Program-made: the position numbers and the translations under genes | Shown: piece by piece, positions 1 to 35,173 of the stretch | Layout of the letters: each line of letters begins with the position of its first letter | Position numbering within the stretch: the stretch's first letter is position 1 | The notes under the pieces: model-generated | The model's input: the letters and a program-made list of their open reading frames with translations, nothing else | Told to the model about the DNA's origin: nothing | Databases searched by the model: none | From: a virus | IMG/VR virus record: IMGVR_UViG_3300042864_000586 | Location: 1 to 35,173 of that record | Direction: 5' to 3' (one strand) | Length of the DNA stretch: 35,173 bases

Positions 1-127
1 CCTGCCGTAGGCATTGGTACAAATCCCGTTGAGGTATATTCAGCAAATACTCTTAATGTTTTAATTGCCATGTCTAATCTTCTTTTTGCCCTATTGGACT
101 AATCCAACAATCTTGTGTGTAAACCTT
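1..127. repeat. Terminal direct repeat, left copy
   Basis: Bases 1-127 are identical to bases 35047-35173. The repeat covers the end of the lectin-like gene and the start of the tail-fibre gene, both of which only make sense when the two ends are joined. A length of exactly 127 matches a common assembler k-mer, so this is most simply an assembly overlap showing that the molecule is circular or circularly permuted, rather than a biological terminal repeat. Confidence 0.95.
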
Positions 128-655
128 TGTAAAGTAAGCCAAATTTACGTTATCTGTTCCACTACTACAACACAAATGTTTCTCTAATGTAGGCCAAGCA
201 TCTACCACACCTGTAGCAGTATGTAGAGTTGTCCAAACAATACTACCAGGAGCAGTACCTTCAGCATTTGTAGAGTATTTGAAAGTTAATGTAGTACCTA
301 CTCTTGTAATCTGTAACCATATTCCTTGATGTACCGATAAAGTAGCAGAAGCTACCGTATCTGTAATACTATTAGTTGTATCTCTTTCATACACTTTAAT
401 GGTATTATCACCAAGCACCATAATGCCAATATAAGCCACGTTTGAGTTCGCTTGAGTGCGTAGCATCATTCCTGCTTTTGCGTTCGCTGTAGAGCCTGCA
501 AAGGTGTTTAAATAGCCTCTTAACTCGAACTCTGTAAGTGTTTCAGACCAACCATATACATAACCTGTATCTGCTGTTCCTGAAAAAGACCCGCTTCCAT
601 ATATTTCAATGGAAGATCGGGTTTTGTATTTGAAGTATCCTATTTCTCTTGGCAT
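74..655 (-). CDS. Tail-associated protein with lectin/jelly-roll-like fold
   Basis: 193 aa. The body alternates short beta strands: a hydrophobic core around AGMMLRTQ (about residues 62-69), IGIMVLGDNTIKVYER (76-91) and WLQITRVGTTLTFKYS (112-127). This resembles concanavalin A-like/DUF1349-type beta sandwiches that bind glycans. It lies between the 690-aa tail-tip protein and the large S74 fibre, whose ATG begins 2 bp after this stop once the circle is closed (fibre ATG = 69-71). That position suggests a tail-tip or receptor-binding accessory protein. No signal peptide or membrane segment is visible. The fold is inferred from pattern only and no catalytic residues are claimed. Confidence 0.6.
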   Translation of the reverse strand: MPREIGYFKYKTRSSIEIYGSGSFSGTADTGYVYGWSETLTEFELRGYLNTFAGSTANAKAGMMLRTQANSNVAYIGIMVLGDNTIKVYERDTTNSITDTVASATLSVHQGIWLQITRVGTTLTFKYSTNAEGTAPGSIVWTTLHTATGVVDAWPTLEKHLCCSSGTDNVNLAYFTKVYTQDCWISPIGQKED

Positions 656-660
656 ATCTG

Positions 661-2733
661 TTAAGGTTTGAAGTCATCCATAAAGAAGGCAACGAATCTG
701 TCGAATAATGTTCCTGATTCTCCTGCTTGTCCTAAGTCAGTTCCTACTCCGTTACGATTTTTTTTTTTAGAAGAAACCGTAGTTTGATAAATGATATTTC
801 CTTCAGTATCGTAGATAACTTGATTTTCTGTTCCAGTTATCTCATTGGAAGTAAGTTCCATTAACACTACTTCAGCAGTATTATCCCTCTCATTCATCTT
901 CATTGACAATGGAAAGAACTTCTTATCTGCTAAAGCACCTTGCATAGGGAAAGTATATATACTTCCAAACTCTAATCCCTTACCAATCAATGTACCTGTA
1001 AAGATGTTTCTATAGTCAGAGTATTGATTAAGAATATTACGAGCAGATAACTCTTGTAACTCATAAACATCTTCTTCAGACCTCTCATACCATTCTTTAG
1101 TCTTAGTATTGATTCCCGTTAGTAAGTTGGATATATCTTCAATATTACTTCCTTGTAGTGGAGGTATCTGCTTAGAATCACCATTGTACACAGTCACCAT
1201 TTCAGGAACAATAGATGTGTTCTTGATATTAGTAATAGTTGTTAACTGATTAGACTTAGTTATCTCAATAATATTAACAAGTAAGTCGTTGTAAGCAGTT
1301 ATATAATCATACAAAGCAAAGAAATCGCCATAATCCTCAAGTTCTAATGCAGAGTGTAATCTAATCTTTAATATACCTGTAGCAGGAGGATTTAAATCAG
1401 TAACAAACAAAGTTGGATAAAATCCACCTGTATTGTAAGTACGAGTTGTATTCCAAGTTTCTGCAAATATATCGTAGTAATAATTTGTAGAAGTTCCTTC
1501 TATAACTATTTCTACTTTTTGATTACCTGTAATACTACTAACACTAAATGAGAATCTATCATCAACTACTAACGCACCATAAGAGTATTCTACATAATCA
1601 GTATTAGCACCTGCATCACTATAAACAACGATACCATAATTATCTATTCTAGGATCGTAGTAAGATTCAGTCTTAACACCACCTACTTTAGTGTAAAACT
1701 CAAAGTTTGGTTCTAATCCAGTTCTTGCAACATTAAATGCCAATAAGTTATCTGTAAAATCAGCCTCTAATATACGAGTAGGAGTAAATGTGTCATCATT
1801 AGTCCAACAAGAGAAGTTTATATCTAAATTCTTATAAGACTTGTAAAATTGGTAGTCTAGTGAAGCTTCTTTGTAAAATCTTCTAATCTTTCTCTTAGGT
1901 TCTGCTACGATTAAGAAGTCAGTTCCATGAACAAAACTTTTAACTGTACCTGTACCAGGTGAAGCTAAAGTACCATCAGCATTGTAAACTTGAGTTCCGT
2001 TAAGAGCAAAAGCTAAGTCTTTAATTTTAACAAACCACCATTGACCTCTGTTTTGGTAAATAACAGCATTGAATAAATAACAAATAGACTTTATAATATC
2101 TATAGTTGATAACTGAATACCATTCTTATCTTTATAGATGTTGATATAAGTAATAGCTTGAACAAGTGGGTTAACTAACTTGTCAAAACCAAAAGCCCAA
2201 ACATTAGCTAATATGTTAGTTTTATAGCCAAATCCTACCCCTCTAAAGGCAGATAATAGGATGGTTAATAGATTCCGCTTACCAAACAATTTACGTCCCG
2301 CAGAATCGTTTAATTGCATTGTCTTTAAAGTACCTAAGCCATCAATAGTCTTAAACTCAATAGCAGGGTAACGCAAGAATATATCTTCCTCGCATAATTC
2401 AGGAGAAACAAATCCACTCCAAAATAAAGCTTCATCTCTGTAGTATTCTAAGTAGAAATCCTTCTCATCTTCACTAATAAGTGAATCCATATTGATTACA
2501 CCACCAAGAACTTTAAAGCTTAATGATGAACCCTTAATTGGGTAGAAAATATCGTCATCAACAGTAGGGTAATCAATTTCAACTGGAGTTACTTGTCCAT
2601 AAGGAATATCGTAAATAGTAGCATTATATCCCTTCTTGAGAATTAATACTTTGCATTTAGTTGTGAGTAGTGTTGCAAATGGTTTACAAGTTGCATCAAA
2701 CTCAAATCTATAAATAGTACCGTATCCTTCCAT
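661..2733 (-). CDS. Tail tip / baseplate hub candidate
   Basis: 690 aa. It follows the tape measure directly, with its ATG sharing one base with the tape-measure stop (TAATG at 2731-2735). In siphoviruses this place is held by distal-tail and tail-associated (Dit/Tal) proteins. The N-terminal 250 residues are rich in beta strands with aromatic patches (WSGFVSPELCEEDIF near 105-119, GQWWFVKIKDLAF near 231-243), and the middle looks like a beta-rich carbohydrate-binding type domain. The C-terminus is low-complexity after an SSKKKNRNG stretch encoded by an 11-A run (758-768 on the opposite strand). Assignment rests mainly on gene order; sequence family not recognised with certainty. Confidence 0.6.
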   Translation of the reverse strand: MEGYGTIYRFEFDATCKPFATLLTTKCKVLILKKGYNATIYDIPYGQVTPVEIDYPTVDDDIFYPIKGSSLSFKVLGGVINMDSLISEDEKDFYLEYYRDEALFWSGFVSPELCEEDIFLRYPAIEFKTIDGLGTLKTMQLNDSAGRKLFGKRNLLTILLSAFRGVGFGYKTNILANVWAFGFDKLVNPLVQAITYINIYKDKNGIQLSTIDIIKSICYLFNAVIYQNRGQWWFVKIKDLAFALNGTQVYNADGTLASPGTGTVKSFVHGTDFLIVAEPKRKIRRFYKEASLDYQFYKSYKNLDINFSCWTNDDTFTPTRILEADFTDNLLAFNVARTGLEPNFEFYTKVGGVKTESYYDPRIDNYGIVVYSDAGANTDYVEYSYGALVVDDRFSFSVSSITGNQKVEIVIEGTSTNYYYDIFAETWNTTRTYNTGGFYPTLFVTDLNPPATGILKIRLHSALELEDYGDFFALYDYITAYNDLLVNIIEITKSNQLTTITNIKNTSIVPEMVTVYNGDSKQIPPLQGSNIEDISNLLTGINTKTKEWYERSEEDVYELQELSARNILNQYSDYRNIFTGTLIGKGLEFGSIYTFPMQGALADKKFFPLSMKMNERDNTAEVVLMELTSNEITGTENQVIYDTEGNIIYQTTVSSKKKNRNGVGTDLGQAGESGTLFDRFVAFFMDDFKP

Positions 2734-5099
2734 TATCTGCCTGTTACTCTAAGTGTTGTTTCGAATGATTTGTTTATGCTATATCCTGTTTGTGTTGCAG
2801 TAATTGCTCCTGTAAGGTCAATAGATAATCTTACTGTTTGTGCTGCATAAGAAGCACCACCATATTGATAAGAAGCCCCACTTGCACGAGATGCAACATT
2901 CGGCATCTTCATATTAGGTTCGGTATTTTTATTACTAGAACCTGTATTTGATTTCGATGCACTACCTTTTAGCATATATCCTGCAGCAATTGCACCTAAA
3001 CCTATTGCAACTAATGCCCCACCACCACCAAATGTAGCTTTAAGACCTTTTTCTAATCCTTCTTTAAATAAACCAAATTTAACTGCACTTGTACCCATTT
3101 GGATTAATAAATCACCAATAGTGCTTAAGAACATCTTACCTAAAGCATCAAATGCTTGACTGACTGATAAATTACCTGATAATGCTGCACCTGCAATTTC
3201 TCCAAATCCATTAGCAATAGACATTGCAAAATCTTTTTGAGCAGAGTAAATTGAAGCACCATATTCTTGTAATGAGTTCTTTTTATCTTCAATAGATAAA
3301 TTTTTAAAAATACCATCAAGCTTTAGTTGCTCTGATTGTAAATTCTCATTAAGTTCTTTAAGCCCATTTGTAGAAATAGACTTATCCATCAAACCAGTTA
3401 ATGCACCTATCTGCTCGGCATCAATCTCTCCTTGTAATTGTGCAGTTTTAAGTAAATAGTTCTTTGTAATTGTACTAACATCTACTCCAAACTTTACATA
3501 TTCTGCTTTTTGCTTAACAAAGTTATCCCTTAAGATTGCTAATTTTTTTCTTGCACCACTAAGTCCAATGTTATCAAATTCTCTTTCAGAATCTTCGCTT
3601 TGCTTTATTAATTTATTTCTATGTTCAGTAAATTGCTTTAAATAAGTATCATATTCTTTACTGAAATCAAGAAATGATTCTTTAAATCTTTTTGATTTAT
3701 TAGCATTACCTTCAAGACCTGGAGGCTTAGTATCAAATCCTGCAGTTGGATTAACCTTCTCACTAATCTTTTGTAGATTGGTGATCTGATTTCTATAAAG
3801 TTGAATTTGTTCATTAGCTTTCTTTATAGCCTCAGGATTAAAAAACTGCATTTCTTTAGCTTTTTCCTGCTTTTCAATCTCTTTATTTAAATCAGCTATT
3901 TGCTGTGTTAAAGAAGAAACAGTAGATGACTTAGCCTCTTTATTTAATTCAGCTATTTCTTCACGAAAATCTCTAACCGCATTAACTTCATTATATAATT
4001 CCTTACCAATAGCAACTAAGCCTGCAACCACAAGACCAACACCAACTAAGATAGTAGCAAAAATAGCACCCATGCCACTTAATGCTACACCTAATACTCC
4101 AATTGCACTTGCTATACTTGCTATCGCACTAACTAAAGAACCAAATATCACTAATACTGGGCCTACTGCCGCAACGATTAATCCAAATTTTAATATAAAT
4201 GCTTGTGTTTCAGGAGCAAGTGCTAAGAAAGAATTTTTAATCTTAGTAACCGTTTCTGTTAATGATTCAAAGAATTTTTTAATTCCACCATTATTAGCTA
4301 ATTCAGTTCCAATTTCTGCTAAAGCAAAAGTTACACTTTCCTGAAGTTTATTTAATTGACCTTGTAAGGTTTGTGATTGTTTATCAGCATTACCAAAGAA
4401 TCTACCTCCCTCACTTGTTGCATACTTGAAAGCATCTGCAACCTCTTGAACAGAAATCTGCCCATTCTTCATTCGCTTCGATAAAGAAGCCATTGACTCA
4501 CCTGTCTTTTCTGATATTGCTTGCAATGGGTTAAACCCTGCGTTAATCATTTGGCGAACCTCTTGACCCATTAAACGTCCTGAAGCATTTACTTGTCCAA
4601 ATGCTAAAGATAATCTAGCAAACTTATCTGCATTACCACCTGATATATCACCAAGCATTCTTGTGATAGGAATCACTTGCTCTGCAGTTAATCCATAACC
4701 AAGAAGTGTTTGAGCACCTTTGGTAATATCTTGGAATTGCATTGGTGATTTTAATGCTTGTTCCTTTAATTGGGTAAGCATATTTTTAGCAGTTTCAGCA
4801 GATCCTGTAAAGACCTCAAAAGAAACTGATATCTGCTCCATTTGAGCAGCAGACTTAAATAAAGAAGTACCTAATAAAGCTAATGGGGCAGTAAGCCCAA
4901 CAGACATTGTGGCTCCTACAGATTTTAATGAAGAACCTAATTTACTTGTCATAGCAGTAAAACTGCTTGACATTGATGATGTAGAACCTTTTACACTACT
5001 AGCAACACCTTCTAAGGTTGAGCCAAGTTCCTTTAACTTGGAGATAGAATCTTTGGTATCTACCCCAACCTCAATATTAAATTGATTAGTTTCTGCCAT
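2733..5099 (-). CDS. Tape measure protein
   Basis: 788 aa. The N-terminal third matches the tape-measure N-terminal domain pattern: a conserved block FEVFTGSAETAKNMLTQLKE (about 94-113) followed by SPMQFQDITKGAQTLLGYGL and an MGQEVRQMINAGFNPLQAI block. Two to three hydrophobic segments lie around residues 300-365, then a long helical region with coiled-coil character (390-600), and another hydrophobic Gly/Ala-rich stretch near 680-710. The ATG overlaps the stop of the frameshifted chaperone frame (TAATG at 5097-5101). Known role: sets tail length and passes through the host membrane during DNA entry. At about 1.5 angstrom per residue the tail would be roughly 115-120 nm (inference). Confidence 0.95.
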   Translation of the reverse strand: MAETNQFNIEVGVDTKDSISKLKELGSTLEGVASSVKGSTSSMSSSFTAMTSKLGSSLKSVGATMSVGLTAPLALLGTSLFKSAAQMEQISVSFEVFTGSAETAKNMLTQLKEQALKSPMQFQDITKGAQTLLGYGLTAEQVIPITRMLGDISGGNADKFARLSLAFGQVNASGRLMGQEVRQMINAGFNPLQAISEKTGESMASLSKRMKNGQISVQEVADAFKYATSEGGRFFGNADKQSQTLQGQLNKLQESVTFALAEIGTELANNGGIKKFFESLTETVTKIKNSFLALAPETQAFILKFGLIVAAVGPVLVIFGSLVSAIASIASAIGVLGVALSGMGAIFATILVGVGLVVAGLVAIGKELYNEVNAVRDFREEIAELNKEAKSSTVSSLTQQIADLNKEIEKQEKAKEMQFFNPEAIKKANEQIQLYRNQITNLQKISEKVNPTAGFDTKPPGLEGNANKSKRFKESFLDFSKEYDTYLKQFTEHRNKLIKQSEDSEREFDNIGLSGARKKLAILRDNFVKQKAEYVKFGVDVSTITKNYLLKTAQLQGEIDAEQIGALTGLMDKSISTNGLKELNENLQSEQLKLDGIFKNLSIEDKKNSLQEYGASIYSAQKDFAMSIANGFGEIAGAALSGNLSVSQAFDALGKMFLSTIGDLLIQMGTSAVKFGLFKEGLEKGLKATFGGGGALVAIGLGAIAAGYMLKGSASKSNTGSSNKNTEPNMKMPNVASRASGASYQYGGASYAAQTVRLSIDLTGAITATQTGYSINKSFETTLRVTGR

Positions 5100-5784
5100 T
5101 ACTTAATCGTATTTACCCATTTTAAAACTTCTTCATCCGAAAGATACTCTTTTCTTTTTGTTTTTTCTATACGTTTAGCTATCTTGTCTGTCCACAATGG
5201 TATTAGGTCTTTTGGCTTAGGTACTTTATCACCTCCCATTGAAGCTAATGAAGCCCACATAAGGTTTCTTATTCCATCCCACTCCTCTGCCTTTCTAAGT
5301 TCAAAGCCATATTCATAGTCAAGAAATTCACCTAGTGTCATTCTTTTCCATTCGTATGGCTTCAATCCAGTTCTATAAATTCTTGTGAGGACACTCCCCC
5401 ACTTAATTACCTCTTTTTTTTTATTGTTGAATCACCTATTGGTTGATCCATATCACTTGGCATTAAGTCTTTAGTTAACCATTCTACTATCGTGTTAACT
5501 CCTGCCGATAACAACCATTTAGTTGCAATCATTTTAGATGACTTTAACTTGCCTAACAACTCCTCTGCCTTCTCATCTTCTCCGTTGCAAAACAACCAAT
5601 AAATGTGCCCACTAAGTAGCATATCACGAGTAATATCAATCATCTTAGATGGATTATCCTCAAAGGATTGCATATTAATTAAGTCATCAAAGCTACCTTG
5701 TAACTCCTTGACATACACATCATTGATTGACCCTAAAGAGAAATCAAGATTAATTTTTTTGTTTTCGTATGTGATACTACGCAT
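5099..5784 (-). CDS. Tail assembly chaperone, frameshifted GT-type fusion
   Basis: Predicted product of a programmed -1 ribosomal frameshift. The zero frame (5784-5407) is 125 aa. A slip on A AAA AAG within the nine-A run (5422-5414, minus strand) shifts reading into a frame that is open without interruption to the stop at 5099. I translated the junction: KKK is followed by EVIKWGSVLTRIYRTG and then the second open frame. The fusion is about 228 aa. The second frame has no good start of its own (its longest open form begins with TTG), which fits expression only as a fusion. Lambda G/GT and similar chaperones work this way, binding the tape measure during tail assembly, and the tape-measure gene is immediately downstream. 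Confidence 0.85.
5385..5422 (-). promoter_or_regulatory. -1 frameshift signal: slippery heptamer plus hairpin
   Basis: On the minus strand the run AAAAAAAAAG (5422-5413) contains A AAA AAG in the zero frame, the same heptamer as E. coli dnaX. Ten bases later starts a stem of seven pairs: GTGGGGG (5402-5396) with TCCTCAC (5391-5385), loop AGTG, two pairs being G-U. The zero-frame stop TAA (5409-5407) lies between slip site and stem. Slip site, spacer, stem and the continuous -1 frame are all seen directly; efficiency is unknown. Confidence 0.85.
5407..5784 (-). CDS. Tail assembly chaperone, G-type short form
   Basis: 125 aa, the zero-frame product. It begins right after the terminator/promoter that follows the major tail protein gene and ends in KKKR with the TAA at 5409-5407. 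It is mostly helical, with a conserved-looking centre (SFEDNPSKMIDITRDMLLSG). Gene order between the tube protein and the tape measure is diagnostic for tail chaperones. The poly-lysine end is dictated by the slippery A run rather than by protein function. This form should be the abundant product, with the fusion made by a small fraction of ribosomes. Confidence 0.85.
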   Translation of the reverse strand: MRSITYENKKINLDFSLGSINDVYVKELQGSFDDLINMQSFEDNPSKMIDITRDMLLSGHIYWLFCNGEDEKAEELLGKLKSSKMIATKWLLSAGVNTIVEWLTKDLMPSDMDQPIGDSTIKKKR

Positions 5785-5806
5785 TGTATTGTTGGTTTGT
5801 GTTAAA

Positions 5807-5835
5807 CAAAAAGGGTAAGGATTAAATCCCTACCC
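5807..5835 (-). terminator. Intrinsic terminator after the major tail protein gene
   Basis: Read on the minus strand: GGGTA (5835-5831) and GGAT (5829-5826) pair with ATCC (5822-5819) and TACCC (5817-5813), with a three-base loop and one internal mismatch, followed by TTTTTG (5812-5807). The structure starts about 30 bases past the major tail protein stop. Confidence 0.8.
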
Positions 5836-5864
5836 CAAATGTAATCAAAAATTCTGAATTGCAA
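5836..5864 (-). promoter_or_regulatory. Bacteroidota-type promoter for the tail chaperone/tape-measure genes
   Basis: Minus strand TTG (5864-5862), 18 bp spacer, TACATTTG (5843-5836). The -7 box is identical to those of the two early promoters at 18155-18162 and 20238-20245. The predicted start, near 5830, falls inside the 5' arm of the adjacent terminator, so transcripts made here would lack a full hairpin. Confidence 0.6.
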
Positions 5865-5867
5865 GTA

Positions 5868-6281
5868 TTAAGCTGCAGTAGTCTTAACTAATTCGCCTGT
5901 ACCTCTTAAAGTTACATCTACTGTTGCAATCTCCATGTCACCACCTTGAACTGGCTTAGACTCAACGTATGCTGTACCAGTCAATACTGTTGCTGCTGTA
6001 GCAGAAGTCTTGAAAGATACTGTTAATACTGATTGATTTAACCAAGCAGTCAATAACTCATCATAAGTATAAACTGTAGTATCAGCATCATTGTAATCCA
6101 ATTGGATTGTAGCTGATAAACCCCAAGACTTACGTCCAGGAATTGCAGTTTCCCATGCACCACTATCTTTGCTAGAAGTTTCAATCATTGTAGTTGAAAG
6201 TTCAATGTCGCAAGAAGTTTCAAATGCTATCTTTTTTGTTCCTACAAATATGCGTAGGTCTGTTCCATTAACTAATGCCAT
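5868..6281 (-). CDS. Major tail (tube) protein
   Basis: 137 aa. N-terminus MALVNGTDLRIFVGTKKIAFETSCDIELST, then SSKDSGAWETAIPGRKSWGLSATIQLDYN and a C-terminal beta hairpin (YVESKPVQGGDMEIATVDVTLRGTGEL). This arrangement is typical of the TP901-1-like tail tube proteins: 'ETSSKDSG.W....PGR.SW' is the hallmark loop. It would form the hexameric rings of the tail tube. It lies downstream of the tail terminator gene and upstream of the chaperone. A terminator after its stop and a fresh promoter beyond it fit a product needed in many copies. Confidence 0.9.
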   Translation of the reverse strand: MALVNGTDLRIFVGTKKIAFETSCDIELSTTMIETSSKDSGAWETAIPGRKSWGLSATIQLDYNDADTTVYTYDELLTAWLNQSVLTVSFKTSATAATVLTGTAYVESKPVQGGDMEIATVDVTLRGTGELVKTTAA

Positions 6282-6287
6282 TTTATT

Positions 6288-6731
6288 TTAATTTAATTGA
6301 TTTAACAATTGTGTAAATATTATATTCTGTTGTACTTGCCATCCTGTAGCCAATTGTAATATTAGTGAATTACTTTGATATTCACAATTGAGTACCTGCC
6401 AGTTGGTTAAATATTGGGTTATACCCCATGTATTGTTACTTGTAATGATTCTTGCAATAATTAAATTACTGATATCATTAACCTCTTTCTTGCCACCTTC
6501 ATCAGAAGTGTACTTCTGAATAACACTAATCTCAATTAATGAATCACGTTGAAAGCCATCTTTTGACCTCTCTCCATTAGATAACTGATTACCTAATATG
6601 ATAACAGGATATACTGCTCCTTCGGGTACAATTTGATCATATACACCAACTGCTTGGCCATTGTAAGTAATACCACTAAGTGCTTGAAAGTAAGCCTTCC
6701 GTAAGTCGTATGCACTATCTCTATTAATCAT
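6288..6731 (-). CDS. Tail terminator / tail completion protein
   Basis: 147 aa. N-terminal helix (NRDSAYDLRKAYFQALSG) followed by a beta region with YPVIILGNQL and a strand pair around SLIEISVIQKYTSDEGGKKEVNDISNLII. This is the layout of the DUF3168/gp17-like tail-terminator proteins that cap the tube and set the tail-head interface. The start overlaps the upstream HK97 gp10-like gene by four bases (ATGA), and the tube protein gene follows six bases after its stop. Family match is by pattern and gene order. Confidence 0.75.
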   Translation of the reverse strand: MINRDSAYDLRKAYFQALSGITYNGQAVGVYDQIVPEGAVYPVIILGNQLSNGERSKDGFQRDSLIEISVIQKYTSDEGGKKEVNDISNLIIARIITSNNTWGITQYLTNWQVLNCEYQSNSLILQLATGWQVQQNIIFTQLLNQLN

Positions 6732-7168
6732 TTGAATAAATTTTTAATAATCGTACTTGTCTTTCTAGTTAATGCCCTACGAGCAACAATGTAATGATGT
6801 AAAAAGAACCTTCTTGGGCTAACTTCGATAGCAGGTATTCTGTGTGTATTCCAATTGTCTGCAAATGTAGCAAACTCTAAATATTCAGAATTTAACACAA
6901 ATTTAGTCCCAGTACCAAATTCCTGATAAGGAGCATATTTAGCAGAAAAACCAACTTGTATTCTAAGATTAGGTTTTCGTGTTATTGTATTCCTATATTG
7001 ACTATTCTTTAAAAAAGATGTATCTACAGGAGCACTTGACCTAGAACGCATTTCAATATAGTTTGCAGCTTCTACTACATTATCGTTTATATCATCCTGT
7101 ATCTTTTTAGATGCACGATCAACACGATTCTGTATAACCTTTAAACCTGTAACCTTGATATTAAGCAC
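6728..7168 (-). CDS. HK97 gp10-like tail completion protein
   Basis: 146 aa. It carries the hallmark of this family: a helical N-terminus with a repeated VDRASKK..DD.ND pattern, RSRSSAPVDTSFLKNS (residues about 42-57), KYAPYQEFGTGTK (about 76-88) and a late SPRRFFLHHYI segment. These proteins join the completed head to the tail. It overlaps both neighbours (8 bp with the head-closure gene, 4 bp with the terminator gene), indicating translational coupling in the connector block. Confidence 0.88.
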   Translation of the reverse strand: MLNIKVTGLKVIQNRVDRASKKIQDDINDNVVEAANYIEMRSRSSAPVDTSFLKNSQYRNTITRKPNLRIQVGFSAKYAPYQEFGTGTKFVLNSEYLEFATFADNWNTHRIPAIEVSPRRFFLHHYIVARRALTRKTSTIIKNLFK

Positions 7169-7511
7169 TTCTCTTAGCTGCTTTAAATGTTAAGTATTCT
7201 TTTTGGAAATCTGCATCCATAATATTGGATAAAGCATACTCCACACCATTAACTTCTAAAATATCAGTTGTTCTAGGGATAAAAGCAGAACGGTATCTCA
7301 TCTTTCCTTCAAAGGATTGATTTGTGCCAAAATTAGCACTCTCAATATTTCTAATACCTCCGTAGTTCCCGTAGAACGAACTGGTTTCAGCAAAGTATAT
7401 ACTTGTCGTATAACTCGAATAAGTAACTCCTGCTAAACCACCTGCACCATCAGATACACCCGATAGTTTGCGTTTAAACGTGCCTTTAATTCTATTTAAC
7501 TTGTTATACAT
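7161..7511 (-). CDS. Head closure / head-tail adaptor protein
   Basis: 116 aa, small and beta-rich: KGTFKRKLSGVSDGAGGLAG, then SIYFAETSSFYGNYGG and FIPRTTDILEVNGVEYALSNIMDAD. The loop 'R.TDIL.VNG..Y.L..I.D.D' is typical of SPP1 gp16/Phage_H_T_join head-closure proteins, which plug the connector. It sits between the gp6-like adaptor and the gp10-like protein, overlapping each by 8 bp. A short size and this order support the call. Confidence 0.8.
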   Translation of the reverse strand: MYNKLNRIKGTFKRKLSGVSDGAGGLAGVTYSSYTTSIYFAETSSFYGNYGGIRNIESANFGTNQSFEGKMRYRSAFIPRTTDILEVNGVEYALSNIMDADFQKEYLTFKAAKRSA

Positions 7512-8031
7512 ATAAAGGGCGATAATGTCTTATTCTGTCTTTAACTGCTTTTAAAGCTAATCTTTTATCCTCTACTTTATTGTCAAAATCTATTGCAATA
7601 ATATCTAATACTGCATTCTTTAAATCTTGTGGTAAAGTAGCGAAACCGCATACATAAGTAATCTTAATTCCTGAAGCAGAATAAGCACTTAACTTTGTCT
7701 TATCTCCACTTAAAGTATAATCAGTAATTGCTACATTATTCAAATCAGTTACAGAAGTAATAGATTGAATAGGGTCAAAAGGCAAAGAAACTGTTCCATT
7801 AATCTCTGTGTAAGATAAACGAACAGTCTTAGTTTTTAATCCTTTTTCTATGAACAATTCTACCTCTCTAAATGCAGAACCTAACAACGCAGTTAACTTA
7901 TCATCTTGGTCAGTAAAATCAACATTAACATGGTCTTTAACCTCTGCTAATGTAATAGGAATAGCTAAGGCATCACTTGTGATTACCAAATCCATTCCAT
8001 GAGTTCTAACTGGTTCTAACTCGTAAGTCAT
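7504..8031 (-). CDS. Head-tail connector (HK97 gp6-like)
   Basis: 175 aa. The segment ITLAEVKDHVNVDFTDQDDKLTALLGSAFREVELFIEKGL (about 26-65) is the signature of gp6-like adaptors ('L.EVK.HL.ID...DD..L..L...A...VE.....'). A middle beta part (LPFDPIQSITSVTDLNN) and a C-terminal helical part follow. Such proteins form a ring below the portal. Its ATG shares a base with the stop of the preceding 66-aa gene (TAATG at 8029-8033). Confidence 0.88.
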   Translation of the reverse strand: MTYELEPVRTHGMDLVITSDALAIPITLAEVKDHVNVDFTDQDDKLTALLGSAFREVELFIEKGLKTKTVRLSYTEINGTVSLPFDPIQSITSVTDLNNVAITDYTLSGDKTKLSAYSASGIKITYVCGFATLPQDLKNAVLDIIAIDFDNKVEDKRLALKAVKDRIRHYRPLYV

Positions 8032-8231
8032 TATTTCTTTTTATAAGAAGGTTTAATACTCTTATCTTCAGTAGGTTTAACTGCATCCTCAATCTTTTGC
8101 TCAATCTCAATAAAACCTAAATTATTAAGGTGATTAGCACGATCAGTACCTACCTCCCATTGTTCTCCGACAACTCTGCTAGAATTAGCTTCCATATCGA
8201 AGAATATTTTAACACATTTTACCTTAGCCAT
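8031..8231 (-). CDS. Small head-region protein, function unknown
   Basis: 66 aa: a short beta domain (KVKCVKIFFDMEANSSRVVGEQWEV) followed by TDRANHLNNLGFIEIEQ and a lysine-rich tail. Small proteins of this form ('...G..y..V...RA..L...G.IE..') are frequent between capsid and connector genes in siphoviruses, but their job is not settled; a connector or decoration accessory is possible. It is the first gene after the post-capsid terminator and is coupled to the connector gene by TAATG. Confidence 0.75.
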   Translation of the reverse strand: MAKVKCVKIFFDMEANSSRVVGEQWEVGTDRANHLNNLGFIEIEQKIEDAVKPTEDKSIKPSYKKK

Positions 8232-8245
8232 ATTTTTATTTATTT

Positions 8246-8279
8246 AAAAAATAAACCCAGTGTTCTAATGGGAACTGGG
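8246..8279 (-). terminator. Likely terminator after the major capsid gene
   Basis: Minus strand: CCCAG (8279-8275) plus TTC pair with GAA plus CTGGG (8260-8256), with a two-base bulge and a six-base loop, followed by TTTATTTTTT. It lies 32 bases past the capsid stop. The stem is imperfect, so termination may be partial, allowing read-through to the connector genes. Confidence 0.65.
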
Positions 8280-8311
8280 CTTAAATAATCACAAAACAAA
8301 CCAAAAAATAA

Positions 8312-9496
8312 TTAAGCCGTTGCGAAAGAGCCTTTCAACATTGCGTTAGCAAAGTAAATTGGCAATGCAATGCTCTCCTCAACACGAACAGTTACCAAGT
8401 TCTTAGTGAAGTTATCACCATCTTCGTAAGCAAATTCAGTCATGATATTATCTTCGAATAACAATTCAGCAGCCTTGTTGAAGTCACCGATGTGGAATGT
8501 ATTTGCAGTTACGATGTCAGTTGCAATAACTGGTACACCTGCAATTGAAATACGCTGTCCAGTCAACAATGATGGGTGAGAATAACCTGCACCTGACTCT
8601 TTGTTGATTAACAATTCCATCTCATCAATTGGGTTAACCAAGATAGCTGATGGAGCAAAACGTAAAGCTTTCAATTGAGCAATTGCGTTAGCAAGTTTGT
8701 CCCAACGGTTAGAAGCAGTAACTACAGTTCCTGATGGAGTGTAAGTTGAAGCTGACTCATAAAGACCTGCGAAAGCACCTGTTCCTGCGTAGTCATACAA
8801 TAAAGTATCTTCTACGTTTAACAAATCGTTAACCATTTGAGTAGATACAAAAGATTGTAACCAAGTCAAACGAGATAACATCTGCTTAGAAATCTTGCTG
8901 TAAGCAGCGATTGTCTTAGGAGTTACTTCAGAGATTGTGAAGTCGTAATCAACTTGAGCCTTAGAAGAACCTTCAGTCTGAACTGCAGGAGCACCTTCGC
9001 CACCAGTTTTCTTAGCGAATTTGAATACACCATTCTGCTCGATAGTAGAAGAACGTAACAAATCACGCAAGTGTACTTGACGGAATGGATCAGTTAAGAT
9101 TGTGTTAGACAAACCTGCGATAGAAGAAGCCCAACCTGAACCGATGTTCGCAGTTAAGTTCATATCACCTACAGCCTTGAAGTTCATTCCTACTGCCTCA
9201 CCACGAGATGAAATCAAAGACTTCAATTTACCTGCGTTTGCTTCGAAAGCCTTAGCTACGAAATCTTCTCTTTGTGCAGGAGCACCTACAGATTTTTGGT
9301 CTAAGATAAAGTCAGATACAGACTTCTCTACAGTTCCCATTTTCTCCTCTAAAGAAGCTAACTTCTCACCTGCATTTTGTGTTTGTGAGATAAGGTCTTT
9401 AAGGTTTAAACCTTCCATTTCCTTACCAACACCTTTTTCAATCATTGCGTTGATGTCGGATTTTACCTCCTCAACGATTTTTTTAATATCCTCCAT
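8312..9496 (-). CDS. Major capsid protein, HK97 family
   Basis: 394 aa. The first 70 residues are a charged helical coiled coil (VEEVKSDINAMIEKGVGKEM...LEEKMGTVEKSV), the built-in scaffold (delta domain) removed by the prohead protease. The rest matches the HK97 fold: FRQVHLRDLLRSSTI, an E-loop/P-domain stretch with 'ISKQMLSRLTWLQSFVSTQMVNDLLNVEDTLL', 'PSAILVNPIDEMELLI' and a C-terminal 'RVEESIALPIYFANAMLKGSFA'. Mature protein probably starts near residue 100-115, by analogy. Its ATG shares a base with the protease stop (TAATG at 9494-9498). A promoter upstream of the protease and a terminator after this gene would allow independent high expression. Confidence 0.95.
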   Translation of the reverse strand: MEDIKKIVEEVKSDINAMIEKGVGKEMEGLNLKDLISQTQNAGEKLASLEEKMGTVEKSVSDFILDQKSVGAPAQREDFVAKAFEANAGKLKSLISSRGEAVGMNFKAVGDMNLTANIGSGWASSIAGLSNTILTDPFRQVHLRDLLRSSTIEQNGVFKFAKKTGGEGAPAVQTEGSSKAQVDYDFTISEVTPKTIAAYSKISKQMLSRLTWLQSFVSTQMVNDLLNVEDTLLYDYAGTGAFAGLYESASTYTPSGTVVTASNRWDKLANAIAQLKALRFAPSAILVNPIDEMELLINKESGAGYSHPSLLTGQRISIAGVPVIATDIVTANTFHIGDFNKAAELLFEDNIMTEFAYEDGDNFTKNLVTVRVEESIALPIYFANAMLKGSFATA

Positions 9497-10224
9497 TATT
9501 TAAACGAGTTTTTTAGTTGTAATAAAAATTCTTCCTGTCTTTTGCGTTCAATCTCAACTGGATCAACTTCAACAGGAGTGGTAGCTTCCGACTTCTGCTC
9601 TTGGTCGATTAGTTTAAATATTTCCGACTTTATAAAGTTATACTCTATTTCTAACAATTCATAAGTTTCATCTTTTAAATTTCCACTCTTGAGTTGCTTG
9701 TACAATTTATCAAACCTATCTTGTAATCCTTGTGCATCCAATGATTTCATCCCCATAAATGGAGTATCAGGGTTAGCACCCCACAATACAGAAGAAAACT
9801 CATATAGTTTAACCTCTTGTATTTGGTAGTATGCAGGATTGCCTGCAGTTGCATCTACTTTGTTCTGCTTGATTGTGCTGAAACCAATTGAATGCTGATT
9901 AATTAAACCTTCTTGATAAAGCTTTAAAATATCTTCTCCAATTTCAGTATCTACAATCTTAGACTCAAAGTAAAGGCCATAGTTATCTTCTTTTAAGACA
10001 CTTGGCTTTCCTAGTGGACTATCTGTGCTATGATTGTGTAAGAACCATATCTCATTCTTTCCTAGTGGCCCTCTTTCATTAACTGTCTTAGTGAAAGCAC
10101 CTGGCATAATCATATCACCAACTAAGTCAATGTTGCCAAATTTAGATGCGTATCCAGTAATGATTCTTTTCTCAATATCAACATCTGTAATCTCACCAAC
10201 ACTTTTGTATTGTAAATTTCTCAT
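9496..10224 (-). CDS. Prohead protease, HK97 (U35-like) family
   Basis: 242 aa from the ATG at 10224; an upstream in-frame TTG (10248) lies inside the -7 promoter box and is unlikely to be used. N-terminal GYASKFGNIDLVGDMIMPGAF is diagnostic. Catalytic candidates are H65 in FLHNHSTDSPLGK and S112 in LINQHSIGF, matching the His-Ser pair of herpes/HK97-type proheads proteases. The C-terminal 80 residues are charged and helical. It cleaves the capsid delta domain during maturation. The adjacent capsid gene is translationally coupled. Confidence 0.93.
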   Translation of the reverse strand: MRNLQYKSVGEITDVDIEKRIITGYASKFGNIDLVGDMIMPGAFTKTVNERGPLGKNEIWFLHNHSTDSPLGKPSVLKEDNYGLYFESKIVDTEIGEDILKLYQEGLINQHSIGFSTIKQNKVDATAGNPAYYQIQEVKLYEFSSVLWGANPDTPFMGMKSLDAQGLQDRFDKLYKQLKSGNLKDETYELLEIEYNFIKSEIFKLIDQEQKSEATTPVEVDPVEIERKRQEEFLLQLKNSFK

Positions 10225-10245
10225 ATTATTCTTTCCGATTGCTTG

Positions 10246-10275
10246 CAAATATAATAAAAATAACTAAATACCAAA
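10246..10275 (-). promoter_or_regulatory. Bacteroidota-type promoter for protease and capsid
   Basis: Minus strand TTTG (10275-10272), 18 bp spacer, TATATTTG (10253-10246). It fills the short gap between the F-like gene stop and the protease ATG at 10224. Confidence 0.6.
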
Positions 10276-10277
10276 TT

Positions 10278-11015
10278 TTACTCAACGTACATTAGTCCGC
10301 AACGACAATTAACAAGTTCGTTAGCAGGAGCGGAGGCATCACCAGGTCTATCCATTAATGAACCACCAACAATAAACTTTTCATTTAAAGCTATTGCAGG
10401 ATAACTTGCCATTGCACTATGTGATGCTCTTTCTTTACCATCAAGAATAACTATCCACTTTTTCTTTAATGGCTTGTTTTGTAAACTTGCCCATTGCTCA
10501 CTAGCGAAGTTCATTATCTTCGTAAGTTCTGTTCTTGCAATTGTTTGACTACGGATAATATTCCTAGAAGTTAAATAAACAGATAGCAAAGTAATAATAG
10601 CTTCAGGAGAAATTCCTTCATCTATTTTTTGTTGTACATATTTCTGTACATCAATTTTTATTGTCCGAATGATACCAAGTATCATGATGAACTGCGAAAG
10701 GTCTTTAAACAGCAAAAGAAGTGCCAAAATCCAAGCGTTATAAAAGTCTTGGTTCTCATCCTTTTTTTGATACTTACTCAAGAATTCTCCTTGCTTAACA
10801 CCGAACTTAATGTAAGCCTCCTTTAGTATCTCCATAAACCATCTTTCGTTAAAGTGATTGGTGATATGAAAAGCTTGTGGTTTACGACCATCAAGTGATT
10901 TGATGTATGCTCTTGTTTCTGCTCCTAACTTGGTTTGTAGATAAGCAAAGAAAGCACGTTCATTCATATTGTGCCTTCTTCGCCAAGCTACTCGGTACAT
11001 TTCTTCTGTTACCAT
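10278..11015 (-). CDS. Head morphogenesis protein (Mu F / SPP1 gp7-like)
   Basis: 245 aa. The C-terminal half has the family signature: IARTELTKIMNFASEQW (about 159-175), KKWIVILDGKERASHSAM (about 184-201) with the R-x-x-H element, and the Cys-containing end NELVNCRCGLMYVE. Such minor head proteins are attached to the portal and enter the capsid with DNA. It has an internal hydrophobic stretch (FYNAWILALLLLFKDLSQFIMILGIIRTIKI) that is more apolar than usual. It overlaps the upstream 46-aa membrane gene by 7 bp and follows the portal, the classic order. Confidence 0.88.
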   Translation of the reverse strand: MVTEEMYRVAWRRRHNMNERAFFAYLQTKLGAETRAYIKSLDGRKPQAFHITNHFNERWFMEILKEAYIKFGVKQGEFLSKYQKKDENQDFYNAWILALLLLFKDLSQFIMILGIIRTIKIDVQKYVQQKIDEGISPEAIITLLSVYLTSRNIIRSQTIARTELTKIMNFASEQWASLQNKPLKKKWIVILDGKERASHSAMASYPAIALNEKFIVGGSLMDRPGDASAPANELVNCRCGLMYVE

Positions 11016-11149
11016 TTTTTATCTCTAAAAAGCTTTTCAATCTTTTTTCTTTCTCTATCCTTTGTTTTATCGTGATAGATAATAAATAGCCCCAACCAAA
11101 AAGAAGTTGTCGAGGCTATTATTGTTATTACAATTGATAAAGTATCCAT
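11009..11149 (-). CDS. Small single-pass membrane protein
   Basis: 46 aa from ATG at 11149, one base after the portal stop; longer open forms start inside the portal gene and are less likely. One transmembrane segment (about residues 4-24: LSIVITIIASTTSFWLGLFII) is followed by a highly charged tail (KTKDRERKKIEKLFRDKKW), so N-out/C-in topology is expected. It overlaps the F-like gene by 7 bp. Function unknown; its place between portal and F-like genes is unusual for a lysis protein, although a holin or antiholin role cannot be excluded. Confidence 0.6.
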   Translation of the reverse strand: MDTLSIVITIIASTTSFWLGLFIIYHDKTKDRERKKIEKLFRDKKW

Positions 11150-11150
11150 G

Positions 11151-12518
11151 TTAGTTATCTTCATCCGTAACCATCGAACCAATTTCAGTTGGGTCAATGT
11201 TAAGGCTACCAATAGTCACTTGATTAGAACGTATATAAACTTGATTCATTACTGGATCGTTAGTTGGCTCAAAGTCCATAAACACACGTTTCTCATCTTG
11301 TGTTAACACACCATCCAATTTCTCCAAGATACTTGCTGCATCTAAGAAGTTTTGCTTCATTTCAGGATAAGCATCCACATCAAAACGTAAAACGTATTGT
11401 GATGGGTTCATGCCCATGCTTGGAGCAAGCCAATCTAATAAACCTTCACAAACTCTTGCTTGCATAGGCACTACGCAGTTAATAATCATTCTGCGGATAA
11501 AGTGAGCCAAGTTACTTTCAGTTAAGTTATCAGAGTTTAATAGAACGTATGGATAATGCCATAAGCGACACAACTGCTCTGTAGAAAGCTTACTCATTTG
11601 TCTAAGGTCTAAATCAATGTTAGTTGTAGATAGCTTAGTAAAACCAACCTTAGCATTACTCCATTGAACACGACCCTTAGAAGATGAATTATAAATCTTA
11701 TCGTACATTCTGTCCTCTAAGTCTTTTACTTCAGTAGAATCTAAATCTTCTACGTTAATGTCATCTTTATAAACAAATCCTACTGCACCACGAGTTTCAA
11801 AGTTCTCAATAGCAACTTCTTCTCCTGCGTTAGCCTTCTGTAAAACACGAGAACCTGCCTTTAAAGGAGATACTCCACGTTGTACAGAGTTTTGGTTGTC
11901 AAAAGTGGGATTAAAACTACGGAACGATAAAAAGAATTGAGGATCAACCTCTTGATTAATAGACCTAATCTTATACTTAACAACCTTTCTAAAACCATCA
12001 GTAATGATATCATAATCGTGTGGGGCTATAACGTGAAGTCTTGCAATCTTTCCTGGTTTGATTGGATCTTCTTCGCCCCATACACCCACATCTTTTAAAA
12101 GTAGGTCATACGAGAATAAAGAGTTAAAAAACTGTTTAGAAGTTTGATATCCATTAGGTCTCCTAAGTAAAGCCAATAATGGGTGCTCCTCTAACTCTTT
12201 GAATGACTTAGTAGTGATAGCCTTAGCTTCCATCATACTTCTATCAGTAGGTCTTGTAAGCAAAGCCTTAACTCTGTTTGCAGACTTAATTTGCATCTTT
12301 GTAGTTTGGTATAGTTCTAAAGGAACTTCTACCGCACGAGATGAAATGTCATCAATGATTGAATACACATCTACGTTCTTGTCGTATCCATTATTTATCG
12401 CATCACGATAATCAGTACTATACAAAGAATACGTTTGGCCTCCACCAAAAAGTTGCCATTGTTTGACACTTTGCACATCTACGGCTTTTTTGCCTGTAAA
12501 AAAATCGAATAATCCCAT
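11151..12518 (-). CDS. Portal protein, HK97 type
   Basis: 455 aa, usual size for the family. N-terminal MGLFDFFTGKK, then NVDVYSIIDDISSRAVEVPLELYQ, HPLLALLRRPN (about 91-101) and the later 'QRGVSPLKAGSRVLQKA' and 'STEQLCRLWHYPYVLLNSDNLTESNLAHFIRRMIINCVVPMQARVCEGLLDWL' blocks that mark the stem and wing helices of HK97-like portals. Twelve copies would form the DNA channel to which terminase docks. It starts 2 bp after the TerL stop. Confidence 0.95.
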   Translation of the reverse strand: MGLFDFFTGKKAVDVQSVKQWQLFGGGQTYSLYSTDYRDAINNGYDKNVDVYSIIDDISSRAVEVPLELYQTTKMQIKSANRVKALLTRPTDRSMMEAKAITTKSFKELEEHPLLALLRRPNGYQTSKQFFNSLFSYDLLLKDVGVWGEEDPIKPGKIARLHVIAPHDYDIITDGFRKVVKYKIRSINQEVDPQFFLSFRSFNPTFDNQNSVQRGVSPLKAGSRVLQKANAGEEVAIENFETRGAVGFVYKDDINVEDLDSTEVKDLEDRMYDKIYNSSSKGRVQWSNAKVGFTKLSTTNIDLDLRQMSKLSTEQLCRLWHYPYVLLNSDNLTESNLAHFIRRMIINCVVPMQARVCEGLLDWLAPSMGMNPSQYVLRFDVDAYPEMKQNFLDAASILEKLDGVLTQDEKRVFMDFEPTNDPVMNQVYIRSNQVTIGSLNIDPTEIGSMVTDEDN

Positions 12519-12520
12519 GT

Positions 12521-13903
12521 TTAAAATATTAAGAGTTTTTTCTTTGAATACTTGGTATATACGGCATATCTGATTGCATCAAGCCCGTGATTAAAGTCAT
12601 CTATTGGTTTGTTAATGGTTTTACCCCCAACCATCATCCATTGGTAGTTATCTACTTCCTTTTTAATGTTTTTTGACCGCCTCGTGTAGTACACCTCATA
12701 TTCTCGCAATTTACTAATACCGGCATTAACAGAATCATTACCTTTAACTGCTTTCTTAACAGGAAGGTTTGCTCGCTTCAATTCCTCAATAGATTTAGGA
12801 TCAGCACTATCGCAGTAAATCTCACCGAGTTTACTTGGATACATCTTAATCTTTTTAATCAAATCGGCATTGGTCAATCCCTTATCGTAAATAACTTCAT
12901 CAAGGTATAACTTATTTCCCAATTTGGCAATTCTTACCAACGCAGTAGGGTCATTAGAGAATCCAAAGTCAAGTCCACTAAACACAACCTCTGCATCTTT
13001 TGGAAAGAACTCACAAGGTTGCCAATCGTGATAAATCAAGGATTCAACACTTGGTTTAGGGTTTTGCTGATAAAGTGACTCAAAAGTAAAAGGCTCATTC
13101 TTCTTTACCTTTAAAAGTTTCTCTAAGGAATGTTTTTCAGGCCACAAGGCTTCACCCACCTCTCTTTTGTCATAACTGTTCTCTGCACCCTCACGAATCG
13201 AAGGAAACTCGATAATTGTCCAGTCATCATCTCTCTCAAGCAACCTACCTGCTAAGTCATCATCATACCACCTAGTTTGAATAATAACTTGTGCAGAATC
13301 GTTATGCAAACGGGTTTCCCAAACATCGGTGTACCAATTCCATAACTGCTCCTTGATAATAATTGATTGTGCTTCTTGTCTGTCCTTCAACGGGTCATCA
13401 ATGATACCAATATCCACCGCAGTACCAGTTAACGATCCACCTCTACCAACGGCTCTTAAATAACCCCTTCTGTTAACAGTTTGAAAGAACTCGGCAGTCT
13501 TTACAGCCTCACCCTTCTTCTCACCAATACGAGATTCAGGATAAAGTAGTTTAAATTCATCACTTAGCATCCTCCTTTGGATTTCAGTAGAAAATTGCTC
13601 GGCTAACGTAGCATTGTAAGAAGCTAACGCAAGCTTTAAGTCAGGATTTCTCCCAAGCAAGTAAGCAGGAAAGCTTCTAGTTGACAACTCGGACTTTCCA
13701 TGTTGTGGAGGCACAAATATCATTAACTTCTTAATCTTACCTTCATACACTAAATCAAGATGTTCAGCAATAACCTTGTGAAACCATTGCATATCATAAT
13801 CAGGTTTTATATACTGAACAAAGTCTTTAAGAGATCTCCTCGAAATCTCCCTCAACAATATCTCTCTCTCTAATTTGGCTAAGTCGTTCTCGGATTTGCT
13901 CAT
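12521..13903 (-). CDS. terL: Terminase large subunit
   Basis: 460 aa. ATPase: Walker A PPQHGKS (65-71), Walker B DIGIIDD (164-170), coupling-type QTRWYDDDLAGRLL (209-222). RNase H-like nuclease: acidic residues D312 in SGLDFGFSNDPTA, D365 in IYCDSADP and D442 in NHGLDAIRYAVY. All key residues are present, so it should be an active packaging motor. The ATG lies inside the small-subunit gene (77 bp overlap); no closer ATG exists before the conserved region, so the overlap is probably real. Confidence 0.97.
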   Translation of the reverse strand: MSKSENDLAKLEREILLREISRRSLKDFVQYIKPDYDMQWFHKVIAEHLDLVYEGKIKKLMIFVPPQHGKSELSTRSFPAYLLGRNPDLKLALASYNATLAEQFSTEIQRRMLSDEFKLLYPESRIGEKKGEAVKTAEFFQTVNRRGYLRAVGRGGSLTGTAVDIGIIDDPLKDRQEAQSIIIKEQLWNWYTDVWETRLHNDSAQVIIQTRWYDDDLAGRLLERDDDWTIIEFPSIREGAENSYDKREVGEALWPEKHSLEKLLKVKKNEPFTFESLYQQNPKPSVESLIYHDWQPCEFFPKDAEVVFSGLDFGFSNDPTALVRIAKLGNKLYLDEVIYDKGLTNADLIKKIKMYPSKLGEIYCDSADPKSIEELKRANLPVKKAVKGNDSVNAGISKLREYEVYYTRRSKNIKKEVDNYQWMMVGGKTINKPIDDFNHGLDAIRYAVYTKYSKKKLLIF

Positions 13904-14324
13904 CAGTTAATAATTTTGGGTTTAATACATCTTCCTTAACAGTAGTTTCAAAGTGTAATGCTTGTGATGCCTTGCCATGCTGAAACTCAATCATGAACTG
14001 GCTATTCTTCATCTCTCCGTTCTTAATATCACCTAAGATGGCATTAGCAACAACTGCAATGAAAGCAGGGGTATTTGAATCAGCAGCAACGACCTTAATA
14101 TCAGCAACACTCATCGAATTAACCATTGCCACTACATCAACAACATCTTGCTTGCTCATCCGAATCCTAAGACTCTTATCAACACTCTCCATAACTTGCC
14201 TAAACATATTCTTAGGTCTGCCATTAGGATTCCTTCTCTCACCAGGTTGAATAGGCTTTAAGTTCTCTAAACTCTTGGGGTTAATGTTGTACTTCTTTTT
14301 TTCGGAACTCTCTTGTTCTTCCAT
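13827..14324 (-). CDS. terS: Terminase small subunit
   Basis: 165 aa from the ATG at 14324 (MEEQESSEKKKYN); an upstream in-frame GTG at 14375 would add 17 residues and is less likely. N-terminal IQPGERRNPNGRPKNMF is a common start of phage small terminases and DNA-binding proteins. The body is helical (MSKQDVVDVVAMVNSMSVADIKVVAAD, then FIAVVANAILGDIKNGEM) and the C-terminus is acidic. It recognises phage DNA for packaging. It is the first gene of the leftward late operon, next to the non-coding control region. The call depends on position and on the 'NPNGRP' start. Confidence 0.8.
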   Translation of the reverse strand: MEEQESSEKKKYNINPKSLENLKPIQPGERRNPNGRPKNMFRQVMESVDKSLRIRMSKQDVVDVVAMVNSMSVADIKVVAADSNTPAFIAVVANAILGDIKNGEMKNSQFMIEFQHGKASQALHFETTVKEDVLNPKLLTDEQIRERLSQIRERDIVEGDFEEIS

Positions 14325-14380
14325 AAATGTAATTGTTTTTAAGGTTTGAAATCGGGTTAGATTTTTTTTAAACACTTTTC

Positions 14381-14405
14381 GTTATTAAGAACAATTCTAA
14401 ATTAG
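14381..14405. promoter_or_regulatory. 25-bp dyad, copy 1
   Basis: Left arm GTTATTAAGA (14381-14390), spacer ACAAT, right arm TCTAAATTAG. Arms match as inverted repeats at 7 of 10 positions. It is the copy nearest to terS, ending 81 bases before the start codon in leftward sense... its left edge lies 57 bases upstream of the terS ATG. Confidence 0.5.
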
Positions 14406-14419
14406 GTCAACCCTATTAT

Positions 14420-14441
14420 TATACTAAGTATATACTAAGTA
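14420..14441. repeat. Tandem 11-bp repeat
   Basis: TATACTAAGTA occurs twice head-to-tail (14420-14430 and 14431-14441), about one helical turn per unit, followed by an alternating AT tract. Confidence 0.8.
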
Positions 14442-14468
14442 ATATAATATATACTATATATATCTTTT

Positions 14469-14493
14469 CTTATTTAGAATAAATCTAAATAAC
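14469..14493. promoter_or_regulatory. 25-bp dyad, copy 2
   Basis: CTTATTTAGA (14469-14478), spacer ATAAA, TCTAAATAAC (14484-14493). Arms are complementary at 9 of 10 positions, with a perfect 9-bp core. This and copies 3, 5 and 6 define the consensus. Confidence 0.65.
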
Positions 14494-14494
14494 A

Positions 14495-14521
14495 TTAACT
14501 AACTGACTTTTAATTAGTTAA
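14495..14521. repeat. Inverted repeat TTAACTAA / TTAGTTAA
   Basis: Perfect 8-bp arms at 14495-14502 and 14514-14521 with an 11-bp spacer. It lies directly between dyad copies 2 and 3 and has a different sequence, so it may bind another factor or be chance in AT-rich DNA. Confidence 0.6.
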
Positions 14522-14544
14522 CCAAGTGTTCCGCCCAAAATCAG

Positions 14545-14569
14545 CTTATTTATACTCATTCTAAATAAG
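14545..14569. promoter_or_regulatory. 25-bp dyad, copy 3
   Basis: CTTATTTATA (14545-14554), spacer CTCAT, TCTAAATAAG (14560-14569). Arms complementary at 9 of 10. It lies just downstream, in the leftward sense, of the candidate late promoter at 14581-14608, where a bound protein could block transcription. Confidence 0.65.
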
Positions 14570-14580
14570 TGTTTACTGCA

Positions 14581-14608
14581 CAAACATAGTGATTCTTTTA
14601 TAAACAAA
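14581..14608 (-). promoter_or_regulatory. Candidate late promoter for the terminase operon (weak)
   Basis: Minus strand TTTG (14608-14605), 16 bp spacer, TATGTTTG (14588-14581). The boxes match the Bacteroidota consensus but the spacer is 2-3 bp shorter than in the other promoters of this genome. It would give a leader of about 250 bases containing dyads 1-3. Confidence 0.35.
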
Positions 14609-14730
14609 AACTATACTCTTTGTTTTTCTATCATTTATACAAATAATGTTGACAGGTATTAATGGATTTTTCTTAGGATTTTTTCATTTGGTACCCAACC
14701 CAGATTTGACCACCCCCTTTTGCTCCACTA

Positions 14731-14820
14731 CTTTTTTGATTCAGAAACGTGTTGCTCATGGGTATTCTGAATACAAAACGTATCCAAACAGTACTTTTGA
14801 ATAAAAAACGTAGCTAAAAT
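14731..14820. repeat. Imperfect tandem ~30-bp repeats with AAACGT core
   Basis: Copies at 14762-14790 and 14791-14820 share the order GTA, TTTGAATA-like, AAAACGTA, GCTAAA-like. A more diverged third copy (14731-14761) keeps TTTTGATTC and AAACGTG. Head-to-tail repeats of this size in a phage control region resemble iterons, that is, initiator-binding repeats. Confidence 0.6.
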
Positions 14821-15199
14821 GGTATGTACTGGGGGAGAAAGGTGGTAGGTCGGGGGTACCCAACCTTGATTTTTAAGGCATAACATAACGTAAAACCTAG
14901 TTAAAAATTGGGATGCTTGCTACTTAATTAGTTTTGAATAGCATAATGTAAGACAATAAGACCTTAATAGTTGACTTGTAACGAACGATATTAGACCTAC
15001 TAAGGAAAACATATTACCTAAGGGGTTACCTAGTCTTAAATCAAAGATTTGACCCCTTAAAAGCGGAACATTTACAAAAGTTTAAAAGGTGGTTTAAGAT
15101 ATTGGTATATAAACTTTATACTATGCGTTTATACTTTGTGTTTCTCTTTGTGTTTCTTGCTTCGGTAAAATAAGATTGATAATAAAAAACTACACGATA

Positions 15200-15248
15200 A
15201 GAAAGAAAGAAAGAAAGTAAGCAAAGAAAGAAATAAAGAAAGAGAGAT
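15200..15248. repeat. Purine tract with GAAA microsatellite
   Basis: About 49 bases of almost pure A/G on the plus strand, beginning with four to five GAAA units and continuing with degenerate GAAA/AAAG units. Such a tract can adopt unusual helical structure or ease unwinding; no coding potential. Confidence 0.8.
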
Positions 15249-15263
15249 ATAATTATTTAGTAT

Positions 15264-15288
15264 ACTATTTAGAATAAACTTATATAAC
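15264..15288. promoter_or_regulatory. 25-bp dyad-like site, copy 4 (half site)
   Basis: Left arm ACTATTTAGA (15264-15273) and spacer ATAAA match copy 2 closely, but the right arm CTTATATAAC agrees with the consensus at only 6 of 10 positions. Confidence 0.4.
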
Positions 15289-15318
15289 TATGTAACATAG
15301 TATACTTTCTTAAGAAAG
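15287..15318. repeat. Two adjacent palindromes
   Basis: ACTATGT-A-ACATAGT (15287-15301) and the perfect 14-bp palindrome CTTTCTTAAGAAAG (15305-15318) lie four bases apart. Both are candidate protein-binding sites in the control region. Confidence 0.7.
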
Positions 15319-15530
15319 GTAATATAAGTATATATAGAGTATATTAATAGTATAAAATTGTAATTGGAAAAAAAAGGAAAAATCTCAAACAAAAAAACGT
15401 TTTTAAATATATTTTTTAACACCTATTGAATAACCTTATAAAATCCACGTTTAAACACTATTAAACTAAATAAATAATATGGATCTTTTTTTTTATTTAC
15501 CTATTTATTTACCCTATTTACTTATTTAGA

Positions 15531-15555
15531 ATCAATCTACATAAGCCTATTATCT
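15531..15555. promoter_or_regulatory. 25-bp dyad, copy 5
   Basis: CTTATTTAGA (15531-15540), spacer ATCAA, TCTACATAAG (15546-15555). Arms complementary at 9 of 10. Confidence 0.65.
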
Positions 15556-15593
15556 TTATTTAAACGCTTTAAACGCAATATTTAAATAATGTG

Positions 15594-15618
15594 CTTATTT
15601 AGAATGAATATAAATTAG
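15594..15618. promoter_or_regulatory. 25-bp dyad, copy 6
   Basis: CTTATTTAGA (15594-15603), spacer ATGAA, TATAAATTAG (15609-15618). Arms complementary at 8 of 10. It ends 31 bases before the -33 box of the early promoter, a place from which an activator or repressor could act. Confidence 0.6.
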
Positions 15619-15649
15619 CCTATTTATTTAAAATTTATTGTCTTGTCTA

Positions 15650-15679
15650 TTGTATATCTGTAAACACTTATTACCTTTG
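15650..15679 (+). promoter_or_regulatory. Early rightward promoter
   Basis: TTG (15650-15652), 19 bp spacer, TACCTTTG (15672-15679), 29 bases before the first early ATG. Fits the Bacteroidota TTG/TAnnTTTG consensus with ideal spacing. Confidence 0.7.
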
Positions 15680-15708
15680 ACTTATCAAAAAACAAAAACA
15701 TACACAAA

Positions 15709-15924
15709 ATGGAAAACTTAAAACCAATAAGAGATAAACAAGTAGCCCATAAATTAACGGGCTTATGGTATAAATTGCATACTGTGCATATACACCAACA
15801 CCACAACATACAAACCGAAAACGATAAAAAATTAATTATTCAAATAATGGATGAAGTGTTGGAATTACGCGACCAAATTAGAACTAAAATATATTTAACA
15901 GAATTAGAAACAGAAAACAAATAA
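15709..15924 (+). CDS. Small early protein, unknown
   Basis: 71 aa, charged and histidine-rich in the centre (WYKLHTVHIHQHHNIQTENDKK), then a helix (LIIQIMDEVLELRDQIRTKIYLTELETENK). No recognised family. It is the first gene behind the early promoter, with an A-rich leader (CATACACAAAATGG) like those of other genes here. First-expressed small genes often modify the host, but nothing in the sequence shows a specific job. Confidence 0.7.
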   Translation: MENLKPIRDKQVAHKLTGLWYKLHTVHIHQHHNIQTENDKKLIIQIMDEVLELRDQIRTKIYLTELETENK

Positions 15925-15943
15925 CCTTTTAAATTTTACAATC

Positions 15944-16063
15944 ATGCAAAAATTAAACATTACCCCAAAACGCAAAGAAACACAAAGAAACGATATAGTA
16001 ACCGTCCTCGAATTTTGGGGGGTTATTACATTAGCCTTAATCTTTGCTACTTTATTATCTTAA
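15944..16063 (+). CDS. Small membrane protein
   Basis: 39 aa, MQKLNITPKRKETQRNDIVT followed by a C-terminal transmembrane segment (VLEFWGVITLALIFATLLS). The ATG lies 20 bases after the previous stop within an A/T-rich leader, and the positive N-terminus predicts an N-in tail-anchored protein. Function unknown. Supported by position, start context and a clean hydrophobic segment only. Confidence 0.55.
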   Translation: MQKLNITPKRKETQRNDIVTVLEFWGVITLALIFATLLS

Positions 16064-16104
16064 TAACTATACAAAATCTTTAATCTATAAAACAAATAAA
16101 CATT

Positions 16105-16917
16105 ATGAAAACAGTATTTAGCAATTCTGAAATTATGCACGTTTTTGCACAAAGAACACAAAGCGAAGCAAGAACGGCCAATAGTAATGTATTTTTTAAA
16201 GGGAATAAAATATATTCCTATGGATATCATTATTTATTAGGTGAATTTTTAGATAATAATACAATTTTAATAAACGATAAGGGCTATTCCGTTTCTACCT
16301 CAAAACATATTAACTATTTACGTCAAGCCGTTTCACAATATAAAAGGTTTTATACTACTGAAACGGATGAAAACTATTTATTAACAAAGCTAAATAGTGA
16401 ATTAGTAAAGTTAACACTAGCTAGAAAACCTGAAATTTATATTAATTCTATTAACTACCTTTTTTCTAAATATTGTGAATTTCAGGAATTTAAAAAATTA
16501 CCTATTAATAAAGAGATTAAAAAAATTCATAAGACCGCAAATAACGGGGCTAATTTAGAAACTTATAAAAAATTCATTAAAGCAAAAGAGGCAAAAGAAA
16601 AAAGAGAAAAACTAAAAAAGTTTAATGCTATTTATGAGGATTTTAAAAATTATGAAACTGATCGTATTTATAAAGGCTTGACGGGTTTTGACTATTTGAG
16701 AATATCAAAAGATAAACTATATATTGAAACTAGCCAACAGATACAGATTGAAATTGATGAAGCTAAAAAAATAGCAAAGGCTATAAAACTAGGTTTAAAT
16801 ATTGTAGGGCAAAAATTGAAATACTATACTATTAATAGATTTGATAAAAATGGTTTAGTAGCGGGGTGCCACAACATACCAAAAACCGAAATAGACTATA
16901 TTTTAAACTTAATTTAA
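16105..16917 (+). CDS. Early phage protein with YSYG motif, unknown function
   Basis: 270 aa, very lysine- and isoleucine-rich. The N-terminus contains HVFAQRTQSEARTANSNVFF (12-31) and KIYSYGYHYLLGEFLDN (35-51); similar N-terminal motifs (Q..AR..N..F..G..IYSYG.H) recur in uncharacterised proteins of many gut and environmental phages of Bacteroidota. The next 40 residues hold GYSVSTSKHINYLRQAV, the middle is a long charged helix (KKFIKAKEAKEKREKLKKF) and the end is a second small domain. The family's role is not known to me. Base composition is more AT-rich than the replication genes further right. Confidence 0.75.
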   Translation: MKTVFSNSEIMHVFAQRTQSEARTANSNVFFKGNKIYSYGYHYLLGEFLDNNTILINDKGYSVSTSKHINYLRQAVSQYKRFYTTETDENYLLTKLNSELVKLTLARKPEIYINSINYLFSKYCEFQEFKKLPINKEIKKIHKTANNGANLETYKKFIKAKEAKEKREKLKKFNAIYEDFKNYETDRIYKGLTGFDYLRISKDKLYIETSQQIQIEIDEAKKIAKAIKLGLNIVGQKLKYYTINRFDKNGLVAGCHNIPKTEIDYILNLI

Positions 16918-16939
16918 TTTTAACCTTAAATAAACAATC

Positions 16940-17278
16940 ATGAAAAATTACCTAATTAAAACAGATCATTCAATTCATAAATACGATTATAATCAAGGTG
17001 AATTAGAATTTATTAATGAATATCAAATGAGTGAAACTATTTTAGCTGAAAACCCTAAAAAAGCACTTGAAAAATACATTGATAAAGTTTTAGGATTTTC
17101 CTTTGATATTGATGAAATAGAAAATGATGAAAATATTTATTTTGATGTTTTAGTAGATCAAAACAATTTTCAAGCATCTACACATGATGTAGAATTATGG
17201 AAAAAAGGCGAACAAATCTTATATAATGATTGTGTTTATGTCAAAATTTATGAATTAATCGAAATTGTATTTATATGA
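16940..17278 (+). CDS. Early protein, unknown
   Basis: 112 aa, acidic, mixed alpha/beta. Starts MKNYLIKTDHSIHKYDYN and includes a helix AENPKKALEKYIDKVLG that looks like the small 'A.. .EAL..Y' helix seen in many phage accessory proteins. Stop overlaps the next ATG (ATGA at 17275-17278), so the two are probably made together. No family recognised. Confidence 0.7.
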   Translation: MKNYLIKTDHSIHKYDYNQGELEFINEYQMSETILAENPKKALEKYIDKVLGFSFDIDEIENDENIYFDVLVDQNNFQASTHDVELWKKGEQILYNDCVYVKIYELIEIVFI

Positions 17279-17505
17279 AACGCTATAGAATAAATAAAGA
17301 GGATGATTTGCACATATTTGTAAATTATAAAAGTGAAATTTATTTAAGACTTTTATATGAAAAAGGTTTTACTACAATATGGGACGCTGCAAATTTTGCA
17401 AAATCAAAATTAGATTTTAGGCTTAAAGGATTAGGCCGCCGCATTGAAATTGAAATTTACAATTTGAATACAAAGGAAACTAAATACTTAAGTACATTTT
17501 CATAA
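17275..17505 (+). CDS. Early protein, unknown
   Basis: 76 aa, basic (pattern RYRINKEDDLHIFVNYKSEIYLRLLYEKGF ... RRIEIEIYNLNTKETKYLS). Beta-rich with one central helix (WDAANFAKSKLDF). Translationally coupled to the upstream gene by ATGA. It is the last gene before a strong terminator cluster, so the 15.7-17.5 kb genes form one transcription unit. No family recognised. Confidence 0.7.
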   Translation: MKRYRINKEDDLHIFVNYKSEIYLRLLYEKGFTTIWDAANFAKSKLDFRLKGLGRRIEIEIYNLNTKETKYLSTFS

Positions 17506-17515
17506 AATTAAAATT

Positions 17516-17537
17516 AGGGCTTTTAGCCCTTTTTTTA
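17516..17537 (+). terminator. Intrinsic terminator of the first early operon
   Basis: AGGGCT (17516-17521), loop TTT, AGCCCT (17525-17530) followed by a run of eight T. It begins 11 bases after the last stop codon. Strong and unambiguous. Confidence 0.88.
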
Positions 17538-17553
17538 TAGACTTTATATTATT

Positions 17554-17596
17554 AGCCCGTTTTGGGCTTTTATTATTTATAGCCCTTTATAGGGCT
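17554..17596 (+). terminator. Two backup hairpins
   Basis: AGCCC-GTTTT-GGGCT (17554-17568) followed by TTTATT, and AGCCCT-TTAT-AGGGCT (17581-17596) followed by TTGTTTATTT. They repeat the arm sequence of the terminator at 17516 and may act as secondary terminators. Confidence 0.6.
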
Positions 17597-17628
17597 TTGT
17601 TTATTTAAGGTCTTACCCATGTATAAAA

Positions 17629-17653
17629 CCCTGTAAACAAATCGAATACAGGG
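17629..17653. repeat. Inverted repeat CCCTGTA / TACAGGG
   Basis: Perfect 7-bp arms at 17629-17635 and 17647-17653, 11-base loop, no T run after it; probably an RNA hairpin or a binding site rather than a terminator. Confidence 0.5.
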
Positions 17654-17847
17654 CAAAAGAAAGGGTAAAATAAAGGGTTTTTATATGGGCTTATTAATAG
17701 CCTGAAATACCTTATTGCCTAATTACTTTAATACTTTGAATTTAAGAGACTATTTTAGTCTTAAACATGGAAACGTATTGCCTCTACTATTTGAGTAGCT
17801 TAAAAGCCAACTATAGTACCTTAAAAACGATTTAAACGTAAAATATT

Positions 17848-18099
17848 ATGCACAATTTCAAAACATTACCCAAAATGATAAACAGAATTACCCACTTTGC
17901 ACAAATTAGAATAATTCTAAATAAGCTATTTCAAAAGCAAGGAAAAGTGAGAAAAGTTGGTCGGGCTCTTACAGGTAAAAAAGCTGATAGTTCCGGGAAA
18001 TTTTTGGAAAAAAAATTGATTTTTCTCCTGGCATTTATTTTTATGATCTGTTTGGCAAATTTAATTACGATTTTATTTTTGATAAATATTTTCCTTTAA
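17848..18099 (+). CDS. Doubtful small membrane protein
   Basis: 83 aa open frame from ATG. The first 55 residues are basic and show no pattern; the end is strongly hydrophobic (LIFLLAFIFMICLANLITILFLINIFL), compatible with one or two transmembrane segments. It overlaps a copy of the regulatory dyad (17901-17925), lacks a visible promoter, and is not coupled to neighbours. It may be real, but chance in AT-rich DNA is about as likely. Confidence 0.3.
   Translation: MHNFKTLPKMINRITHFAQIRIILNKLFQKQGKVRKVGRALTGKKADSSGKFLEKKLIFLLAFIFMICLANLITILFLINIFL
17901..17925. promoter_or_regulatory. 25-bp dyad-like site, copy 7 (half site)
   Basis: Right arm TCTAAATAAG (17916-17925) is a perfect consensus arm; spacer ATAAT; left arm ACAAATTAGA keeps only the inner five or so positions. 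It lies 230-260 bases upstream of the ribbon-helix-helix regulator gene. Confidence 0.45.
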
Positions 18100-18129
18100 A
18101 ACCCTAAATAAAAAATATTACAATTTATG

Positions 18130-18162
18130 TTTGCAATTATTAATATTAATTGTTTACATTTG
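18130..18162 (+). promoter_or_regulatory. Promoter of the regulator/recombination operon
   Basis: TTTG (18130-18133), 21 bp spacer, TACATTTG (18155-18162), 24 bases before the ATG of the regulator gene. The string TGTTTACATTTGT recurs almost unchanged in the promoter at 20238. Confidence 0.7.
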
Positions 18163-18186
18163 TAGAAATAAAAACTCAAACAAATT

Positions 18187-18375
18187 ATGGCACACGATAA
18201 GACAGAAACTAACAAGAAAAAAGCAGGTAGACCAAGACTGGAGCCTACATCAGTAATATCAGTAAGAATACCAACAAAAACTAAGCAACAAGTTGAGGAA
18301 AGATTTGGGAAACATTGGCAAGGATTATTTAAGGATTTTTGCCGAGTGTATTTATTGGATGATGAGAGTAAGTAG
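18187..18375 (+). CDS. Ribbon-helix-helix-like DNA-binding regulator
   Basis: 62 aa. Residues 11-18 (KKAGRPRL) form an AT-hook-like basic arm; residues 22-28 (SVISVRI) look like the DNA-contacting beta strand of a ribbon-helix-helix fold, followed by helix TKTKQQVEERF and helix WQGLFKDFCRVYLL. The family acts as dimers on palindromic operators. It has its own promoter and stands at the head of the second early operon, so it is the best candidate to bind the 25-bp dyads (inference). Acidic, short C-terminus. Fold is inferred from pattern. Confidence 0.65.
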   Translation: MAHDKTETNKKKAGRPRLEPTSVISVRIPTKTKQQVEERFGKHWQGLFKDFCRVYLLDDESK

Positions 18376-18493
18376 AAAGATAGGTTAAAGAGTAGTTATA
18401 GCAAAAGCCCATATTTTTAATGCGGGATTTTCTCATATTTTTTTTAACGATATTTAAAAAGTTGACTTTTCTGAAAATTATAAAATTGGGTAT

Positions 18494-18601
18494 ATGAAAG
18501 ATGACAATGATTATTCAAAGCTTGTAGCAATTGCCTACTGGGTTCTTGCTGTATTATTCTTCTTATATGCCCATTTCATCCTTAAATTATCTGATGTATG
18601 A
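18494..18601 (+). CDS. Tiny membrane protein coupled to rusA
   Basis: 35 aa: MKDDNDYSKLVA then one transmembrane segment (IAYWVLAVLFFLYAHFILKL). Its TGA overlaps the rusA ATG (ATGA at 18598-18601), which supports translation. Gap to the previous gene is 118 bases containing no clear element. Function unknown. Confidence 0.55.
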   Translation: MKDDNDYSKLVAIAYWVLAVLFFLYAHFILKLSDV

Positions 18602-18951
18602 CCGAAACTATCTATGGCCTTGTACCTAGTAAGTCTAACTCATATCGTATAGCAGGTAGATTCATGTACAAGACTAAAGCTTTAAAAGATTATGAACAAA
18701 GCTTTATAGATCAGTGTAAAGTTTACAAGGATAGAAACATTGAAGGTAACATCGGGATTAACATTATGGTGTATTATCCTAACCGAAAGTCTGATTTAGA
18801 TGGAGTTACCAAAGCAGTATTAGATTTATTACAGAAGGTTAAAGCCTTTGATAATGATAATAAGGTAGCAGAACTTAATTTAAAGAAAGGATTAGATAAA
18901 GAGAACCCAAGAATAGAATTTAGTATATGGGTTTGTGATTATGTAATATAA
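18598..18951 (+). CDS. rusA: RusA-family Holliday junction resolvase
   Basis: 117 aa, the usual size. Signature YYPNRKSDLDGVTKAVLDLL (59-78) has the acidic pair D66/D68 and lysine K73; FDNDNKVAEL (84-93) supplies the third acidic position (D85/D87). These correspond to the metal-binding aspartates of RusA. It cuts four-way junctions and branched replication products as a dimer. It lies upstream of the SSB-like and RecE-like genes, so a phage recombination/replication set is present. Confidence 0.92.
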   Translation: MTETIYGLVPSKSNSYRIAGRFMYKTKALKDYEQSFIDQCKVYKDRNIEGNIGINIMVYYPNRKSDLDGVTKAVLDLLQKVKAFDNDNKVAELNLKKGLDKENPRIEFSIWVCDYVI

Positions 18952-18955
18952 TAGT

Positions 18956-18989
18956 AGGGGTGTACAAACCATAAGAACTGCACATCCCT
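18956..18989 (+). terminator. Hairpin after rusA, possible terminator
   Basis: AGGGGTGT (18956-18963) pairs with ACATCCCT (18982-18989), one G-U, 18-base loop, followed by CATTTTATG. The weak T run makes partial termination or RNA stabilisation equally possible. Confidence 0.4.
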
Positions 18990-19056
18990 CATTTTATGTC
19001 ACATATTTATATAAAATTGTAACACTTTTAACAACTAACAATTAAACAATTAACAA

Positions 19057-19272
19057 ATGAAAACAGTAAGAATCGGTGAACTTGTAAAAGTTGACAATCA
19101 ACAAAGAAAGAATGGTGCTAATGCAGAATACTACCATGTTATTGTTAAAGGTAACAGAGGCCCATTTAAGCTACTATTTACCAAGTCAGAATTAGATGCT
19201 GCTAATGATCGTGCAGTAAAGAACTGGGAAGATACATTAGAGAGAAGCTTTATCTCAAAATTAATTGACTAA
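19057..19272 (+). CDS. Small protein, unknown
   Basis: 71 aa: MKTVRIGELVKVDNQQRKNGANAEYYHVIVKGNRGPFKLLFTKSELDAANDRAVKN. The first half looks like a small beta barrel ending in FKLLFTKSEL, followed by a helix with an alternating AANDRA pattern. No family recognised. Its TAA shares a base with the next ATG (TAATG at 19270-19274). Confidence 0.7.
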   Translation: MKTVRIGELVKVDNQQRKNGANAEYYHVIVKGNRGPFKLLFTKSELDAANDRAVKNWEDTLERSFISKLID

Positions 19273-19385
19273 TGAATCTCCTAAGAAACATCTTAACCTG
19301 GACTTTAGCCATCACAATATTTCTAGTATGCTTACCATTTGTCTTAATGAATAAGCTACTGGGATTAGATGAAGAAGAAGATTAA
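19272..19385 (+). CDS. Small membrane protein
   Basis: 37 aa: short basic start (MNLLRN), transmembrane segment (ILTWTLAITIFLVCLPFVLM) and acidic tail (LGLDEEED). Coupled to the upstream gene by TAATG and overlapping the next gene by 17 bases, which supports it as real. Function unknown. Confidence 0.6.
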   Translation: MNLLRNILTWTLAITIFLVCLPFVLMNKLLGLDEEED

Positions 19386-19776
19386 CCGAAAACTACCCAA
19401 ACAAATGACACAATCACAAGCAAACAAATTCCTTACATATTACAGCCACTGTCAATTCCTTTATGACTTCATTGAAGAAGATTGGGAAAGGTCATCAGGT
19501 AATGTCCGAAAGGTTAAACTATTAACTAATCAACTAAAAAGCGAATTAGAAAAGAATGTTGATCACATCTTTAAATCACAAAATGGTGAAGGAGTTGATA
19601 TGGAGAATGTTGTAGAGCAATTTGTGAATGCTAGTGGTATCATGAAGTTCTTTTTTGAGTTAGGCTTACAGATGGACACAATGGAAGAAGATAAGAAGTT
19701 AGAACTTAACAATCGTGTTAACACACTAATGGAAGAATATGGTTTAGACCTTAAAATGTATGGAAATGAAAGATAG
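19369..19776 (+). CDS. Helical protein, unknown
   Basis: 135 aa, almost entirely helical: TQSQANKFLTYYSHCQFLYDFIEEDWERSSGNVRKVKLLTNQL followed by a conserved-looking MKFFFELGLQMDTMEEDKKLELNNRVNTLMEEYGLDL. A start at the internal ATG (19405, MTQSQ) is also possible. Similar helical proteins occur beside MazG-like genes in other phages of this group, but I know no function. Confidence 0.7.
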   Translation: MKKKINRKLPKQMTQSQANKFLTYYSHCQFLYDFIEEDWERSSGNVRKVKLLTNQLKSELEKNVDHIFKSQNGEGVDMENVVEQFVNASGIMKFFFELGLQMDTMEEDKKLELNNRVNTLMEEYGLDLKMYGNER

Positions 19777-20164
19777 TATCGTAGAAGAAGTTCGCCAGGA
19801 TTTATTAGATAGATCGGAGGTTGGCATTAAAAAGTATAACACTACGTTAGACCGAGAAGATTTAAATGCAGGAGATTGGATTACTCATGCTTATGAGGAA
19901 TTACTTGATGGTGCACTATATTTAAAAAGATTACATAAAGAATGGGGTAAAACTCAAATATATGTTTTAGCAGAAGATTTTAAGAAGTTAGAATTAAAAC
20001 ATGAAGATTTACTTGAAGTTTATTTTGATTTATCACACGAGATAATGATAAAAAATAAAATTATTGATAACCTTACTAAGGTAATTAAATCTCAAGAAGA
20101 AGAAATATCTGAATTAAATAAGGCAAATCATTATCAACAAAAACGTAGGAATTGGCATTATTAA
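19760..20164 (+). CDS. MazG-like all-alpha NTP pyrophosphohydrolase-related protein
   Basis: 134 aa. The N-terminal half has VRQDLLDRSEVGIKKYNTTLDREDLNAGDWITHAYEELLDGALYLKRL (about 9-56). This matches the common phage protein whose 'EE..D...YL' helix resembles the metal-binding EExxD of the MazG/dUTPase-like all-alpha NTP-PPase superfamily. The C-terminal 70 residues are a predicted coiled coil (KKLELKHEDLLEVYFDLSHEI...KVIKSQEEEISEL). It could adjust the nucleotide pool; enzymatic activity is uncertain because only one acidic helix is plain. It overlaps the upstream gene by 17 bases. Confidence 0.6.
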   Translation: MEMKDSIVEEVRQDLLDRSEVGIKKYNTTLDREDLNAGDWITHAYEELLDGALYLKRLHKEWGKTQIYVLAEDFKKLELKHEDLLEVYFDLSHEIMIKNKIIDNLTKVIKSQEEEISELNKANHYQQKRRNWHY

Positions 20165-20215
20165 GCCATTCCTATATTTTTTTTCATCTATTTTTAAATA
20201 TTTTTTAATATTCTA

Positions 20216-20245
20216 TTGTTTATTAATAATAAGTGTTTACATTTG
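20216..20245 (+). promoter_or_regulatory. Promoter of the replication operon
   Basis: TTG (20216-20218), 19 bp spacer, TACATTTG (20238-20245); next ATG at 20268 behind a leader of CACAAACA repeats. Best consensus match in the window. Confidence 0.75.
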
Positions 20246-20267
20246 TGCAACACAAACAAACACAAAC

Positions 20268-20417
20268 ATGAAAGTAATCAAAGCAAAGTTCCAAGATGAG
20301 GCAGGTTTTTATACCATGACCTTTAGTTTTAATGCCGACCTATGGTCAATTAGTGATATTCTTAAAAATGAATGTCAAAAAAGTAACGCAAAATTTATCC
20401 AATTTCTTTATAACTAA
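20268..20417 (+). CDS. Small protein, unknown
   Basis: 49 aa: MKVIKAKFQDEAGFYTMTFSFNADLWSISDILKNECQKSNAKFIQFLYN. Small beta-beta-alpha-beta-like. It directly follows a strong promoter with an A-rich leader and precedes the SSB-like gene by 12 bases, so it is probably expressed. No family recognised. Confidence 0.6.
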   Translation: MKVIKAKFQDEAGFYTMTFSFNADLWSISDILKNECQKSNAKFIQFLYN

Positions 20418-20429
20418 ACACAAACAATT

Positions 20430-21068
20430 ATGGCAATTATCGCTAAAGCAGGTGGAGGCTCAAATCTACCAAAGAAAGTAGTACCCGCAGGTTCACACGT
20501 TGCAAGATGCTATTCAATGATTCAAGTAGGTACAATAGAATCAGAATTTCAAGGAGAAAAGAAAGTAATGCACAAGGTTATTATTGACTTTGAACTTCCT
20601 TTAGAAACAGCAGTATTTCGTGAAGGAGAGGCCGAGAAACCATTTGTAATCTCTAAGGAATATACTTTATCATTCCATGAGAAATCTACTCTTAGAGCAC
20701 ACTTACAATCCTGGAGAGGGAAAGCATTTACAGATGCTGAAGCAGCAAACTTTGATATTACTAAGTTAGTTGGTGCAACTTGTATGCTTAACATTATCCA
20801 CAAAGCTTCAATGGATGGCACTAAGACTTACGCAAACATTGCAAGTATTTCACCTATTCCTAAAGGTCTTGCTTGCCCCGATCAAGTTAACCCAACTCGT
20901 ATCTTATCTTACGACAACTGGAATCAAGAAGTGTTTATGTCATTACCTGAATGGTTAGCTGATAAGATTAGTTCTACACCTGAATACAAGGCTAAGTTCT
21001 CAATGAATGCACCTATTGTCTTAGATGTGGTAAATACGGAAACAGAAGAAGATTCTTTACCATTTTAA
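20430..21068 (+). CDS. SSB-like replication/recombination protein
   Basis: 212 aa. Belongs to a widespread phage family with the pattern 'GSHVARCYSMIQVGT...KKVMHKVIIDFELP...PFVISKEYTLSFHEKSTLRAHLQSWRGKAFTDAEAANFDITKLVGATCMLNI' (residues about 22-125), an OB-like beta core. The C-terminus (TETEEDSLPF, 203-212) is an acidic tail ending in Pro-Phe, like the protein-interaction tip of bacterial SSB. It probably coats single-stranded DNA and recruits partners such as the RecE-like nuclease encoded downstream. The last point is inference; the family's biochemistry is less certain than for true SSB. Confidence 0.75.
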   Translation: MAIIAKAGGGSNLPKKVVPAGSHVARCYSMIQVGTIESEFQGEKKVMHKVIIDFELPLETAVFREGEAEKPFVISKEYTLSFHEKSTLRAHLQSWRGKAFTDAEAANFDITKLVGATCMLNIIHKASMDGTKTYANIASISPIPKGLACPDQVNPTRILSYDNWNQEVFMSLPEWLADKISSTPEYKAKFSMNAPIVLDVVNTETEEDSLPF

Positions 21069-21087
21069 CCTATAACCAAACAACATC

Positions 21088-21369
21088 ATGGAAACGATTA
21101 ACCCATTAGTAAACACAATCAATAAGAATATCGGTAAGTCAGCATTAATGACTTATAAGCTAGGAATGGGAGAAGAAACTATTACTACCCGATTACTAGA
21201 AGTTACTGATTCATTATTATCAGTAGTTTGTACTCACCCCGAGCCATTTCTTAATCCTTCAATCCTAGTTCAAGAATTTACAAAAAAAGAAGGTATAGTT
21301 ATGGTTCCTAAGTTGGTGACTTCTAAGATTATTCCACTTAATAATATTTTAGGATTTAAGATTTTATGA
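21088..21369 (+). CDS. Small protein, unknown
   Basis: 93 aa, alpha then beta (TINPLVNTINKNIGKSALMTYKLGMGEETITTRLLEVTDSLLSVVCTH; ...TKKEGIVMVPKLVTSKIIPLNNILGFKIL). The beta end resembles a small beta-barrel strand set. It lies 19 bases after the SSB-like gene and overlaps the next ATG (ATGA, 21366-21369). No family recognised. Confidence 0.7.
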   Translation: METINPLVNTINKNIGKSALMTYKLGMGEETITTRLLEVTDSLLSVVCTHPEPFLNPSILVQEFTKKEGIVMVPKLVTSKIIPLNNILGFKIL

Positions 21370-21581
21370 AACTAAAAGAAAAGATATTAATTCCGAGAAG
21401 TAAGACTTACTCGGAGTTATTTCAAGAAGTAGCCAAGAGGCTAAACGAGAATGGGTCTTTACCCTACAGAGGTAGAGAGTATAACATCGGGATAGTTCAA
21501 TCCCATGCTTATGGAAAGATTAAAGATGAGCAAGTAGAAACAATGTTAAAATCTATAGCAAATGAATGGTATGCCAATTAA
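21366..21581 (+). CDS. Small basic protein, unknown
   Basis: 71 aa: helical start (SKTYSELFQEVAKRLNENG) and a small C-terminal helix (DEQVETMLKSIANEWYAN), joined by GSLPYRGREYNIGIVQSHAYGKI. Coupled by ATGA to the previous gene. Family not recognised. Confidence 0.65.
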   Translation: MKLKEKILIPRSKTYSELFQEVAKRLNENGSLPYRGREYNIGIVQSHAYGKIKDEQVETMLKSIANEWYAN

Positions 21582-21756
21582 TGATGGTAAGTGGGAAGAA
21601 CAACAAGAGATTCTTTCTAATGCTTACTGGGATCAAATCTTTGAGTTGCTTCAGTTTTTAATGAATGATATTCAACCTGATGACTTCTTTGAACATAGCC
21701 CTGATGGTAACATCAAACAATATTTTAAATCTAAATATCAAGTAAGAATTAAATAA
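21571..21756 (+). CDS. Small acidic protein, unknown
   Basis: 61 aa from the ATG at 21571 (MPINDGKWEEQQEILSNAYWDQIFELLQFLMNDIQ); an in-frame ATG nine bases upstream (21562) is equally possible. Overlaps the upstream gene by 11-20 bases and ends four bases before the RecE-like gene. Tryptophan-rich and helical. Function unknown. Confidence 0.6.
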   Translation: MPINDGKWEEQQEILSNAYWDQIFELLQFLMNDIQPDDFFEHSPDGNIKQYFKSKYQVRIK

Positions 21757-21759
21757 CCC

Positions 21760-22500
21760 ATGACAAACGAACAAATACTTGAAAAACTAAAGGATGATGA
21801 CCAGTATTATGGCTCATTCGGCAGACAATTTATGTCTAATAGTGATATTGGAACTTTACTTAGCAACCCTAAGATGTTTGGTATGCCTTCACAAAAGACT
21901 TTACCAATGTTACAAGGTAACTACTTCCACACAGCTTGCTTAGAGCCTTATAAGCTAAAGAACTTTAAATTAGTAGATGCCTCCACTCGTACTACCAACA
22001 TCTACAAAGATGCTTGCAAAGCTTCGGGTCAAGAGTTTATGTTACTAAAGAAAGAATCAGAAGAAGTAGATGCAATGGTAGTTGCACTAAGGGGCAACAA
22101 GACACTTTCTCCTTTAGTTTGGGATAATGGTGTTAAGTACGAAGTTCCTTTATTAGGAGATGTAAATGGAATGACTTTTAAAGGTAAAGCAGATATTATT
22201 AATGGCGACTTTATTTACGATCTCAAAACGACTTCCTCAATCGAAGAATTTCGCTATAGTGCCAAGAAATATAATTATGACAGTCAAACGCATATCTACG
22301 AAACTTTAACTGGTAAGCAGATGGCTTTTATAGTTATTGAGAAAGGTACTAATCGCTTAGGATTATTTAAAGTATCAGATGACTTTAGAGAATCAGGATT
22401 TATGAAGGTTAACAAGGCAATAGAAGTTTATCAGAAGTTTTACGGAGATAATCCTACAGAAGATGTTAACCAATATTTTACCGAACAATACTTATTTTAA
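21760..22500 (+). CDS. RecE/exonuclease VIII-like PD-(D/E)XK nuclease
   Basis: 246 aa. Motifs of this nuclease family in order: GNYFHTACLEP (53-63, with H57), KYEVPLLG (126-133, E128), KGKADII (141-147, D145), YDLKTTSS (153-160, D154 and K156), and YDSQTHIY (173-180, Q176 and Y180). The layout is that of PDDEXK_10/DUF3799-type 5'-3' dsDNA exonucleases, which resect ends for strand annealing. It follows the SSB-like gene, but no Redbeta/RecT-type annealase is evident. Confidence 0.88.
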   Translation: MTNEQILEKLKDDDQYYGSFGRQFMSNSDIGTLLSNPKMFGMPSQKTLPMLQGNYFHTACLEPYKLKNFKLVDASTRTTNIYKDACKASGQEFMLLKKESEEVDAMVVALRGNKTLSPLVWDNGVKYEVPLLGDVNGMTFKGKADIINGDFIYDLKTTSSIEEFRYSAKKYNYDSQTHIYETLTGKQMAFIVIEKGTNRLGLFKVSDDFRESGFMKVNKAIEVYQKFYGDNPTEDVNQYFTEQYLF

Positions 22501-22511
22501 AAACCAATAAC

Positions 22512-22676
22512 ATGAAAACACAACACCAATTTCAAACTAACCAATTAGGAGTAACCTACTCACAATTTGGAGAAAACTTATACAACCAACTTCAACTTAA
22601 CTACAAGAAGCTACATGGACAAGCAACAGAAACAAAGGTTACTGGAAAACGCAAAGGAAATTCAAAAGTTAATTAA
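22512..22676 (+). CDS. Small protein, unknown
   Basis: 54 aa: MKTQHQFQTNQLGVTYSQFGENLYNQLQLNYKKLHGQATETKVTGKRKGNSKVN. Starts 12 bases after the exonuclease stop and its TAA shares a base with the ATG of the gene at 22676. It overlaps, in another frame, the gene at 22615. No family recognised. Confidence 0.5.
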   Translation: MKTQHQFQTNQLGVTYSQFGENLYNQLQLNYKKLHGQATETKVTGKRKGNSKVN

Positions 22677-22797
22677 TGACTATGAAGAACTTAAAAATAT
22701 ACCTAATTGTAATCCTTTCAGCATTCTATCTCGTAACTATTTTGTACTTGAGTACCCAATCAACGATGATGAACACGCAAACACACTTGGAATATAA
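22615..22797 (+). CDS. Fully overlapped small protein, unknown
   Basis: 60 aa from ATG at 22615: MDKQQKQRLLENAKEIQKLINDYEELKNIPNCNPFSIL, a clear amphipathic helix followed by a beta-like segment. Every base of it is also inside the gene at 22512 or the gene at 22676, in other frames. The amphipathic N-terminus suggests it is a genuine protein, but one of the three frames could be spurious. Confidence 0.45.
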   Translation: MDKQQKQRLLENAKEIQKLINDYEELKNIPNCNPFSILSRNYFVLEYPINDDEHANTLGI

Positions 22798-22909
22798 ACC
22801 TTACAAGGTATTTTCAATGGAGGTAGATCACGAAGAATGGCATGGTCAATTAGAACCAGGTAGATATACTAAATCAGGAATCTTAATCATTAAGCAAAAT
22901 GGAAACTAA
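22676..22909 (+). CDS. Single-pass membrane protein with soluble C-terminal part
   Basis: 77 aa. Transmembrane segment IYLIVILSAFYLVTILYL (about 8-25), then a short ordered domain (YKPYKVFSMEVDHEEWHGQLEPGRYTKSGILIIKQNGN). Coupled to the upstream 54-aa gene by TAATG. Ends with the stop/start junction AATGGAAACTAA, where the next gene begins. An alternative start six bases later (MKNLKIYL) is possible. Function unknown. Confidence 0.6.
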   Translation: MTMKNLKIYLIVILSAFYLVTILYLSTQSTMMNTQTHLEYKPYKVFSMEVDHEEWHGQLEPGRYTKSGILIIKQNGN

Positions 22910-23528
22910 ATTAGATAAATCAAGATGTAAGATTAGGATTTGCAAGTTCAATGATATTCGACACATTTTTGAGGAGTTCCATTATAAAAAAGCACACATG
23001 GGAGGAGGTATTAGTATATGCTTTGCAATGTTTATGGATGACAATCTTGTTGGTGGAAGTGTTTTAGGTAAACCAAGACATGAAAAAAAATATCATAATT
23101 GCATTGACATTAGAAGAATGGCTTGTTTAGATAGTTCTCCTTGTAATAGTGAAAGTTATTTTTTAGGTCAAATTATAAAATGGATTACTTGTAATACTGA
23201 TTACGACAATGTTTTATCTTACAGCGATATGACTGTTGGTCATTCAGGCACTATTTATAAGGCATCAAATTTTAAAGAAATAGGATTAACAAGTCCAACA
23301 AAATATGTAGAATGGTTAGGTAAGATTTACCATCCTAGAAGTTTATCTATTGATAGAGATTATTCTTATAGAATGAGAGAAGCAGTAGAAAAAGGAGAAG
23401 CATTAATTAAAGTTGGTTTACCTAAAAGAATTTGGTTATATACAATCAATAAAAACAAAAGAAATAAAAAATGTGTAATGGAGAGTTATAACAAAAACTT
23501 TTCTTATGGAACTTTATTTGAATCTTAA
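22899..23528 (+). CDS. Mom-like DNA-modification GNAT-type enzyme
   Basis: 209 aa. The pattern FHYKKAHMGGGISICFAMFMDDNLVGGSVLGKP (27-59), DIRRMACLDSSPCNSESYFLG (70-90) and LSYSDMTVGHSGTIYKASNF (106-125) is that of the phage Mu Mom family, which transfers a carbamoylmethyl group to adenine in phage DNA. Mu residues R101, S114, D139 and Y149 have exact counterparts in spacing here: R73 and S86 (13 apart), D110 and Y120 (10 apart). Modification protects DNA from restriction enzymes. It overlaps the upstream gene by 11 bases. Confidence 0.8.
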   Translation: METKLDKSRCKIRICKFNDIRHIFEEFHYKKAHMGGGISICFAMFMDDNLVGGSVLGKPRHEKKYHNCIDIRRMACLDSSPCNSESYFLGQIIKWITCNTDYDNVLSYSDMTVGHSGTIYKASNFKEIGLTSPTKYVEWLGKIYHPRSLSIDRDYSYRMREAVEKGEALIKVGLPKRIWLYTINKNKRNKKCVMESYNKNFSYGTLFES

Positions 23529-23539
23529 ATAACAATAAA

Positions 23540-23677
23540 ATGGAAACTAAATATTGTCAAGGTAAGTCTAAGGACAAGCACGATGCTACAGAGTTAATGG
23601 CATTTATTGGAGTAGTAGGAATGGGAATTTCTTTAATGATTTACTTTATATACATTTTAATCTTTTTAAACATTTAA
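23540..23677 (+). CDS. Small membrane protein (METK start)
   Basis: 45 aa: METKYCQGKSKDKHDATEL then one transmembrane segment (MAFIGVVGMGISLMIYFIYILIFLNI). The ATGGAAACTAAA start is shared with three other genes of this block. One base separates its stop from the next ATG. Function unknown. Confidence 0.6.
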   Translation: METKYCQGKSKDKHDATELMAFIGVVGMGISLMIYFIYILIFLNI

Positions 23678-23678
23678 C

Positions 23679-23912
23679 ATGGCCAAGCAAATATCAATTA
23701 AATACTATCGTGACCCTAAGTCACTTGAGTTAGCAGAAATAGACTACAACTCACTAAACTCTAATTACTATTCTAATAAAGGTAAGTTCACTAGACTTCT
23801 TGGTTCAATGGAAGATAGAATAGAAGCTTACTTGATGCGTAAAGGATGGGTAAAGATTAACTTAACAACTTTCAATAAGATAAAAGATACATTTGATGGA
23901 ACGCAAGTATAA
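23679..23912 (+). CDS. Small basic protein, unknown
   Basis: 77 aa: KYYRDPKSLELAEIDYNSLNSNYYSNKGKFTRLLGSMEDRIEAYLMRKGWVKINLTTFNKIKD. Helical with a basic centre (possible nucleic-acid contact). Overlaps the next gene by 17 bases. Family not recognised. Confidence 0.65.
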   Translation: MAKQISIKYYRDPKSLELAEIDYNSLNSNYYSNKGKFTRLLGSMEDRIEAYLMRKGWVKINLTTFNKIKDTFDGTQV

Positions 23913-24165
23913 AGGTCACTTTATTGACCACGATCCAAGATGTCCTTTATGCCATGTTGATAATAATATCCAAACTATCATTAGGTATGCAGTTAAGAGT
24001 GGTAATAAGTTAGCAATGGCTTGGACTTGTGACCATTGTAATGAGAAGATAGAAGTCCAGTTTAATAAAGGTGGATTCTATAGTTTAAGAAAGATTCGGT
24101 ACTACTATAAACGTAAAACAGATGCAAACAAGCAAACAAGAGGAGTATTATCAAATTGCTCTTGA
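23896..24165 (+). CDS. Zinc-ribbon-like protein
   Basis: 89 aa from ATG at 23896 (MERKYKGHF). Contains CPLC (about 16-19) and CDHC (about 45-48) separated by 25 residues, a zinc-ribbon spacing, with a basic C-terminal tail (KIRYYYKRKTDANKQ). It could bind DNA or RNA or be a structural zinc protein. Overlaps the next gene by 44 bases. Confidence 0.65.
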   Translation: MERKYKGHFIDHDPRCPLCHVDNNIQTIIRYAVKSGNKLAMAWTCDHCNEKIEVQFNKGGFYSLRKIRYYYKRKTDANKQTRGVLSNCS

Positions 24166-24364
24166 GTGGGCTAATAATTACCTATCAACAACTTCTACCA
24201 CATTGGATTTTAAGAGTTTTGATGGGCATATTATTCACGATACACATCATACCATTAAAGTTTGGGTTTATCGGTTAGAACACGCAAGAAATCGTGAAAA
24301 ACACGCAGCATTTATCAGAATAAAAAAGTTTAAAGATTTTATAACTATAGAAAATGGAAACTAA
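24122..24364 (+). CDS. Small protein, unknown
   Basis: 80 aa: MQTSKQEEYYQIALEWANNYLS then a beta-rich stretch (HIIHDTHHTIKVWVYRLEHARNREKHAAFIRIKKFKDFITIENGN). Overlaps the zinc-ribbon gene by 44 bases; an internal start is not apparent. Its end AATGGAAACTAA is also the start of the next gene. Confidence 0.6.
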   Translation: MQTSKQEEYYQIALEWANNYLSTTSTTLDFKSFDGHIIHDTHHTIKVWVYRLEHARNREKHAAFIRIKKFKDFITIENGN

Positions 24365-24566
24365 ACAAACGGCAGTAGAATGGCTACGACTTAAAATAAA
24401 AAATAAATTTGAAGTTTATGGTGATAAAGATGAATTTAAAGAAATGTTCGAGCAAGCCAAACAAATTGAGAAAGAGCAGATAATGGATGCATTTGTTAAC
24501 GGTGAGCATCAACAGGGATTTGAAAACGAATCAGAACAATATTACAATGAAACTTATGGAAACTAA
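24354..24566 (+). CDS. Small acidic phage protein (METKQTAVEWL type)
   Basis: 70 aa. METKQTAVEWLRLKIKNKF...FEQAKQIEKEQIMDAFVNGEHQQGFE...YYNETYGN is a pattern met repeatedly in phages and islands of Flavobacteriia and related groups, function unknown. The helical 'FEQAK..EKEQI.DA...G' part is diagnostic of the family. It overlaps neighbours at both ends through ATGGAAACTAA junctions. Confidence 0.7.
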   Translation: METKQTAVEWLRLKIKNKFEVYGDKDEFKEMFEQAKQIEKEQIMDAFVNGEHQQGFENESEQYYNETYGN

Positions 24567-25032
24567 ACAATTAGCACTAGGAGATTTCTTACAAGAAGTA
24601 TTATCTAAACTACACATGGCTATTAAAGATGAAGAACTTTTAGCTTCACTTAATGAAACAAAATTAACAGCAACACAAGGTTTAGAATTAATTTACCCTA
24701 TTGATAAGAAAGTAGAATTACCAGTAATACCCAAAGTAAATGCTCAAGAGATTCTTAATGAGGTAAACATTAAAGAAGAACAATTTGAGAAGTTTTGGGA
24801 GATGTACAATAAGAAAACAGGAAGAACTAAAGCACAACCTAGATTCTTAAAGTTAACACTTAAAGAAATAGATGCTATATTTGCAACCCTTCCTTATTAC
24901 CTAAAGTTTACTCCCGATATTAAGTTTAGGAAAGATCCTTTTACTTACTTAAATCAAAGAGTATGGGAAGATGAAGTTTATATGCCAAGAAAGATTGAAA
25001 GCCCACAAACTGCTAGTGCATTTAAGTTTTAA
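24556..25032 (+). CDS. Replisome-organiser/helicase-loader-like protein
   Basis: 158 aa from ATG at 24556 (METKQLALGDF). The C-terminal 75 residues, FEKFWEMYNKKTGRTKAQPRFLKLTLKEIDAIFATLPYYLKFTPDIKFRKDPFTYLNQRVWEDEV, are the same type of module found at the end of phage replication initiators and helicase loaders ('FW..Y..K.GK..A...W..L........P.Y...TPD..FRK.P.TYLN...WEDE'). It stands directly before dnaB. The expected role is loading the helicase at the origin. The N-terminal half lacks a recognisable DNA-binding domain, so origin recognition could need another protein. Confidence 0.7.
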   Translation: METKQLALGDFLQEVLSKLHMAIKDEELLASLNETKLTATQGLELIYPIDKKVELPVIPKVNAQEILNEVNIKEEQFEKFWEMYNKKTGRTKAQPRFLKLTLKEIDAIFATLPYYLKFTPDIKFRKDPFTYLNQRVWEDEVYMPRKIESPQTASAFKF

Positions 25033-25137
25033 TAACAAAACAAATTTAAAGGCATAGATTTAATAGAAAAAATTTATTTTAAAGATATAGCTTTAAATAA
25101 ACAATAATATTACATTTTAAATGCGTCTATTCAACTT

Positions 25138-26496
25138 ATGAAATCAAACCAAACAATATCACTAACTGATTTAGATTCCGAACAGGAACTAATAGCAGTT
25201 CTTTGCAACTATCCATCTTACACAAAAGAAGTTCAAAAGATAATTAAGCCTGATGTATTCCACTTTGAGTCAACACGCAACGTTTATTTGACTTGTGTTG
25301 AGTTATTTTCAGAGAAAGGTACATTTACCTTATCAGATGTAATATTAAGGCTTAAATCAAAGGGAAGTAAAGACTGGGCATCTGTGATGACTGCACAATC
25401 TACTAAGTCACCACTTAATGCAGGAGAGTTATTGATTTGGTTAGCAGAATTAAAAGGTAAAAGAGATTTATTAACATTATCTAAAGAGATAACCTCTGAC
25501 TTAGTTAATGGAGTGGATTACTTTAGCCTGCTTGATAAGATCAATAATACTATCAGCAATGAAATAGTAAAGGACAATAGCGAAGAAGTAGTATCAATGA
25601 AAGATGCTTTACTTTCAGCAGTTAACAACTTGGGTGATGTAATGACTAATGGTAACTTATCAGGAGTTCCTACAGGATACCCTAAGTTAGATGAGATTAC
25701 AGGAGGTTGGTTAAAGGGTAATGTTATATTGTTTGCTGCAAGACCAGGACAAGGGAAAACCATTACATTGCTTGAACACGCAAGATGTGCAGCAGAACTT
25801 AACTACAATGTATTGTTTCTTTCCTTAGAAATGCCTGTAATGTCTTTAATATACCGAATGATTTCAGGACAATTAGATAACCCTACACCATACTCTAAGA
25901 TTAAGACTGGAAGGATAAGCATTGACCAATTTACAAGTGTACAATCAGAAGCAGTAACAAGATTAGAAAAGCTACCAATAACTTGGTATGATGGGGCTAA
26001 TAGAGATATAAACTACCTATCTAATATGATACAAAAGATAGTTAGAGAGAAGAATATTAAGATGGTCATGATTGACTACTTGCAACTAATGACAGATAGC
26101 ACAATTAATGCTTCTAATGAGGTTGCAATGGTAGGAACTGTCGCCGATAAGATACAGTCTTTAGCTAAGAAGTTGAACATACCCTTTGTATGTGCAGCAC
26201 AACTTAACAGAGCATCCGAAGGAAGAAGTAGTCATAGACCTAAGCTTTCTGACCTACGATCATCAGGAAAGATAGAGCAAATGGCATCTGTAGTAGTGGG
26301 ATTGTACCGAGAAGATTATTATGCTTATGAGGAGGCAAGAGAAAACAACAATCCCAATGTTACATTTAACAATAAGCTAGAGTATATCTTCTTAAAGAAC
26401 CGAGATGGTAATACTGCTACCCATGATATGTATGTGGATGTAGCAACCTCAAGAATAAGTGAACAAGATATTTTTAACAGAAAAAGTATCTTTTAA
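25138..26496 (+). CDS. dnaB: Replicative DNA helicase, DnaB family
   Basis: 452 aa, the full family length. N-terminal collar domain (LDSEQELIAVLCNYPSY, ILRLKSKG) then RecA-like motor: Walker A ARPGQGKT (201-208), LFLSLEMPVMSL (226-237), Walker B MVMIDYLQLM (309-318, D313), AQLNRASEGR (354-363) and LRSSGKIEQMASVVVGLYRED (373-393), the arginine-finger region. It unwinds the fork for host polymerase, since no phage polymerase is seen. A six-codon open frame (25121-25141) ends on its start codon (ATGA). Confidence 0.95.
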   Translation: MKSNQTISLTDLDSEQELIAVLCNYPSYTKEVQKIIKPDVFHFESTRNVYLTCVELFSEKGTFTLSDVILRLKSKGSKDWASVMTAQSTKSPLNAGELLIWLAELKGKRDLLTLSKEITSDLVNGVDYFSLLDKINNTISNEIVKDNSEEVVSMKDALLSAVNNLGDVMTNGNLSGVPTGYPKLDEITGGWLKGNVILFAARPGQGKTITLLEHARCAAELNYNVLFLSLEMPVMSLIYRMISGQLDNPTPYSKIKTGRISIDQFTSVQSEAVTRLEKLPITWYDGANRDINYLSNMIQKIVREKNIKMVMIDYLQLMTDSTINASNEVAMVGTVADKIQSLAKKLNIPFVCAAQLNRASEGRSSHRPKLSDLRSSGKIEQMASVVVGLYREDYYAYEEARENNNPNVTFNNKLEYIFLKNRDGNTATHDMYVDVATSRISEQDIFNRKSIF

Positions 26497-26529
26497 GATA
26501 GTAAAATTTGATTTCATAATGTTTAGTAG

Positions 26530-26566
26530 AATACCCATTGACTTTGTTGGTGGGTATTTTTGTTTT
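26530..26566 (+). terminator. Terminator of the rightward operon
   Basis: AATACCCA (26530-26537) pairs with TGGGTATT (26551-26558), a perfect 8-bp stem with 13-base loop, followed by TTTTGTTTT. It lies 34 bases after the dnaB stop. Confidence 0.85.
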
Positions 26567-26572
26567 AAAAGT

Positions 26573-26594
26573 AAAAAGGGGACAATTGCCCCCC
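26573..26594 (-). terminator. Terminator of the leftward operon
   Basis: Minus strand: GGGG(GG) (26594-26589) pairs with CCCC (26581-26578) around CAATTG, followed by TTTTT (26577-26573). It lies about 55 bases past the metallophosphoesterase stop, beside the opposite-strand terminator. Confidence 0.75.
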
Positions 26595-26649
26595 ATTTAC
26601 CGAAACCTAACCCAAACAAACATACATGAAAACGTATGCTACGAAGGTA

Positions 26650-27843
26650 CTATAATTTCTTGTTCAAATCAAAATAGTAATCTGTGTGTGAGATTTCTCC
26701 ACTAAACTTAGGGATAACCTCTATTGAATACCCGGAATAACAATCCCCAAAATTATGTTGCACCCAAGCAGAAGGAGGGGCAAAACTCATATAATTACGA
26801 TAGTCAAACTTCTTAGTTCTTGAGTAACCGATACGGTGCAAATCACCTTTCTCTAAGTGGATAAAAGGAGTGTCAATCTCGTAATGGTCTATGTAATCGT
26901 TTATGAAAGAAGTAGCCTTGTCATTTAACTCAAAAGGCAAACCCTTAAACATATACTGGGAATCTTTACCATGAGTAAGGATATAAGTGTGCATTCCGTA
27001 TTTAAAATGCTCCATAAATCTTTCTAAGATGTAAAACTTAACTGAATCTTCTCCATAAGTTCTATTAAGAAGCATTTGTATGGTCATGTTAGCAATAGAA
27101 GCAAACGATCCTGAATGGTTATCATTAGCTACGTTTCTTACTAATACTTCATTAGCAATACCTGCTCTGACACAATTCTCAATTAATGTTAGCTTACCTT
27201 CTACAAAAGTCTTGAATGCTTCTTGGTTACTCATGTTCTGCTCAAGCTTGTGGCCTCCACGAGTAGTCAAACCATCCCATCCATCAAGTCCATCTCCTAA
27301 GTCATCTATAATAAGCAAATCAAATCTACCATTAGCGGTATATTCCTTGAGAATAGAATTATAAACTTTATCAAGATTTGACTTAAAGACTTCGGCATTG
27401 TACTCGTATGAGAATAGTGATTTATTATTAGGATTAGGGTCTAAGCCAACGTGCATATCACTTAGTGTTGCCTTAATTGCTTTAGGAGTTGGTGTTTCTA
27501 CCTTCTCAATAGTTCTTAAAGTTTCAGGATTATAACCTTCGACAATCTTTGCTATTTCATCAAAGTAGTTAATCTCTTGCTTATCTCCTTTAACGTGTAC
27601 AGAGATATGTTTAGATTTCAACCAGTAAGAAGATACATTGTCAATAGGGAATCCCATTGTTGAGGCTTCAGAATCAAGAGCAGTATGATCCATCTTCTTT
27701 TCGTATCTACTCATAGACTTACGAATGTTTTCAGATGAATGTTCTGTGCCTTGAGTTACTCTACGAGAAGCCTCGTGTCTACTAACTCCTTCTGATCGGT
27801 GCATATTAATTGCATCAATCACTAATTCTTTCCATGTTTTCAT
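26650..27843 (-). CDS. Metallophosphoesterase-type protein with N-terminal helical domain
   Basis: 397 aa. Calcineurin-like metal motifs in order: SDMHVG (D129, H131), LGDGLDG (G183 D184, D187), ANDNHSG (N242 H243), LTHGKD (H291) and GDLHR (H336), that is D-x-H, GDxxD, NH, H, H. The N-terminal 70 residues are basic and helical (HEASRRVTQGTEHSSENIRKSMSRYEKK) and could bind DNA. Related proteins in phages of this host group are annotated as metallophosphoesterases; substrate (DNA ends or nucleotides) is not shown. It is the last gene of the leftward operon, after the lysis genes. Overlaps the spanin gene by four bases (ATGA). Confidence 0.8.
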   Translation of the reverse strand: MKTWKELVIDAINMHRSEGVSRHEASRRVTQGTEHSSENIRKSMSRYEKKMDHTALDSEASTMGFPIDNVSSYWLKSKHISVHVKGDKQEINYFDEIAKIVEGYNPETLRTIEKVETPTPKAIKATLSDMHVGLDPNPNNKSLFSYEYNAEVFKSNLDKVYNSILKEYTANGRFDLLIIDDLGDGLDGWDGLTTRGGHKLEQNMSNQEAFKTFVEGKLTLIENCVRAGIANEVLVRNVANDNHSGSFASIANMTIQMLLNRTYGEDSVKFYILERFMEHFKYGMHTYILTHGKDSQYMFKGLPFELNDKATSFINDYIDHYEIDTPFIHLEKGDLHRIGYSRTKKFDYRNYMSFAPPSAWVQHNFGDCYSGYSIEVIPKFSGEISHTDYYFDLNKKL

Positions 27844-28301
27844 TTAAATGGGTTTATGAACTTAAAGTAGAAGTACAATAAGATAATTAAGCTTTCAATA
27901 AAGATTGTAATTATTGCCCAAGAAGGAACTACATTAGTTCTGATGAATATCTTCTCGGTTTCTACATTTTTATTGACCAATGACTTATACTTAGATTCGT
28001 ACACAGATTGAATTGAATCAATGTTGACTGTGGCTTGAATCTTGCCATTTAAAGACCTAATTATAACCTTGCCTTGTGGTATTACTAATTTGCTATAAAA
28101 GTTGCTTAGAATGCCCGAAGAATCGCAAGGATTGTCTATTACAAGTGTATCTATAACTTGCTTATACCTTTCAACTATCTTTATATCTCTGATAGTATCG
28201 TGAACCGTTACTGCTGAAGTAGAAGTAGTTCTTTTAATTGGCTTGCAAGATAAAGCTAAACATATCGGGATAATTCCGAATAATATTGTTAAGTTTTTCA
28301 T
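27840..28301 (-). CDS. Candidate unimolecular spanin
   Basis: 153 aa. The N-terminus is a lipoprotein signal with lipobox LALSC (cysteine C19), the middle is a periplasm-type segment (Thr/Ser-rich, then helical-beta VHDTIRDIKIVERYKQVI and VNIDSIQSVYESKYK), and the C-terminus has one transmembrane segment (about 126-148) ending in a short basic tail. A protein anchored in the outer membrane by its lipid and in the inner membrane by a C-terminal helix is the known architecture of u-spanins (phage T1 gp11). It lies next to the lysozyme. No coiled coil is plain. Confidence 0.72.
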   Translation of the reverse strand: MKNLTILFGIIPICLALSCKPIKRTTSTSAVTVHDTIRDIKIVERYKQVIDTLVIDNPCDSSGILSNFYSKLVIPQGKVIIRSLNGKIQATVNIDSIQSVYESKYKSLVNKNVETEKIFIRTNVVPSWAIITIFIESLIILLYFYFKFINPFK

Positions 28302-28320
28302 GTTGTTTGTGATTAGTTGT

Positions 28321-28776
28321 TTAAGAGAAGTATAAGTCTGCCTCCTCTTGCCTTCTTTTGGTTAATCCTGCAAGAACCTTGCCTCCTCCCCTATTCCATT
28401 TAAGGAACTCGTTACGAATTGTAACGTCTTGAGGGTTCTTATTAAGTTTCTTGAGTAGGGTAGAAGTCTTTAATGCGTTATTGCCACAATTATAAACAAA
28501 CGAGCATAAAGCATCAAACTGGTTCTGATTGATTGTATCTACGCAGTAAGAATCTACTGCTTTCTCAAAGGGAACTAAAAGAGCCATCAGTAGTTCTGTG
28601 GCTCGTTCCTTAGTGATTGGTGTATCCGTTAACTTAACTTTAGTTCCGTTCTCGTAGTAGGTCGAACCAAAACCGATTGTAGGCACAGAACTTGGGCATA
28701 AATAAGGTTTAGCTTTAAACCCTTCATACTTCTTAATTAACTCTAATCCTTTGCTACTTATCTTGGTTACTTTCAT
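28321..28776 (-). CDS. Endolysin, GH24 lysozyme
   Basis: 151 aa. Catalytic triad of the E-8aa-(D/C)-5aa-T type: E18, C27 and T33 within LIKKYEGFKAKPYLCPSSVPTIGFG, cysteine replacing the aspartate of T4 lysozyme as in P22/lambdoid relatives. The rest fits the family (NQNQFDALCSFVYNCGNNAL, WNRGGGKVLAGLTKRRQEEADLY). It cleaves peptidoglycan. There is no signal peptide or SAR domain at the N-terminus, so export needs a holin; the adjacent 98-aa membrane protein is the candidate. Confidence 0.93.
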   Translation of the reverse strand: MKVTKISSKGLELIKKYEGFKAKPYLCPSSVPTIGFGSTYYENGTKVKLTDTPITKERATELLMALLVPFEKAVDSYCVDTINQNQFDALCSFVYNCGNNALKTSTLLKKLNKNPQDVTIRNEFLKWNRGGGKVLAGLTKRRQEEADLYFS

Positions 28777-29050
28777 TAGTAATACCTAATTTAGTACGCA
28801 GTTCAATATTCTCGGCTCTTAATGTGTGAACCTCTTTAGTTAAATCTTCAATCTTTTGTTTCAATTCAGCAACCTCCTCTTTCATTTCCTTAGCAGTTAC
28901 CTTCCACATCTCAATGATCTCTTTAGTGTTAGCTATTTCATTAGTATCTATCTCTACATCCTCCCTCTTTTTGCCTACGAGCCAACCAAATATGCCAGTA
29001 AGTGCTGAAATAATAGTTGGAAAGATTACATTCTCAAAATCAAAGTTCAT
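28754..29050 (-). CDS. Candidate holin: one membrane helix plus coiled coil
   Basis: 98 aa. N-terminal MNFDFENVIFPTIISALTGIFGWLVGKKRED has one transmembrane segment (about 8-26) followed by a long charged coiled coil (about 45-90, TAKEMKEEVAELKQKIEDLTKEVHTLRAENIELRTKL). Membrane-plus-coil proteins occur beside endolysins in several phage groups and have been proposed as holins. It overlaps the lysozyme gene by 23 bases. Function is inferred from position; a tail or anchoring protein is an alternative. Confidence 0.5.
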   Translation of the reverse strand: MNFDFENVIFPTIISALTGIFGWLVGKKREDVEIDTNEIANTKEIIEMWKVTAKEMKEEVAELKQKIEDLTKEVHTLRAENIELRTKLGITNESNQDK

Positions 29051-29454
29051 TATCCTTCAGTAGTTAATGGTGGAACACTTGTTTCATCATCAGCTATTGC
29101 TTCTTCAATAATTTCTTCTGTAGTTTGGTAATCAACTTCCGTAGGAGTAGCCAACTTCTCTTTAGTTTGTAGTTGTGCTTGCTCATCAACCATATACACA
29201 GGAGAGTCATCAATTGTAACTTTTTCTACTTTAACAATATATTGTAAGATAAGGTCATCATTCGTACCCCACTTTGAAACTATATCTTCAGGGATAGTCA
29301 AGTTCTTTGCGTACATCATTTGACCATCAAAGGTCTTGTACTCAAGGAAACAGTTCTGACTTGCCCCATAAAGAACATAAAACAAACGAACGTGCAAACG
29401 AGTTGCTATTGTTCCGAATGCTTCAATTGGCTTAATACGAATGATGTATTCCAT
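29050..29454 (-). CDS. Protein of unknown function, upstream of lysis genes
   Basis: 134 aa. Beta-rich N-terminal part (YIIRIKPIEAFGTIATRLHVRLFYVLYG) and an acidic, disordered-looking C-terminus (TTEEIIEEAIADDETSVPPLTTEG). Stop and next ATG share a base (TAATG at 29048-29052). The regular beta N-terminus is compatible with a minor structural or assembly protein. No recognised family. Confidence 0.7.
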   Translation of the reverse strand: MEYIIRIKPIEAFGTIATRLHVRLFYVLYGASQNCFLEYKTFDGQMMYAKNLTIPEDIVSKWGTNDDLILQYIVKVEKVTIDDSPVYMVDEQAQLQTKEKLATPTEVDYQTTEEIIEEAIADDETSVPPLTTEG

Positions 29455-29457
29455 ATC

Positions 29458-29868
29458 TTATAATTCTATTTCTTCTTCTAAATCTTCTTTAAAATCTACT
29501 CCTGTAACCCACCCTTTCAAGAAAGTATAAACTTCTAATTCTTCAGGGTTTGTAATTAAAATAGGAGTATAATCAAACTCTTTATCAGCTAATTCTTTTG
29601 CTGCTTTATTTAACTTAGGTAAGTTCTCTTGAGTGTAAGCATAATTACCATCTTCTTCAATAATAACCTTTCCCTTCTTCTCTCCTTCACTAACAACCAT
29701 TGCGTACTCTAATCTCAAAGCATCTCTCAACTCGGTGTACTCATCTAAATAAGGTTGTAATTTCTCACGAATCTTATTTAACTTGATTTGACCTTTAGTT
29801 TCCTTGTTGTAAATGTTAGCAGCACAATAAGCAGCAACCATATACAAGTCTTTGTACGTTTTCTTCAT
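29458..29868 (-). CDS. Protein of unknown function, first gene of the lysis operon
   Basis: 136 aa from ATG at 29868 (MKKTYKDLYMVAAYCAANIYN), chosen because its leader (AAACAAACAAATCAAA) matches the A-rich leaders of genes behind other promoters here; a longer form starts at 29910. It is mostly helical and charged with a C-terminal EEEIEL. No known family. It follows its own promoter and is separated by 3 bases from the next gene. Confidence 0.7.
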   Translation of the reverse strand: MKKTYKDLYMVAAYCAANIYNKETKGQIKLNKIREKLQPYLDEYTELRDALRLEYAMVVSEGEKKGKVIIEEDGNYAYTQENLPKLNKAAKELADKEFDYTPILITNPEELEVYTFLKGWVTGVDFKEDLEEEIEL

Positions 29869-29930
29869 TTTGATTTGTTTGTTTATTAGTTTTCTATAAG
29901 AATCAACCATATATTATAATGATTACAAGA

Positions 29931-29962
29931 CAAATATAAACTATTTATTTTGTAATTAACAA
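29931..29962 (-). promoter_or_regulatory. Promoter of the lysis operon
   Basis: Minus strand TTG (29962-29960), 21 bp spacer, TATATTTG (29938-29931), in the only real gap of the leftward block between adhesin and lysis genes. It resembles the protease promoter (TATATTTG). Confidence 0.6.
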
Positions 29963-31896
29963 GGGAGTGGTGCATCAAATGCGTCAACCATTAGTGTTAC
30001 CGAGAATGAGCCTGTAGATAAACTGCTAATAGTTTTCACATAAGAACCTACAGGGCAACTGCTTGTAGAGTCTAATTTATATCTAACTGTTTTAGAAGGA
30101 TTAAATACATTGTAATTAAATGAACCACTTCCATTAACATAAATTAATAACTGGAATACACCAATAGCAAAACCAAAATCACCTCCAGTTATTACTCTAC
30201 TATCAAATTGATCAGGTTTACTTGTTTGCAATGTAGAACACTCAACTAAATATTGTAAAGCACCATTAGCATCACTTTGTAAATTAAATATTACTAAATG
30301 TCTACTAACAATGTTTCTTTCTAAGGCTCTTGAATCTACTGTAGAATTATTATATCTTAAAGAGAATGTAAATAAGCTACCAAGAACACCCGTAAATGGT
30401 CTAATAAATGCTATATAAGTGAATGAGTAATCACCAGGATTAATAGTAGTCTTATTAAAGAATTCACTATCAATAGGGTCAAATCCCCAATCTGTATCAT
30501 TAGGCACTAAACCACTTGCAAATAAATTTAAGAATACTGTACTGCTAAAATTACATTTAATTTTAATTGAATTAGGTGCAGCGGATTGATTAGCAATCCT
30601 AATAGAAATGTTGTGGTTTAAATAATCTGAATCATTTGCATAAATACCGAAATAGCTAGTTCCCAAGAAAGTAGTAGAATACATTTCTCTACTTACACTA
30701 GCATTTAAGATTGTTAATGAGATAGGTTGTGGTGCAGCAATAGTTACACTAGCAGAACCACTAGCAAGATTACCTCCACCACCTGATACACTAGCAGTAT
30801 TATTATAAGTACCCGAATTGTTAGCTTGTACTGTAATTACAAAGTAATAAGTTTGTCCTGCTACTAAAACATTATTGGTATAAGCATTAGCAGTTTGACC
30901 ACTAATAAAAGTATTCCATCCTGAAGGATTAACAACCTCACAAGAAATAATAGTAAAGTTAGAATCAATTGTATCCGTAATATTTACTGTTGCTCCTGAT
31001 GTATTGTTATTAGAAACAGTAACTGCTATTTGCCAATTAAATTGTTGTCCTATACTTATTGGGCCACTACCTACACGACCTTTGTTTAAAGTAAATACAG
31101 GAGGATTACAAACACAAGAACCATTACTATTAGCAATAGCTTGGCCATTAGCATCTAACCAGTTATTACAATCTTGTGTAGCTAAGTTATCTGCATCAGA
31201 TTGAGAAGTACAAGAAGTTCTTGTAAATTCAGGGGAAGTAACATTAACAAAAGTCCCTACACAACCTGGTGCACAATCATTCTTTTGAATGCTTCTTGTT
31301 ATTGTTTTAGTAGAAGAAAATAAAGTAGCATTGATTGTTATTGTGTTAGAATAGAATATACCACTCGTGCCACCACCTGTAACATTAGCTTGATTGTAAT
31401 AAGCCCCTGCTGCACAATTAATTATCTTAGCTACAATAACAACATCGTTATATGCACTATTAGCAGGAATAGAATCACTTCTTGTGGCAGTTAAGGTTTG
31501 GTTTACTACGTTTACAGACCATCCTGGAGCACTCCAAGTAACAATCTGCATATTAGCAGGTAAAGTGTCTGTAAAGGTCACTAAACCACTTGTAGGAGCA
31601 TTACCAATATTGGCTATGGTAATCCACATATTAAAGTTGGTATTTACGGGAGTGGAGGCAACGGAGTTCTTAACTACCTGAAAGAAGGGAGTAACATTGG
31701 ATTGTGTATGATTGTAGCTATACCATTCCGATACCGAACAAGGAGTTACTCCATCGGGTTTATAAGTGCTATAAACATTCAATGGAACATAAACCCCAAG
31801 TTCGGCATCTTTAATGTCTAATACCGCACCATTGGCACGTTGAAGTTCGATGCCTATTTCGTTGAAAGATAAACTTCCTGATGCAGGTAATGCCAT
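29956..31896 (-). CDS. Tail adhesin with DUF11-like and DUF5977-like domains
   Basis: 646 aa. N-terminal MALPASGSLSFNEIGIELQRANGA starts a virion-type module seen in phages of Bacteroidota. Two DUF11-like beta-sandwich repeats follow (about residues 70-190, with 'IANIGNAPTSGLVTFTDTLP', and about 268-390, with 'TVSNNNTSGATVNITDTI'). Between them is a cysteine-containing DUF5977-like segment (about 200-262: SIQKNDCAPGC...DADNLATQDCNNWLDANGQAIANSNGSC). The C-terminal 250 residues are an unknown beta-rich domain. Likely displayed at the tail to bind the host surface. Coupled to the fibre gene by TAATG at 31894-31898. Confidence 0.75.
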   Translation of the reverse strand: MALPASGSLSFNEIGIELQRANGAVLDIKDAELGVYVPLNVYSTYKPDGVTPCSVSEWYSYNHTQSNVTPFFQVVKNSVASTPVNTNFNMWITIANIGNAPTSGLVTFTDTLPANMQIVTWSAPGWSVNVVNQTLTATRSDSIPANSAYNDVVIVAKIINCAAGAYYNQANVTGGGTSGIFYSNTITINATLFSSTKTITRSIQKNDCAPGCVGTFVNVTSPEFTRTSCTSQSDADNLATQDCNNWLDANGQAIANSNGSCVCNPPVFTLNKGRVGSGPISIGQQFNWQIAVTVSNNNTSGATVNITDTIDSNFTIISCEVVNPSGWNTFISGQTANAYTNNVLVAGQTYYFVITVQANNSGTYNNTASVSGGGGNLASGSASVTIAAPQPISLTILNASVSREMYSTTFLGTSYFGIYANDSDYLNHNISIRIANQSAAPNSIKIKCNFSSTVFLNLFASGLVPNDTDWGFDPIDSEFFNKTTINPGDYSFTYIAFIRPFTGVLGSLFTFSLRYNNSTVDSRALERNIVSRHLVIFNLQSDANGALQYLVECSTLQTSKPDQFDSRVITGGDFGFAIGVFQLLIYVNGSGSFNYNVFNPSKTVRYKLDSTSSCPVGSYVKTISSLSTGSFSVTLMVDAFDAPLPC

Positions 31897-34800
31897 TATC
31901 CTAATTTAGCTTCTAATGCAATTATTTTCTTATTTTGTTCTTTTGCTACTTCTATAAGCAATGGAATAATTTGGTTATAAGAAACTCCTTTAATCCCATT
32001 CTTACCTGTTTGAACTGCATGAGGTAATATCTTTTCTACCTCTTGAGCAATAACTCCATATTGATATTCATCATTCTCTTTCCATTGGTATAAATAACCA
32101 TTAAGTTGATTAAGTTTATCAATTGGATTGTCTACTAATGTTAAGTTTTTCTTTAATACCAAGTCAGAATTAGCAGTAATGTTTCCTGTAGCTCTAATAG
32201 CACCTATTACATAAAGACGTTCTCCGTTGTCTGTAAAAGTTCCTAAAAGAGTATTACCACTATTTCTAATTACTAAAGCATTTGACCAACTAATAGTATT
32301 TCCTGCAGTTCCAGAAGCAGCATAAGAAAATACATGATCTCCGTCATTTTGCTGGTATCTACTTGCTCTAGCATTTACTGAATAAATCCAATTAACACTA
32401 GTATTTAAATAAGCATTATTTGATAATATAGTAACATGGGCATCTGCACTTGTTCTATTAGCATACAAAGCAGCAGAATTACCTAATTGCAAAGCAACAT
32501 AGCCACTATACCAACTTTGAGGAGTTACTGAAATCCCAACATTACCATCACTCGTAATCCGCATACGTTCGGTTCCTCCAAGTGTTGTATTGTTTGCTGC
32601 TGTATAAAATTCTATACTTGTTGCGGCATTAAGATTGCCTGCTGCTCCGCCAATAATAATTTCGTTAACACCTAAGCCAGAATTTAGAACAGCAAATGTC
32701 ATAGGCTCTTCCGCATTTGTATAATGTGGAACTCCTAAAATTGCATATTTTCTAGTTGCGTTTGTTCTAGCACCAGTTGAAGTATTAAAGTCCCCACCAA
32801 CTATTAAAGCCCCTGTAAGTGCTCCACTTGAAACATCTAGCCTAGACAAAGGCGAACTCGTTCCAATACCTACGTTGCCAGTTATATTAGTTGTTGGCGA
32901 GTCAATAGTTAAATTATTTGAACCGTTAACTACAACAACATCTGCACCGTTATGATTGGTTAATCTAAATCCACCTGTTGATCCTGCACTAGCTTTAATA
33001 TAAGCTATAGGAATACCTGCACTATATCTTCCAACAGTCAATGCGGTTAAAGTGTCATCTCCTATTGTAACTGCTCTACTAAACGTAGATGCTCCTAAAG
33101 GGGATATAGTAAGTGCATTTATAGTGCCACCATTAGAAGCACTTATTTGAAATTTTAATCCTCCATAAGTAGAAGTATTAGCCCCCCAAGAATTAATTTG
33201 ACCAAATCCACCTGCAAAAGATATACCAATTTTACTTGTTTCGTTAGTTAAAAAATCTGAACCAAATATTCCACTCGTACCATTCAAAACAGTACTAAAT
33301 GTTTTTGCCCCACTAATAGTTTGAGTAGTAGTTAATGTTACTAATCCACTTATATCTGTAGAATATTGAGGTATATTTAAAGTATTAGCACTAAAGGTTG
33401 CAGCACCTGAAGTCCCAGTTGTAGTTAAGGTAACTACACCTTGATATTGAGGTATATTTAATGTATTACTTGCAAAAGTAGATGCTCCCGAAGTACCCGT
33501 AGTAGTTAAAGTAATAGCACTTTGCTTGCTATTAAATGTTGACCAATCAGTAGAACTTAAATAACCATTAGTAGAAGCACCTGCTTGTATAACCTGAATA
33601 CTCAAATTACCAATAGTCTTTCCTGTTCCACCATCAGGGAACATTAACACATTACTTGATACCTCACTAACATTACCTAATGTTAAAGCATTCTGCTTAC
33701 TATTAAAGGTATTCCAATCAGTTGAAGATAGGAATCCGTTAGTAGTAGTATTTGCTTGTGAAATTGTAAATGCACCTGTAGTATTATTATACGATAATGG
33801 AGCAGAAGCAGACAAAGCAGTTAAAGCAATGTAGTTATTAGGATTGGTAGCATTATAAGGAGTGTATCCTAATACCGTAGCTATACTTGCGTGTTTCCAC
33901 AAAGAACTAGCAGTATCATGATAAAGAATATCCTTATTAGCAGGAGAAGATATTTGAACATCATGAATCTCATCTAACTCATAACCATTCTGTACCTTAA
34001 CCTCAATTGTTCCTTGTGTAGGGTGTGCTCTAGTAACAATACCAACATAAACTAAGTGAGTAGGAGCAAGTACCTTACTTGAAGTAAATGCACCTGCAGT
34101 AGTTCCACTTAAATACAACTGAACACCTTCTGTGTAGCTTGAAGTATCTAAGTTGTTAACTGCACCAACCAACACAACAATACCTGATTGATTATTGGCA
34201 ATATCAAATTCTACAACTCCTAATGTTTGAGCAGAAGTAGAATCTCCTGAAGCAATAGCCTTAGCAAGTAAAGCAGTATTACCCGATACACCATTGATAT
34301 ACACAACTGTACCTTTAGCTAAGGTAGCACCTGTTGTATTCTTTCCAGTAAAGATTAATCTTGTAGAATCTAACGTAGTAGGGAAGGTAGCTAATGTACC
34401 ATCACCTCTTAAATATTGTGCAGTAGTACCTCCTGAAGGAAGTAAGTATTTAGCATTAAATGTACTCCAATCCGTAGAAGTTAAATAGCCATTAGTGGAG
34501 GCAGAAGCAACACTAATTTGAAAGCTATTAGTTCCACTATTATAACTTATTGGTGCAGTTCCTGAAGGCTTATTAGACAAGTCAGCATAAGACCCTGAAG
34601 TAGCAACAGTAGATAAAGCAGGCTTACCTGTTAAATCAGCATAAGCACCAGTTGTAGCAACCGTAGCTAATCCTGGAGCAGTACCAAAGTTTAATTCATT
34701 TATATAGGTTTTACCTGCAAACTTAGAGTTATAAACACTATCAGTTGTTGCTCCATTAAAGTACAAACGATTAGAAGTTTGAACAATCTGTGAGTAAGCT

Positions 34801-35117
34801 GAAGTACCTGCAGGGCCAGTAGCAATAATCATATTCATCACCACGTTATTAATATCGGGTGAATCAGGGTAAACACGAACATTACGAGTATATGATGGAT
34901 TCCATGCAGTTCCATTAATACGAATCCAAACATAAAAGTCAGTCATCGCAGTAACCGTAACATCTAAGTCAGGATCATCAGTTTGAAAACTACTTGGAGT
35001 AGATGAAGGGAATGTACTTGCTAATGTATAACCATAGTCAATGTTTCCTGCCGTAGGCATTGGTACAAATCCCGTTGAGGTATATTCAGCAAATACTCTT
35101 AATGTTTTAATTGCCAT
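31896..35117 (-). CDS. Large tail fibre with C-terminal S74 self-cleaving chaperone
   Basis: 1073 aa, intact only because the window repeats 127 bp (the ATG equals base 71 of the circle). The N-terminus (about 1-110) is a beta module for attachment; then come repeated segments (three TNG(Y/F)L(S/T)STDW..FN.K units and two LTTTGTSGA...TFxxNTLNIPQY units), a long beta shaft, and a C-terminal S74-type intramolecular chaperone. The cleavage dyad fits S984 in NSDLVLKKN with K989 five residues later, as in the endosialidase-type chaperone; the released tail is about 90 aa (FGVIAQEVE-like YGVIAQEVEKILP, ending in a coiled coil). It probably trimerises and binds the host. Confidence 0.92.
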   Translation of the reverse strand: MAIKTLRVFAEYTSTGFVPMPTAGNIDYGYTLASTFPSSTPSSFQTDDPDLDVTVTAMTDFYVWIRINGTAWNPSYTRNVRVYPDSPDINNVVMNMIIATGPAGTSAYSQIVQTSNRLYFNGATTDSVYNSKFAGKTYINELNFGTAPGLATVATTGAYADLTGKPALSTVATSGSYADLSNKPSGTAPISYNSGTNSFQISVASASTNGYLTSTDWSTFNAKYLLPSGGTTAQYLRGDGTLATFPTTLDSTRLIFTGKNTTGATLAKGTVVYINGVSGNTALLAKAIASGDSTSAQTLGVVEFDIANNQSGIVVLVGAVNNLDTSSYTEGVQLYLSGTTAGAFTSSKVLAPTHLVYVGIVTRAHPTQGTIEVKVQNGYELDEIHDVQISSPANKDILYHDTASSLWKHASIATVLGYTPYNATNPNNYIALTALSASAPLSYNNTTGAFTISQANTTTNGFLSSTDWNTFNSKQNALTLGNVSEVSSNVLMFPDGGTGKTIGNLSIQVIQAGASTNGYLSSTDWSTFNSKQSAITLTTTGTSGASTFASNTLNIPQYQGVVTLTTTGTSGAATFSANTLNIPQYSTDISGLVTLTTTQTISGAKTFSTVLNGTSGIFGSDFLTNETSKIGISFAGGFGQINSWGANTSTYGGLKFQISASNGGTINALTISPLGASTFSRAVTIGDDTLTALTVGRYSAGIPIAYIKASAGSTGGFRLTNHNGADVVVVNGSNNLTIDSPTTNITGNVGIGTSSPLSRLDVSSGALTGALIVGGDFNTSTGARTNATRKYAILGVPHYTNAEEPMTFAVLNSGLGVNEIIIGGAAGNLNAATSIEFYTAANNTTLGGTERMRITSDGNVGISVTPQSWYSGYVALQLGNSAALYANRTSADAHVTILSNNAYLNTSVNWIYSVNARASRYQQNDGDHVFSYAASGTAGNTISWSNALVIRNSGNTLLGTFTDNGERLYVIGAIRATGNITANSDLVLKKNLTLVDNPIDKLNQLNGYLYQWKENDEYQYGVIAQEVEKILPHAVQTGKNGIKGVSYNQIIPLLIEVAKEQNKKIIALEAKLG
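33522..33572 (-). repeat. Fibre repeat, unit 3
   Basis: Encodes TNGYLSSTDWSTFNSKQ; third copy of a 16-17-residue unit, followed by the LTTTGTSGA repeats. Unit 2 lies at 33693-33743 and unit 1 at 34449-34496. Confidence 0.85.
33693..33743 (-). repeat. Fibre repeat, unit 2
   Basis: Encodes TNGFLSSTDWNTFNSKQ, closely related to units 1 and 3. Such repeats usually form turns of the triple beta shaft and are sites of fibre recombination. Confidence 0.85.
34449..34496 (-). repeat. Fibre repeat, unit 1
   Basis: Encodes TNGYLTSTDWSTFNAK, the most N-terminal copy of the unit. Confidence 0.85.
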
Positions 35118-35173
35118 GTCTAATCTTCTTTTTGCCCTATTGGACTAATCCAACAATCTTGTGTGTAAACCTT
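35047..35173. repeat. Terminal direct repeat, right copy
   Basis: Exact copy of bases 1-127; removing one copy gives a 35046-bp circle. Confidence 0.95.

Follow-up and report, generated by a model that had tools for sequence, protein, structure and literature searches.

Early and late genes diverge from a single control region in the phage genome studied here, and a repeated palindrome flanks that region, raising the question of what the palindrome is and which protein reads it. The window, by which we mean the whole stretch of 35,173 nt that was analysed, is a complete phage genome that begins and ends with the same 127 bp, a terminal repeat. Its late genes run leftwards from TerS/TerL, with terminase and portal recognised by Pfam, and its early genes, which include a RusA-like resolvase, DnaB and others, run rightwards; a 1.3-kb AT-rich gap separates the two sets. 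This divergent region has 24% GC and sits at the cumulative GC-skew minimum. No integrase was recognised in the window, and the phage, judged by its promoters and relatives, probably infects Bacteroidota. The genome also encodes a Mom-family protein (DNA modification) among the early genes (22899–23528; PF25680, 80 bits), and a GC-rich segment near the terminase genes (14690–14872), in which GGTACCCAACC is repeated, may be a cos or packaging site.

Coordinates and architecture of the dyads

A sequence-only reading of the window had described a family of 25-bp dyads, with 10-bp arms and a 5-bp spacer, as an operator or partition/origin system for both early and late promoters. Aligning the sites gave a refined 25-bp palindrome, CTTATTTAGAATNATTCTAAATAAG, which matches the window at 14381, 14469, 14545, 15521, 15594 and 17901 with 2–4 mismatches (24 positions scored) and matched simulated sequence nowhere at ≤5 mismatches. 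The 10-5-10 architecture gives way to 12-1-12, the supposed spacer being part of the palindrome (ATNAT is symmetric). Even with the pattern as first described, the window contains five sites at ≤3 mismatches against 0.04 expected from dinucleotide shuffles, so that the motif withstands comparison with shuffled sequence. With coordinates and architecture corrected, the dyads are real.

On the late side, dyad 1 (14381–14405, minus strand; GTTATTAAGAACAATTCTAAATTAG, four mismatches) is Fur-box-like, lies near TerS on the downstream side of the late promoter and is retained in close relatives only. Dyad 2 (14469–14493, plus strand; CTTATTTAGAATAAATCTAAATAAC, two mismatches) and dyad 3 (14545–14569, minus strand; CTTATTTATACTCATTCTAAATAAG, two mismatches) are centred at about +96 and +20, respectively, of the predicted late promoter. 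On the early side, dyad 5 (15521–15545, plus strand; CTTATTTAGAATCAATCTACATAAG, two mismatches) and dyad 6 (15594–15618, plus strand; CTTATTTAGAATGAATATAAATTAG, three mismatches) are centred at about −150 and −77 of the predicted early promoter. Dyad 7 (17901–17925, minus strand; four mismatches) lies farther along, within an open reading frame of 83 aa (17848–18099) and upstream of a gene for a 62-aa protein.

The original list of sites thus stands for 14381, 14469, 14545, 15594 and 17901, as does the 9-of-10 arm complementarity of copies 2, 3 and 5. The site placed at 15531 is really at 15521, and the early spacing is therefore 73 bp rather than 63 bp. The half-degraded site at 15264–15288 (plus strand) has 7 of 24 mismatches and 5 of 10 arm pairs, a quality for which chance alone predicts about 0.13 sites in the region; we dropped it as a full member. 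As a result, the three late sites face two convincing early sites instead of three, across a gap of about 0.95 kb instead of 0.7 kb. The sequence-only reading had also seen no copy of the motif in coding DNA, which is true of every site but 17901.

Promoter geometry and conservation among relatives

Predicted promoters of the Bacteroidota −33/−7 consensus type adjoin both the late and the early dyads. The late promoter predicted from sequence (14581–14608, minus strand; TTTG-N16-TATGTTTG) would drive TerS/TerL, and its −7 box precedes dyad 3 by 10–11 bp in 21 of 24 family members (11 bp in the window). The predicted early promoter (15650–15679, plus strand; TTG-N19-TACCTTTG) follows dyad 6; in relatives the centre of the nearest early dyad is at about −56 or about −76/−77, a shift of 21 bp, or two helical turns. 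A centre at about +20 of the late promoter suits a repressor, and the early position may suit an upstream activator or a loop. Phasing of dyad–promoter distances at 10.5 bp appeared strong when all offsets were used and fell to P ~0.15 when each offset was counted once; it is suggestive only.

A second element, GTAAAC/GTTTAC, occurs in the window at 14570–14576 (late start region), 15659–15666 (early promoter spacer) and 18151–18157 (promoter of the 62-aa gene) and recurs across relatives. Its 7-mer is not enriched genome-wide, although its position is conserved near the late start and the early spacer, and it is a candidate for a second operator, which the 62-aa protein might read.

A search with TerL yielded 53 viral loci, and dyads are present at every locus whose TerL is ≥78% identical and whose upstream DNA is long enough (these relatives span 78–99% TerL identity). 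Relative to the TerL start, one dyad lies at about −563 to −591, usually with a second at −618 to −669, and early-side dyads lie at about −1.0 to −1.75 kb. A dyad 5′ of the 62-aa gene, in the place matching 17901, is found in most relatives having that DNA. Scans of whole records at ≤3 mismatches found dyads in 13 of 15 relatives, and none with the reversed pattern. The 95 distinct family sites yield a symmetric consensus, CTTATTTAGA(A)TN..; in most sites the two halves differ in strength, CTTATTTAGAAT being the strong one. Dyads therefore occur at matching places in related phages, as the sequence-only reading would have it. Because these positions are kept in relatives and tied to Bacteroidota-type −7 boxes, we regard the dyads as an operator family for both early and late promoters; that half of the original proposal is well supported, and the partition or origin half is left with an AT-rich location at the GC-skew minimum in its favour.

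Likeness to the Bacteroidota Fur box

Several observations bear on the identity of the motif. First, a full-text literature search for its core returned one paper, on Fur of Riemerella anatipestifer, in which the Fur box was predicted as ATTTAGAATTATTCTAAAT and Fur bound box-bearing promoters by EMSA (PMC5609570). The inner 19 bp of the phage-family consensus are identical to this box; the identity holds for the family consensus, the window sites themselves having 2–4 mismatches over 24 positions. In both cases the sites lie near Bacteroidota-type promoters. Unlike the R. anatipestifer boxes, those of the window form a phage-borne array of 6–7 sites, mostly in one control region, and are not at iron genes.

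Second, in Bacteroidota genomes the palindrome lies upstream of genes for two FUR-family proteins and five TonB-dependent receptors and of feoA, and also before two iron-sulphur biosynthesis genes, one iron-sulphur assembly gene and the glutamyl-tRNA reductase gene hemA. A scan of 31 Flavobacterium genomes gave 73 near-consensus sites, compared with two for the reversed pattern; the near-consensus sites recur before sufS, before hemA with a divergent AraC-type regulator, and before a siderophore receptor. Tolerated substitutions are mostly alike in host and phage sites; G to A in the TAGA step is commoner in hosts. Some genome-scan matches were left out of this evidence: 13 of 25 fell in an interspersed repeat of one Dysgonamonadaceae genome and some others in longer hairpins. 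The repeat, in Nc350_bin116, holds 13 perfect copies of the 25-mer inside a longer unit (L113, L114, L116, L117 and nine further loci).

Third, the palindrome is present in 53 metagenomic viral stretches, and two control palindromes with shuffled arms gave 0 and 0. Among annotated phage records (E up to 0.5), 52 of 58 matches are Bacteroidota phages, many of them near-identical isolates, and a shuffled control query gave one match. In other box-bearing phages a −7 box (TAnnTTTG) follows the dyad by 0–14 bp in 27 cases, with 1.2 expected, which places the dyad where the −33 box would be; single copies stand before late genes in such phages. Cultured phages with the box or near matches comprise Polaribacter phages Freya and Danklef, Leeuwenhoekiella phage Arctus and Flavobacterium psychrophilum phage 6H. 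A 104-kb record considered as a source of host DNA (G013) was discarded, since it appears to be two phages joined.

From these sequence comparisons, it is highly probable that the dyads are Fur-family operators. Literature searches on phage Fur and on Bacteroidota Fur regulons turned up no prior report of Fur boxes in these phages. A role of the dyads as iterons of a replication origin, or as a partition site, we think very improbable. An array of sites in a 24% GC region at the skew minimum would fit such a role, but the sites keep a fixed relation to promoters, one dyad lies before an early gene kilobases away, the motif is identical to a transcription factor box, other phages have it as single copies before late genes, and no initiator or partition gene was recognised among the proteins scanned beside the array.

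Candidate ligands of the dyads

The Fur domain (PF01475) had no match in the window or in 15 relatives; 13 of 14 control genomes did yield the family. Polaribacter phages Freya_1 and Danklef_1 (Forsetiviridae), whose genomes come from a study that mentions neither Fur nor iron in its main text (PMC8776804), have almost perfect copies of the palindrome ahead of late genes and encode, before the small terminase gene, a 142-aa protein annotated as Fur family. This protein has the Fur DNA-binding half above the Pfam cut-off, without the metal-binding half, so that the box accompanies a Fur-type protein within phages too. We found it encoded in 17 records, every one of them from this group of Polaribacter phages. 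The palindrome is common to them and to the window's family, but a Fur-type protein was detected only in theirs: the window and seven relatives have no homolog of the Freya protein. With neither a Fur domain (window and 15 relatives) nor such a homolog (window and seven relatives) detected, we set aside a phage-encoded Fur in the window's family.

Since no Fur gene could be detected in that family, the simplest and likeliest ligand is host Fur, which, on the sequence evidence, probably regulates the early and late promoters of the phage. Three points weigh against this: it would be odd for a lytic phage to place its promoters under the control of a host repressor, the window sites have 2–4 mismatches, and the ligand could be the small basic 62-aa protein that the family itself encodes, whose gene has a dyad upstream.

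It is improbable, in our view, that the dyads are read by another, unrecognised phage protein with Fur-like specificity and act as activator sites of phage promoters. The co-occurrence of boxes and Fur-type protein in Freya and Danklef is in keeping with that possibility, and replacement of the −33 box by the dyad, as seen in other phages, is typical of activator sites; it is opposed by the two null searches above and by the position of the dyad downstream of the start at the window's late promoter.

The small basic protein is another candidate. Its gene (18187–18375, plus strand) is kept in all relatives examined, and its invariant residues are around a putative strand (S25, R27) and in a GRP motif. 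By eye it resembles a ribbon-helix-helix protein; it has no Pfam or PDB match, and its structure model, of low confidence (pLDDT 75), has two helices and no strand. Arc of phage P22 is likewise a small phage protein, with a palindromic operator of TAGA/TCTA half-sites five bases apart, and the TAGA-N5-TCTA of the dyads resembles it, though no homology was found. The dyads could then be operators of an Arc-like repressor that regulates itself and switches early to late expression, their likeness to the Fur box arising by convergence or because the phage protein competes with Fur. The invariant residues, and a dyad 5′ of the gene in most relatives, fit this account. The consensus in the window's family is nonetheless identical to the host Fur box, which makes convergence unlikely, and the 62-aa protein had no homolog in 22 unrelated phage records with the palindrome (a search run without a positive control). 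The sequence-only reading had put this protein forward as the ligand; we now consider that unlikely.

Returning to host Fur, the sites, their conservation, the identity of the family consensus to the Bacteroidota Fur box and the promoter geometry are direct observations, from which we infer Fur binding at the dyads, the sign of regulation and a response to iron. The host ferric uptake regulator, loaded with Fe(II), would occupy the dyads. On dyad 3 (about +20) and dyad 2 it would repress the late operon, and when bound at dyads 5 and 6 (−150 and −77) and at the dyad preceding the 62-aa gene, it would modulate early transcription, either by activation from upstream or through loops that join sites 73–88 bp apart. 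Phage development would then follow host iron status and, possibly, the dilution of Fur as phage DNA multiplies.

In enterobacteria, host Fur controls a phage-borne cargo gene. The window resembles that case in having host Fur, as proposed, on a phage-carried promoter, but its sites are at the early and late control promoters instead. In lambda-type divergent regions one operator family serves divergent control promoters; the window differs in having no repressor gene recognised in the region and an operator that is a host regulator's box.

The same boxes might serve as decoys that titrate host Fur, so that iron uptake is derepressed in infected cells and the phage promoters are little affected. 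The window has 6–7 boxes in 35 kb, compared with 0–5 near-consensus sites per Flavobacterium genome of 2–6 Mb, and box copy number increases with replication; yet the dyads hold fixed promoter positions and are not scattered, and we rate a decoy role as quite unlikely.

A broader reading, which we advance as speculation and consider rather unlikely, is that a Fur-family circuit is general to Bacteroidota phages, its early and late boxes being recognised either by the host's Fur or by a Fur-type DNA-binding domain that the phage has captured. As parts of that one reading, infection would depend on host iron and take its timing from replication, with new genome copies titrating Fur until the late genes are expressed and iron uptake by the host escapes repression. 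If Fur binds, a widespread set of Bacteroidota phages would tie their own control promoters, rather than a cargo gene, to the iron sensor of the host or to a Fur domain of their own that was captured; in marine and freshwater bacteria that are abundant, phage reproduction would be linked to the availability of iron. The cultured box-bearing phages make the Fur reading directly testable.

Further observations concern individual box-bearing phages. In Freya_1 gp09 (L200:4082–4510), the Fur-type half is fused to a C-terminal module, IxxGKVFVxxEG...PxxIGxAxLD. In six other phages with the box (L205–L209), the module is encoded by a small gene of its own close to those for the terminase. Matches to the Freya protein in those six are to this separate module, lack the DNA-binding half and are thus not evidence of Fur there; its fusion in Freya_1 is a hint that the module acts together with a Fur protein. 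Phage contig L109 has six near-perfect palindromes in about 1 kb (10029–10991), four of them within repeated units spaced 55–95 bp. Finally, a prophage of Flavobacterium sp. 1355 (L155, L217) has a Fur-like box (two mismatches in 23 bp) 9 bp upstream of a helix-turn-helix/S24 repressor gene, and further boxes near its late genes.
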